NCBI GenBank assembly: GCA_003615045.1
Contig: ML014191.1
Span: forward strand, 1 to 64,000
Source: Caulochytrium protostelioides
Lineage: Eukaryota; Chytridiomycota; Caulochytriomycetes; Caulochytriales; Caulochytriaceae
Direction of reading: 5' to 3'
DNA: 64,000 nt
In this document: positions 1-64,000 of the stretch, piece by piece
Layout: every line of letters starts with the position of its first letter
How positions within the stretch are numbered: the first letter of the stretch is position 1
Notes under the pieces: generated by a model
Seen by the model: the letters and a program-made list of their open reading frames with translations, nothing else
What the model was told of the DNA's origin: nothing
Databases searched by the model: none
Position numbers and translations under genes: made by a program

Positions 1-505
1 ATATGACGAGAACGCGCATGCTATCGAAGAATGGAACAGAATAAAACTCCGTTACAGACGTTCCATTGTGGAGGCGAATGCATGGAGCCGGGAGGGCATG
101 AAGCGTCCTCCCCAAAAATCGCAGCCGCCCCTTCATAATCCTGATCCCTCTGAAGGGGCGGGCGCTCGTTCTAACTCTAGGCTTCGTCGTGGCCCTGGCT
201 CTGATTCTGGCGTTCATACTGGCATTCATACTGGCATTCATACCAGTTTACCGCCTGGCCTTCATAATCAAGCCATCCTTCGTGCACCGTTCGACCCGGA
301 TTATCTTGCACCGAATCCCACTCCTGGAGATGTTCGAAATTCATGAAATGATCGATTTGCGCTGTGACGGGAATCGCTGTCGTGTCAGGTCGTCTCAAGG
401 GAGAGCCTCTATGTTTACATAAACCATTATAAAGTCGCAAAGTTTGCCGCCTTTCAGCGGGCGTGCGAAGGGAAAACTTTGAGGTTCTGGCCGTGCTCAG
501 GCGTC
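1..505. other. Gene-free left edge
   Basis: I see no supportable gene here. A short 12-bp tandem (unit ctggcattcata, about three copies) lies near 204-246 and makes a small open frame on either strand look repetitive. The stretch lies 3' of the Chibby-like gene and may hold its 3' untranslated region. Confidence 0.4.
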
Positions 506-1517
506 CTAGGACCGGTCGGCAAGCAAGGCCGATTTGGCAAGATCCAACCGCGTATGAGCGAGCTACACAGGCCTCCGGCGGACGGCGCCATGAGATGATG
601 GGCGCGTGGGCACCGCGGCGAGCAGACCGATATCAAGAAAAGCAAACAACCATGTGAGTTCGATGAGTTCGATGTCCGAGGGTTGACACCTGGGTCAAAA
701 GAAAGCGGAGCACCTTCCGCCCCCCACGTGGGACAGCACGTACCATGTCCATCGCCACCTGGAGCCGGTACTTGAGAACCCGGTTCTCGCGCTCCAGATG
801 GACGTTCCGCTCGCGCAGGCTGCGCAGAGCGCCATCGCCCGTCATGCGCCACCCGCGCTCGCTCTGCCCGGGAACGCCCGGGTCGCCATCGAAGACGAGG
901 TTGACGTCGCCGAGCGTCAGCGCGATCGACCGTGCGCTCTCGAGGGCCGCCGGTGTCGCGGGCACGCCGCCGCCGCCGCCGGCCACCGCACTCATCGGCA
1001 TCATCGGCGTCATCGGCGCCATGGACGGCATCGGCACCGACGGCATCGGCACCGGCGCCCCGCTCATACCCGAGGCCGCCACCGCGGCGGCCGAATACGT
1101 CGGATAGGCCGAGACGGGCGTCATGCTCACCGACGGCATGCCGGCCGCGCTGAACATTGGCCCAGCCGTCGCCGGCGCGGCGTGCGGGGGGTGGCTGTGG
1201 CTGTGAGAGTGAGAGTGAGAGTGAGAGTGACTGTGGCCGTGACTCGCAGGGCGGCTGGATCGCGAGGGGCTGCGGCTGCGGCTCCGCGCGGGTGATGCAG
1301 ACCGCGGGTGGTGGATATAGTGGTGGTCACTGGGCGATCGGAGGCCGCCCGCGGCACTCCAGGGCGCCGCGGCGGCGGGCGCGGCCGCTGGGCCATAGCC
1401 ATAGATCGCGGGCGACGGCGGCGCCGCCATGGCGAGCGGCGTTTTCGGAGACAGGCCAATGGTCTCCGAGAAGCGACGACCGGAGCGTGTCAGTGATTCG
1501 AGCACCATGGTGGCCAC
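506..1517 (-). CDS. Chibby-like basal-body coiled-coil protein
   Basis: Predicted 276-residue protein in two exons, 744-1517 and 506-562, joined by a GTACGT...TAG intron of 181 nt in phase 0. The C-terminal 80 residues resemble the Chibby family: a segment LTLGDVNLVFDGDPG, a conserved Trp, then a heptad stretch LRERNVHLERENRVLKYRL followed by QVAMDM. The second exon continues it as LAHTRLDLAKSALLADRS. The motif SPKTP near residue 23 recalls the N terminus of animal Chibby. Residues 30-190 are low complexity, with an Arg-Ser stretch and a His-Ser run (93-110) encoded by a gtgaga repeat. Chibby acts at the distal appendages of basal bodies in ciliated cells, so a flagellated zoospore is implied. 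The exon-2 boundary is inferred from splice signals; without it the frame reads on to a stop at 633. Confidence 0.66.
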
Positions 1518-2501
1518 GGGCGGTCGTCCGGGTGTGTTGATAGCGAGGCAGCTTTGGGCAGCGAGGAAGAAGATTGCGGTGGGCAGGACGAGCTGCGTCG
1601 GGGTGGCGCGGCGGTCGGCGGGGCGTCCGGTGCGGGCATCGACATCAGTGGATTGATGGCATCTCTTCTAGATGCGATGCGATGTGATAACAAAAAAAGA
1701 CATTCTGCACGAGGGTCATGGCAACGATGGCGCTGCCGGCGTCGATGCAGGACCACGCCACACGCATCCAAATCACCGTGGCGGCGATGACGATGACGAC
1801 GACGACGACGACGACGACGAAGGGCGATCCGGCTTCGGCGCGCCCGTCCCCTGGACCTGAGGGCGCCGCGGCCGGTGGCGCCGATCCCCACTCTTGCGCC
1901 GGGCACCGTCGGGCGTCGTTGGCCGTCGCCTGCGTGGCCAACCGTCCGATCAGCGGTCACGTCGGCTGCCGGACGCGCGGTCGGCGTCTTGACCACGGGG
2001 GAGGTCGCCGCCACCCGGCGGCCCTTTAAATCTGCTGTGGAAACTCCGCCGCCGCCGCCGCCGTCACCACCTCCACGACCACCACCGCCGCCGCCGCCGC
2101 CGCCGCCGACATTGTCGCTTGTTGTCGCTGTGGTGGCGACCGTCGCGACCGCCGTATGAAGCGACGCGATCGGTGTGCGTGACGAGCGCAGCACGGATGG
2201 CATCCGTCGTGGCCGCGGCCGATCGGCAGCCGCGATGCGAGAGGCGGCTCGGGCGTGGCCCGAGCATTCGTCCGTGTCCAGCTGGACCATCCTCGGAGGC
2301 ACGCTGCTTCGGCTTGCCGCTTCGGCGCGTCACGTCGCCGAGGCCTGGGGGGGTCGGCATGCGAGGGGTGCCATCCGGGCGAGACGAGGCGAGTGGAGGC
2401 GAGGCGAGGCGCCGAGACCACCGGACGCGAGTCTCCGCGGATCGCTGCCAGCGCGCAGGGCCATGGGATGGCGGTCACGTGCGCGCGTGCCAGCACGTGG
2501 C

Positions 2502-2526
2502 GGTCGGGTCGGGTCGGGTCGGGTCG
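2502..2526. repeat. (GGTCG)n pentanucleotide repeat
   Basis: Five consecutive copies of the pentamer ggtcg/gggtc, visible directly in the sequence. No function is evident. Confidence 0.85.
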
Positions 2527-2582
2527 GCTGGCGGAGGCCGGGCGAGGGTCCTTCGCTGGGCGGCGCGCGGTGATCAGGGACG

Positions 2583-2646
2583 CCATACCATGCCATGTCA
2601 TGCCATACCATGCCATGCCATGCTATGCCATGCCATGCTATGCCCT
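2583..2646. repeat. CCATG-type minisatellite
   Basis: A run of about twelve imperfect pentamers (ccatg, ccata, ctatg, tcatg). A shorter stretch of similar character occurs at 44377-44413. Confidence 0.85.
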
Positions 2647-3450
2647 GCCGGGCCGAGCGTCACGCGACGAGCATGCGCCGCAGCCGTGCCGCCGACGCCT
2701 TCGCGGCGGCGGCCGGGCCGACGAGCGCGCGCCACCGGACGCCGGCTAAGCCCCGCGGCGCCCGTGGACCGGCGCCCGTGAACACCGCGGGCAGACCGAG
2801 CGATGGGCGGCGGCGTCGGCGGGCGGCGGGCGGCGGCGTCGGCGGGCGGCGGCGTCGGCGGCGTCGGCGGCGCCTGCCCGTGGCGACGGACTCCCCACCG
2901 AGGGTCTCGCGACGCCGTTCGGGCGACTGCCACGCGGTCGGCGGCGACCGGCCGTGGTGCCGTGGGTCTCGCGGGTCTCGCCGCGGGTCGTCCCTGGCGC
3001 CGCGACGCACAAGCCCGACCTCGCGTCGCTGTCGCTGACGGTCGCTGACGCGGCGGGCATCCTTCACCGGCCTCGCCCTGGCGGAGAGGGTCATGGCCTG
3101 CCCGTCCCGGCACGACGCCCGTGGTGCTGCGCGCTGCTCCGCCGCGCTACGGCTCCCGCCTCCCACCGCGGGTTCTCCTCCAAGCTGGCGCCTCCTCCGG
3201 TGCCTCCGGTCGTCCCGAAGTGACCTGCCGACGCCGTGGTGCCCGCGGCAGCCGCGGTCCGTCCCTGGCAGCCCCGCGACCGCGCCTCGGCCGGCTGGTG
3301 GGGAGTGCGCGGCGGGCGCCGCTCCTGTCCGACGAAAGGTCCCGCGACTCGCAGACGCTGCCGACGTCTCGCCCGATCGCTCGACGAGCGCGCGGCGCAC
3401 GCTCGCTGCCCGTCGTATCGTCGCATCTGCCCCCAACCGGCGCCGCTCGC

Positions 3451-5115
3451 ATGGCCACGCACGTCGACCCGCCGCGCGCCGAATCGGCCGACGATCGCAT
3501 GGCGTCAATACCGCTCGCGCGGCCACGGCCGCCCTCCTCGCCGACGGCCGCCGCTCCACATCCCCCGTTGCCGCCTCCCGTCGCCGCGGCCGCCGCCGCC
3601 GCTGCGGAGGCGGAGGCGGCGGCGCCACCGCGGCCGGCGGCCGACGCCGCCGACGCCGAGACCGACAGCGATCGCGTCAAGCGAAAATACCAGTGCCAAG
3701 GCTGTCCGCGCCGGTTCCGCCGCTCAGAGCACCTGGGCCGCCACGTCCGCACGCACGACCTCGTCAAGCCGTTCCCCTGCCCGATCTGTCTCCGCAGCTT
3801 CGCGCGCGCCGACGCGCTGAAGCGGCATGCCAAGGTCCATCGCGACCGCATCACCCGCAGCGAGTACGTCTCGCTCGCCGCCACGGCGCCGCGGCCTTCC
3901 GGCCGCCCGGAGGGCTCCCCCGCGCCCATGGCGGCTGCAGCGCCGCTCACCGCGTACCCCGCCGCACCCATCGCCTCCATACCGCCGTCCCTGGCACCGC
4001 CCTTGGCGCCCCGGTATCCACCGCCCGAGGAGGCGCGCTCGGGCCCACCGCATCCCGCGGCGCCAACGGCCGGTCTGGCGCCTGTCCGTCCCGCTCTCGT
4101 CGTCCCGCTCTCGCGGGAGCTGGACGGCATCGCCGATGACTTCCGTCTGCGCCCGCCCGCCGCCCCGTCCGCGGCGCTGCTGGCTCTTCAGCCGGGGCCG
4201 CCGCCGCCGCCAGCATCATCCTCGTCATCCTCCTATACGGCGACCGCTGCGACCGCGATCTGCGACTGTCCTACGCCGTGCGCGTCCGTCGATGGCCCGC
4301 CGCTCCTTCTGCCGCCACCGCCGCCGCCGTCACCACCACCACCACCGCCACCCCGCTCGCCGCCACGGCAGTCCGCGGCCTCGCCGCCTCCCCAAACGCC
4401 CGTGCTCCCGACGCACGGCAGCGCGGCCCACGGCCCCACCACCTGTCCGCTGCTGCCGTGTCCCTTCGTCGTCGCCGCGGCCATCGGCAGCCGCCGTCGG
4501 CGGCGGCGCCGTCGCCGACGGCGACTCCAGCTCGAGTCCCTCCTGAGGCCGCCCTCCCGCTCGTCGTCACGCTCGCTCTCGCCGTCGTCCTCGCCATCCC
4601 CGCCGCCATCACGCTCGCCGCTGCCGTCGCCGACGCTCGCGCTCGCGCTCGCGCCGCGGCCAGCGGCGCCGTTGTCCGTGCGCCCGACCGCCTCCGTCGC
4701 GCCCCTAGCGCCGCTGCCTCGCGCCGCGGCGGCCGCCACGGGGTCCTCGGTTGCCTCCATGGCGGCCGCCGCCACCGCCCATGCCGCCGTCGACGCGCCC
4801 GCCTGGCGTGAGCGGCTGGCAGCGCTGAACGAGCGGCGCTCCCGCGCGGTCCTCGAAGGGCTCCGTGTGCCGCGCACGCCGCTGCGGGCTGCCGTGGCTC
4901 CGGCCGCCGAGCGGGAGGCCCTGGCTCCGGCCATCGCCGGTCCGCGGCCCTCCCGCGCCGGCCTGGCCAGCGTGGCCAAACGCGGGCCTGCGACGCTCCT
5001 GATGGCGCTGGACCAGGACTGCTGCTGCTGCGCGGCGACGGCAGCGGCCGCCGCGGCCGCCGCGACATCGACGCTGATTCCGCCACGCATTGCGATCTCC
5101 GACCTCATCAATTGA
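3451..5115 (+). CDS. C2H2 zinc-finger protein, two fingers, low-complexity tail
   Basis: 554 residues from the ATG at 3451; the frame is open upstream to 3121, so a longer start is possible. Two adjacent classical C2H2 fingers: C82, C85, H98, H102 (CQGCPRRFRRSEHLGRHVRTH without its last residue fits the pattern) and C110, C113, H126, H130, joined by DLVKPFP, close to the TGEKPF-type linker. The pair resembles fungal Msn2/Com2/Mig-type regulators that bind short GC- or stress-type elements. A basic patch KRK precedes finger 1. The remaining ~420 residues are Pro, Ala, Ser and Arg homopolymer stretches with no domain. It is probably a nuclear DNA-binding regulator, but its targets cannot be read from the sequence. 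It is convergent with the carnitine acetyltransferase gene. Confidence 0.75.
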   Translation: MATHVDPPRAESADDRMASIPLARPRPPSSPTAAAPHPPLPPPVAAAAAAAAEAEAAAPPRPAADAADAETDSDRVKRKYQCQGCPRRFRRSEHLGRHVRTHDLVKPFPCPICLRSFARADALKRHAKVHRDRITRSEYVSLAATAPRPSGRPEGSPAPMAAAAPLTAYPAAPIASIPPSLAPPLAPRYPPPEEARSGPPHPAAPTAGLAPVRPALVVPLSRELDGIADDFRLRPPAAPSAALLALQPGPPPPPASSSSSSYTATAATAICDCPTPCASVDGPPLLLPPPPPPSPPPPPPPRSPPRQSAASPPPQTPVLPTHGSAAHGPTTCPLLPCPFVVAAAIGSRRRRRRRRRRRLQLESLLRPPSRSSSRSLSPSSSPSPPPSRSPLPSPTLALALAPRPAAPLSVRPTASVAPLAPLPRAAAAATGSSVASMAAAATAHAAVDAPAWRERLAALNERRSRAVLEGLRVPRTPLRAAVAPAAEREALAPAIAGPRPSRAGLASVAKRGPATLLMALDQDCCCCAATAAAAAAAATSTLIPPRIAISDLIN

Positions 5116-5218
5116 TTGTTTTTTTTTCTTTACTTGACGTCTTGCCACGCGACCCATGGCTAGTGCTGCTGAACTGGGTGGTGTGGTGCACGCCGCTCGC
5201 TCTCATCCGGGCTCGTAT

Positions 5219-5224
5219 CTCTCT

Positions 5225-5274
<50 letters not shown>

Positions 5275-5280
5275 CTCTCC
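5219..5280. repeat. (CT)n microsatellite between convergent genes
   Basis: About 60 nt of almost pure ct dinucleotides with a few g interruptions, lying between the 3' ends of the C2H2 gene and the carnitine acetyltransferase gene. Confidence 0.95.
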
Positions 5281-5403
5281 TTCGTGGTCGTGGTCCATTT
5301 GTTTCATTTTCTCTGCTTTGGTGATGTGGATTGGCTGATGGGAGGATGGGACCCACGGTGGGTGGCGCGTTCGCCGCTGCGCGCGCGGTAGCCTGAGCCG
5401 CGT

Positions 5404-7593
5404 CTAAGCGGCGTCTGGGGCGGTGGCCGCGAACACGACCTGCATGCGGTCCAGCGCGTCGCGAAGTCGGGCCTTCCACTGGCGCTGATGGGCGCGCGGG
5501 AAGCCGCTCGTGATGGTGAACTGGAGCGCGTCGTCGCGCAGCAGGTACGCGATGCCCTCGCCGTCGGGGACCGACGGGCCCCAGCCGTACCCGGCGAGGC
5601 CGGTCGCGGGCACCTGCGACGTGGCGAGAGCCCAGTGACCCGTCGCGTGCAGCGCCGCGTCCGACAACAGCGCCGGCAGGGCGTCGTCCCCCTCGTCGCC
5701 GTCGTCGCCACCGCCACGCTGCCGCAGGCCCAGCAGGTGCCGGTCCACGCCCTGCGCCGCCTGGCTGTTGCGCATCAGGGCGGTGTGCTGGGCGGCGGCT
5801 TTGCGTCCGAGCCGGCCCTGCGCGGCCAGGGACTGTCGCGGGTCCTGCATGGCCGTGACCCACGCGACGGTCGCTGGAGTCACGACGCGCAGCACGTCGG
5901 TCCGGCCCTCGGCAAACCGCCGCGTGTGCACGCTCTCGTAGGTCGGCCGCGGCGCCGCGCCGTGGACGCCGGCCGACGCGAGCTGCAGCGCGAGCTGCGT
6001 GTACGCGTCCGGCGAGCAGCGCCACCGCTTGATGGCCGCCGTGCCGTACGCCGTGTAGACGAGCACGGCGAGGTCGTGGGCCGCGACGCGCGCCGTCCAC
6101 GCCGCCTCCGCCGCCGCGACGGCCGCACGCAGCGCTGCGGCCGGCGCGCCGTGGCCCCAGCGAAACGCCAGACGGCGCGGCGGCGAGACTGACACGCCGA
6201 GCGCGCATGGCGGCGCTGGTGATGGCGACGGCGGCGATGTGGACGGCGAGGGCGGCGCGGGCGCTGGCGGCGCTGATGTCGCCGCAGGCATGGTCGACGC
6301 CGGGGCACTGGCGACCCACGCACACAGACGTGCCGTGGGCGTCGCGTCAATTCGCGCGTGTTCACCCAAGAACCCGGCGCGGCCGTCCGCAAAGACAATG
6401 AAGTGGAAGCTCTTGTCCCAGAAGCGGTTGCCGCCGTGGCTCTCGCCAGGCCCGGCGTCCGCGGCGGCCGGCGGTGTCCGCGGGCGGCGGCGGCGGCCAT
6501 GCCAGCAGGCGCGGCTCCGTTCCTCGATCGTCGCGGGCGCATCGTCGTCCAGCGCGACGCAGAACGCCGCCGTCTCGATGGCGTCGAGCGCGGCGGCGTT
6601 CGCCGCGTCGGCCGCCAGCAGGGCTTGGCGCGACTCGAACCACGCGTCGCGTGACGCCGCCGTCAGCCAGCCGACCGGCACATCGTCGTCGGCGTCGCCA
6701 GCGTCGTTGGCGGCCACAGCAGACCCGTCGGCGCTGGCCGAGGCAGACCCGCGCGGCGCCGTCGTCGCGAGGACATGGGCAACGGCCGTCTCCAGCTCGG
6801 GAACGGTGAGCGGCCGCCGCCCGCCGGCCGCCGTCGCCGCGGGCGTGGTGGTGGGCAGCGCAAAGAATTGACCGTGGCGGATCAGGACGACGTGGTCATG
6901 GCGCAGCGGATCCGCGGTCCGGAGATCGTCGTCGCCGCGGCCGGGGACGCGCGTCGCATGGAAGAGGTACCGGTACTGTGCCATGCACAGCGGTGCGCCG
7001 CCGCGCTCGCGGTCGGGGGGCAGCGTGCCGTCGAGGATCGCCGCGCGGAACTCCATGGCAGCGGCCACCAAAGCCGCGGCGCGGCGCGCGGCCGGCGGCG
7101 CCGACGTCCGGGGCGGCGCCGCCTCATGGCGAGCCGCCGCCGCCGGCACCGCGGCGTCGACGGCGATGGCCGGGTCGTCCTCGAGCACCATGAAGAAGGA
7201 GGTCCCGAGGGGCAACGGGGCACGGGAGGCCAGGTACGCGCCGTGGGTCCACCAGTCGATCAGCCAGGAGGACTGGCGGGCGCGGGCGGCGCGGGCCTCG
7301 AGGCGGCGCTGGCGGGCGCGCGTCGCGGGGTCGTCGAGGAAGGGTGCGATGCGCGACCGCAGCGCCGCGAACGCCTTCGGCGGCAGCAGCGCCGACGCAT
7401 TGATGACCAGCAGCGCGCACGTATGCGCGAGCGCCGGCACCGGCAGCCGCGGCAGCGCCATCTGGTGGGCAAACGTGGTGCCCGGCGGCGCGAGCGCCCG
7501 GGAGGTCGACGGCGGCAGCGGCGACGGCGGCCGCGAATCAAAGCCGCCGTCAGCGGCGGCGGCCGCCGCAGCCGTCGGCAGCCGTCGGACCAT
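5404..7593 (-). CDS. Carnitine O-acetyltransferase
   Basis: 729 residues in one open frame. It transfers acetyl groups between CoA and carnitine for shuttling between peroxisome, cytosol and mitochondrion. Family hallmarks appear in order: an N-terminal TFAHQMALPRLPVPAL block (substrate tunnel start), WLIDWWTHGAYL, a MVLEDDP segment, NRFWDKSFHFIVF, the catalytic histidine H412 in GEHARIDATP, a CoA-binding YGTAAIKRW...SPDAYTQLALQLA region, PTYESVHTRRFAEGRTDVLR, and the C-terminal ATSQVP then GYGWGPSVPDGEGIAYLL. Length is somewhat above the usual 600-670 because of Ala/Pro insertions near residues 280-330 and 430-460. There is no SKL-type peroxisomal ending (it ends PDAA), and the N terminus is Ala-rich without a clear presequence, so compartment is uncertain. 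Confidence 0.93.
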   Translation of the reverse strand: MVRRLPTAAAAAAADGGFDSRPPSPLPPSTSRALAPPGTTFAHQMALPRLPVPALAHTCALLVINASALLPPKAFAALRSRIAPFLDDPATRARQRRLEARAARARQSSWLIDWWTHGAYLASRAPLPLGTSFFMVLEDDPAIAVDAAVPAAAARHEAAPPRTSAPPAARRAAALVAAAMEFRAAILDGTLPPDRERGGAPLCMAQYRYLFHATRVPGRGDDDLRTADPLRHDHVVLIRHGQFFALPTTTPAATAAGGRRPLTVPELETAVAHVLATTAPRGSASASADGSAVAANDAGDADDDVPVGWLTAASRDAWFESRQALLAADAANAAALDAIETAAFCVALDDDAPATIEERSRACWHGRRRRPRTPPAAADAGPGESHGGNRFWDKSFHFIVFADGRAGFLGEHARIDATPTARLCAWVASAPASTMPAATSAPPAPAPPSPSTSPPSPSPAPPCALGVSVSPPRRLAFRWGHGAPAAALRAAVAAAEAAWTARVAAHDLAVLVYTAYGTAAIKRWRCSPDAYTQLALQLASAGVHGAAPRPTYESVHTRRFAEGRTDVLRVVTPATVAWVTAMQDPRQSLAAQGRLGRKAAAQHTALMRNSQAAQGVDRHLLGLRQRGGGDDGDEGDDALPALLSDAALHATGHWALATSQVPATGLAGYGWGPSVPDGEGIAYLLRDDALQFTITSGFPRAHQRQWKARLRDALDRMQVVFAATAPDAA

Positions 7594-8256
7594 GGGTTGG
7601 CGTCGGCAGGGACCTCAATGCAACGCGACGAGCGCGCGGAACGCCGTGCAGAGCGGAGTTGCGGAGGGAGCGGCGGCGCTGCAGCGCCGGCCGCGGCATC
7701 CGGCCTACAGATCGAGGTCCGCCGCTGTCGCCGCGGCCGCCGCCGTCGTCGCTGAACTCGCGGCGCATGCTTCAGCGCATCTCCTTCATGCGCCTGATCA
7801 GCGGCAGCCGCCCTGACGGCAGCCGCCTCACCACCACGCGGCCGGGAGGAGACCCAAACGGTGGCAGTGAGTCGTGCCAGCGGCAATGGCAGCGACGACG
7901 ACGACGACGGCGGCGGCGGTGGCAACGGCAGCCGAGGCGGCGGCGGTAGCGGCGGAGATGGCGGCGGCGGCGGCGGCGACGGCGCCAACCTTCTCCACTA
8001 ACGCCGTCGGCGTAAACACCCGCGCGGCCGTGCCCGACGACGGCGTCCTGGTGAACGCCACCGCACGGGACGATGGCAGCCGCGGCATGGACGGCGCCAC
8101 CGACCTGCATGGCGCGCGGCCATGCATGGCGGCCTTCTCGGCAGCCTGCCTGCGCGGTCCTCATGAAGGGGTGCCGGAAAAGGGGTCCAAGCCGCGCTCC
8201 CGTGCTGCCATTGCTGCTGCTGCTGCTGCTGCTGCCATTGCTGCTGCTGCCGCTGC

Positions 8257-8306
<50 letters not shown>

Positions 8307-8633
8307 GTGCGCCCCGTGTTACCCCGCACCGTTGGTCGTGCCTAGCCCGCCGCAGGGCCCGCGCCCAGGTCGCCTTCTTCATGTCGGCCGCCGTGGCCAC
8401 GGCCAGCTCCAGACCGCCGCCGCCGCCGCCGCTACCGAGGCTCCTGCCGCCGCGGCTCATGCCGATGCTGATGCGATAGACGGTTCTAGAAGGTCACACG
8501 GCCGGGTCTAGGCTTCCATTATAACTCCCGTCACACCGGTCGATGCCGATCAGTTAACCGCAAACGACGCGCGACGGCTGACCTTCTTTGGCGGATCACC
8601 GCGGCTCGGCGACGTCGACTGGGCGGCGCCGCG
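7594..8633. other. Intergenic, poly-Ala/poly-Gly coding-like tracts
   Basis: No gene I can support. gct/gcc/ggc triplet runs (about 8213-8302) give long Ala or Gly frames on both strands. On the minus strand a frame ending near 7772 reads VVVRRLPSGRLPLIRRMKEMR minus its first residue and another near 8360 reads MKKATWARALRRAR. These could be exons of a small basic protein, but I could not join them with convincing splice sites. The last 130 bp should carry the promoter of the MEA1-like gene. Confidence 0.35.
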
Positions 8634-8868
8634 ATGCCCACGGTCTCGCCGGCACGAGCGCCTACGGCGCCGGGCGACGCGTTCCCCGCGAGCGATGGCG
8701 TCGACGGCCACGGCTACGGCGCCGCTGGCGCCCGTATGAACGCCGATCGCGGCAGCCGCGATGAAAGCGGCCACGGCCTCGACCTCGAGCCCGTCCACGA
8801 TGACGCGGACGACTACGGCGCGCCCGTCGGCCACGGCTACATGGCGCTGGGCGATGAGGCCAACTCGA

Positions 8869-8906
<38 letters not shown>

Positions 8907-9263
8907 AGCAACAGCAACAGCGACGCCGGTGACGGTGACGGTGACGGCACCGCGCGACCACGAACGGCGGCGACGCCATGGGCGCTCCCCGCATCCGTCG
9001 CAGCGGCGGCGGCCGCAGCGCCCATGGAGCCGGCGACGCGAGCGGCCATCGCGCGCATCATGGCGTCGATGCCCATCCCGGCGTCCGCCGTGCCCGCGTG
9101 GGCGCACCACATCCCCGAGCGATTGTGGATTCCGTCCATGGCCCATGACGCGAGCACGGTGCCCGCCGATGCCGCCGATGCCGCTGGTCCGGCCGACGCC
9201 GTCGTCGACGCCGTGGTCATGCCATCCGCGCCGTCACCCAGCAGCCCTCGCGATTCTGTGTAA
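8634..9263 (+). CDS. MEA1-like (male-enhanced antigen 1) family protein
   Basis: 209 residues, single exon. The match to MEA1 lies in two blocks: HGYMALG (animal form GYSYQPL) and a C-terminal MEPATRAAIARIMASMPIP followed by PAWAHHIPERLW, which parallels the animal MDPEHVELVKRTMAGVSLP...VPAWAREISDAQW. Between them is an acidic run of twelve Asp (gac repeat near 8874-8912) and an Ala stretch. The animal protein is small, acidic and of poorly understood function, so none is assigned here. Start at 8634 is the first ATG; M35 is an alternative. The gene is convergent with the DNAJC11 gene, with only 77 bp between stop codons. Confidence 0.68.
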
Positions 9264-9340
9264 GTCATATCATTCGAGGATGGATCGATCATGCAGGCCT
9301 CCGTTGTCCTTGGACACGTCGTCGGCACGCCAGCCCCTGG

Positions 9341-11734
9341 CTACAACGCATGCGAGCGCAGCGGCAGCACCAGGGGCCACGTGTCGTCGACCGTAACTTG
9401 GTGCAAGCGGTCCCGGAAGAGATACGTAATATGGAGCTGCTTGGGCTCCCCGAACGCGGGGTCCCAGAACCCCAGCAGCCCAGCCTTGGAGGTCGCGCCG
9501 CCGACCGTCAGCTTGCCCTCGGCGACCAGGTACGCCACGGCGGTCGTGACGTCAATGTAGCCGACCGGCGGCTCGGCGTCGTCGCCGTCGTCGTCGCCGA
9601 TGCCGTCGTCGAGACTGTCGGCGCCGTCGGCGCCGACTTGGGTGGCGGGACGCGCCTGCGGCGGGAGAACCCCGTCCTGCCAGTCGTGCACATAGCCCGC
9701 CGCAGCGTCGGCAGCGTTGGCGCTCTCGGCGCCGTCAGCAGCCGGCGCCAAGGTGCAGACCGGCGGCTGCCGCTGGCGGTGGGGCAGCACGCCGTAGTAG
9801 GCGCGGACAATGACGAGGCCATGGCGGGCGTGCTCGGCGCTTTGGAGCTGCTGGACCATGGCGGCGATGATGGCCACGGCGGCGCGGGCCTCGGCCTCCT
9901 GGAGGCGAAGAGCCGCGCGGTAGGCACGGCGGTGACGCTGACGCTGCTCGGCGCGACGGGCGCGGCGACGTGGCGCCAGCCACGCGTGCTCGGCGACGAC
10001 GCCGGCCGCGACGGGCAGGACGGCGGCGACGAGGGCGACGCGCGGGTGGAACCCAGTCGTGAGCGTGAGGGGCAGGACCCAGCGCTGGTCGTGGCGGGAC
10101 CACGACAGTGTCCACGTGGTGCCGAGGGTGCCGCAGTCGACACGGGCGCCGGCGACGGTCTGGCGGGCGCAGAGCCGCTCCAGCCCCCAGCCGAGGCCGA
10201 CGCCGGCGGCCGTGGACAGCGAGACGGCGGCGGTCGCGCGCACCGTCTTGGAGAGCGCGCGGTGGGCCTCGAGCGCGACGCTGGAGGCCCGGAGGCCGGC
10301 GGTGAGGCTGAGCACGGTCTGGTTGGGGCCGATCTCGGCGAGCGACGGCTTGCCCGCGGGCCGCGCCGGCGGCTGCCGCGCGTGCGCGTAGATGGTGCTG
10401 AGCGTGACGCTGCTCGCGCCACGCGGCGCGAGGTTCGTCGTGTACGCGAGGACGCCCGTGATGCGCGGCGTCAGCTTGCGGCCGATGGTCGCCGCGAGCG
10501 TCGGGTCGCGCCCCGTGAGACCCTTGACGGTGGCGCTGCCCTGGAGGAAGCCGCCGGCCGACGGGAGCATGTGCGTATACTTGAGTCGCTGGACGGGCTG
10601 CGGCCCCACGGACACCGTGTACTCGCCGGTGCCGTCGGCGCCGACCGGATGGCGGAACCGCATGGAGGCAACGCCAGCGCCGGTCGTGCCGCGCGCGACG
10701 ACGGCGCCGCGCAGCCGCAGCGACAGCAGCGGCGTCAGCGGCTCGTTCCACGCGTGGTTCACGCTCGCATGCATGTACTTGGGCCACGGGAACGGCGCCG
10801 ATGGCGCCGAAGACGCCGGCGAGGCGGGCGAGGACGCGGCGGCTTGGGCGGTCGGCGACCGCGGCCGCGTCGCCGTAGGCGTAGGGAAGGTCGGGAACGT
10901 GGGGAACGTGGGCAGATCCGACGGGGGCGGCGACAGCGGCGAGGCACTCTCCGTGGCGGCACGCTCGTCGCCATCGTGGTCGTGGTCGTGGTCGTCCTCG
11001 CCGTGATGGTCATCGTGATCGTCGAACAGCACCTCGCCGTCCTCGTCCGCATCGTCCGCCGTCCATGCGGCGAGCTCGCCGAGCGTGAGCGCGTCATCGC
11101 CGCCATCTCCGTCGTTGTCGCCGTCATACAAGACCCACGCACCATCGTCGGCGTCGTCGTCGTCTTCAACGTCGTCGTAGATTACCGACCTTATTGGCAG
11201 CCGCGGCACCAGGGCGCTGAGCGCGTCGACGGTCTGCGTGGCATCGAATGCAATCATGATCTCGCCTGCGGCGCCGACATCGTTCTCGCTGAGCTCTTTG
11301 AGCTCCCGTCGCGCGCGGCGCAGGTATGCTTGCTCGAGCGCCTCGGGGCCGCCATACTTCGCGCCGACGGCCCAGCCCTGCGCGAGCCCCTCCGTGCCGT
11401 ACCGGTCGTAGATGTACCGCTGCCCGGGATCGCCGAGGATCGCATAGGCAGCGGCGATTTTCTGGAACTGCGTGTGCGCCGCGTGCGTCGCCGCTGCGCC
11501 GCCGCTGCGGTGCCGGTCCGGGTGGAACGCCATCGACAGGCGCTTGTACGCGGCCTTGATTTGCTCGTCGGACGCGTGGCGCTCGACATTCAGCACCGCA
11601 TACGGGTCGGCTTCGAGAGGCGCGGCGGCCGTCGAGTCGTCGACGTCGGCGTCGGCGTCGGCATCGTCGTCACGACCGTCGTGGTCATCGGGGTCGCTGT
11701 TGCCGTCGCCGGCGCCGCGCCGTGGTGGGCGCAT
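9341..11734 (-). CDS. DNAJC11-type mitochondrial J-domain protein
   Basis: 797 residues. Residues 44-110 form a J domain: PYAVLNVERHASDEQIKAAY, then HPD at 71-73 (the Hsp70-stimulating motif), and YAILGDPGQRYIYDRYGTEG. The C terminus has the DUF3395 block found only in DNAJC11: GLLGFWDPAFGEPKQLHI, then LFRDRLHQVTVDD and a final RSHAL, close to the animal ending. The middle contains a beta-barrel-like region (residues ~330-560, many alternating Ser/Thr/Leu segments). DNAJC11 associates with MICOS/SAM complexes and supports cristae organisation. Acidic Asp runs near 18-34 and 190-250 are low-complexity additions. Baker's yeast lacks this protein, so presence here fits an early-diverging fungus. 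Confidence 0.9.
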   Translation of the reverse strand: MRPPRRGAGDGNSDPDDHDGRDDDADADADVDDSTAAAPLEADPYAVLNVERHASDEQIKAAYKRLSMAFHPDRHRSGGAAATHAAHTQFQKIAAAYAILGDPGQRYIYDRYGTEGLAQGWAVGAKYGGPEALEQAYLRRARRELKELSENDVGAAGEIMIAFDATQTVDALSALVPRLPIRSVIYDDVEDDDDADDGAWVLYDGDNDGDGGDDALTLGELAAWTADDADEDGEVLFDDHDDHHGEDDHDHDHDGDERAATESASPLSPPPSDLPTFPTFPTFPTPTATRPRSPTAQAAASSPASPASSAPSAPFPWPKYMHASVNHAWNEPLTPLLSLRLRGAVVARGTTGAGVASMRFRHPVGADGTGEYTVSVGPQPVQRLKYTHMLPSAGGFLQGSATVKGLTGRDPTLAATIGRKLTPRITGVLAYTTNLAPRGASSVTLSTIYAHARQPPARPAGKPSLAEIGPNQTVLSLTAGLRASSVALEAHRALSKTVRATAAVSLSTAAGVGLGWGLERLCARQTVAGARVDCGTLGTTWTLSWSRHDQRWVLPLTLTTGFHPRVALVAAVLPVAAGVVAEHAWLAPRRRARRAEQRQRHRRAYRAALRLQEAEARAAVAIIAAMVQQLQSAEHARHGLVIVRAYYGVLPHRQRQPPVCTLAPAADGAESANAADAAAGYVHDWQDGVLPPQARPATQVGADGADSLDDGIGDDDGDDAEPPVGYIDVTTAVAYLVAEGKLTVGGATSKAGLLGFWDPAFGEPKQLHITYLFRDRLHQVTVDDTWPLVLPLRSHAL

Positions 11735-12130
11735 GGTGGGATTCAGAGAGGTCGAACGGAAAGAAGTTCGCGTGGAAACAAGCGTGGCGCGGGTGTCGCC
11801 GCCAGTCTCTGGCTTGATCCATGACCCTCATCGTCCACGCGAGAGCTCCCGTGAGCTTGCCATCGAGGTCGGTCTGCATCCAGGCATGCCCGGCACCATG
11901 GTGCTATTAGGGTGCTATCAGCCGATGTGTTGGTCGATGCGATGACGTGAACGCGGCACCCCTACAAAGCGGAGATACGCGCGGCTCGAGCTGCCGCGTG
12001 GCCTTTCCCCTTCCCGTGTCAGGGGTCTTGCCGCCATCCGGTGGCGCGACCCTGCTGCGCCACGTCCGACCCGTGGCCCTCCATTTCACCGCCAACGGCG
12101 GCTCGCTTCCATTGGCAGCGGCCAAAGATT
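11735..12130. other. Intergenic, DNAJC11 promoter side
   Basis: About 400 bp between the DNAJC11 start and the 3' end of the Spindly-like gene; both are on the minus strand. No gene or recognisable motif is seen. Confidence 0.4.
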
Positions 12131-14648
12131 CTATTGCTGCGCACATCCTTCATCATTATGCGCACTGAGTTGTGGCAGCTTCCCCTGGCGACGCGTCGCC
12201 GACGCTTCGCTCTCACCCAATGGTAATGGTGGTGGTGCAGCTGCTGCCAGTGCTGCTCGCGGTACGGCATCGGCATCGGCATCGGCATCGGCATCGGCAT
12301 CGGCATCGGCATCGGCATCGGCATCGGCATCGGCATCGGCATCGGCATCGGCATCCATCAGCGTAGCGGCATCGTCCGGGACGGGCTCGGCGAGCCCCGC
12401 CGCCGCCAGGCCGCTGGGAGCGTCTACCGGTCGCGAGGGAGATGGCGAGCGGCGGGACGGGGAAGACGGCTTGGCCGCGGCACGGGCCTGGCCGTCGCCA
12501 CGCGTATCGTCATACGGCCCCTCAGGATCGGCACGAGCATCGTCGTGCGTATCGGCATGCGGAGCCGACGACGCCGACGCGTCCACCGCCGCGTCGGCCG
12601 GCTCGGTGGTCCGTGGACGCTTCGGTCCACGGTCCAGCGGGCCGTCGGCATCACGCCGCGAGGGCCGCTCGCGCGTCGCCATCGCCGCAAGGCGCGCCTC
12701 CAGCAGCGCTACCTGCCGCCGGAGCCCGTCCGCGGCGCGCGCACGCTCGTGGCTCTGCTGAAGCGCGTGGCGCAGCTTGTTGGTCTCGTTGAGCTTCACG
12801 AGCTGCAGCGCGTCGATCTGTCGCGACTTGGCACGGCTCTCTTCGCGCAGCTCCCGGATGGTCGTCCGCAGGTAGGCCTGCAGTTGGTCCGGCGCGAGCG
12901 CCGCGGACGCCACCGGCGCCGCGCCGTTGGATGGCGCGGCGGTGGCGCTCGCCACCCTGGGCGACTCAGTGGCCGGTGTTGTCGATGCGGCTGCCGCGGC
13001 GTGGCACAGCTCTTCGATCGTATCGTCCATCGCATGGTCGCGCGCCTCGGCAGCAGCAGTTTCGGCGGCCCGCTTCTGGGCCAGTAACAGCTGCAGCTCG
13101 TGCTTCTCGGCCTCGCACTGCGACAGCGCCTGCTGCAAACTCAGCACGAGATCATCGTCGTCGCCGTCGCCGCCGCCGCCGCCCGTGACGGCACCCATGT
13201 GGCGCAGTCGTGCGATGTAGGCCTTCATGCGCTCGTTCTGGTGGCGCGACTGCAAATGCACCTTCATCAGCCCCCGGTGCCGCTGTTCGATGGCCTTGCG
13301 GCGGCCGTCGACTTCGCCGAGCAGCGACATGGACATGCCGCCGGCCCCCGCGACCGTCTCGTCGTCGGCGCCCTGCGCCGTGAGGACCTGCAGTCGGTTC
13401 TCGAGCTTCTCGGCGATGTCGCGGTAGTGCCGCAGCTCGGTGACCTGCGCCTCGGCGGCGTCCTTGGCGGCGTCGGCGGCGTGCAGGGCGGCCTGCAGCT
13501 CGTCCCAGCGCGCCGCGTCGTGGGCCTGCTGCTGCGCCGCGCGCGCGAGGTCCGCGGCAAGGGCGGCGTTCTCCTCGGTCAGCGCGTCCCGCGCCGTCTG
13601 CAGCGCCGCGGCTTCGATCTCGACGGTCCGCAGCTGCGCCACGACGGCCGCGCTGCCCTGCGCCGCCTCGCGCTGGGCGGCCAGCCGCGCCGCCGCTTCC
13701 CACTGGTCGCGGTCGGCCCACGCGGCGCGCGCCCGCTGCTCGGCCGCCGCAAGGCGGTCCTGCACGGCGGCGCGCTCGCGCCGCAGCGTCTCGGCCTCCT
13801 GCTCGGCCGCCGTCAGGCGCTGCGTCAGCTCGCGCACGCGGTCGCGCAGCCCGCGGCGCTCCTCCTCCCCTCGCGCGGCGGCCTGCTCGTGCTCGCACAG
13901 CTGCGCCTCCAGCCGCGTGATGGCGTGCGCCGCCGCCGCGGCGCGGGCGGCATAGGCGGCCGCGGCCGCGGCGCTCGCGGACGGCGCCTCAGGGCCCGAG
14001 GCGCCGTCGCCGTCACCTTCGCCGCCCGCGTCGCCGTGCTCGCCGCCGCCGTCGCTGCCGCGCTCGGCGGGATGCGCGTCCTCCGCGAGAGGGGGGCGGA
14101 GGCTGCTGCCGGCGCTCTTCGGCAGTCGTGACGGTTTGATCGGCGGCGCGCCGCGACTCGATTGGGCGGTCGCATCCGCGGTCCGCACCGCCGCTTGGGC
14201 GTCTCGCAGCGCCTTGGCGAGCTGGTCGCGCTCGGCTTTCAGCGCATGGAGCTGGGTCGTGAGCTGGCCATGCTGCTCCAGCAGGGACTGGCCGATCTCG
14301 GCCGCCAGCCGCAGGTCTACACCGCCCAGACGGGTGTCCGAGCGCGCGGGGCGTGGAGCAACGACGGCGACGACGCGAAATTTTTCAGGCATACGATCCA
14401 ACGGCGATCACAACAGCCAGATGAGTCTCAGTATCGCATCACCCGCGTCTCACGTCGCGTCGGGCAGCACGTCCCGTCATGCCGCGATGGGTCACGAGCG
14501 AAGCCGCCGCATCGACGGCGCGTCGGCGGACCCCGTGAGGGAAAGACGTCGCGCGGCACCTACTTTCCGAGCGACTGGCGAGCTCGTCTTCGAGCGTGGC
14601 GACTTGGTGGCGCAGCGCCGCGACCGTGTCGGGGTCAGCGTCCGTCAT
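12131..14648 (-). CDS. Spindly-like dynein adaptor, coiled coil with CC1 box
   Basis: Predicted 756 residues from exons 14564-14648 and 12131-14316; intron 14317-14563 (GTAGGT...TAG) is phase 1 and the fused codon keeps the frame. The join creates LASRSENLRLAAEIGQSLLE, a CC1 box with the Ala-Ala-x-x-Gly signature that binds dynein light intermediate chain in BICD, TRAK and Spindly proteins. Near residue 350 is MSMSLLGEVDGRR followed by KAIEQRHRGLMKVHLQ and MKAYIARLRHMG, closely matching the Spindly motif region (SLFAEVEDRR...) that contacts dynactin. Coiled coil dominates from 30 to 570. The tail is acidic, with a PKRPR basic patch and an Asp-Ala repeat. Role inferred: recruiting dynein-dynactin to kinetochores or other cargo. 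Without exon 1 the frame opens with a different, unconvincing N terminus. Confidence 0.68.
12266..12354. repeat. (GGCATC)n hexanucleotide repeat inside CDS
   Basis: About fifteen uninterrupted copies of ggcatc; on the minus strand these encode an Asp-Ala dipeptide run in the tail of the Spindly-like protein. Unit length 6 keeps the frame, so copy number can vary without disrupting the gene. Confidence 0.95.
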
Positions 14649-14783
14649 CACGGCGCGACGAGCGCGGCGACAAGGCGGCGGCAGCAGCAGGAGCAACAGC
14701 AGTGGCAGGCCGGCGGCGGCGGCGGCCGATGCCGCGCATACTCGCCCTGTGGAACCCTGTCACGAGCGGCAACGGCGGAATGA

Positions 14784-14814
<31 letters not shown>

Positions 14815-15492
14815 ACGGACGGACGGAGAGGGCAAGCACGCGGCGATCCGATGCGCCAGAGTCGTCGTCGGCACACGCGGTCACGCAAGTGATCCAGGCA
14901 TCGACGGCGGCGGCGGCGGCGGCGGCGGACGGCGGCTGGCGGACATGGACCCTTGCCGGTGTTTTCGCTTGAGCACGTAGGGAGACCGACGGCGGCGCGC
15001 GAGCGCGGCGGCAGCGGCGACGGTGGCGGCAGCGGCAGCGGCAGCGGCGATGCGCCAGAAACAAAGCGATGTCTCGGTGTGACATCGCGTGGCACCCGAG
15101 CAGCGGACGGCGGTCCTCGACGCCCGCGCCGGCCGCCCAGCACAGCCAGCGTGCGCACGCCGCGCTACCCCGCGGGTCGCCGCCCGCTCGGGTCTCCGCC
15201 ACGTCTTCTTCTTTTCTGCGGACCTTGAATTCGATGCCGTGGGTGGCGCACGCGCCAGCGACTCACGCCTGAAGGCGGCTTCCTGCTGCTGCCGCCGCTG
15301 CTGTCGCCGATACCCAGCGCGGCGCCATGGATCGGATCGACCTGATGGATGTTCTGTATGAATTCTTGAAAGATGAACACGAGAGAGAGAATGAACACAA
15401 CCAATGCAGCGCCGTCGCGTGGCCGTCGCATGGCCGCCGCACGGTCGCGAGATCCGCCAGCGGATTCGGCGAAGATCAGCGGAACCCCCAGC
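14649..15492. other. Intergenic between Spindly-like and Snx4 genes
   Basis: No firm gene. GGC tracts occupy about 14780-14815 and 14910-14930. A minus-strand frame from an ATG at 15431 to 15165 (88 codons) contains a strongly hydrophobic stretch, ALVVFILSLVFIFQEFI, but lies only ~60 nt past the Snx4 stop and is more likely 3' untranslated sequence. Confidence 0.35.
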
Positions 15493-17025
15493 TCATCCCA
15501 GCACGGAGGCCGTGGCGCCGGGCGATGCGGTGGCGGAGGCCGGCGGCGACGGCTGCTCCAGCTGGTGCAGCAGTTGCGTCCACACATCGGCGCTCGTGCG
15601 GTAGTAATCGATGGTGTGGTCGCGGTAGTCCCTGAGGAAGTTCTCAAAGTCCAGGGCCTTGTGGCGCTCGAACAGCGCCATCTCGGCGAGCACGTGGTCC
15701 GAGAACGCGTGACTGGTCTGGCGGCTCGTGTCCAGGCCTTCGTGGAGCTCCTTGATCTTGACATCGAGCCGGCCCAGCCGCGCCAGCCGCGCCTGCTCGT
15801 GGTCCATGCCCCGGAGGTCGCGATACTTCTCCTTGACATAGCCGCCGATCCCGCCGGTGCGCTGCGACGCGAGCGTTTTTTCGCGCTCCACGATGTGAAA
15901 CTGCAGATAGGTTGTCAGCTCTTCCAGCTCCGCTTGCTTGTGGTCGCGCAGCTTCAGCACGTCCTTCACGTGGCCGCAGTAGTTGATGTAGTCGTGCAAG
16001 TTGCTCAGGAAATCAGTATCCTCGAGTGAGGATTTGGTATGACACGCCGTCGCCAGCTGGTCGAAGGCGCCGCTGGTCGCCGTCAAAGGCCGCGCCAAGC
16101 CGTCTTCCAGCTTCGCGAGCGCGCTGAGCGAAGCGCTCATCTCCGATAGCTCCTGCTCCTGCTCGTGCTGCTGGCGCAGCAGCTTCAGGTGGAGCTTCTC
16201 GACCGTCTGCAGATTCTTCTCGAACACGCTCAGCTCGGACCGGAACCGGACAAACCGCTCGTCGGGGTTCTTGACTTTGCTGAACGCATTCATCAACGCG
16301 TCACTCAAGTTTTCGAGCATCTGGCTGCCGCCGGAATGGGTACTGGCGCCGCCCACGTGGCTGCCGTTGCTGCCGTCGGCGCCGGGGTCACCCGCGCCCT
16401 GCGGGAACAAGTTGCCCTTGTCGAGGAACGTGACCAGCGCTTTGCTGTGGCTCAGACTCGGATGGCGCGCAACGCGGTTCAGATAGGTCTGGAGCGAGAT
16501 GCGCCGCTTGTCGATGAACTCCGACGTGAAGCGGTCGCGCGTCAGGTAGCCAACGCGGTGCTTGCTCGGCAGCGGGGGGACGATGCACTGCGGCAGCTCG
16601 TCCGTCATCACGCGCTGCAGCCACCGGAAATCCTGGAACCGCCGCCGCACCATCGACCGCGTGAACGGGAAGCACGGCAGCGTCGTCTCCGTGGTGATCA
16701 GATACGAGACAAAGCCCGACGTGCCGTCGCCGTGCTGCTGCGGCTCCGAGACGGTCACCACCAGCGCGCCGGGCGCGACGTCCGCGGGCGCGACGATGCC
16801 GGCGCCGGCGCCCGCATCGAAGCCGCCCAGGAAGCCCGGCGCCGAGGCGCCGCCGCTGCCTGAGACCTCACGCGATGCGCTCATCGTGCCGTCGATCGTC
16901 TGGTGCAGCGCTCCGTGGTGGTGGTCGGCCACCGTGGCGGCGGTCGCGGGGCTCGCGGCGGAGGCGGCGAGCGCATCGGCGCCGTCGTTGGCGTTCTTGG
17001 CCTCGGCCCACGGCGTTTCGTCCAT
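15493..17025 (-). CDS. Sorting nexin Snx4/Atg24 (PX-BAR)
   Basis: 510 residues from the ATG at 17025 (MDETPWAEAKN); the frame is open further upstream to 17097. The PX domain (about residues 85-200) has VSYLITTETTLP, VRRRFQDFRWLQ (the Arg and Phe of the phosphoinositide pocket), VPPLPSKHRVGYL and FIDKRRISLQTYLNRVARHP, the pattern of Snx4. The rest, about 245-480, is a helical BAR region with FEKNLQTVEKLHLKLL and a C-terminal FENFLRDYRDHTIDYYRTSA. Snx4 binds PI3P on endosomes and tubulates membrane for recycling; in fungi it also serves selective autophagy. Gly/Ala-rich inserts at 45-80 and 205-235 are low complexity. Snx7/Snx30 are related, but the PX sequence favours Snx4. Confidence 0.87.
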   Translation of the reverse strand: MDETPWAEAKNANDGADALAASAASPATAATVADHHHGALHQTIDGTMSASREVSGSGGASAPGFLGGFDAGAGAGIVAPADVAPGALVVTVSEPQQHGDGTSGFVSYLITTETTLPCFPFTRSMVRRRFQDFRWLQRVMTDELPQCIVPPLPSKHRVGYLTRDRFTSEFIDKRRISLQTYLNRVARHPSLSHSKALVTFLDKGNLFPQGAGDPGADGSNGSHVGGASTHSGGSQMLENLSDALMNAFSKVKNPDERFVRFRSELSVFEKNLQTVEKLHLKLLRQQHEQEQELSEMSASLSALAKLEDGLARPLTATSGAFDQLATACHTKSSLEDTDFLSNLHDYINYCGHVKDVLKLRDHKQAELEELTTYLQFHIVEREKTLASQRTGGIGGYVKEKYRDLRGMDHEQARLARLGRLDVKIKELHEGLDTSRQTSHAFSDHVLAEMALFERHKALDFENFLRDYRDHTIDYYRTSADVWTQLLHQLEQPSPPASATASPGATASVLG

Positions 17026-18228
17026 CGCGCGCGTGGGAGCGGGTGAGCGCGGCGCGAGGCAGGCGCAAGCTGGCGGCAGGCGCGCGATCGCTGGCACGCA
17101 GCGCCGCCGTCAGGCGAGACTTCGAAGGCGTCGCGTGCCAGCGATCGCTGCGCCGATCAGAAGCGTGGCGCCGCGTGGACGGGCCAAGACGTCGTTGCGC
17201 CGGCAGGAGCGTCACGAACGTCAATGCAGAGGCGAGCGTGACCAAGCGATGGGATGCGATGCGGGAGGATGCGATAGGAGGCGATGCAATGCCCTGCAAT
17301 GAAGGCCGGCGGCGGTTCAGGTTGGAGGCGGCGTCGGACGGCTTGTCACGCTGGGATGGACGGCTGAGCGCAGAACGGTCTGCAGACGGTCTGCTCGCCT
17401 CGACTGAGCTGATCCGGGGCTGCCGAGCCGCAGAGGCGAGGCCGCGCATCAAGGTCGCTGACACCGCCCGAGGAGACTGCTTTGACGCGCCGGATCGGGA
17501 CGGCGCCCACCTAGCAGCCTCGAGCCCCAGCGCCCATCGTCGGCCGCCGCGCGGGCGCTCGTCCCGACCGGCACGCGAGCGCCACGCGGCCGCTCCCCGT
17601 GGCGGGGACCTGGACCGCCGCTCACGGACACCACAGCCACGGCGGCGGCAGCAGTAGCGACGGCGGCGGCGGCGGCGACGGCGACGGCGGCGGCGGCGGC
17701 GGCGGCGGGCGGCGGCGGCGGCGGCGACGACGGCGACGGCGGCGGCGACGGCGGCGGCGGCAGCAGCAGTGGCGGCAGCGGCGGCGGCGGCGGCGGCCTC
17801 ACCGCCAGATCCGATTCACGGGCGTGCACGGAGCGATCCTTCCGAGGGGGTCGCGGGGGGTCGCCCCGTGCGGCGGGCGGCCCGCCGGCCGGCGCTGAGC
17901 CCCCTTGACTGGCTGGCGTCCCGAAGGGGCATTGCAGACCACCACCAGCCAACCGTCCTTCTCCCTGGCGGCCGCGCCATTCCGCGGTGGGAACCGACCA
18001 CGGCCCAGATCACCGAGTAGACGACGACGTCGCCGTCATCCCGTCGCCAGTTTCCGAGAGTCTTGCGTGCAATGATCATCAGAGCGACGCATCGCCGCGA
18101 ATCGCGACGCCGGCCGCTCGGGCCGCTTGGTTCGTTTCCCATGCTCTACATATGTGGTTGGAGGTGACGGGGTGGATGATGCGACCGCAGCGATCGCAGA
18201 CAGAGCCTTCGCGTCAGGATTCGGGGGA
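17026..18228. other. Intergenic, Snx4 promoter side
   Basis: 1.2 kb between the Snx4 start and the exportin-5 stop. ggc/gac trinucleotide tracts fill about 17640-17800. Open frames here are Pro or Arg/Gly runs and I do not support any as a gene. Confidence 0.4.
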
Positions 18229-21200
18229 TCATGAAAAGAGCTCAAAGAGGTTGACTTCGGACGAATCGAGCAGACTCGCGAAGCGCTGGGAGGCGTCGCG
18301 TGGACCCTGCAGCGCGGGCATGAGGAAATAGCTTTTCGCCGGGGCGGCGGCCGGATCCAGCGCCGTCGAGGGCAGCCGGAACGAGCGCACGAACAGCCGC
18401 GTGCTAACGAGCCGGTCCTTGCGGCCCGGGCGCCGCCGCACCGTCTCCACGTACCCGTGCACGTCGCGCTCGCGGACCGAGAGCGTCCACAGCTGCAGCA
18501 ACACCGGCAGCACCTCGTCACGGGGCGCATAGGCTGCGACGTCGGCCACGATCCCGCATCCCGCGGCAGCGCACGGCTCATAGTACGGGTTGATGACCAC
18601 GCCGAGCGCCGTCGGCAAGACGTTGCGCGTGACGAAGTCCGTGTGGCCGGCGGCCAGCAGCGCGGGCACGAGCGACTCGACGGCTTGCATCGCCATCGCG
18701 CACGCGCGCACGTCCGAGTACACCGGGAACTGCAGCAGGTGTTGGATGGTCAGGCTCGGCTCGGGGCGCCGCTCGACCAGCATCGCCACCAGCTGCGGCA
18801 GCTCGTGGATCGGCATGTGCATCGCGACGCTGTCGCCGCTCTCGCCGGGCGACGGCGACGACGACGGGACCGGCATCGGGCCCGTCGTCGTCGGCGTCGC
18901 CGCCGCCGTCGCCGCCGTGCTCGCCAGCTTGCGCGGGCCCGTCGTGGCAAACACGGCCAGGTAGTACTCGGCTATCGCGCGCACGAGCACCTTGAACATG
19001 TTCTCCTCGGCGAGCTCGGAGGCGACAGCCGCTGACGCCGACGTCGCGGTGATGGCGGCGGCCGAGCCGTTGGCAGACGTGCCGGCCGTCCCGGTCCCCG
19101 GCGTGCCGACGGCGGCCACCGCGGCAGCGGCGGCGTCGTCCAAGCTCCCGGGCTGCTGCGTCAGCAGGCCCTTCTGCTCCATGGCCCGCAGCCGCGCCTC
19201 GAGCACGGGGGTGATCGTGAGCGTAAAGCCCTCCGTGAGATGCGCCATCAGCGTCACCGCCGCGGGCGAGGTGGAGAGCCCGAGCACGGGCCGGAGGATG
19301 CGGCGGATGATGGAACGCCACTGGCTGATGCCGAGGCCGCCCACGTGCTCCAGAATGCGCGCGTAGCCCTGCGCGAGCATCCGCACAATGAGAGCCTCGT
19401 TCGCGGGGCTGAGCAGCCCGCGAACCGTCCCGACCAGCGTTTCCATCAGGTCGTGGAGCCCCTCCGTGAACTGGGTGATCCAGGACCGCAGCAGGTGCAG
19501 CGCGGCGGCTTCCGGGGTCTCGTCGATCGTGGTATCGGCCGACGCCTTCGCCGGCAGATACGTGCGCAGCTCCGGCGGCCCTGGCTGGGTCATGGGCGCC
19601 GCGGCCGCGTACGCGGCGGGCCACTGCGTCGTGTCCCAGAACTGGTGCATGACGCCGATGGTCTCGAACGTCATCGAGAGCATCGCCTCCAGCGACGCGC
19701 CCCAGACCGCGTAACACGGCGTCTTGCCGGTCGTGGTGATCCGCAGCAGCCGCATCAGAGCCTGTGCCGTCTCGTGCAGCTGGACGCGGCGCGTCTTGTC
19801 GGTATGGCGCAGCGCCTCGAGCGCGCCGGGCGCCTGCCAGTCGTGCTGGTCGAACGCCAGCACGCGGAACAGCGACGCCGGCGACGCCACGGCATCCTGC
19901 ATCTGCGCGCAGTAGCTCTGCACGTAGGGCGCCACGAGCGCCTCGGCGCGCCGCAGCCGCTCCTCGCGGTGTGGGTCCGTCGCTTTCGTCAGCACCACGA
20001 GCAGCACGAGGTCCCACGCCACGCGCTCGTTGATGCGGAACCCGGCTTCATCCTTGAAGCGGTTGAGGACGGCCTCGCAGTCCGCATACAGCGGCATCAG
20101 CAAGTCGGGGTTCCTTTCGGCCATCGCCAACAGGGTCTTGGCGGCGCGCAGGTGGTTGTGCGCCCGCGCGGCCGCGCCCGTCTCGCCGGCGGCCTGCAGC
20201 GCCATCGCGCGCTCGCGCGCCATCTGCGCCACGTGGCAGATGCACTGGATCACGCGCACCAGCACCGGCGGATCGAGGCGGTAGACAGCGGTGAACTGGG
20301 ACAGCGTCTCCATCCACACGCCGTGCGTCGACTCGGCATCGGCGCTCACCACTGTCAGCGGCACGGGCGGCGGCTCGGCCGCGAGCACGCGCTCCAGGAT
20401 CGCGCGGCACAGCTCGCGGTATGCCGCCAGCGACGGGTCTGTCTCGACCGGCGGCAGCCCGTCGGCCCCGGCGGCGTGGGGGTCCGTCTCGCTGGCGAAC
20501 GAGCTCGCGTTCGCGCCCGACTGCAGCAGCTGCGCCGTCTTGACCCCCGACAAGCGGGCCAGGGCGATTTCGAACACGTGGTTCAGACGGGTCCACGTGC
20601 ACTCGTCCTGCGTCGTGAGGGCGCCTACTTCTTCGAGGCACCACTGCGCCACGAGGTCCGGGAACGCGAGGCCCAAGTGGGCGAGCGCATCAATCGTCTT
20701 GGTCGTCTGCTGCGAGAGCAGCGCGCGCTGCTCAGCCGCATCGGCCGCGTCGCGCTCCAGGAAGGCCGCCATCGCGGGCGGGAACCGCGGGTCGGCGGCG
20801 CTCGCGAGGCAGGGGCTTAGCGCGCCGATGAGGCGCCGCGCATACTCGGCCCACGCGTCGCGCAGCGTCGGGTGCACCCTGTTCGGCGACAGCTGCATGG
20901 CGGCGATGGCGCGGGCCCAGGCTTGGAGGCAGGGCAGCAGGATCGCGCGCGTCTGGAAGGCGGGGTGCTCGGCCACCGCCAGCGCGAGCCGGAAGTACGC
21001 GAACCGGCGCTCCATGGCGGCAGCGTCCGGCTCGGCCGCGGCCGCGTTCGGCGTCGCCAGCAGCTCGGCCTTGTCCTTGGCCAGCAGCCCGAGACCCCAG
21101 AGCCGAACGAGCTCGGCGAGGTTCTGTAGAGTGCGGTAGTTGTCGTCCGAGAGCTCGGTGCCGAGCGCGGCCAGGCCCTGCCACAGCGCGGCGATATGCT

Positions 21201-22671
21201 GGAGATGCGGCACGGTCAGGATCTGCGCCACGTGGCCAGGCACCTTGTTGGTGATCCGCTGCGACAGCGTGTTGAGGCCCTCGACGAAGTGGTTCTGCAG
21301 CGCGCTGTGGGGCACCGAGAGCACGGGCATGAGCGGCGACAGCGCGGCGACGCCGACCTCGATGGGCATCCAAGGCAGCTGCGCCACGATCGCGCTGAGC
21401 GCCGCGATGACGAGCGATGGCACGTCCGCCTCGTCGTCGTCCTGGTCCAGGTGGACGTAGGTCAGCTGCGCCTGGGGCATGGACGCGAGGCCCGCGTGGA
21501 TATCCTGCGTCCACCGCGCGAGCCAACCGGCATCGCCCGGGTCACGCGGATGCAGCGTCGAACCGGGCTGGCCGCTCGTCGCCGGATCGTCGTCGCGGGC
21601 AGGTTGTCGCGGGACCGCGTCCCATGCGAGCACGTAGGTCGACAGGACCTGGGTGAGGCCCGATTTGAGGCCCACGGCGCAGGCCTCCTCATAGACAAAG
21701 ATGTCGTCGGCGAGCACGCGCAGCGCGCTAGCCACTTGTTCGCGGTGCTTGGGGCTCGTCTGCGTCAGGGCGCAGAGGCGCGCTTCGTAGGCCTCTGCGT
21801 GGAACGGCCACTGCCGCTTGATGACCTCGACCCACACCCGGCGGACCTTATCCCGCAGCATTTCGGGGGTATTCTCGCTGGCAAAACGCTATCATGCCGT
21901 CACGGCGATGAGGGTCGACAGCATCAAGCAACAAAGAAAAAAGGCGGAAGCGTGAGGATCTTGTGTTGGCGTACTGCAGATCACCTAGCGTTCTTGGTAA
22001 ACATCAAGTTCATCTCGGCGAGGGCGAACAGTCTAGATGTGGCGTCACGCTGCGGTGCGATACAATGCAATGCAATAACTTACATCGACGAGCTCCCACG
22101 TCGATTGCTCGAGGTACTGGCGCTCCATAGGCTCCGAATCCGCCCAGTGGTATCGGATCCACTGCTCGAGCACGGTGAGGCCATAGAAGCGAAAATGCGT
22201 CTGCGACCCGGCCTCGCCCATGGCGAGACGGACGCCCTTCGGCACCGATGCGGCATCCTGGCTCACGTCATTGCAGAGCTATCGGAAACCATTGGGATCG
22301 GCCATCATAGAAGCACCGTCATTCGCACCCCAAAATGAACATCGCGGATATTGCGGACACCACGGTCATCACGAACATCACACGCAGTACGTCGGATCCA
22401 TCAGCGACCCACAAAAATAAATATAAAAGAAGTCATGAGTCAATGCGATGTGATGATCGTGTCATCGGCTAGGGACCTTTCCGCCTCGCTTCCAAATATC
22501 ACCCGGGCTCGACCCACGGTCGTCACGGCTCGACCGAGCCACCCGTTCCTTGTGGGGGCTGTCCCTTACCTTCTGTGCCTGATCGCGGTCGCTGTAGGCC
22601 GAGCGCGGATCATACAGGACCCGGAGGGCGGCGACGACGGTCGCCAAGTCATCGGCCACCGAGGCCATCAT
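18229..22671 (-). CDS. Exportin-5 / Msn5 nuclear transport receptor
   Basis: Predicted 1313 residues in three exons: 22570-22671, 22084-22278 and 18229-21873, with phase-0 introns GTAAGG...TAG and GTAAGT...GAG. Exon 1 reads MMASVADDLATVVAALRVLY, exon 2 includes GVRLAMGEAG and FYGLTVLEQWIRYHW, and exon 3 opens NTPEMLRDKVRRVWVEVIKR followed by QWP. This N-terminal order matches human exportin-5 (GLRLAE, HFGLQILEHVVKFRW, IKDALSRIVVEMIKREWP) and its yeast orthologue Msn5. The rest is HEAT-type helices (YCLEEVGALTT, GISQWRSIIRRILRP) with Ala/Thr-rich inserts near 1030 and 1085. Exportin-5 carries RanGTP-dependent cargo such as structured RNA and tRNA; Msn5 exports phosphoproteins. Length is close to the family (about 1200) plus inserts. 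The first two exons are short and would be missed by single-frame reading. Confidence 0.88.
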
Positions 22672-23912
22672 GGAGCGACCTGTCGCCGGCCGCGAGGCAC
22701 CAACGCCGAGCCGCACCCGGAGTCGGCGTCGGAGTCACAGCCGGAGCCGGGGGATCGGCAGCTCACACACAAGAGGCACGCAGCCGCAGCGGCGGGGAAG
22801 AGCACGACCTCTCGCTCACGTAGCAGCAGGAGCAGAAGAAGCAGCCGGGGCAACGGCTCTCAGCAGCGCGATTCTAAGCCAGAGCAGCGTGGTGGTGGCG
22901 ACCGTGGGACCGTGGAAACGTCCGTTCATAACCGTGGGAAGCCTGTCATACGCGCCCCCGAAGTGAGCCGCTTCGCAGCGAACGCCGTCGGCCTCGCTGT
23001 CGCGCCGGCAGCCGGGGGCACGCTCACCCGTCGGTCCCGCGCGGCCGCGGCGCGCCTCTTGTGCGGCGCGCGGGCCACGTGTGCCATCATCCCCGACGAG
23101 CCACGGCGCCGTGTTTCACGTCGCCGACGCGTCCATCACCGTCCCGTGGCAGTGTCCCTTACGCGGATACAGACGGCGCTGGGCCCTCGCCGGTCCTGGT
23201 CCAGCGGCGCCGTCGAGCGGCGCTCACGGCCGGGGCCCTCGCACCGGCCGTGGCGCGGCCGCCAGAGACCCTCGCAGCATTCCCCTTTTTACGCGTTGCC
23301 TTCGCGGCCTGCGCCCGCCCGCCACCGCCGGAAGCGGCCCGAGTAAACGGCGACGACTGCGCCGTCTCGGCCTCAGATCCTACAGCGATCAGCGGCTGCG
23401 CAACGATCGATATCACGGATCCGTGGACGACGGATCCGTGACGAATGGGTATCCTACGATCCGGGTTGCTCGTGGCGTCGGCGCCTTCGCTACACGTCAC
23501 CCCGGTGATGAGGCGTCGCAGGCCTCCCTCGTCGGCACCGTCCTCCCGCGATCGTCATTTGACAGGCGACGCGGCATCTCGGCTGTCATGAACGCGTGGA
23601 ACCAAGTGATACCAACAATTGATTCACACGTATGATGAGACGCATCGCCCACAGGTCATCGCCCGGCTCGTGCCACGCGTGGACGTCCGATGCTCAACAT
23701 ATCCATAGCGAGGATGCAAAAGGTCTGCTGGGCGATGAATTTCTTTTTCGTTTTGTTATACACACTTTTCTTGGTGTCGGAGAGGTGGGGAAAGGTATCA
23801 ATGGCTGACAAAACACGAATGCTGTGCCGGCGTCCATCGAACCTCCCTTAACGTTCAAGAAGCATGACGTGCAACGAGGAACCTTCCAGAAGCCTCCAAC
23901 GCAGACGGATGA
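22672..23912. other. Intergenic 5' of exportin-5
   Basis: No supportable gene. Two copies of the 12-bp palindrome cacggatccgtg-like sequence sit 15 bp apart around 23414-23442 (…cggatccgtgg…cggatccgtga). Plus-strand frames near 23081-23635 show no recognisable domain. Confidence 0.4.
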
Positions 23913-24380
23913 TTATGCGTGCTGGTGGGCTTTCTTGAGCACGAGGCCCTCTTCGGCCTTCATTTCGTGGTCGTGGTGTTTCACTTCTTCGCTGAGACGG
24001 CGGCGCTCCTCGAGATCCTTGGCCGAGCCCGCGCCGTCCGCACGGCCGGCCTCGACGCCCGCGCCCGGCACGGCATCATCCTCGTCATCTTGGGAGCGCT
24101 CACCGACCTTGAAGACGGCCGCCGGCGGCGGACCGTGGCCGTGGCCGTGGCCGTGGCCGTGGCCGTGGCCGTGGCCGTGGGTATGGTGCGCGCCGTGCGC
24201 GCCCGACAAGGACGACGACGACGATGCGCCGGTTAATGGCGACGCAGCAGACGAGGCGGGCAACGGCGCGGCCGTCGCCGAAGGCGCAGCCGCCGCGGGC
24301 GCCGGATGTTCGGTCTTGGAATTGGACGGCGCGGTGGCCGCGGCGCCGCCAGCGGCCGTGTCGGGCGTTTGGCCGGTCAT
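23913..24380 (-). CDS. Small His-rich hypothetical protein
   Basis: 155 residues from the ATG at 24380. I do not recognise the family. The N-terminal 70 residues are Ala/Ser/Pro-rich. A His-Gly dipeptide run follows (seven or more HG units, from a CCGTGG repeat), preceded by AHGAHHTHGH, which could bind divalent metal. The C-terminal 50 residues are charged and probably helical: VFKVGERSQDDEDD then KDLEERRRLSEEVKHHDHEM and a final KKAHQHA. The sequence just before the ATG is AT-rich (ttttatatacc), unusual for this genome. The open frame extends upstream to 25043 but that part reads as non-coding. Possibly a stress or metal-binding protein; no function is claimed. Confidence 0.5.
   Translation of the reverse strand: MTGQTPDTAAGGAAATAPSNSKTEHPAPAAAAPSATAAPLPASSAASPLTGASSSSSLSGAHGAHHTHGHGHGHGHGHGHGHGPPPAAVFKVGERSQDDEDDAVPGAGVEAGRADGAGSAKDLEERRRLSEEVKHHDHEMKAEEGLVLKKAHQHA
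24133..24180. repeat. (CCGTGG)n hexanucleotide repeat
   Basis: Eight perfect copies of ccgtgg, encoding the His-Gly run of the minus-strand His-rich protein. Confidence 0.95.
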
Positions 24381-25189
24381 GGTATATAAAATCAGCGGTG
24401 CGGTAAGGGGGACGTGGCGAGAACGGATCGTCAAAGAGTCAGCGTCGATATGCAGCCGGAGCGGGTACTGCGTAAACGGAATCAGGCAGAAGAACAGAGA
24501 GACGGCGACAGAGATCGATACGGTGTCGTCCACGGATACGTCAGACGTCCAGCTCACAAGGTCACGGCCTCCCAACGGCCACGACGGCGGTAGATCATGG
24601 TGATCCTCTTGATGAAATACACGACCGTGCTTCGAAGTCGCTGCGCATGACGCAACCCATGCGTCTGCGTCTTTCCAGGATCGCCTCAAACATCGCCGGT
24701 CAGGAGAGGGCAACCACGACCGGCGCATGCACGACCGTCCCCTCTCCTGACTCACGGCTGCCGCTTCTCCTCTCGCCACTCGGGGCAAAGCGCGGCTGGC
24801 GGCGCCGGCCGCCGACGGCGAGGGCGGCCGATGGGGCGGGGGCGTCGCGGGGCAGAGCGCCACCCGGCCGCCGCCGGCGGGGGCGTTCACGTCACGATCC
24901 CTGAGAAAGTATGTCATATGGCGCTGCTTAGATGTTTTTACATGATGACGAATACTCATATATGCAGGCCCATTCTTAGCTAACACGAACACCACACCCT
25001 CTATTGTAACGATTATCCGCGATCCTATGCTTCCGCCGACCATTCCTTGCTTAATACTCGTTCGAATAACGGCGTCTCCAGTCGGACCCCAGCCGCGGCC
25101 CCTCTGACGCTGTCGAGTCGACCCCGACCCGAAACTCCGCTCTGACGCGGCCTTCCCGTCCGGCTCGTTGACTTCCGTGGTATCCCACC
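24381..25189. other. Intergenic between divergent genes
   Basis: 809 bp between the His-rich gene (-) and the nucleotidase gene (+). A TATA-like octamer (tatataaa) sits at 24382-24389, directly beside the His-rich ATG and reading best on the plus strand. No other motif is evident. Confidence 0.4.
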
Positions 25190-26328
25190 ATGACCGTCCC
25201 GCGCGAATGCTGCTGGTAAGCGATTGATGCTATCCCGCGCTAGTGACCATGGGCCACGGTCTGAGTATGTGGTGTCGAAGCGACACAGCCCAAGAACTCA
25301 TCATCTCGTCTCATTGTCTCTTTATGGCTGTGATATTTGGCACGACGTTTTGTCGTGCCACTAGCGTCATTGACGCAGCATCCGACGCTACGGCATGCGT
25401 GTGCCAGAAGGCCCACACCAGCCGGTGCGCGGACCCCGTGCTGGAGGCCCGCGTGGACCATATCATGCATCATCTTCGAGAGAGCCCGCACATCCAGATG
25501 GCGCAGCCCGACGTGGTCCGCGAGAAAATCCGCACGATTTTGCGGGAGGGCGCCCACCAGCTCGCCGTCATCTCGGACTTCGACATGACCCTCACGACGT
25601 ACTACCAGCACGACGGTCAGCGCAGCGCCAGCTCCCACCAGGTCTTCCGCTCCTGGCCCAAGATCGACCCCGTCTTTGCTGCCACGGGCGACGCGCTCTA
25701 CGCCAAGTACTACCCCATCGAAGTCGATCCCACTATCAGCCGCCACGACAAGCAGCACCACATGGAAACCTGGTGGGACAGTATTCATGCGGCTCTCGTG
25801 AAGTCGGGGATCACCCGCAGCGATCTGCAGGACATGATCGACCACACCCCGGTCACGTGGCGTGAGGGCGCCGACACCATCTTTTCACTCTGTCATTCGC
25901 GCGGCGTGCCGCTCCTCGTCATCTCCGCAGGCCTCGCCGATCTCATCGAGCTCATCATGGCGAAGGCCGGATTCGACCGCACGAACGTCACCATCGTGAG
26001 TAACCGCATGATCTTTTCGGACGACGCCCGCGAGGTGATTACCGGCTTTGCCTCGCCGTCGATCCACATCTTTAACAAGGACACAGTGGCGGCTCTGCCG
26101 TCCTCGCGCGAGGCCGTCGGCGACCGCCCAAACATCCTCGTCATGGGTGATAGCGTCGGCGACATCGATATGGCTCACGGCTTCGACCGTGGCGTCCGCC
26201 TCGCCGTCGGCTTCTGCAACCTCCATGTCGAGCAAAGTCTGTCTGAGTTTCTCCGTGTCTTCGACATCGTCGTCACTGACGATCAGCCCTTCTCTCCCTT
26301 CATCACTTCGCTACTTGAAGCCTTGTGA
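25190..26328 (+). CDS. Cytosolic pyrimidine 5'-nucleotidase (UMPH-1/NT5C3 type)
   Basis: HAD-superfamily nucleotidase hydrolysing pyrimidine nucleoside monophosphates. Motif I is ISDFDMTLTTY with the nucleophile and acid/base Asp pair (about residues 80 and 82), motif II LLVISAGLADLI, the Lys region HIFNKD, and motif III MGDSVGDIDMA. Also family-typical are KYYPIEVDPTIS and METWWDSIHAALV. The preferred model has a short exon 25190-25215 (MTVPRECC) spliced (GTAAGC...CTAG, phase 2) to 25365, giving 329 residues, close to the 290-330 of the family. A single-exon reading from the ATG at 25249 (359 residues) is also open, but its extra segment looks like an AT-richer intron. The HAD core is certain; the 5' end is inferred. 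Confidence 0.88.
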
Positions 26329-26704
26329 CAAGGTTCGCTCGGATTTCTCACCACGTGACGTATTATCGGTGCATGATACCACGCCCCATAGATCACCGAC
26401 AACATGCCAAGCGGCCATTCGTTTTGTTTTGTTTTGTTTTGTATTATAATGCCATTCTAGAGTCCACTACCAATTTTTCTGCCTGATGCAGAAGGCCAGG
26501 TCGTGCGTCGAAGTTGGAAGGTCACGGCGTGTGACATTATCAATGTCCCTCCTTGTCCGTCCTTCGAGACCCAGATGTCGACGCGAGCGCGTCAGCGATG
26601 CCCTACGATGGAAACTTGCTTCGGTCACGGCGCAGGGGAACTGGATGGCGCATCATCCACAGGGCGCATCGTACGCGATCATTCAAAATATCATGAATGC
26701 ATCA
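26329..26704. other. 3' intergenic between convergent genes
   Basis: 376 bp between the nucleotidase stop and the RING gene stop. It has lower GC than the flanks and a (GTTTT)n run at 26418-26444. No gene seen. Confidence 0.5.
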
Positions 26705-28589
26705 TCAAACGGTGGTCAATATCTTGCCAGAGGACAATAGAACAAAGCGCGTGAGATAAAGTAAGTCCACCAGCGTCGCTTGGTGCATACCACCATCACA
26801 GTTCCGTTTAGGCATTGTGGCATTACCTTTCGTACTCGTACGATGCGCGAGGGGCACCGGCCTGGGCGGATGGCCAACGGTCTCCAGGGCACCACCAAAC
26901 GCCGTTGTGCCCGCGCGGTAACCCAGTATCGGGCCACGAGTAGTCGAGTCGACATCACCGCCGCATTCCGAAAGCGTCGACGGATGCCGACTTCGTTGCG
27001 GTGTGCCTGTCCCATCGAGCCGCGCATTGCGCAAGTCGGTGCGAATGCCGGTGCTTGTCCCGGCGCGAAATCGCATCCGGGCATGAGTATCCGAACTGCG
27101 CGCTGGTCTGCCCGTCACTGAGGTCGTCGCGGATGGCGCCATGGCCATCGCCGCGAAGGGCGGGGGTAGCAGAGCCCCGCCTGCGGCTGAGAGGGATGAC
27201 ACGCCCGAAACATGGGAGGCGGCGCCAACGACACTTCCCGCCCGCGACGTTGGGCGAAGACTGAGCCGGCCTGTGCCAGTGTGTTGCCGTTCATTAGATT
27301 TAGGTGGCGTCGGCTGCTGCTGGTGCGGAGCCAATCGGACGCTAGACTGAGGAACGTAGCTACGCCGGGCATCTGCCATGGACTGCGAACTCTCTGGCCG
27401 AATTTCTGGGATCAAAGGGGGAATGCCATCAGGCAGCGGAGCCACCAGCGTTTGCACATCATTGTCGTGGGGTATGTCTCCGCGAAACGCTTCTTCGTGG
27501 GTCCGCGTTCGAGACCGAGACATCACTGACTGAGGCGATGAAGTCTGACGGGCTCGCCCGCTGCGACGGTGCATTGTCGACCGAGAGTCATAATTCATGG
27601 GTCCTCCTGGCATGCCGGCCGTCTCTCTTCCTGAATGGAATGCGGGGTTTACTATAGTGGCCGTGGTCAAGGTCCGAGGCAACCCCGGTGCTCGTTCCAT
27701 CGGTGGTGGCAAGCTAGAACGTGTCGATGAAAAGAGGGGATTCCGTGGCAACTGATGCTCAGGTTCACTTCGCGCCTGCTGTAGCGCTTGCTGAAGTTGA
27801 CGGATCTCATCGTGTGCCTCCTGAAGCTTAGTTCGGAGCGATGCATACACAGGCTTCATGCGCTCGAGAAGCAAATGATCTTTCTGTGCTTCGCGGCGCA
27901 CGTGAGCGACTAGCTGGGCCATATTATCATTCTGAAACCTGTGTACGCGCAGCGCGTCCTCGAACAAATAGCTGGATGGAATAAAGATCTTTTCGACCTC
28001 GGCAGGAATGACACGTCCGATCGCGAGCACAGTGCATGACGTGTGGCAGATAGGACATGCTGCCGAGACGCCTGCGGAAGATGTTGAGGCTGATGCTGAA
28101 GATGAGTTCCCCCCGCCCCCGCCAGGATGGGGTCCAGCTCGGGTATGATGTCTGGTGGGGGTCGTATCAGGTGTCGTCAACGCTGCGACTGATGGTCCAT
28201 GAGGCCCTCCATCGCGCAGCGGTGGACCCAGTTTGGCGCCTGGAATCCGTGTAGGGTCGCCTCCGGCACTGATGAAGCATGGGTCACAAAACAGATGGCC
28301 ACAGGAGGCGACGTAAAATTGGAGCGATCCTGGCTGGTAAGCCTGAGTAATGGGACTTTTCACGGCATGATCCGTGGATCCGCATCTTGACGAAAAAAAA
28401 AAAAGGAGTAAGAAGTTATGTGTGAGCAAAGCTCAATTTATGCTAGATCTTTGAACTATCATTCGCGTTGATTTTTCTGGAATCAAGATTGCGCAGATTG
28501 CGCAGCAGCCATCACAGCTTCTTTCAATAGAAAACCTACTGGTTGCAGTGGAGCCAGGATAGCGCTAGATCTTTTGATGGCTCATTCAT
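26705..28589 (-). CDS. Zip3/RNF212-type meiotic RING-finger protein
   Basis: Predicted 576 residues: exon 1 28540-28589 and exon 2 26705-28385, with a 154-nt intron (GTAGGT...CAAG after a poly-T tract, phase 2). The join makes MNEPSKDLALSWLHCNQC, which supplies the first Cys pair of a RING: CNQC, then ASCGHLFCDPC, then CPICHTSC. WxHCNxC and SCGHxFC are typical of the Zip3/RNF212/CST9 family, which marks crossover sites along the synaptonemal complex as a SUMO or ubiquitin ligase. A low-complexity insert of about 60 residues separates the second and third Cys groups. After the RING come VEKIFIPSSYLFEDALR and a coiled coil (MKPVYASLRTKLQEAHDEI). The tail (300-576) is Ser/Arg/Pro-rich, as in the family. 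The exact C terminus may involve another intron. Confidence 0.77.
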
Positions 28590-28601
28590 CGTGGTATAGC
28601 C

Positions 28602-29078
28602 ATGGATTCGTTACAGGCAATGGACTCTGACTTTGATCGTTTGACGTCAAGGGCCCCGCTATCTGTTACGAGTGAAACTCATGCTAAGATCTCTCAGTTC
28701 GTGAAGACGGGAATAAAGCCGTGATGCTCCGATATCAGTTAGCGAGGCCAGTAGGGGGTTTGATCGGCAGGATTTCAAGCAAAGCAGGATAGCTTTGCAT
28801 CAGAGACTGATACCTCTGGGAGCGTCAGTGATGACGAAGTCAACAAGTCGAAACCTTGTCAAGTGCTGGGTTCAGGCTGTAGGATGTCATACAGCGATGA
28901 CCTAATCTTCTTCAATGAGCTGTCTGGTGAGTTGCGTGAAAGTCGCGCAGAGCCATTGCGATCATATGCTGAGAATACACTACACAACCATGCATCACGC
29001 CTCTCAACGCAAGTGATCGATCGGATTGACTTCTCTCATGACAACTGTCGTATGGAACGCTTGCGATTACAAAAATAA
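28602..29078 (+). CDS. Putative small two-exon orphan protein
   Basis: Possible 129-residue protein from exons 28602-28700 and 28788-29078, with an 87-nt intron GTGAAG...GCAG in phase 0. Exon 1 reads MDSLQAMDSDFDRLTSRAPL and exon 2 begins DSFASETDTSGSVSDDEVNK; the C terminus is NELSGELRESRAEPLRSYA and ends RMERLRLQK. The composition (Ser, Asp, Glu, charged helices) is protein-like and unlike the Arg/Pro noise frames elsewhere. I recognise no family. Its ATG lies 12 bp from the start of the divergent meiotic RING gene, so the two may share a promoter, or one of the starts is wrong. Moderate to low certainty. Confidence 0.4.
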
Positions 29079-30195
29079 GCTTTTTTGTGTTGGTCGACCA
29101 GCAGGGGGCTTAGACGTGCTTAAATAGTCTTGCCGGCCATTGCGTCGGTTCCATCATGACGGCCAGACACATACGCAGATGATCCGATCCGGTTGTTTTC
29201 GGCAATTGTCATGATACTTAAAGACCGTCGTTTTGTTTACGGGTATTCCTCGTTAAGAGGATCGAAAACCTTTTAGCTAGTTCATATTGCATCATCGAGA
29301 TTGAATATACAAATGGTGTTTTTTTTCCACGCCGTCTTAGGGTCGCCCGGCTGCATCATTCACATCGATCGATTGATCTGAGCTGGCAAGCAGCCGGCAT
29401 TGGTGCTGCTGGCAGCTGACACGGGCAGCGATGGACGGGTGGCGGAGTTTTCGTCGCCTTTTTACCTTTTCCTGCACACGATGACGTCGGCCGATCTTTC
29501 AGGGGGCCCCGCCGATCAGCCATCCAGTCGCTTTCTTTTCCCTCGAGCATCTACCACATCGTCACGCGCGTGCCATGAGGATGACTTTTCCCTAGCCCCA
29601 CAAACCCTTTCTGCCACATCCGTGCCGAATGGAAGTGCCCGATCTCCTTTTCTTCTCGGCACATCCGAGTTAACAGGAGAAATGGATTAGACAACGCCCA
29701 GAGGCGCTCCTGCCGGCATGGCAATCCTTCGGATCGAGAAAGATTGCCAGAAGGCCATCCAACAACGACAGACCCACCGGCACGATGCTCGTCTGCACGG
29801 TGATCGTCTGCACGGCGGGAGGAGAAACGCAATCGAGACCCCGCACCAGTACGGAATGCTGCGTAGGCCATCGCTGTCGCGCTCCCCTCTCCAGAACAAA
29901 ACCGCGCCATGGAATCTCTTCCGCTCAAGAGGACCTCGGATGGCACAACATTCGCTTTCCTGATCCTATACAGGAAATCCATTTACTTTGCTAATAATGC
30001 TCATGGAATGCAACATAGATATTGTGACATACCTCAGGTATGCTCGTCAATGCCCTCTTACTCGTCATCCCTAGATAGAATTCCTCACCCGCCTCCGCCC
30101 TTTCAGATTGCATTCACATTCTGCTCCCTTTATGCATGATTCCTGGCCCTCCTTGACTCTTCCCATTGCTCTGAGCCTCGCGCAGCCTACCTCAG
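29079..30195. other. Intergenic 5' of cyclin gene
   Basis: 1.1 kb of lower-GC DNA. Short frames on both strands near 29400-29982 show no domain. A pyrimidine-rich run ending acctcag immediately before the cyclin ATG (30130-30195) could be a splice acceptor for a 5' leader intron. Confidence 0.4.
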
Positions 30196-32973
30196 ATGTC
30201 CAGTCTGATTGCTCGGCTCTCGCACGCCCATCGATCCGAAGCGGCTGCTCTTTCGATTTCGACAGGCGCCTCGAAATCGTTTAGTGGCCCCGAGCCTCCA
30301 ACCGTCGCCTCCTCGCCCGCACCCGCCTCTGCTACGGCGTTGACCACCGCCCCGCAGCCGATCAGCATCACTGGCAACAACGCGTGCCCCCAGACGCATC
30401 GTCATAACCCCGCGGCCCAACAGCCGGTACTGCTGTCGCACTCCTTTCCACTCACCGGGTATCACGCCGTCTCGCTCCAAGCCTTCAGCACGTCGGGGCA
30501 CCCGTCCAGCATGAGCATCGCCATGCTGCTGAATGAATCGTCGAACAAGACGTTTCACCCTCCGACTCAACAGCAGCTGCAGTTGCAGCAGCATGATGAC
30601 GAAGAAGAGCATCGTGATGCTTTTAGCGGCACCAGCGACACGATCATGACGACAGCGGCCTCAGTCACGTCAGCGGCGACCGCCGGAGCTGGGACTGCCA
30701 ACCCCGCACCCCTACACGGGCCTGCCCCTGCGGCGGAAGCAGGTAGCATGGCCAATGCTGCCTCGATGGCCATATCTCACTGCGTGTTTCCTTCAGCTGC
30801 AGGCAACGGCGGAACGGGCATCGCTGGCGCTCAGTCGGGGCCGCTTGTGGCGCCTGTCGGAGGTGGGCCGATGCCCTTCGTGCTCAGTGGAAACGCGAAC
30901 AACAATAACACCAACGGGCCGATCCCGTCACGTGATGTCACCCAGGGCTTTAATCCCGATGCCGCCCTTCCGAACTTACCGAGCAACGAGGCGCCGACCG
31001 CTAATGCGAATGGGTGTGCTGGTGCCGCGCCGACCGCCACCATGGTGACGGTGTCGACGACCATCACAACCATGATCGGTCCCGGCCGTGCTGGCCATCG
31101 CATGCCAGTGCCGCCGCTTCCAGCCGCCCCCCTGGTCCTGCTGTCTTCGGCCGCCGCGCCGCCGCGTCTGGTTCCGTACTCCCCTCCGGACGTCAGCGTA
31201 GGACCGGACTTCATTGATCCCCTCGTGCAGCTCAGTGGCGGTCCCAACGCAAGTGGTGGGGGGACACGCAGCGGCGTGATGGAGAACATGTTGCCCGAGT
31301 ATGCCGAAGCTATCAGCAACTATTTGCGAGAGCTGGAGCCAGCGTCGCGGCCGGACCCTCGGTACCTTATTGGCGGCCCCGTGCCTGCCACAGCTACGGG
31401 TCTTATGCCTTCGGATGGCCGTCGTGGATCTCTGCAGCAGGAACCGTCACCGATCTCCTCGCCGGCCGTCCCGGCGGCTGGATCGCACGGCGAAGCGCCA
31501 GCTTCAAGCGCGCAAGCGGTGCAGGCCGCGTTGACGACGGCCCTGTCGGCGGGATCGGCCGGTCCAGCGTCGGCAACCGCCTCGTCGGCAGGTCCCGCGT
31601 CGACGGTCACATCGGCGACCGCTGCAACCTCGGCATCGGCCCAGCTGGCGATCGCCTCGCCGATGAGTGTGACCCCAGCGGCGCGCCGACTCTTGGTGAT
31701 CTGGATCATTGAGATATGCGAAGCGATTTATGCGCTCCCGGAGACGTTGTTTCTATGCATCAACCTTCTGGATCGCTACCTGTCGCAGCAGTTTTGGGAG
31801 CGAATGCAGAACCAAACGGCGCAGGAGCCGACGAACGCTGCGGAAGGCACGAGGACATCAGCCGAAGCGGAAGTCCGTCCCGCTGGCAAGCAGCCCATCC
31901 AGGTGGTGGGATTAGCGTGTCTCCTGATTGCGGCCAAGTTTGAAGAGATCCATCCGATCTCGGTGCGCGTCCTGGCGCAGATCACGAACGGTGAATTCAC
32001 CACCAAGGTAAGTGGACTGCTGACGTGAGATCGCGGAACAGAGCGCTGTGAGATGTTACTGATCATATCGATCATTTTTCTTGCCTCTGCCCCTGCAATG
32101 TTTGATGAATGTGTTGTGTGATTGTTCTACGCAACCGCAAGCAAATCACCCAAGCCGAGCGCACCATCCTGCACAAGCTCGAGTACATGGTGTCTATCTT
32201 TCCGAACCCGTACAACTTTCTCCGTCGTTGCAGCCTTGCCGACTTGCTTGACGTCAACACGCGCAACTTGTGCAAGTATCTGATGGAGATGGCACTTATT
32301 GATGAGCGCTTCATGACGATGGCCCCGAGCCTGATTGCCGCCGCCGCAATGCATTTTTCACGTTCCATCTACGAGAAGCCGCAGTGGGTAAGTGACCTTC
32401 GTGGTTCGTGCATGGCGCGAAAGGAAAGCGTCAACGCACTTGATTTGAATGACTCACCTCGCTCCCTGTATACTGATGCACTGGATAATCGATCGGATGG
32501 ATGACGATTCCTTTGACAATCCTCATCTGTAGACGCCGGTCATGCACCTGTATTCTGGCTATGCGGTGAGCGCGCTGCAGCCGTGCATCCGCCTCTTCTG
32601 CCGGTTCCTCGCCGATAAGCACAGCGAAGGGTATCAGACGCTGTACCGCAAATACGGTCGCGTGCGGTACTCGCGCGTGAGCCTCAAGCTCGAAAAATGG
32701 CTTGAGACGCAGCGCACGAAACGCTACCAGGCCGTGATGTCGCACCGCCAGCAACAGCAGCAGCAACAGCAAGCTGCCGCGGCCGCGGCGGCCGCCGCAG
32801 CTGCGGCAGCGGCCGCGACGGCCATGACGGACAACAGCGCTCGCACGCAGGGCCGGTCGGAGGACTTGGGAAATTACAGCTTTGCCGACACGTCGCAGAG
32901 TCTCGAGCTTATGGTGCTCGACCCCCCGCGTTACCACACAGCCGTTGCCGTCGCTGTAGGCCAATCGCACTAG
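30196..32973 (+). CDS. B-type (mitotic) cyclin, three exons
   Basis: 832 residues from exons 30196-32007, 32142-32387 and 32533-32973; both introns are GTAAGT...AG in phase 0. Residues 1-470 are low complexity. The cyclin fold starts with MLPEYAEAISNYLRELE, then the N-terminal box RRLLVIWIIEICEAIYALPE, LCINLLDRYLSQQF, VVGLACLLIAAKFEEIHPIS and, across intron 1, TNGEFTTK/QITQAERTIL. The C-terminal box has FPNPYNFLRRCSLADLLD, KYLMEMALIDERF and PSLIAAAAMHF, then after intron 2 TPVMHLYSGYAVSALQP. These are A/B-cyclin signatures, here with an unusual ~45-residue Thr/Ala/Glu insertion between helices 2 and 3 of the first box. It ends with poly-Gln/poly-Ala and a short acidic tail. No clean destruction box was seen; one RGSL near 412 is weak. 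It binds and activates Cdk1 in mitosis. Confidence 0.88.
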
Positions 32974-34685
32974 CATACCTTGGTCGACTGTCCTATCCGA
33001 CGCCCGCCATGGGGCAACGCCGGCGATAGCTAGCATTCACGTTTGTGAATAGAACCCGATACAAACCACTACTCCGACATCACCTCGTACCCGCAAAAGG
33101 CATCGCACAGGATGCGATGCTCTCATTAGACCCTAGACCTTCATTCATTTTATAGGCGAGAGCGGCATCCTCGCACGGCATGGCCGTTAATCTAAGTATA
33201 GCGAGGAATGCCGGACGGTCCTCATTATTTTCCATTATTTCACGCATCCATTTGATTCCCTTCTCTGCCTCGAAACACTGATCCACATAAGACCCCAATT
33301 CACCTCAAACACCCCGTTGGGAAGAAGCCATGGGAAGCGAGAGAGGAATGAAAAGGCAAGGTACGAGTGGAAAGGGAGATATGTAACTGATGATAGGAGA
33401 GACCAAGCCGAAAAAAAAAGATGGAGTCTGGCTGAAGTAACGGAAAGTTGGTGGGAACAATGAGCGACGGAGGGAAAAGAACTGTGCGGCAAGATATTGT
33501 CAGATCTCATCAGTGACCATCAGAAGAGCGGGTCTGAGTTGCAAAAATGAGAAAGATTGCGGTTTCTGGTCTGACACCCGATCTCGACGGTACTGTTTGC
33601 CCCCACAAGGAGGACAAACATCTACTCTTCTTTCTCCAATCCCTCCCGTGAAGGAGGGTTAAAATCCGCGCGGCGTCAGGGACCACTCCATGCACACACC
33701 CGAAGGCATACACATGGAAAACACTGTCTATCCGAAGCAACCATGACAGTCGTCGGAAAGTGGGTCTAGCGGGCGGGGCTTTAATAGAGAAAGGTCTTCC
33801 TGGAGAACCCTCCTCTTCCCGTCCAGTACGACCTGCATCAAGCGTCTACGCGTTCAAATACATGTGCGCAACCGGAACTCGAGCAGGTTTCGGGATGAAT
33901 CGAGGTCGATGCTAACACCTGCCTGTTCTGTGCGGTATTTATAGACATTTGCGAGCGTCGCGGCACCGCATCAATGTGGCGCGGTCCGCTGCGCCATGTT
34001 TATGTCGATTCAGTCATGAGCTGTGTCGATGTTGCTGTGAGCGGGGCGTGCATAGCGACGTGGCTTAGTTTGAAGTTGCCCAGCCACCAATCAAAACTCC
34101 GATAGCATTTAGCGCGTTCCCTATCGAGGGCGAGGCGGATGTCTACTAGTTTGCGATCATCGAAATATGACTACCGCTACGTCCAAGCCGAGCAGCCTTA
34201 GGTTGATGCCTTTACAGCAGCTACATAAAATTCACGATATAGTGACTTCGTATCTGCGCTCTGAAAACATACTATGACACGAACCGACGACGGGTAAATG
34301 AAAATCATTTCCGTCTGATGTCCATGATTGCCTAAACACTTCATGGCCGTTTCACACGCTTTGGTGCCGCGAAGGTCAGCCAAGATCGACGCGGGCTTAG
34401 CAGGGGCTTTTGGGGGCCGATAAAGCATGATTCCCGTCGGTAACTTTCATCGGAACACCGGGGCCGAGCGAAACATAAAGTTAGGGAGTGCGCAAATGCT
34501 CCAGCGTCCCCAAATATAATCTGTGCTGAACCACGATTGTGCTCCCTGTCGCGTCTCCGCGTCCCGTTCCGCATACCGACAGCGACCCGCTTCCAGCTCG
34601 CGCGAGCCACTGACGGCTTGCCGGCGCCCTTTTCTTCCCCGCGATCGTTCTGACGGATACGCGACGGATCGCCCTGGTTTGCGCG
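32974..34685. other. Lower-GC intergenic region
   Basis: 1.7 kb with no gene I can support. On the minus strand, short frames near 33080-33298 (…KGIKWMREIMENNEDRPAFL) and 34198-34428 (…ETAMKCLGNHGHQTEM) have protein-like composition but no upstream exon or family match. The right end should hold the Mgm101 promoter. Confidence 0.35.
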
Positions 34686-35918
34686 ATGGCGACACTAGCG
34701 TCTGCATGGATGATCGTGCGGCGCGCTCGGCTCATGGACGCGTGGCCAAGCTTGCCGATGCGTCTCGTGCACCGGGCGCCTCGTCTCGCGCCATCATGGG
34801 CATTTTATAGCACGCCAACAGCGGCTGCGCGGCGACGGCGGCCATCCTCGCGCCGCATGGGTGGCATCGCGCCGCTGTCGACCATGCCCGTCAGCACCGC
34901 GCCGGTGAATGCCGCAGTGGATGCGACGGCGCGATGGGTCCAGGCGGCGACGCGGGAGCCCGTCACCCTCGAGCAGGCCGCCGCCCTGAGCGCGCCGCTG
35001 CGTGCTGATGAGATCACGGTCGACCCCCTCAGCGGCCTGACCTACCTTCGTCTCAGCGGTTATCTTGCGCGCCTAAAGGCGGCCTTTGGTGACGGTAAGT
35101 CTCGATTCGGTCTCACTTTTGTCAGAGATTTTCGTGCTCTAAAGCAAAGGCATGGACCACTGGGTTGTGTCTCACCACCGGTCTGCGATTGATGCATCGG
35201 GACTCACCGCGCGTTCTGTCGTGTGCTTGATGCGAAAATGATGCCCACACCGTCTTATGGACAACGCTTCGCTATGGACACGCGCTATCATGGTGAAACA
35301 GACTGGTTCCTGATGCGATGCGACTCGCCCAGCGATCATCACGACTCGGCTCCGACGCCAACGTTCGACCATGTTGTGGACATCGGATTGGCACGCGGTC
35401 CCAACCCCGGGATCCACGCACCGGCCGCCGATGCGGCCCTCACGAGTCGGCTGACCGCCATCACGACCGTCGTGTGCGCTCTTCCCACTGACGCATTCCT
35501 GCCGCCGGTCATCTCTCGCCCTCCAACAGCACCCTCTTCTGTCGCTCAGCCGAAATTGATAGTCGTGCCGCCCCCGCTCCACTTGCTGGACGCGCCGACC
35601 CCCAAGGAGTTGATGCGATTGCAGCGCCACCTCGGACCCGGCTGGCGCGCTGTCGACCCCAGCCACGAAAACGATGGGCCACGGGACGGTGAGGCGATGC
35701 CGCCATGGGTCGCGGTGGCCATGACGGCGCTCGTCCGGCTTGGCAAGGACCTCGGCATCGCGCTGGAGCTCTGGGAGGCGGGCGTCGCCGGCAGGCTCCG
35801 CGATCAGGGACCATACGTACGAGTCTGGGTCAGTGCAGCGCCCAACGCCACGGGAGCCAAGGGAGCCAAGAAAGCCGCCCAGGGCCGATACCAGTGGGTG
35901 CGCAAATCCGCGACATAA
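34686..35918 (+). CDS. Mgm101 mitochondrial recombinase
   Basis: 341 residues from exons 34686-35094 and 35302-35918; intron GTAAGT...ACAG, phase 1. Mgm101 is a Rad52-like annealing protein that maintains and repairs mitochondrial DNA. Exon 1 begins with an Arg-rich, acid-free presequence (MIVRRARLMDAWPSLPMRLV) and the core opens LSAPLRADEITVDPLSGLTY then LARLKAAFGD; the junction gives DDWFLMRC, matching the family's AFGxGGWGL. The final block VRLGKDLGIALELWEAG equals the invariant CCKDLGIASELWDP, and the basic tail RYQWVRKSAT fits. Between IGLARGPNP (family VSVARGEQD) and the KDLGIA block is an unusual ~110-residue insertion of Pro/Ala-rich sequence. The two N-terminal Cys usual in RCCKDLG are absent (RLGKDLG). 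Confidence 0.83.
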
Positions 35919-36093
35919 CATCCGTGCAATAGATGCCAACATGATCGAACCATACAGAGTGAAAAGCCTACAGAGATTGAGCCATACAGAGAGAAGGCCA
36001 GCTCCAAAAATGTCTGGGCCGATCAGAAACCCTCGGTCGCGAGTATCCACAGCACGAAAGGGGGAGGGGAGGGGGGGGGGGCACCTAAGCATA

Positions 36094-39000
36094 CTAGAAA
36101 TGCGGGCGCGATGACGGCGGCGGCAGGCCCGTCGCCGAGGCGGTCGTGTTGCCTTGCGCGCCGACGCCAGGGTCCGGCACGGTCCCGGCAACAATGCCCT
36201 TCTGGCCCCCGCCAACGTGCAGCGCCACCAGCGGCGGGCTCCGCTCCGCTAGGATACCCATGGCCTCCTTCACGGAAGCAGTCGCCTCATCCTGCTGGAG
36301 CAATTCGAGCATCCCCGACGTGCTTGGACGCGGTATGGGGGCCGCGGCCTGCGAATTAATGGCGTCGCCGTCGTTGCCGTTGCCGTTGCCGCTGTCTTCA
36401 CCGTCGTCGTCATCGTCGTCGTCGCCATCTGAGGCGTCGTCGTCATCGTCGCCGTCCGAGGCATCGGAGGGTTCGACATCATCGTCGTCGTCGCCGACAC
36501 CGCCGTCCGTCGACCCGGCGCCCGTCGTGCCGCCCGGCGTGGCCGCCGCATCGACAGCCGCCGTCTCGGACACGCACCGTGAGGTTTCAGTCGAGGCCTG
36601 GGTCGCATCGTCCGACAGGGACAGCTCCGTGATACCCGACGTCGCGGAGAGACCCGCCAGCCGGAGCCGCTTGTTCGGACTCATGGCGAATATGGCCGAC
36701 GGCGTCATGAGCCCCGCGGCGGCACTCGTGGGCGGCGCGGCGCCTGCGGCGGACACGGGCGCCCCAAAGCCGTCCGGCGCCATGGACGCGAGCAGCTCGC
36801 CAGAGCCGAGGAGCGAGCCGATAAACAGCGAAGCCGGAATCTCGGGCGTCGCCGCCCCCGGGGCTGCCGAGCCCGCCGGAACGCCGTCGGCGCCCACCCC
36901 AGGCGCGGTGCCCGCAGGACCCGAGCTCGCGATGCCCATCTGCTGCAGCTCCACCAGGAACGACGCTGTCGTGTCGTGGGCGACTTGGCGCGGGAGGTTG
37001 CGCGACTGCTGCGGAAAGATGTGGGCCAGCGCGAGCGCCTGCGTGAGCGGTGAGGCGGCGCCCTGCGATACAAGGCCCGGGGCCCCGCTGCCCGCGGAGC
37101 TCGTGAGCAACGCACCGGGACCCCCTGATCCGTTGCTGCCACTCGCAGCAACCGGCGCCAGCGCGAGCAGGTTGGCCGTGTCGTCACGCCGCAGGTAGCC
37201 GTAACGCTGGAGGACGTCGAAGAGCCCCGGCATCGCGAACGGCTTGGCCAAGATATCGTTCATGCCGTTCGCGAGGTAGGTCAGCACGTCGTGCTCCGTC
37301 GTATTACTCGTCATCGAGATAATGGGTGTCATTTGGTCAAACTGGCGGATGCGCATCGTGGCCGCCACGCCGTCCAAGTTCGGCATCACGACGTCCATAA
37401 GCACGATATCGTACTTCTTGCCGCCCATCTGCCGCACGGCGTCTAAGCCATCGACGGCAATGTCGAATGAGCACCCAAAGATGTTGAGCAGCTTCGCCGA
37501 GACTTTGCGGCAGACTTCGTCGTCCTCCACCAGCAGCACTCGTGGCGGCGTCACGGCCCAGTTCGGCGTAAACCGCGACGGGTTACGGGAGCCCATGGCC
37601 GCCGACGCCGCAGGGGCGTTTCCGCTCGACCCGGCAGCCGAACCCGCAGGTGCGTTCGATGCCGACGCGGCCGACACGTTGACCGCGGCGGCCGCCGCCG
37701 AAGCGGACGCGGACCCCGAGGCCGAGGCCAATGGCGGTGCCGCTGATTTCATGGCGTCGCCCGAGGCGGCAAACAGTGCCCCGGCGTCCTGGAAAAGCAT
37801 TGTGTTGGATCCGATAAGGATGCTTTCGAGCAGCGCTGCAGGGTTGAGGGTCGGCGGGAATGGATCCTGTGCCGGCACGGCCGCGGCCTGCAGCCGCACC
37901 GGACCGCTGCCGAACGGTTTAGAGGCCATGGAAGCCCGTTGGCTTGGCACGCTGTCACTGCCATCTGAAGCGGTGTTGCGCAACGTGGCGTCGGACTGCG
38001 AGGCACGGTGCTGCGGCTGCTTGCCCTGGCGCCGCTCGGACCACTTGCGCTTGTTAGCGGTGTTCGCGGCGGTGATGCCGTGGGGATTAGACGCTGCGAG
38101 CGGCGACGTGGCCAAAGGCGCATCCATGAACGTGGCGGCGCTGCCATCGTAGCGAACGGCGCGGTAGGTCGCGGAGGCCGCTGTGGAAGGCACATCGGCG
38201 GCCGTCGCGACCGTCATGCGTGTGGCCGACGCCGCCGGCGTAGTCGTGGCCGACACGCCGGGGAAGCTTGTCGTAGCCGCAACTGCGGCCACCGACGCCG
38301 TGGCAGCCGACGCAGAGCCCATCGGAGTGCGCACCGACGCAAGCGCGGAAGCGACATGCTGCCGGATCGCATCGCCGTTGGGCAGCGTCGCGGCCAGCGT
38401 GTCCACGAGCTGCCGGATCACGCGGTCCTGCGTGGCCAACCCGACGCGGAAGGTCTCCAGTTCGGCGACCACCATCGCGTGGTTCTTGGACAGCATCGTA
38501 ATGTGTGATGCGAGGTCGGATTGCAGCGCCGTGAGCGACTTGATGCGTGTGAGCAGGTCTTCGGTACGGACGGGCGATGCGGCGTCGGGGCAGGCCGTGT
38601 CGGCGCCATCCAGCCCGTGGGAGGGCGGCGTCGACGTCAGAAGGGCCGTCAGACCCATCGCCGAGGCCGCCGCCGAGGCCGTCGAGGCCGCCGCGGCTGC
38701 GGTGCTGCTGTCGCTCGCGCGGGAGGCGGCGGCGGTGGTGGCGGTCGCGACGGCCGACGTGGAGCGCGGTGTCAAAGGCGTGGACGGGCTCAGGGCAGCC
38801 GCCCCGGGCGACCGGGGTGTCGAGAGCATGTGGTCTTCTGCATGGCGGGCGTCCGAGCTTGGGGGCGGCGTGTACAGCGCCGGCGGCGGCCGTGTGGGAC
38901 CCCCCGAGGCCGACGCCGATGAAGACAGGCCCTGCTGCGGTTGCTGTGCTTGGGTATGCGACTGCGACTGCAACGACGACGATGACGGTGGCGGCGGCGG

Positions 39001-40111
39001 CGGCGGCGGCGGCGCGTGGGAGGGGCTCTGGCCGTGGTAGGAGGTCATGTGGTGCGGCGACTGGAGCGGTGGTGGCGCCGAAGAATGTGACGTGGCGGCG
39101 GGTGGCGGGTGCGCATGCCGGTGATGGAGATGCATCGAGGAGGCCGACCGGGCAGGCGGCGGCGGCGGCTGGCCGTCAAGCGGGGACCGGTCCATCGGCC
39201 CGCCGTGCCCACCATGCCCGCCGTGGCTGTTCATTCTCGGCAGCGGCGACCGTGGCGGGCCGCCAGCGCTCCCATACGACGAGGTCTCTTCGGGCGTCGG
39301 CATGTCCATACTCGTCGACAGGCTCTGCGATGACGCCGACTGAGACCGCGAAAAGGTGCTAATGGCCGGGTAGGGCGGCGCGGCATCGTGGTCGCCGTGG
39401 ACGAGCGGATGCGGCGCGTTGCCACCACCACGATCATTGGCGCCCGTGGCATGAGCGCCGCCGGCGTGGTGTATCGAATGCGCGCTGTGGGCGCCATGGG
39501 CGCCGTGAGTGGGTATATCGGACACCGCTCGGGGCGACATCATGGCCATGGATGGCGTGGCGTCCCCCAGGCCCACGAGCCCCATGTCAGCATGCATGTG
39601 GTGGTGGAGCGCGTTGACCGGGATCGGATGCCCCGCGGCGAGCCGTTGCGCCACCAGCTGCTCGTCACGAGCCTTGCGCATTTGCTGCGCCACCGCGCGG
39701 ACCTGCGCGTTCTTCTGCTTGTTTTTGGGAATCTTGCGCCGAATGAGTTCGAGCAGCTCGAAGCGGCCGTAGACGAAGTGCTCGTGGTGGAACTCCCAGG
39801 CCTGGTCGCCGTAGAATCGACGGTCTTCTGAGTGCTTGATCTTGTGGAAGTCGTATTTGTTGAGCTGGCGCACAAAACTCGCGAAGTTGTTGTGCTTGAA
39901 GTGCTTCGGCAAAATCACTTGGGAAAAGAACGTCGTGTCCTTCACGACAAACGTCGTGCCGTCATGGCCCCACGAGCATACTTTGCTGATCGATACGTCG
40001 TCCAGCATCCGGAAGAGTTTCTTGACAAAGTCCGGTGCGCCCGTGCCGACAGGCTGTCGGCGCGACTTGGCCGGCGGCGGGGCCATCGAGGCGAAATGGC
40101 CCGTCGACGGG

Positions 40112-40155
<44 letters not shown>

Positions 40156-40742
40156 AGAGAGCGGCGGGGCGTTCGCATGAACAGTGGCGCCGGCGCCAAT
40201 ACCATGAGCGACGCCGCCGCTGCCCGGCGGCGCGAACGCAGGCTGGGGCGGCACTGGGTGCGGGTGTGGGGCTTCCAGGGACCGGCGGTCGGCGGCATGG
40301 AAGGTGTTGGAGGGCGACGCGGCGGCGCCGGATGGCGAGCGGCCAATAGTGCCGGCGCTAGTGCTGTGGGCGTGGTCGAATGAGGTGATCAGGCCCATGC
40401 CGCTGGAGGCGCCCGATCCCGATGGCGCATTACCACTACTGTTCGCGAGGGGCTCGTGGCGGTTGAGGTTCGACTCAAGTGCAAGCTTGTGGTCCAGCGG
40501 CGCCGCGCTGCCCGAGTGGCCGCTGCTCAGATGCGCGACTGGATACCGTGAGGGTTGCGGCGAGCTGCTGTGGCGCAGGTGCAGGGGGATCGTGATTTGC
40601 GGGTGCGCAGGTTGATTGGACGGCACATAAGACGGCAAGTATGGCTGCTGTTGCTGTTGCTGCATCAGCTGTTGTTGCTGTTGTTGCAAAGGATGCTGCT
40701 GATGCCGTAACGACTGCTGCTGCTGCTGTTGTTGTTGTTGTC

Positions 40743-40792
<50 letters not shown>

Positions 40793-40817
40793 AGTTGCTG
40801 GAGCTGCTGCTGCTGTA

Positions 40818-40852
<35 letters not shown>

Positions 40853-41289
40853 AGGGCCAGCCCGCGTGACTCCGCATGGAGACGCTGCGATGACGGTTGT
40901 GGTGGCTGGTGTTGCGAAGGAGACTGCTGCTGCTGCTCCAACGGGTGATACGTCTCGTACCGCGTCGGCGTTCCTAACTTGCTCTGGGCAGCATATCCAT
41001 TCTGGGCATATGCCTGCTGCTGCTGCTGCTGCTGCAACTGCTGATGGGCTTGCTGTTGTTGTTGCTGCTGCTGTTGCTGCTGCTGGCTAAGTGTCATCTT
41101 GTGCCAAGGCGGCTGTGCACTGCTGCTCATCTCATGGAAGTGGACGGGGTTGCCACCACTGTGCATGGCGTAGTTGAAAGCCATGGGGGCCGCCGAGGCC
41201 GTGCCAGCGGCCGCGCTGTCGGCGCTGTACATGATGCACGTGCGGGCCACGAAATCCTGGTTTCCGCAATCCGGACCCGAATCAGGCAC
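36094..41289 (-). CDS. Skn7-type HSF/response-regulator transcription factor
   Basis: 1731 residues, far longer than the 400-700 usual for Skn7/Prr1. An HSF DNA-binding domain occupies about 415-530: DFVKKLFRMLDDVS, CSWGHDGTTFVVKD, ILPKHFKHNNFASFVRQLNK then YDFHKI. A short coiled coil (SLTALQSDLASHITMLSKNH) follows near 920. The receiver domain is near 1243-1368: VLLVEDDEVCRKVSAKLL, the phospho-acceptor D1299 in DIVLMDVVMPNLDG, the conserved Thr/Ser region ISMTSNTTE and the Lys in ILAKPF. It acts downstream of a histidine kinase phosphorelay in oxidative and osmotic stress. The N-terminal 400 residues are extremely Gln-rich (several ctg/ttg tracts between 40640 and 41090). The linker and tail are Ala/Ser/Asp-rich. 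Translation could also start at residue 20 (41232). Confidence 0.92.
40113..40155. repeat. (CTG)n tract encoding poly-Gln
   Basis: Fourteen pure ctg triplets; minus-strand cag codons give a poly-Gln run just before the HSF domain of Skn7. Longer, less pure ctg/ttg tracts lie at about 40640-41090. Confidence 0.95.
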
Positions 41290-42753
41290 AATCAGGCGGC
41301 ACGATGACGGTCGCGGTCTTGAGCGAGGAAACGAGCAATGCGAGGCGAGAGAGCAGCGTTTGAGACGAATCAGTCACGAGGATCGGCCTTACGCCACCAT
41401 TCTCTCAAGCGGAGAAGCGCGCGTTCACTCGGACTCGAGCGCGTATGGCGCTCCTGGTTGCGCCCACACGTGACGCAACACGCGGGTATAAGCGCCAATC
41501 GATGGGCGATGCTTCGGACGGGAAATCGGGTATCTGGGATCGGGCACCCCCCGCGGCAGATAGCAACCCAGAAACAGCACGCACCGTGATGCGGCCTCTC
41601 CAGAGCCCGAGAATGAGGATGCAGGAGAGGCGACAGCGGGGGGCCCGCGTCAAGGTGGCGGGTGTGACAACGGGCGCGAGCCAGTGAAGAGCGGGTGGGC
41701 CAAAAAAATTATACTCTAGCCGAAAACCAAGATGGGCTTGGACCGCGAGCAGGCGGAGTGAGAGCCCCGGGGCAGGCGGAGGTTACGGGTCGCGGGGTGC
41801 GGACAATCGTGGTCGCCAACGTGGCCCGCGCGCAGCCGTACCCGACGGGAGGGGGAGGCGAGAGTCCCGACTGTGCGTATGGCCGTCGTCCGTCACGCAG
41901 CAACGGCAGGTGGCCACGACGATCACGTACGGGGCGGCGGCCAATGCAATGAGAGTTCTGCACGCAGCGGCGGCGGCCGCCCTCGTGGAATGCAGCGGTG
42001 GCCGCGGTGGCGCCGCGATCGGCGCTTGATGGTGGTGGAGGCCCAACGATCGTCGTCGCTCGCGTTCAGCGGCGTGCGCGGCGGCGGCGGCGGCGGCGAT
42101 GGCAGCGATGGCGGCGGCGGCGGCAGCTGGTCGCCCCCTCTGCTCGTCCCTGAGTAGCGTCCCTTCCGAGGCGACCGGACTTAGACTCCGCGGTCGCGCC
42201 GCGCTCAGGACGACGCTCACGCCGTTGGCCCCCGGCGGCGGCGGCGGCCGTGATCGCGCGGGCGCCGCGCTGGGTCGAGTCTCCGTGGACGCACGCGACG
42301 GGTGGCGGACCGGTGGCGGACCGGTGAGCCGTGGATGCCGTCGCAGCCAAACGCCCACCCGCCGCGGCGGCGGCACACGAATGGATGGCGTGTTCTGGGC
42401 GGGCGCGTTTTCGTGCGCTGGCGCTGCGGGCGAGCGCGATGGGCTGACGCGAGAGACCGGTGCTGTGGACGGGAGGTGGCGGCCGGCGGCGGCGGCGGCG
42501 GCGGCGGGATGTGGGATGTCCTGTGGGTCGTGTGGGTGTCGGTTGTGTGGCACCGAGAGCGATGAGTCGACGTGGGGCAAGCCAGCACGACTCTCGGAGA
42601 ATCGGATTTGTTGTGAACGCGCCTGCGGGCCCGGGGCAAACAAGAAGTGGCCAGCGGGGGGCACGGAGGCCGACGGTCCCGTCCGGACGGCGGACGTGAG
42701 AAGGAGACCCACAAAACGGATTCGTGTGCCGCTGCTAGTGGGTGATGATGCGC

Positions 42754-42755
<2 letters not shown>

Positions 42756-42800
<45 letters not shown>
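42756..42800. repeat. (GGC)n trinucleotide repeat
   Basis: About fourteen uninterrupted ggc triplets, directly visible. Confidence 0.95.
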
Positions 42801-43248
42801 AACAGCGACAACGACAGCAACAGTGTCGACGCGGCGAAACCGACCGGCGAGCGACGCGGGGCAGCGGGACCAGTCAGCGCAGGCGGATGATGCGTCAGGC
42901 GGGGGACCACCTCGATCGACGGTTCATACCACCATACCGTTCGTGCCTCCTCGCGTCCAGCCATCGGTTCGACATCCAGCACCCGTCGCCGTCGTCGCCG
43001 GGTATCGCGGCTGCTGGGCCCTTCGCCGCGTCGCCCAACGCCTGGGGACCCGGAGGGAGCCTTCGCGGCCCTTGCCGCTCTCGCGATGCCGGTCCCTGCT
43101 TATCAAGCTGGCTGATCACCACACGTGACCGTCCGCGAGGCCGCCGACGCATCGCTGCGCATGCGCATGCAGACGGCGCCCGGCGCCGTGAAACGGGACC
43201 GAACCCTCGGCGGTCGGTCAGCAGTGGTTCGTGCACGCGGACACACGG

Positions 43249-43291
43249 CGGCAGACGGCGGCAAGCAGACGGCGGCAAGCAGACGGCGGCC
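43249..43291. repeat. Three-copy 14-bp tandem repeat
   Basis: Unit agacggcggcaagc repeated three times with one change in the last copy, inside otherwise unassigned GC-rich DNA. Confidence 0.8.
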
Positions 43292-44376
43292 AGCGGACGG
43301 CGGACACCGTCCCAAGCGTGGCGCGGCGCCGCCCGTGGCATCCGGGAAGGTGCTTCCGCAAGCGAGCCCGCACGCGCCTCCCGAGCGGCGACGATGCGAC
43401 GGCCGCGCCCGCCGCGCAGCACACGGCTGTGCCAGGGGTCGGCGTCCGAGCACCTGCAGCGTCGCCTTCCGCGCCCCTCGCCGGCTTCGATGGGATCGAG
43501 GCGAGTGGGGTTGCTGCGCCGAGAGGGCGTCCCGGCGTGTCCGACGCGCCGCGGGACGTCCCCTCGCCGCCTCCGGCGACGCCTGCGTCGCCGCTCATGC
43601 TACGGGCCATCGGATGGCGCGCGAGTCGCTGCGCGCCTCGTTTTCCCGGCCGGATATGGCGCGGTCCCGCAAGTCGCATGCACGGAGGTCGCCGGCAGAG
43701 GCGGGAGCGGTGACGGTCCCGGGGACGGCGCGCGCGCGCCGATGTGGTCGTGGTGGCCGCTGGGGCCAACACTGCACCGTGATGCGCCGTGGGCGCCGAG
43801 GAAACGCCGGCAAGACGCCGTGACTCCGCCTGCCTGGGGCGCGATGTGACCGCCTTCGCGGGAACCCTCTCTCGGTTCGCAGTGCTCCGTTGCGGTCGCT
43901 TGCCAACAGATTTGCGCTGCGAAGCGCGAGTGTGGCCAGGAGCAGTCAAAAAAAAAGAAGGGAGAGGTCATCAGAGAAAGGGAGAGGGAGGGCGCCGATG
44001 CCGGAACCGGCTGATGTGAAGGCGGCACCGAGGCGGCCGCCTCGACAGCATCCACGGACAACAGGCGCCCGCCGTGGATGCGATCGCCTTCGCCGTCGTG
44101 GCCGACTCCTGGCTCATGCCATCGTCACAGAAGCCCAAACAGTGACTGGATGTTGTCTGCGCGCGCGTTGTGGACACGCGCTCGCACAAGGCACCGTTAC
44201 AACGCGTGGCGCCTCTTCGTTCCGTGCTCATCCGCTCGGATGCATGGTGCCGGCAGCACGAGCGGATGAGCTCTCTTCTCGAGACCTCCTGCTGCAAGGT
44301 TCATGGGGCAATGGCCGCAACGGCCTGACGCGTTCGGCGTCGGAAGGACCTGCATGGCAGCGACATTGGGGGGCAT

Positions 44377-44413
44377 GCCATGACAAGCGATGACATGGCA
44401 TGACATGGCATGA
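44377..44413. repeat. gacatggcat tandem repeat
   Basis: Three to four imperfect copies of the decamer gacatggcat, similar in character to the minisatellite at 2583-2646. Confidence 0.75.
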
Positions 44414-44907
44414 CAAAGCTCAAAAAGAAGGTAGCACGGACGGCGACACCCGCGCTCCGCATCCGCGCTCCACATTGGCGGGCATTTACAGGCCATCGTG
44501 CTGCTGGGGATGGCCTGCAGGCAGGAACCCATGCGCGGCAGCGCCATGGTATACACACACGCAATCCATGATTGAAGACGGGCCCCACAAATTAAGGATC
44601 ATCCGGCGCCCTCCTTTGCAGCATCGGCATGCAGAGGCGGAAGGCGCACACGCGCATGGCGCCGCGGGTGGAGGTGCCGTCCAGACACGAGCGCCCCAGT
44701 GTCTCCTACGCCGCGTTGGGCTGGAGCCGAGGCCCCTCAAAAGGGCAATGATGGCAAGGCCATACTCCATCGTCGTCCCCCTACACATCGTCGGATGATG
44801 TGTGAAGAAGGAGGAGGGATGAAGGCTCCAGGTCACCGCGTCTCCTACCGTCTTTCTGTATTGCCCAGCGGAGGCAAATGCGGCCAATCTCGACACCCTC
44901 TGGCGTT

Positions 44908-45496
44908 TCACCGAAGCTGGTAGAGTGCATGCAGACTAGATGATTGGACGTGTGCGGTGGACAGAAGATGTATGTGTTTTTGCCGATGCACCGGAATGAC
45001 CTCCTTACCATCTTGATTACAATCGGTCAGGATGCCGACGCGATAGAAGAGAGCAGCCGAGACGGAATCTTCGTAGTCCACAATCCCATGGCACAAGGCC
45101 GCTTCATACTGTAGATGGGTAGCTCGGTGGGTGTCGATGTCAACCTGAAAGAGATGATGCAGACCCGTCGTCGCTGCGTCACGTTCTGAGTCGCAGGCTT
45201 GCGATTATTAACAAGAACGCGAGGCGGCTCCAATCGTTGATCGTCGGCGGCTCTGAAGGTCATATGGGTCATACGGGCTTCGAGCAAGTGGACGCCATCG
45301 ATCATCGTCCGGATCGCCACCCAAGTGACGGCCCACGCGTGCATGCAGCTTGGACAATGGGCAACGGCCCTTCCAGCTTACCAGCAACCCTGGCTCGAGC
45401 CCACTCGAGTCCGAAGAGGCAGCGGAGACGCTTGCGGTGCACCCTTTATGCACCTCGCATTTCTCAAATGAGAGGGCCAAGAGCCGCATCGTCAAC
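44908..45496 (-). CDS. Possible spliced orphan gene (uncertain)
   Basis: I do not recognise a family and exon borders are unresolved. Three protein-like pieces follow one another on the minus strand: MRLLALSFEKCEVHKGCTAS near 45490-45390, AWAVTWVAIRTMIDGVHLLE near 45340-45280, and, after a tttcag acceptor at 45145, VDIDTHRATHLQYEAALCHG then VDYEDSVSAALFYRVGIL down to a gtaagg donor near 45000 or a stop at 44908. A phase-0 join from a gttaat donor (about 45205) to the tttcag acceptor would read …PPRVL/VDIDTHRATHLQ. The pieces lack the Arg/Pro bias of noise frames and lie in a local low-GC island. It may instead be a decayed gene, because pieces 1 and 2 are in different frames with only a 33-nt gap. 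Confidence 0.27.
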
Positions 45497-45885
45497 GTTC
45501 TAGTCGAAGTCCTGGTCGGCGTCCCGCCCGCGGACCCGGTACGGTGTTTCCCGCGTCGAGGGTCCGCTTACCCTTTCTCTCTGTATCAGTCTCTCACTCC
45601 CTCTTTTCAAGCGCACCCCCGGCATCTCAACGCCACAAGCCGCTTTTTCGATTCTTTCGGTTCGCGCCGCAAGGGCCTTGAGGGTGGCCCTCAAGGTCGG
45701 GGTGGGGCGGTTGCTGGGTGAGGCGGGCGACAGCGAGAGCGAACGTGAAGAGCGAGCCTTGTCGCACTCCCACTGCGACCAGCCAGGCGAGGCCCACGGG
45801 AGCAACCCCGATGTTTCACAGAGGACGCACGACATGTGAATGGCTGCCACGCTGGCATGCATGGCCAACGCTTTTCAAGCAAGAA

Positions 45886-45894
45886 TATATAAAT
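45886..45894 (+). promoter_or_regulatory. TATA-like element upstream of uS2m
   Basis: tatataaat in an otherwise GC-rich region, about 214 bp before the uS2m start codon and on the right strand. A plausible core promoter element; no other evidence. Confidence 0.35.
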
Positions 45895-46107
45895 AAAGAA
45901 ACAGACGATAACCCCGCTCGCGGATGCAATCTCCGCCGCTTACCTCACTTTAGCGGGTTCTGCCGCCGCCGCCGCTGCCCTTGCTGCTGTAGCTGCTGCT
46001 GCTGCCGCCTGCCGTCTCTTTGCAACGCCACACCCACGTGCTGCGACGACCGCTCGCGTCGTGGCGTCTTCCCGAGTCCCATACCCATCACGAGCGTAGG
46101 TCGCAAG

Positions 46108-47094
46108 ATGAGCGGCGTCTCGGCCTTCCGCGCTGCCCTCGCGGGCGCGCGCTCCAGCGCCGCGTGGCGCATGCCGTCGGCCGGCATGGCGGCCGCCGCC
46201 GCGGCTTCCAGGAGATACTCGACGCCGGCCGCCGCGCCGTATGCCACGGCGCCGTCGGGCGTCGAGGCGGCGATGGCGCCGCCATGGCCACGCGCGTCCG
46301 GCGCCGCCGGGTCCAGCGAAGCGCCGTCGCGCCTGCTGGTGGGCGCGACGTCGCCCGCGGCGCTGGCGCAGGCGGTGCTGAGCCCCGTGCCTGTGTCGAC
46401 GAAGCCGCTGACGCTGGAGACCCTGCTGGCCGCTGGCGTGCATTTCGGCCACGACGCCGCGCAGCTGCACCCGTATATGATGCCGCACGCGTTCGGCACG
46501 CGCGACGGGATCACGATCCTGCACCTCGAGTCGACGCTGCGCGCGCTGCGCCGCAGCATCGGGCTCGCCCGCGACATCGCCGCCCGCGGCGGCAACGTCC
46601 TCTTCCTCGGCACGCGCATGGGCATCCACTCGGTCACCTACGAGGCCGCGCGCGAGGCCGGCGCGTACTGCATGCTGCACTGGCGCGCGGGCCTGTTCAC
46701 CAACCGTGAGCGCGTCCTGAAGCGGAGTTCCGGGTTCGACCCCAACCGCGTCGTCCAGCTCCAGAAGGCGATCGGCGTCGAGGCCGAGGCCGCCGATGAC
46801 GCCGAGGATGTCGGCGCCCAGATCCATGTCGACCAGCCCTATGTCCACATCCCGGACCTGCTGATTGTGCTCGACATGCCGAACAATATTGAGGCCGTGA
46901 AGGAGGCCAACAAGGCCAACGTCCCGACGATCGCCATCGTCGACTCCAACATGGATCCGCGCTTGGTCCACTACCCGATCCCGGGCAACGACGACAGCGT
47001 CGCCTCGGTCCATCTCATCGCGGGTCTGCTTGCTCGTGCCGTCAAGGAGGGCAAAGCGATCCGCAAGCAGATGTTTGACCTGCCGGCCTCGTAG
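46108..47094 (+). CDS. Mitochondrial small-subunit ribosomal protein uS2m (Mrp4)
   Basis: 328 residues from the ATG at 46108 (MSGVSAFRAALAGARSSAAW), chosen because it begins an Arg/Ala/Ser-rich, acid-free presequence typical for mitochondrial import, ending around the YSTP motif near residue 37. The uS2 core runs from TLETLLAAGVHFGHDA to the end: HPYMMPHAFGTRDGITIL, LFLGTRMGIHSVTYEAA, HWRAGLFTNRERVLK, PDLLIVLDMPNNIEAVKEAN, VPTIAIVDSNMDPRLVHYPI and PGNDDSVASVHLI, all hallmark uS2 blocks (the usual WxxGxLTN is here WRAGLFTN). It joins the head of the mitochondrial 30S-like subunit. The frame is open for 130 codons upstream, with no homology. It is convergent with the XPF gene, with 124 bp between stops. 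Confidence 0.93.
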   Translation: MSGVSAFRAALAGARSSAAWRMPSAGMAAAAAASRRYSTPAAAPYATAPSGVEAAMAPPWPRASGAAGSSEAPSRLLVGATSPAALAQAVLSPVPVSTKPLTLETLLAAGVHFGHDAAQLHPYMMPHAFGTRDGITILHLESTLRALRRSIGLARDIAARGGNVLFLGTRMGIHSVTYEAAREAGAYCMLHWRAGLFTNRERVLKRSSGFDPNRVVQLQKAIGVEAEAADDAEDVGAQIHVDQPYVHIPDLLIVLDMPNNIEAVKEANKANVPTIAIVDSNMDPRLVHYPIPGNDDSVASVHLIAGLLARAVKEGKAIRKQMFDLPAS

Positions 47095-47217
47095 TCAGGG
47101 ATGCGACGTCGGATACGATGCGATGTCGAGCGTCTTTTTCTATGTAATCATGAATGTATCGCATCACCCCCAGCCTAGCGATCGATTGAAAGTGGCACTG
47201 GATGCGTTGGAGGCAAT

Positions 47218-50200
47218 TTAGGGCGCGACGCCGGGTTCGCCCCTGTGCAGGAAGCGGTACAGCGTCTGGGCGCCCGTATCGCCGATGACGCGCGAGAGCT
47301 CCTTCTCCGAGAGATCGGCGAGCGCCGCGATCGAGTGGAACGCATGCGCCGCGTGGCGCGCGGTGCGGGCCGGCATGCCCGGCAGCGTGCGCAGCATATC
47401 CAGCGCGGTCGTGTTGGCCGCCAGCGTTATCCGGTCGGTGGCGGCGGCGCCGGTGGCGCTTTCCCCGCCCGCACGGCCCTCCAGTCCGACCGCAATTGCC
47501 GTCTCCAGATCCGGCTCGGGGCGGTCCATTTTGGCGTCAAGGAAGAGCATGGCGGTCTCGCGCGGTTCGGCGCTCCACATGATGCGCAGCGCGGGAAACG
47601 TGAGCGCGAGCAGACTGAGGCGGGAGCCGAGGTCCTGTCCCGAGATCTCGGTGCCGAGCAGCGTCTGGAGATGGAAACTCCGACCGGACTCGAACTCAAT
47701 CAGCAGCACGGGCGTCGCGTAATGCGCACACATGGCCATCGCCTGAGTATACAGTCGACCGCTCTTGAATGAGCTGATCAGGTCGGGAATCGATTTGCGT
47801 TCGACGCAGATGTTCGGCGTCAGGATGTAGTCGCCCACTTCGAGCGTACAGGGCCGGACGGCCATGCCGTGCTGGTGGATCAGATTCGGCAGGCTCGAGC
47901 GAAATTCGCGGACGTCCACGATCACCTGCCGCGGCACGGCGTTGGCCTTCGATGCCGTCTGCCCGCCGGCCACGCGCGAGCTGACCTGCTTGATGAACGC
48001 GTCGTCGTCCTTCGCCTCGTGCAACCGGCCATCCTGCTGGATGGGGATCGCCATCACGCTCTTTTCATGAATCAGGGTCTCGAACGCTTGCTTCTCGCGA
48101 CGGATACTGCTCAGGTAGACCTGTTCCTCGACCGAGTTGTCGTAGACCATAAAGTAGACATAGACGGGCTGCTCCGGGTGGCGTGCGCTGTAGAGCTCGA
48201 CCTGGCGCACAAACGCCATATCGACATCGTACATAATAATGTACTTGGGCTGCAGGGCTTCCAGCATATCTTCGTCGTCCTCCAGGGGTGGCGCTGCCGC
48301 GGCGCCGCCGGCGCCCGAGACGGATGAAGCGGTCTGAGCATACGGCTTGATGTAGAGCAGGCTGCTGGGATCCATCAGGCCATACGCCGCCATCTCATTG
48401 ATCCCGCGCTCCGACAGCAGCATCGCGTCCAGCTCACTCCACTCGGCGAGATACGCCGGATCGATGGGCGATGCTGGCAGCGCGCTCGCGGCGTGGTCGG
48501 GCGTGTCGGTCGCCGTTGAGCGGTCGCGCGTGTCGGCCGCCAAGGCCGCCGGCCGCTCGTCATCGTCATCGAGGCTCATGACGTTTTTTTCTCGCGAGGA
48601 GCCGCCGTCGTGCTCATTCATAAACTGCGCCATCTCCTCGACTTCGCTCGCGAACGCTGACGGCAGCCCGAATGCGGTCGTGCCGACGAGCGCGGGCTGG
48701 CCGGCAGGTGAGCCGGGACCACTCGGGGGGCGCGTAGCGTGACCAAGGCCGCTGGCGGCGGTCGAGGCACCGCGGACGCGGCGGCGGGAACCGCCGGCCG
48801 GGCTGCCCCGTGCTGCAGGCGAAGCGAAGCGAGAGCCTGACGGCGATCCGGATGAACTGGCCGACGCGCCCGTAGAGGCGGCGGCGCTACCGTCTGGACC
48901 CGCGGTCGGAGGCCGCATGAGCTGCCCCGCCGCGCCCCGAGGCAGGTGGCCTTTCCACGCAAAGTAGTTCTCGAGCAGGTTTTCCATCAGTCGTCGCGCA
49001 CCAGGGGAACAGAAACGCCGTTCCTTCTCATGGTCATCGTGAGCGTCGTCGTGAGCGTCGTCTGCGCCTGACACTTTGCGCTTTCGCGAGGATCTGGACC
49101 GCCCTGGTTCCGGTTTAATGACGGTAAGGTCGAAGCCGGCGAGTAAGCGTCGGAGCTGGCCGCAGGTGCGCTCCCCGGCACACATAACGAGCACGAGGCC
49201 ATCGCCTGCAGCCGGATGCGGCGGGTCGACGTCCGCATCAACATCGATCGCTTCCGCCCTTGCGCCATGCGGCGTCATGCGCTGCGGCTCGATCTCGCCT
49301 TGCAGGATTTGGAGAAGTACTCGCCACTTGGGTTGCTCTTCCAACACGGGCTGGATCGTTGGCGGAAAGCGAGGGGGCGCCGACGCTGACGGGGGCCGCT
49401 TGGCCATTCGTCGGGTAAAGACGCGAGCGCGCGCACGCTCAAACAACACCTGGGCGGCATCGTAAAGCAGCCACGGGCTCTTGCCGGCGTCTGAGGAACG
49501 CAGACTGTCCCCATGGGCGCCGACAGCGTTCGCCATAATCATTGTCTCCAGCAGGCAATGCATCGTGACAGCATCGTAGGCTAGCAGATGCGCAAGCAGC
49601 GAGCGCAATGTCGTGATGTCCTGCAGCAGCTGCCGCGTCCGCGGCCCTGTCTTGTGCCACAACGGCGCGATCATTGCACGAATGCGCAGATCGAAGGCGG
49701 GGAAGAGCGCGTGCTCGATGCTGATCTGATCCAGGTCCAGCAGCGCCCCCGCACGCGTGGCGCCCTTTTTGAGGTCGCTGATGCACGTCTCGATACACGC
49801 GAGTAGCGCGTCCTGCATGGCCCGCATTGCGGGCGACAATGGCACGCGGATCTCGACCAGGTGCGTACGGCCCGCCTGGCTGAGTGTCTGCGCCACGTCG
49901 GTATGAAACCGCGGCCACAGGAACACGCGGCGCAAGAAGAGGGTTTTCATACTACGCTCGAGCTTCCAGTAGCCGTGGGTGAACCCGTCGGCGACGTCAC
50001 TGAACGCTTTAATAAAGCCCGTCTTGTTGGTGTCGCGGTACAGCCGGAGGATAAAAGCTTCGGTGCTGGATCGGTCAGTGACGCGGTGCGCATTCAGCAC
50101 CATCATGCCCGTGATGGCCGCCGTGGGCACGACCGCATTGAGCAGATCGACAACCAGAATCCGCGATGTGACGGCGATGACACCGCCCTCGCGATACATG

Positions 50201-50688
50201 GCATGGCGCTCGGACGCCGGCGTGTCAGCCGTCATCAATCGGAACCAAGGCGTGCTGTCTTCCGATGCGAAGTCGTCCGACCGAGGCTCGACCGCCGCCA
50301 CGCCATCGCGGGCCGAATCGACCCTTACGAGAGCGTCCCGCTCGGCACGCGCCTGCTGTGCCGCATCAGCATCGACGCCATCCGCCGACGGGTCAGGTCG
50401 GGCACCACGTGCGATCGCGGCCACGGTGCGCTGCAAGCTTTCATACTCGCGCGCCGAGAGCCCGAGCACGAGCACCAGATGCCGGGGGTCGGCATAGAGC
50501 GCGATGAGGGTCGGGATGACGCTGGCGCGGAGGCCGAGACCCTGCGCGGTGATGAGGAGGCCGTCGCCCGCGTCGGCGGCGAGCATGCGCGTCGCACGAC
50601 GCTCAGCTGCGGCGGCGGGATCGGGCGGCGTCTCGGCCAGCAGTTCGGCGATCATGGCCTTGTGGAAGGCCAGCAGCGGGACCACCAT
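47218..50688 (-). CDS. XPF/Rad1/ERCC4 structure-specific endonuclease
   Basis: 1156 residues from the ATG at 50688 (MVVPLLAFHKAMIAELL), the usual start context of XPF. The N-terminal inactivated SF2-helicase-like part includes DGLLITAQGLGLRASVIPTL, GVIAVTSRILVVDLL and MMVLNAHRVTDRSSTEAFIL then LYRDTNKTGFIKAFSD. The ERCC4 nuclease near 940-1000 carries LEVGDYILTPNICVERKSI then PDLISSFKSGRLY, the GDxnERKx3D active site, followed by LLIEFESGRSF. A tandem helix-hairpin-helix ends the protein (LRTLPGMPARTARHAAHAF, LSEKELSRVIG). With its ERCC1/Rad10 partner it cuts 5' of lesions in nucleotide excision repair and single-strand annealing. Ser/Gly/Asp-rich inserts lie near 600-720. Yeast Rad1 is 1100 residues, so length fits. 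Confidence 0.95.
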   Translation of the reverse strand: MVVPLLAFHKAMIAELLAETPPDPAAAAERRATRMLAADAGDGLLITAQGLGLRASVIPTLIALYADPRHLVLVLGLSAREYESLQRTVAAIARGARPDPSADGVDADAAQQARAERDALVRVDSARDGVAAVEPRSDDFASEDSTPWFRLMTADTPASERHAMYREGGVIAVTSRILVVDLLNAVVPTAAITGMMVLNAHRVTDRSSTEAFILRLYRDTNKTGFIKAFSDVADGFTHGYWKLERSMKTLFLRRVFLWPRFHTDVAQTLSQAGRTHLVEIRVPLSPAMRAMQDALLACIETCISDLKKGATRAGALLDLDQISIEHALFPAFDLRIRAMIAPLWHKTGPRTRQLLQDITTLRSLLAHLLAYDAVTMHCLLETMIMANAVGAHGDSLRSSDAGKSPWLLYDAAQVLFERARARVFTRRMAKRPPSASAPPRFPPTIQPVLEEQPKWRVLLQILQGEIEPQRMTPHGARAEAIDVDADVDPPHPAAGDGLVLVMCAGERTCGQLRRLLAGFDLTVIKPEPGRSRSSRKRKVSGADDAHDDAHDDHEKERRFCSPGARRLMENLLENYFAWKGHLPRGAAGQLMRPPTAGPDGSAAASTGASASSSGSPSGSRFASPAARGSPAGGSRRRVRGASTAASGLGHATRPPSGPGSPAGQPALVGTTAFGLPSAFASEVEEMAQFMNEHDGGSSREKNVMSLDDDDERPAALAADTRDRSTATDTPDHAASALPASPIDPAYLAEWSELDAMLLSERGINEMAAYGLMDPSSLLYIKPYAQTASSVSGAGGAAAAPPLEDDEDMLEALQPKYIIMYDVDMAFVRQVELYSARHPEQPVYVYFMVYDNSVEEQVYLSSIRREKQAFETLIHEKSVMAIPIQQDGRLHEAKDDDAFIKQVSSRVAGGQTASKANAVPRQVIVDVREFRSSLPNLIHQHGMAVRPCTLEVGDYILTPNICVERKSIPDLISSFKSGRLYTQAMAMCAHYATPVLLIEFESGRSFHLQTLLGTEISGQDLGSRLSLLALTFPALRIMWSAEPRETAMLFLDAKMDRPEPDLETAIAVGLEGRAGGESATGAAATDRITLAANTTALDMLRTLPGMPARTARHAAHAFHSIAALADLSEKELSRVIGDTGAQTLYRFLHRGEPGVAP

Positions 50689-51360
50689 CGTGGCCGGCAA
50701 CCACGTCGGCGAAGGCGGGTGACTTGGGAACTGGGAAGAAACGACGCGATGGGTGCGACGTGGCGTCAGATGCACCCCGAGCGGCGCACCGGCACGAGCG
50801 GATCAGGGTCTTGGGGAGGCGTGTGGTGGTGGGCCGCAACTCAGCACACGCTGCCGAGGGGCACTTCATGACTCATGACTCAGCGAGCGCCAGCCGGTCA
50901 TGCCATCTCGAGGGGCCCATGAGCCATGGGAGGCCGTGGTCACCCGGGCGGGGACCCTTGGAAGGCGCGCTCAGGCGGAGATGGATGGACATGGGTCTTG
51001 GCGCTCTCGGGGTGGCGGCACGACGCCCGCGGCATCGAGGCGAGGCGATCCCGGCTTCGCCGGTGCGTGCCCACGCCACACGTCCAGCGCGCACCGGCGT
51101 CACGCGATCGTCCTCGCAGCAACCGCACGCGTCGCCCGCGTTCCTGGTGGGCCGCTGGGCGAGATCGCCTCCCACGGGCTCTGACCCGCCATTCACGCCC
51201 GATGCGATCACACGTGACGAACATCGAGACTTACCCTTGATACCGAACACCGGGGTCCTTCTGCCAACGCACGCGGCTCGCGTCACGGAGGCGGAAAGGA
51301 TGGGAGAACGAAGGTCGTGACACGAGACGGAGAACGAAAAAAGGAACGAAAAAAACGGAA
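50689..51360. other. Intergenic 5' of XPF
   Basis: No supportable gene. GC-rich in the left half with an A-rich run near 51335-51355. Contains the XPF promoter side. Confidence 0.45.
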
Positions 51361-51443
51361 CTGCTTGACAGAGATGGCGCGGAAGCCATAGGCGATCGGG
51401 TTGATCCCGTAGATCCACACGTGCCAGCCGGAGAGTTGCTGAT
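51361..51443 (-). pseudogene. Relic fragment of a PDR-type ABC transporter
   Basis: On the minus strand this reads QQLSGWHVWIYGINPIAYGF then RAIS, nearly the same as QQLPGWYVWIYWINPIAYGF then RAIY in the membrane-domain-1 end of the intact transporter at 54169-59073. Counting by eye, about 66 of 72 aligned bases agree with 56718-56790. No flanking transporter sequence remains on either side. It is a leftover of a second transporter copy or of a local duplication. Confidence 0.8.
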
Positions 51444-51667
51444 GGGGGCATCACGGACCGTTCTCTGCCTATCGCCCGGTTCATCCAGCTAAGCCACTTC
51501 CCGACCCGCTATCCGACGACCCGTCGGTGATGCCACGCGTCCAACGCGGACGAGTCAGGCCTCAAAAGTGAGCTCGCCCATCAAGACTGACCGATGCGCG
51601 AACAAGAACGAGGCCGTCGATGGCTTGAGCACCGATGGTTGACCCACATGGTGCGCTTATCTGTCCT

Positions 51668-53440
51668 CAGCGGCCTCCAGCCGCGATCGATCTGGTTGGC
51701 ATACGCTGCTCCTGTGCGAAGTCGAACGTGGCCACGCATGGCTTACCCGGAGAGCGTCGTATGTGGTGTCCGGCATGCCGCGATCTTCCAGCTCATGCCG
51801 TGGATGTCTCGGCAGAACGCTGTCTCTGTTCGAAGCAGGTGATGCCGCCCTTTGGCTTCGAAAATGATCCGCAATTGCCGGCACCATGCCGGCATGGTGC
51901 CGACTCTGTCCTGGAAAATCGAAGGATGCTATCAATGCGCGGCGTCTCCAGTGCCCGTGCGACAAGAAAAGACATCCTATGTATAGCCTTCCGGGCGATC
52001 AGGCACGGTGGTGCACTCACTGCCCTGAGCGTCCACCCGAGGCCAAGGACCGGTATGCGCGTGTGTGCGAATGCGGCCGTCGAAGAATTCCCGTCTTTGG
52101 TTTGGAAGGCGAAAAAGCGCAATGGCGCACGCTCTGTCCTGGCAAGGACCCTGCTGCCGTCATCATCCACGCTCGGCGATGTGAGTGCGACCGGGGTGTT
52201 CAGCCCGTCCTTGGTTGCGACGGACTGAAGCCACGGTGGTGTGTCGCTTGCCCAGGTAAGCCGGAAGGAGCCATCAAGGTGTACGCCGCACAGTGTATGT
52301 GTGAACGCAAGGTGCAACCCACGCAGAGGGCATCGAGGGCGAACGCTCGAAGTGGTGCATCCAGTGCCCCGACAAGCCTCCTGAGGCGATCGCCGTCTAT
52401 GCACCCAAGTGTGAGTGTGAGCGCGATGTTTGTCCAACCTTCGGGCTCAAGAGCGACCGACCGCGGTGGTGCAAAGACCATCCAGGCAAAGACCCCAAGG
52501 CCATAAGTCTAACCACGGTTCGGTGCGAGTGCCCCAAACAGGTGCATGTCACCTTTGGGATGCCTGGTGAGCGGGCGCGGTGGTGTGCCCAGTGTCCCGG
52601 ACGACTTCCCGGATCGTACATCACGATGGCGGCTCGATGCCAATGCGAGCGATCCGTCCAACCCTTGTATGGTTTCCCCGAAGATCCGCGCCCCCGCTGG
52701 TGCTCCGAGTGCAAGCCAGACGGTGCGGTCGACATCAAGTCCATGCGATGTGATTGTGAGAGGCATCAACGAGTTTCGTACGGCTACCCAGGGCAACGGC
52801 TTCGTTGGTGCGCCCAATACCCCGATCGCCCTGCAGACTCGATCAACGTCTACCGCAACATGTGCCAATGTGATCCGCCGCACAGAGCTTCCTTTGGGTG
52901 CCCAGGCCAGCGTCCTCGCTGGTGCTTGCGGTGCCCCGACCGGCCGGCCGATACGGTGAACCACAGGGCTCCGACATGTGAGTGTGAGCGCCGAGTGGTT
53001 CCCAGCTTCGGCTTCATTGGCGAGCGCCGGCGCCGGTGTGCCTACTGTCCGACGCGACCCGCATCGGCGGCGGACACGAACAGTGCTCGTTGCCAATGCT
53101 CGCGTCGTGCCCATGCCACTTACGCCGCCGGCTGTGGTGCAGCCAATGCCCGACCCGGCCGGCCGACGCAGTGGATATCACCAACCTATCGTGTGCTGGT
53201 CCCAGGAAATCGGTGGCCACATACGGTCGTCCGGGCGATCCTCCCGAATGGTGCATCCACTGTCCCGATAAGCCAGCAGATTTCGTCAACGTCAGAGCGG
53301 CGCTGTGCGCCTGCGAACGACAGGTGCAGGCCCTCTGGGGCCACCCGGGTCAACGGCCACGCTGGTGTGCCCAGTGCCCCGATCGCACCGACGATGCCGT
53401 CAACCTGCGCGCTAAGCCGTGCCTGACCGAGGACTGTGTT
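51668..53440 (+). repeat. Tandem ~114-bp Cys-repeat array
   Basis: Fifteen to sixteen coding repeats of 37-39 codons. Typical units begin CECERDVCPTFGLKSDRPRW then CKDHPGK, or CECPKQVHVTFGMPGERARW then CAQCPGR. Nearly every unit has Cys 1 and 3, Phe/Tyr-Gly at 11-12, Arg-Trp-Cys at 19-21, Cys (once His) at 24 and Ala-Ile/Val at 31-32. Single Cys losses occur (WR near 52125, AQY near 52810). The period matches the EsV-1-7 motif (C-x4-C-x16-C-x2-H-x12, also 38), which suggests a zinc-binding fold. Confidence 0.85.
51880..51901. repeat. Perfect 22-bp palindrome at a frameshift
   Basis: ggcaccatgcc followed directly by its reverse complement ggcatggtgcc. It overlaps an 11-bp direct duplication (tgccggcacca / tgccggcatgg) that explains the frame change here; slippage at a hairpin is a likely cause. 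Confidence 0.9.
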
Positions 53441-54168
53441 GCTCGCAGCCAATTCAACTGGGAGGGGTACTGCATAGCCTGCTTAGCCGCTTGCGCAAGT
53501 ACCCTTGCCGTCGCACGGCCCCAAACTGGCGCACCAAAGAGCTGGCCGTGGCTGCCGAGCTGACGACGTACTTGGCGCAGTATCACCCGCACGTCCTAGT
53601 GCTCGCTGACACGAGGGTGCCCGGGACGCGTCTGCGGCCTGACCTGCTGCTCCAGTGGACGGGCGACTCTGGGCATGTCCATGTCATTGTCGAAGTGGAC
53701 GAGTATATGCATACGTCAGCGCAGTACGTGGGTTGCGAGCACCCTCGCATGCGAGCGCTCGTAAAAGCACTTGGTCGAGTCGCTTTTGTGCGGTTCAACC
53801 CGGATGCCTACATGCAACTGCTGCCGCACCGGGCGCCCGTCCCTGGCTGCTGGGTCACGCAGCACCGCACCAGTGAAGTGGTCGTCCGGGACCCCGCCGC
53901 ATGGCAAGCTGGCCTGGACCACCTCGTGGAGGTTGCGGACGTTCTGATCCTGAATGAGCCGATCGAGTCGTTCTCGGTGCAGTATCTCTTCTATGGCGAA
54001 AACGCGGACCGCATGGAGTAGAGGTGGACGTCTCTCCAATGCTTTATTTCATTTACAAATCACAATTTATTCCACTCGCATCGCAAGGGGTGATGTCCGT
54101 GCAGCTCGATCCTGGTGACCCAAGGCCTGACCTAGTATGCGTGCGTGCCCGAGTCGCCGCCATGAGCC

Positions 54169-57100
54169 TTAGCGCTTTCCGGTGCCACGCATCCAGACAA
54201 AGACAAAGATCATCATGGCCGAGAAGACGGTGAAGACCCAGAGATAGCCGAAGCGGGACCAGGTGTTGCCCGAGTTCCAGCCGAACTGCTTGAGGTACTC
54301 GTCACCCGTGCGGTACTGGCAGTAGCCGCAGTTGCCGTCCGAGAGCGTCTCGACGTAGCCGGCGCCGCCAGAGCTAAAGAAGGGCTGGAAGTAAGCGTCG
54401 CACGACTGGCCGGTCGGCGGCTGCACAGGCACCAGCTTGGCCGTCTCACAGTACACTTCTTGCCCGCCAAACTCGCGGGGAATAATGGCCTGCACGGCCT
54501 GGGACAGCGGGTTGGCGTACCAGACGATGCGGAAGGGCCAGACAATGCTGGGCCCGCGGACGAGCACACCGTTGCACAGGTTGAGCAGCGACATGATGAG
54601 CGGGTTAATGATCGTGGCGACAATGAGGTTGGGCGCCAGAGCAGCAATCATGATGCCAAGGAAGACGGACGAGAGGAAGTAGACGCAGAGGGTGATAAAG
54701 AAGAAGCCCGCGTGCGACGTCGCCGGGTTGAGACGGACCGGGTAGTAGAGGAGCAAGAAAAAGGGCACGACACAGATGAGCGTGTACGGAATTTCGACCA
54801 ACACCGTCGACATGGCGAAGGTAACCCATGAGTAGAAACCGGACGTGCTCTCGCGGTAGAAGAGGGCACGGCGCTGAAAGAAGACGGGTTGACCCAGATT
54901 GACGAGCAGAATGGCCATCGTGATGGCAAAGAAGAGCGCATACACCTTGATCTGGATGTCACCGACACTCTGGTTGGTGTTGAGATACATGGTCCCAAAA
55001 AGGAACCCCGTGACCGTAAAGAGCAGCAGGCGGCCAAGCGTGTACGACGTGTTGCGGTAATAAGACAGCATGTCGCGCTTCAGCATGAGCGGCAACTGAC
55101 GGCGGAAGGGCAGCGAAAAGTCGCGTGGCCGTTCGGTCGTATTTGTGGTGGTCGTCCCATCGGGCCGGGCCGCGCTGGCGCCGGCATCCGCCACAATCGT
55201 CTCGATGTCGCGCTGAATGGCCTGTCGCTCGGGCGATTCGGCCCACACGCGACCCCAGTCCGTCGATGAACCGCGGCCCATCCCGGCGCCAATCACATCG
55301 AGCGTCCACTCGGCAGGGTTGGCGTCCGGATCGATGGGCGTCGCTCCGTTGCGCTCAAAGTAGTCAATCATGGTCTTGGAGCGCGGGCCCAGGTCGCCAA
55401 AGTAGGCGACACGGCCGCCGCGGCCGTCGCCCGTGTTGACGAGCACACACAGCATATCAAAGTGCTCAAAGAGCACCGCAGACGGCTGGTGGATCGTACA
55501 CAGAATGGACTGGCCCGAGTCGGCGAGTTTGCGGATGAGGCGAATAATGGCGAACGAGGACTGCGAGTCGAGGCCCGACGTCGGCTCGTCGAGAAAGAGA
55601 ATGGAGGGACGGGCCACAAGCTCAACACCGATGGTCAGCCGCTTGCGCTCCTCGACCGAAATGCCGATGCCCGTCTCGAGCGAGCCCACAACGGCTTCGG
55701 CAATATCCTGCATCTCGAGAATCTCGAGCACCGTCTCGACAAACGCATACTTTTCGGCCTTCGAGACGGTGGCCTCCTGGCGCATCTCGGCCGAGAAGCG
55801 CAGCACCTCGCGGACCGTCAGCAGCGGCGGGTGCACGTCCAGCTGCTCGCAGTAGCCGGACGTGCGCTTAAAGTCGGACCGCTGCGGCTGCGCGCCAATC
55901 ATAATGTCGCCGTCAATCTTGCCGGTCGTCTTGCGGCGCGAAATGCAGTCCAGCAAGGTCGACTTGCCGGCACCGGAAGCGCCAACGAGCGCGACCATCT
56001 TGCCCGGCACGGCATACCCCTCGATATCCGAGAGCAGCTGGAGCTTGCCGTCCTGCACCGAGTAGTCAATGTGCTTCCAGGTCATGGGCAGCGCCCGGGT
56101 GCCGAGCTGGGCGCCGATCGCGCCCGAGGCGGGGGCGGGGGAGTGGGGACCCGTCGCCGTGCCGCCCGCGGCCGCCTTGGTCTCCGGCGAGGACCGCGCC
56201 ATGGCATTTAAGGCGACATCATCAGCCTTGTCTACGACCGCCGTAATGGGCACCGAGCGGAATGCCAGATCCCCCTCGCCGACCAGAGAGCCGGTGCTCG
56301 CCGCCTCGGCTTCCACGCCCGTCTTGCGGGCGGCATGCGACTCCGAATGGCGCCAGCGGCGGAGGCGCAAAAAACCTGTGCGGCGGAGCTGGCGAGCCAC
56401 ATGGCCCGCAGGCAGCTTGTACGCGCGCGTCGCGAACCCGCCTTTGCCAAACTCGATACGGTCCACGAGGAGGACAGCGACCGTGAGGAACAACACTGTG
56501 AACCCAATCACGGCGCCGATGCACCACCAGATGTCGCTCGGGCGGTACCCGAGCTGCGCGTAGAGGTAGTCGGCGCCGGCAATCGACGTGACGCCCGGGC
56601 CGCCGCCGAACGAAGCGCACGCGCGGTTGGCGAGTGGCACATTAGCATACGCGGGACCCGACGGAATGAGCTGCGGCTCGATGCACTCGAGCCGGAGGCC
56701 ATTGAACTGGTTGGCATAGATGGCGCGGAAACCATAGGCGATGGGGTTGATCCAGTAGATCCAGACGTACCAGCCGGGGAGTTGCTGAAGCGTCAAAAGG
56801 AAACCCGTGGTTGAGATCAAAAGCAAGAGGCTTATCGAGTTCAGAACGTTAGCAACGTCCACGTCCGGGAGGACCACGGAGAGGAGCTTGACGAAGCCCA
56901 GGTAGGACTGGGAGGTGACCATGATGGCGAACCAGAGAATAAAGAACCCACCCGGGCTGCCGTTGCTCAGATCGGAGAGAAAGTAGACAATGATGGTAAA
57001 GAGCGTAATGACGAACGTCTTGGACGGCAGATCGCCGAGGATGCTGGCGAGGTACTGCGCACTGGGCTTCGCGAGCCCGAGCCGCTTCTGCTTGAGGAGC

Positions 57101-59073
57101 ACCTCGCGGCCCTCAAAGAGCCCCGGAATTTCGGCCTGCGCCGAGAGGACGTTGGACAGGAGCAAAAAGAAGAGGATGCCGCCATAGTTGAACGCGTCGA
57201 GCGTGTTTTGGTTCTGCTGCAGAAACACGATGCCGATGCACAGCGCAATGAGAATGGAAAAGATGGACTGGAAAATAATCTTGCCCGGGTTGCCCGATTG
57301 GAGCTGGAACTCGCGCTTCAAGGCGGCGCGGCACTGCTGCCCGTAGGTGGCGGAGTACGGCGAGTGCTGCGCCGTAATGTTGTGCGTCTGGTCGCGAATC
57401 GCCTTCGCTTCGCGGAATGCTTCCTGCTGCTGCTCCTCGGCCATCTGGGCGTCGAGCTCGGCCTGCTCGGCGCGGTTCCGCTGGAATTGTTCGCTGGCGC
57501 GGAACGCGTCCGCAAAGCCCTGGGGCGTCATGGGCACGCGGTCCTCGAAGCCGCGGCGAACGATGCGCTCGCCGTACTCGGTGATGCCCGTGAGAAAGTC
57601 GGCCGTCGTCTTGCGCGGCGGGCACACGAACCCCAGGTCTTCAAAGTAGGCCTTGGCGCGGTTCGCCGGGCCCGAATAGATCATGCGGCCGCACGACAGC
57701 ACAATCACGCGGTCGTAGAGGTCATAGATGGCCTCGCTCACCTGGTAGAAGGAGCACACGTTGATCGTCTTGAACGCCAGGCACGCGATCTTGAGCGCCT
57801 TGACGTACTCGAGCGAGGACGACGCGTCCAAGCCACGCGTGCTGCCGTCCCACAGGTTCACGATGCCGCCACAGCAGAGGGTCTCGGCGATGGACAGGCG
57901 TTTCTTTTCACCGCCACTGATCCCGCGAAGCATCGCGTCGCCGACGGGCGTATCGGCACAGCGGTTCAGGCCGAGTAGCGAGAGAATGACGGCCAAGGCG
58001 CGCTCGCGCTTCTCCTTAAGCGCACTCCCGGGCATGCGGCACTTCAACGTGTACTGGAGGGTCTGCCGCACCGTGAGGGTCGGGTAGTGGATATCGTTCT
58101 CCTCGTTGTAGTTCACCAGGCCTTTGTCGGCCTTGACAAAGGTGTCCATGTCGACGCCGTTGATGAGGCGGGTGCCGGTGACGGCCGTGTAGTTGCGGAC
58201 GAGGTTGCCCATCGTGCGGAGGAAAGTCGAGCAACCGGACCCGGGCCGGCCCAGCACGAGCACGAGCTCGCCGGCTTTCATGACGCCCTCCATGTCGTGG
58301 AGAATGGGCTTCTCCTCGGCCTTGCCCTTGGAGTGCTTGTACGCGGCAAAGAGGGGGGCCAAAAAGAAGGTGCCTAGGTTGTCAATGTACGACAGCCCCA
58401 CGGCGTCGCCCTTGACATTGACGCCCTTCCAGCTCAGGCCGGCTTCGAGGAAGGTTTCGCCGTGCTCGGCAATGAACTTTTCGCGCGTATTGTCCATCCA
58501 CCGAGCAAAGTCGAAGTGCTTGCTGAGCGGGTCGAAGGCCTCGACATCGGGCACGGCGGGCGGCGGGCCTTCGAGGCCCTTGGCCTCGTCATCGGCGACG
58601 CGGCTCGAGCGACTCGAGCGGCTGCCGAGCGACTTGGTCCGCTTCAACAGGGTCGTCATCAACCCGTGCGGTGCAGCCGTCGGCTCGCTTGCGGCCGGCA
58701 TGGGGACACCCTCCTCGGCGCGCTGCTGCTCCGCCAGCTCGCGGGCCTGACTCTCGAACCGCTCCGCCGTCACGAGGTCCGCGACGCTCAGCCCGCGGCT
58801 GCGCGACGAGCGCGCCGATTTGACGGACGAGGGGCGGCGGCTCGACGCCGGGGGCTGCGAGGACGCTGAGGCATGATGGCTGTGGTGCGGCGCGAGGCCG
58901 GTGAGGCCGGCGGTCGGGACAGTGCTCGTGGTCGGGACAGTGCCCAAGGCGGCGCCCACGCCGGCGCTCGCGCCACCTGCGGTCGACTGTTCGTTCACGG
59001 CAGTCGAGGCCGTGGCCGCCGGATAGTGCGCGGGCGGGTGGGCGCTGCCCTCCTGGGGCTGGGCCGGATCCAT
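54169..59073 (-). CDS. PDR-type (ABCG full-length) drug-efflux transporter
   Basis: 1634 residues from the ATG at 59073 (MDPAQPQEGSAHPP); the frame is open upstream to 59295. The order is NBD1-TMD1-NBD2-TMD2, the reverse topology of the Pdr5/Cdr1 family. NBD1 has the fungal-type degenerate Walker A GRPGSGCSTFLRTM near residue 276 (Cys in place of Lys) with a canonical signature ISGGEKKRLSIAE. NBD2 has a canonical Walker A VGASGAGKSTLLDC near 1033 and Walker B ILFLDEPTSGLDS near 1161, but a degenerate signature ISVEERKRLTIGVEL. TMD1 spans roughly 570-880 and TMD2 1325-1630, each with six hydrophobic segments; FLLLSNVLSAQAEIPGLFEG and LPGWYVWIYWINPIAYGFRA are typical. It exports hydrophobic compounds at the plasma membrane. 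The first 70 residues are Ala/Ser-rich. The C terminus is MRGTGKR. Confidence 0.96.
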   Translation of the reverse strand: MDPAQPQEGSAHPPAHYPAATASTAVNEQSTAGGASAGVGAALGTVPTTSTVPTAGLTGLAPHHSHHASASSQPPASSRRPSSVKSARSSRSRGLSVADLVTAERFESQARELAEQQRAEEGVPMPAASEPTAAPHGLMTTLLKRTKSLGSRSSRSSRVADDEAKGLEGPPPAVPDVEAFDPLSKHFDFARWMDNTREKFIAEHGETFLEAGLSWKGVNVKGDAVGLSYIDNLGTFFLAPLFAAYKHSKGKAEEKPILHDMEGVMKAGELVLVLGRPGSGCSTFLRTMGNLVRNYTAVTGTRLINGVDMDTFVKADKGLVNYNEENDIHYPTLTVRQTLQYTLKCRMPGSALKEKRERALAVILSLLGLNRCADTPVGDAMLRGISGGEKKRLSIAETLCCGGIVNLWDGSTRGLDASSSLEYVKALKIACLAFKTINVCSFYQVSEAIYDLYDRVIVLSCGRMIYSGPANRAKAYFEDLGFVCPPRKTTADFLTGITEYGERIVRRGFEDRVPMTPQGFADAFRASEQFQRNRAEQAELDAQMAEEQQQEAFREAKAIRDQTHNITAQHSPYSATYGQQCRAALKREFQLQSGNPGKIIFQSIFSILIALCIGIVFLQQNQNTLDAFNYGGILFFLLLSNVLSAQAEIPGLFEGREVLLKQKRLGLAKPSAQYLASILGDLPSKTFVITLFTIIVYFLSDLSNGSPGGFFILWFAIMVTSQSYLGFVKLLSVVLPDVDVANVLNSISLLLLISTTGFLLTLQQLPGWYVWIYWINPIAYGFRAIYANQFNGLRLECIEPQLIPSGPAYANVPLANRACASFGGGPGVTSIAGADYLYAQLGYRPSDIWWCIGAVIGFTVLFLTVAVLLVDRIEFGKGGFATRAYKLPAGHVARQLRRTGFLRLRRWRHSESHAARKTGVEAEAASTGSLVGEGDLAFRSVPITAVVDKADDVALNAMARSSPETKAAAGGTATGPHSPAPASGAIGAQLGTRALPMTWKHIDYSVQDGKLQLLSDIEGYAVPGKMVALVGASGAGKSTLLDCISRRKTTGKIDGDIMIGAQPQRSDFKRTSGYCEQLDVHPPLLTVREVLRFSAEMRQEATVSKAEKYAFVETVLEILEMQDIAEAVVGSLETGIGISVEERKRLTIGVELVARPSILFLDEPTSGLDSQSSFAIIRLIRKLADSGQSILCTIHQPSAVLFEHFDMLCVLVNTGDGRGGRVAYFGDLGPRSKTMIDYFERNGATPIDPDANPAEWTLDVIGAGMGRGSSTDWGRVWAESPERQAIQRDIETIVADAGASAARPDGTTTTNTTERPRDFSLPFRRQLPLMLKRDMLSYYRNTSYTLGRLLLFTVTGFLFGTMYLNTNQSVGDIQIKVYALFFAITMAILLVNLGQPVFFQRRALFYRESTSGFYSWVTFAMSTVLVEIPYTLICVVPFFLLLYYPVRLNPATSHAGFFFITLCVYFLSSVFLGIMIAALAPNLIVATIINPLIMSLLNLCNGVLVRGPSIVWPFRIVWYANPLSQAVQAIIPREFGGQEVYCETAKLVPVQPPTGQSCDAYFQPFFSSGGAGYVETLSDGNCGYCQYRTGDEYLKQFGWNSGNTWSRFGYLWVFTVFSAMMIFVFVWMRGTGKR

Positions 59074-60051
59074 CCTGCGCCAATCAGACGAGGGGTTGAC
59101 GACGATGGACGTGCTGGGAAAAAACGCGTCGATGATGCAGAAAAATGGGGAGCAGCCAACGGGAGCTACCCGAGAGACGGGGTGGGGGTGTCGGGGCACA
59201 CACCGTCGCGACCACAGATCGTGAGGCGGGAGTTCGACAACCACAAGTGAAAACCTCGTGTGCCTCGTGTGTGCGGGGTCAGCGTCAAGGAACAAGCTGG
59301 GATATCAAGGCCGCGATCGAGATCTACCGACACGACGAGAGGTCACCGATAATCATACACAAAACGATTATGTGAGTCGACAGGTTGCCGGTCAAACCTT
59401 CTTGAGCGGTGGCGATGCGCACCGTCATTATCACGATCGTCGTCGCGGCATGCGCTGCGGCCGTCATGCTCCGCACCACCCCGTTGTCCCATGAGCGCCA
59501 TGTCACACCCACCCCCTGTTCGTCTTTGGGGGTTGTGACGAGATCGGCGGCCACCCTGTGATGGCGGTGATATGGTAGCGAAAGGGCCTTCCAACACGCC
59601 TGAGCAGGCGAGGAAAAATCTCAAATCTCAACGGGGGGGAGCGTTGGGGTTGGGGGGCGGTCGGCCGGCCGGAGGCGCGACGGGGAGTCCCTGCGCGCCA
59701 GCCTCCGCGATTTTCTCTCGCCTGAGCTGCGCGGTATGTGAGTCGCGGGCGAGTCACGAGAGTTCCGGCATCAAGCGCCGCTGGTTGCGCGATCGGCCGA
59801 GGTATACCGTCGCCAGGATGCGGGAAGGCGCCACTTACTTTTCACTGTTCTACGAGCTGGGGAGGTGCGGTTCGGAAGAAGGGTCGTGGCGTGCACAGCT
59901 ACCACAGGATCGACACGTGGGGCTCCAACAGAACGCCTTCGGTGGTCCGAGACGAGGGGATCAACCAGAAATGTCTTTCCACACTTGGGTGAATGCCATG
60001 ACCCACCGGAGTCGTCGGCACGCAGCGAAAGGGCCACACGCGCGCTGGGTC

Positions 60052-60060
60052 CTTATATAG
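60052..60060 (-). promoter_or_regulatory. TATA-like element, minus strand
   Basis: On the minus strand the sequence reads ctatataag in a very GC-rich context. It points toward the ABC transporter but lies about 980 bp from its ATG, so it would require a long or spliced leader. Weak. Confidence 0.25.
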
Positions 60061-60578
60061 CGGAGGCCACGGCCGCATGGGGATGGACCACGCTTCCGCT
60101 GGGTCTCGGGACCTTTGCACCACATCACCTCTTCCCTCCTCGGATTTGCCCTTTGGCTGTCGTAATCCATGGCGAGCGCTTCGAGGGAGACGGATGCGGC
60201 ACAGCCGCTCCCGCGGATGGCGCGACGGGTCACAAATGCGGCTGCGCGTGGAGGCGCCGAGCCAGGGCATGGTAGGCCGGATGAACGGCCGTGTCATCGC
60301 CGTGTACACGGGCAACACGCGCGAAAACTCGGGCCTCGGCCTGACCTGACCCCGTCGGCATCCGCGCGCGTGCTTTTCCCCCCTGGGCGTCTCCAGCCCA
60401 CGGCCGCGGTGGCGGCGGCATCGCCGACGGCCCCCCGGTCCTCGGACTCCGACACTCGTCGGGATGCTGACCAATCCGCCGTGTCGCACGTCTCGTAGCG
60501 GCCGGCGGCCGCGGAACCGGAAGGACACCAGTGGACGACCCGCCGAGCGCGGTCTGACGAGCACTGTCGCCGTCGGCG

Positions 60579-60629
60579 GCGCTGTTGCCGGCGCTGTTGC
60601 CGGCGCTGTTGCCGGCGCTGTTGCCGGCG
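60579..60629. repeat. Four-copy 12-bp tandem repeat
   Basis: Unit gctgttgccggc repeated four times without change. Confidence 0.92.
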
Positions 60630-61741
60630 CGGTCGCCGCCGTCCATACCGGCGGCGGCCATGCGCCGGGAGATCACGACGCGCCGGGGCCATGATGGCCA
60701 ATCGTTTTGCCGCCCCGGCGACGCGCCCAAGCGCGGCGCGGCGCCGCGAGACGCCCGTGCCATGAGACGTCGCGACCGGGCGAGGCGCGGCGCGATGGTG
60801 TCGCCAGGTAAGGCGTAATTCTCCGCGGTTCCGCCGCCCATGCGGGGCCGCGAGCCCCAGCGCGTGGCGCCGCGAGGCCCCGGCGTCCGGCGTCCCTCGC
60901 GGGCTGGCGGGCGCCAGCGCGTCGACCCGGGCCGATGCCGCCGGCCGCCCGGTCCCGCGCGCGGCAGTCGGCGAAGCCGGAAACGCGTCGGGCTGGCGAG
61001 GCCGCCGCCGAGCCCGTCCACGGCCCTCCTCCGGCCCGGCCGGCCCCGGAAACAGCATTCAGGGCCGGCGGCGTCTCCGACGGTCGGGGGCGTCCGCGAT
61101 GGACGGCCGGTTCGGCCCGATAGATCACGCCGTCGCGACCGCTAGCGCGGTGACTCCGTTCGGCCAGCGTGGCCGTCCCGCACGTCGTACACGTCCCGAC
61201 CGGCCGGTCGGAACCGGCCTCGCGCCGCTACCGCGCCGCCCGGACCTTCAGCCGACATGACGCCTGACCCGGCGCTCGGTCGCCAGCCTTCCATGATGCC
61301 CCAGAAGGCGCGGCCGGGAAAGGATCGTTAGGATCGATTGATTGGTTCGATGGAATCGATCGGTTCCATCGACTACCGCCTACGCCGCCGCCGCCGCCGC
61401 CGCCGGCGACGATAACGGCGGCGAGCCGAATCGAAGGATCGCCGGGTCGCGCCCATGCCCCCTGCCAACGGCCACCGCAGCCGTCGGCACCCGCGGCAGG
61501 AGGCGGTCGGCAATGGGAAGGCGTGAGCCCAGCACGCCGCCGCGCACTCCGAAGTGACACGCGCTTCCGCCTTCCGCCGACGCGACCGCGAGGTGCCGGC
61601 GGCGGCCGGAAGTACACGTGAAGGAGACCATCATTGGAAATCCGCCATCGCCTCCGCGCCTCCGCTTGGCATCTCCCACGGTTCGGCCGCTGGGTGGCAA
61701 CGAGAGAACCACGATGGATGGCCGCCGGCGTTTTGACCGGG

Positions 61742-61815
61742 GTCATCGCCATCGCCATCGCCATCACCATCGCCATTACCATCGCCATCGCCATCGCCAT
61801 CACCATCGCCGTCCC
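61742..61815. repeat. (CATCGC)n hexanucleotide repeat
   Basis: About twelve copies of catcgc with occasional catcac/catcgt/cattac variants, in non-coding DNA. The unit differs from the ggcatc repeat in the Spindly-like gene but is of the same class. Confidence 0.92.
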
Positions 61816-62327
61816 CGGCGCTGTCGCGGGAATCGGGCGGCGGATGCCGAGCAGGAGCCGGATGACGCGTCGCGGCAGTCGCGCCAACACGGCCGCCTTC
61901 GCGTCGCTTGGCCCGCTTCCTCGCCGGCTCGGTGCTCTTTCCCACCGGAGCCATGCCGAGCGAGTCATCACGCCCGCGCGAGACCTAAGGAAGGCAGAGA
62001 GCCTGCAGGCAGCGGGCTAGGACGCCTGTCGCCGCAAGTGGCGAGCCGACAGTCAATCGGCGCGTGTCAACGACACGGCGCGTCTTGGCGTGAAGGCAGT
62101 GCTTGCCACCGGCGCAGCGTGGATCTGTGCCGGGGCCGGTACCTGCGCGAACAAGCGCGACGGTGCCCCGGGACGCGGCGACACGGGTAGCGAACCAACA
62201 GGCCAGCAGGCGGAGGCCGCCTGACAGGACGGCCGTCTGGCAAAAGGAAAAGGGAACAAGCAGAAGGTCGTGCCGCCTGGCCAGCACGAGCCTGCTTGCC
62301 AGCTGGGCCGTCTACGCGTTCCCGTTG

Positions 62328-62359
62328 GTTTCCGGTCGTTTCCGGTCGTTTCCGGTCCG
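62328..62359. repeat. (GTTTCCGGTC)n decamer repeat
   Basis: Three copies of the decamer gtttccggtc in tandem. Confidence 0.9.
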
Positions 62360-64000
62360 GCCTGCCCCATCGCAAGAGGGGAAGGTCAGCGGCGAGGGCT
62401 GATCCCCTGCCGCCCGGTGGTCGTGTTTGCACTCGCTCCCTTTCTTCATCGGGGCCGTTGGACCGGCGCCGCGCTGCGATAGAAAGAAAAGGGTCCATCA
62501 CCACACCGCGCAGCACCGCATCGACTGATGAACGGCGGCCGGGGTTCTGCGCAAATGCGGCGCTCCCGCCGGCCTCGGTGGCCCGAAGCCAAACGGTGCC
62601 TGCCTTCCCCATGCACCCCACCCACCGGGCGGCTTGAAAATCGCATAAAACACACTGAAAAGGCGCGTGCTGACGACCCCAAGGATGCAAGGATACAACG
62701 TGCAACGTGGCCAGAAGCCCCTGGGACGGATGGGCGCTCGCAGCTCCTACGGAGACGCTCATCACATCCTCGGATGTTGTGGTATGATTCTTGGTTGGCG
62801 GCCTTGTGGCGGCCGCTCGGTCCCGGAAGATGCACAGACCCGGCCTAGCCCCCCGACGACGCGCGGCGAATCCGACACCATCTCACGCTCGCGCCATCTC
62901 GGTGGTGCCTGGGTTGGAATGATCATCACACAATTTATTCGCTCGGTCACGACGCGTCATGCCACGCCAGGCCCCGCCGGGCCAAGCCAGGCCCGGCAGA
63001 GCAGTGCGGCACAAGTGCATTCGCCAAACCGTGCATTCGAGAGAAGGGACAGGCGGCTCGACCGCCCCCGACCTCCGACGGCGGATCGGTTGTTTGCCAC
63101 ATGCTGTGCCGGCGGCCACGACAAAGCGGGGGTATCTCTACGGTAAAGTACGGCAAACACGAGTCGCCTCGCCTCACCTCTCAACCGTCTCCAGAATACA
63201 GACGTCGAGCGATGCATGCTTACTAAAGCCGCCTGCGGGCGATAAAGCCTCAGATGCGTGGTGGTCGGGGCGCGCCTTCGGCCCGTCTTGCTCCGACCGC
63301 TACGTGTCCACCCAGCCATCACCGCATCCCTTGGCAGTCGTCTCGCCGGGGTGGGACGTCTGGAACACGGCAACAGACGCGGTCGTCCGTGACGTGTCCA
63401 TCATCCTTCATCGGTGACGACAGTGATGACAAGGTTGACGACCAGCGATATCAGATTCTAATATCAGATCTTGACTTCATTTTTTTTTCAGATTTCAAAA
63501 TTTTCAATTTTAATCTCTACCCAAGCATCATGTATAGTCACTCCGATCAAGCATGACGAATACGGCATGTGATACACTGGCTACTCTGACATGTGCCAGC
63601 CGCTGCCGCGCATGACCGACGGATGCATGATCCGGCTAAGAAGGTCCCAACCTGATTGATCAAATGTCGATGATCATAAAAAGAAGAACCAAATTAAACA
63701 AATTAAATCGACGCCGTCAACATGCAACTGCATGATAGCCAACGGGGTGATGACGCACAAGCGCCACGTCGGCTGATCACCGATCACTTGGCCTGCCAGA
63801 GCGAACATGATGGCGCGCATATGCCGGAGCGAATCGACGCCAGGAAGGGCCGCTCGACCCCACGAAAGCGCGAACCCCCTCCAAGGTAAGCAGACGTCAC
63901 GAGAGCATTGGCCCCTGTCTCGCGACGCTCGCCACATCTGCAACAGCCGTGTGCGGACCCCGTGAGGGGCTTCACGTTAAGATGACATCGCGCCGCGAGG

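Follow-up and report, generated by a model that had tools for sequence, protein, structure and literature searches.

What an array of EsV-1-7-like cysteine repeats joined to a nuclease-type module is doing in a fungal genome, and whether it still encodes a protein, are the questions raised by a locus within the 64,000-nt stretch of DNA analysed here (the window). EsV-1-7 repeats occur in the brown-algal developmental protein IMM and in the alga's virus; the accessible portions of the EsV-1-7 literature give them no molecular function and mention no nuclease.

A broken EsV-1-7 repeat array precedes a nuclease-type module

Profile scans of six-frame open reading frames (ORFs) located 15 EsV-1-7-like units plus one partial unit on the plus strand (51662-53416), mostly spaced by 114 nt (38 codons), in agreement with the roughly sixteen 38-residue Cys repeats proposed in the initial annotation. 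The repeat-unit profile used for these scans drew in part on units of the window itself; an independent test was provided by the curated Pfam model EsV_1_7_cys (PF19114), which gave the piece 52305-53426 a score of 54 bits (E = 1.4e-14; cut-off 25), with three stretches each exceeding the cut-off by themselves, bearing out the proposed EsV-1-7 identity. PF19114 had no match on the other four of the five window pieces scanned, and a six-frame search of the genome (20.9 Mb, 337 contigs) again placed the locus over the cut-off (29.3 bits, one stretch). First-pair Cys are kept in all 14 of 14 aligned window units, and the second pair, W-C-x-x-C, retains its W in 14 of 15 and its first Cys likewise in 14 of 15; one further unit, near 53.19 kb, lacks one Cys of its first pair and falls outside the unit alignment. 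Judging by the Cys pattern alone, each repeat may form a small metal-binding unit. With the EsV-1-7 family (PF19114; Ectocarpus virus EsV-1-7 and Ectocarpus IMM) the locus shares tandem Cys-repeat arrays over the Pfam cut-off, whereas its CxC first pair (CxxC in many environmental relatives), the nuclease-type module joined to it and its fungal setting set it apart.

The reading frame of the locus shifts at least four times, with the units falling in classes 2, 1, 0 and 2 and the module in class 1, and three units are internally split by frame changes (near 51.85, 52.31 and 53.11 kb). The features, with their two neighbours, are:

47218..50802, minus strand: ERCC4-domain (XPF-like) gene, open neighbour, context only
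51662..51820, plus strand: partial first unit and first whole unit, frame class 2
51821..51942, plus strand: unit split by a frame change
51952..52290, plus strand: three repeat units, frame class 1, 48-52 bits each
52294..52409, plus strand: unit split by a frame change; the corresponding stretch is in a single frame in ortholog model P0008
52410..53090, plus strand: six repeat units, frame class 0, containing the best PF19114 stretch
53091..53185, plus strand: unit split by a frame change
53204..53416, plus strand: last two units, frame class 2; the first starts a few codons upstream and is without one first-pair Cys
53417..53472, plus strand: linker with the C..C and GYC..C motif that intact relatives also have; another frame change about here
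53473..54021, plus strand: putative PD-(D/E)XK / EDxHD-like nuclease module; match to 54012, stop codon at 54021, relative-invariant positions kept
54169..59304, minus strand: PDR/CDR-type ABC transporter gene, open neighbour, context only; P0008 runs into it

The RPD, VEVDE and RFNPD motifs that had been read after the repeats all lie within the open piece 53416-54018, which is homologous to six proteins (P0001-P0006; E ≤ 1e-3) among 308 candidates. No Pfam family covers the module and no NCBIfam model matches it over its cut-off. In the alignment, R-P-D and E-x-D-E-x-x-H are invariant in 18 of 18 rows, the window included, and the acidic, putatively catalytic residues of the PD-(D/E)XK superfamily are in place in the window module. 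Structure prediction for one relative, P0017, returned many PD-(D/E)XK superfamily nucleases among its best PDB matches. The C-terminal module is thus predicted, in that relative, to adopt a PD-(D/E)XK-type core fold, consistent with the nuclease assignment made earlier from the letters, and by the same predicted fold it may resemble a homing endonuclease. No sequence similarity was found between the module and the EDxHD homing endonuclease I-Bth0305I or the Vsr repair endonuclease.

The window copy is a pseudogene

The window copy is a pseudogene, that is, a dead array-nuclease gene. The initial annotation had described the repeats and the module correctly but missed both the frame changes and the pseudogene status of this copy. 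Substitution at the locus has been neutral decay: the nearest paralogue (L029) is 86.6% identical over 848 nt, the differences fall on the three codon positions at 20/221, 25/220 and 17/220 without a third-base excess, and nine of the 10 gaps are not multiples of three.

The repeat piece had five matches among 1454 candidates, and the best two, P0007 and P0008, both come from Caulochytrium protostelioides (Chytridiomycota), in keeping with the chytrid-like host that had been proposed. The genome records that PMC6784888 names for this species derive from ATCC 52028, and P0007 and P0008 probably belong to them. The C-terminal end of P0008 is an antisense translation of the flanking ABC transporter gene, and P0008 therefore corresponds to the window locus. 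Even where P0008 matches the window's genome best, identity reaches no more than 83%, so that the window comes from a diverged isolate or haplotype. As gene models, both look spurious because they mix wrong frames and P0008 runs antisense to the ABC transporter. Compared with them, right-frame stretches of the window score 67% (100 aa) and 77% (48 aa) and the module 59% (with a long gap), while wrong-frame stretches, at 70-85%, are kept as well as right-frame ones. One split unit of the window is read in a single frame by P0008, and its frame break is therefore not shared with the ortholog.

Could the gene nevertheless be alive, with introns or programmed frameshifts joining its frames? The annotation of P0007 and P0008 as proteins in the database and the retention, in the module, of positions invariant among relatives would fit a living gene, but we regard it as very improbable: the frame changes lie inside repeat units, one of them single-frame in P0008, conservation against the orthologs is no better in the right frame than in the wrong ones, the third-base excess is absent, and the ortholog models themselves mix wrong frames. 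We consider it extremely improbable that the breaks were introduced in assembling a GC-rich genome, despite a G+C content of 0.61-0.65 around the locus, given that the adjoining genes keep open frames over 1194 and 1711 codons, that further loci are also broken and that the substitution pattern is neutral.

Relics of the gene are dispersed through the genome

The window copy is one of about 21 relic loci, a context that had escaped the first description of this DNA. Searches of the window's own genome found the module at 13 places and the repeats at 23; merged, and with the single weak module piece on contig C209 (L026) excluded from the count, these amount to 21 loci on 19 contigs. A second copy on C91 (L027, L039) was left out of the analysis. 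The window and L029 make up subfamily A, while most other loci, among the matches listed, align as subfamily B in DNA pieces of at most about 950 nt that are some 66-87% identical. Fourteen of the 19 other loci tabulated are split into at least two ORF pieces and the remaining five are partial single pieces; L031 has repeat sequence and the greater part of the module in a single frame, yet its E-x-D-E motif is altered. An enrichment at contig ends (subtelomeres) was rejected, the 21 loci having a mean scaled distance of 0.47 (KS p = 0.96).

Many relics have another dispersed and degenerate repeat in their vicinity (L032 1958-3237, L024 8610-9811, L029 5565-6286, L022 629-1295 and others) and has the conceptual translation RGLLWC..., NRDLNAALNIRRC. 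Since its position and orientation vary between copies, it was treated as separate and rejected as part of the element. Its translation recalls a TnpB/Fanzor end; two pieces matched no Pfam family, PDB searches yielded no such match, and we make no such claim. The one PF07282 hit was below the cut-off and lay elsewhere than the second repeat, and a literature search returned no pairing of Fanzor with Caulochytrium. Separately, L024 3213-4249 and L027 6231-7255 are 86% identical over 1057 nt, and their common ORF resembles a small cellular gene.

Array and module are joined in many environmental proteins

The combination of array and module had been put forward as a new architecture. This did not hold: a great many environmental sequences have the architecture in an open frame. 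A profile of P0002 and its relatives, covering repeats and module together, matched 5604 of 8000 scored candidates at E ≤ 1e-3, and PF19114 was present in 119 of 120 among the matches listed, a proportion favoured by the repeats contained in the profile. These environmental proteins (P0002, P0005, P0012-P0128), for which a search turned up no family name, have the array, the C..C / GYC..C linker and the module in the same order as the window copy; unlike that copy, they have open frames and 3-8 detected units (61 proteins, 3 units being the minimum required), against 15-16 in the dead locus.

The exception among the matches listed is P0006, in which C2H2 zinc fingers stand before the same module, without EsV-1-7 repeats; in P0110 (550 aa), an HMG box precedes EsV-1-7 array and module. 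P0006 is an environmental protein of 340 aa from a 1.8-kb contig, whose last residues look like an adaptor artefact. P0010 (381 aa) carries an EsV-1-7 array with PF03457; the module was not seen in it.

Hypervariable residues within arrays

Unit variability was assessed in 61 relatives (<75% identical), which, being drawn from the 120 matches listed and six earlier ones, are biased to one part of the family. Of these 126 input proteins, 121 sequences yielded units; the window's units fell under the inclusion limit and lie outside the 61. For each column, mismatch between units of one array was expressed as a ratio to mismatch between proteins. This ratio reached 0.99 (0.93-1.03) at column 8, 0.93 (0.88-0.98) at column 35, 0.91 (0.86-0.96) at column 10 and 0.84 at column 34, compared with 0.29-0.73 at the remaining columns with a between-protein mismatch of at least 0.7; some less variable columns (9, 32 and 37) gave 0.82-0.88. 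Among columns with a between-protein mismatch of at least 0.6, the same three came top in each half when the set was divided (31 and 30 proteins).

In 88 unit pairs differing at 1-6 columns, each pair weighted equally, columns 8, 10 and 35 held 32% of the differences versus 8% if these were spread evenly. In 21 independent protein pairs, whose modules averaged 90% identity, arrays differed at 24% and the module at 10%, the leading differing columns being 10, 23, 35 and 8. Coupling between columns was considered and rejected: column 35 of one unit covaries with column 8 of the next (reached by 0 of 300 shuffles), but so do columns 23-24 (0/300), 34-35 (1/300) and, more weakly, 8-35 in one unit (3/300), and none was detected for columns 8-10 (31/300). 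Neighbour tests for 8-8 and 10-10 were not used because their null was flawed (self-pairs).

As for the residues themselves, column 8 is mostly R, Q, I or H and column 35 mostly S, N, H or D in the relatives, and the fungal B relics have mostly Q, R or C at 8 and S, N, H or T at 35. The window units show four Q, three H, three V, two R and a single I, M and C at column 8, and mostly A at column 35; the within-array variability of columns 8, 10 and 35 seen in the 61 intact relatives is not distinct in the window's own array.

TALE and zinc-finger arrays likewise consist of tandem units with few hypervariable residues, and have been engineered as TALEN and ZFN. The likeness extends to the near-constant unit length and the joined nuclease domain; the EsV-1-7 array differs in its Cys-rich unit of other sequence, and its code and DNA binding are putative.

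Function and origin

Our main reading, to which we assign a probability of about one half, is that a gene for a nuclease guided by its array once stood here and has left a dead copy. In such a protein, residues 8, 10 and 35 of each unit would contact the target, and the array would position the PD-(D/E)XK/EDxHD-type domain on DNA, which the domain would then cut. The gene may have been a selfish one of the homing type that spread through the fungus and afterwards died. Its scattered copies, a predicted fold like that of homing endonucleases and the decay seen in the copies examined suggest as much; the dispersed relics are compatible with homing without proving it. Three points are inferred: that DNA is what the array reads, that the gene behaved selfishly, and its source.

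Taken together, the tandem units, hypervariable residues, nucleic-acid-binding domains and homing-type nuclease suggest an array that reads a target and directs a nuclease to it. On a broader and tentative proposal, which we consider rather unlikely, EsV-1-7 arrays would be a natural modular reading system (units of 36-38 residues, with residues 8, 10 and 35 reading DNA or RNA) aiming a homing-type nuclease, and would belong to a TALEN-like selfish family that is widespread in environmental, probably protist or large-virus, genomes and that once invaded a chytrid, leaving some twenty relics. A modular target-reading array becomes a direct, testable proposal through the hypervariable residues and the association with a putative homing-type nuclease; if true, it would be a repeat code of a new type that comes, in nature, with a nuclease of its own. 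The fungal relics show genes of this type first multiplying in a chytrid and later dying, a history relevant to the exchange of genes among protists, large DNA viruses and early fungi.

Repeats that bind proteins also typically have hypervariable positions on their surface. The EsV-1-7 array might be a protein-binding module comparable to ankyrin or LRR repeats, with hypervariable residues that track protein partners and a nuclease that would degrade whatever such a partner delivers, for instance RNA or DNA of the host or of a rival in the course of infection. Ectocarpus IMM, which has EsV-1-7 repeats, acts in development, and the available part of PMC12993054 leaves its molecular target unstated. 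We judge protein binding quite unlikely, however, as nucleic-acid-binding domains replace or precede the array in P0006 and P0110 and the module appears, by its predicted fold, to resemble a homing endonuclease. As to origin, the initial annotation had suggested transfer from an algal-type large virus or its host. Large DNA viruses carry such proteins, and the family turns up commonly in environmental contigs, which reach 170 kb; the fungal copies could be remains of integrated large-virus DNA, in which the gene was virus cargo and is the only part still recognisable. The available part of PMC10640383 describes a viral region of 1.5 Mb found in a fungus, and refers to genes for viral DNA polymerase from basal fungi. 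Such an origin is possible but doubtful: both genes flanking the locus are cellular, the compared loci have in common the array-nuclease gene and one other repeat, and no capsid or VLTF3 family match was found in the genome (viral hallmark families PF04451, PF04947 and PF16903), a weak point as control genomes are also without a match. Scans of viral contigs and prokaryote genomes found no relative, and a literature search found no pairing of Caulochytrium protostelioides with a giant virus. A module tree of 36 rows (27 of 54 environmental modules, P0001-P0004, P0006, the window and three fungal B pieces) united the three fungal B pieces in one clade, starred in the tree, and left the window sequence, on a branch of more than 4 changes per column, unplaced.

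Other repeated sequence in the window

Adjoining the end of the ERCC4-domain gene, window positions 46741-47193 are 77% identical to L026 9298-9748 on another contig. Farther away, at 12265-12355, the window contains a perfect array of the hexamer CGGCAT in 15.2 copies.
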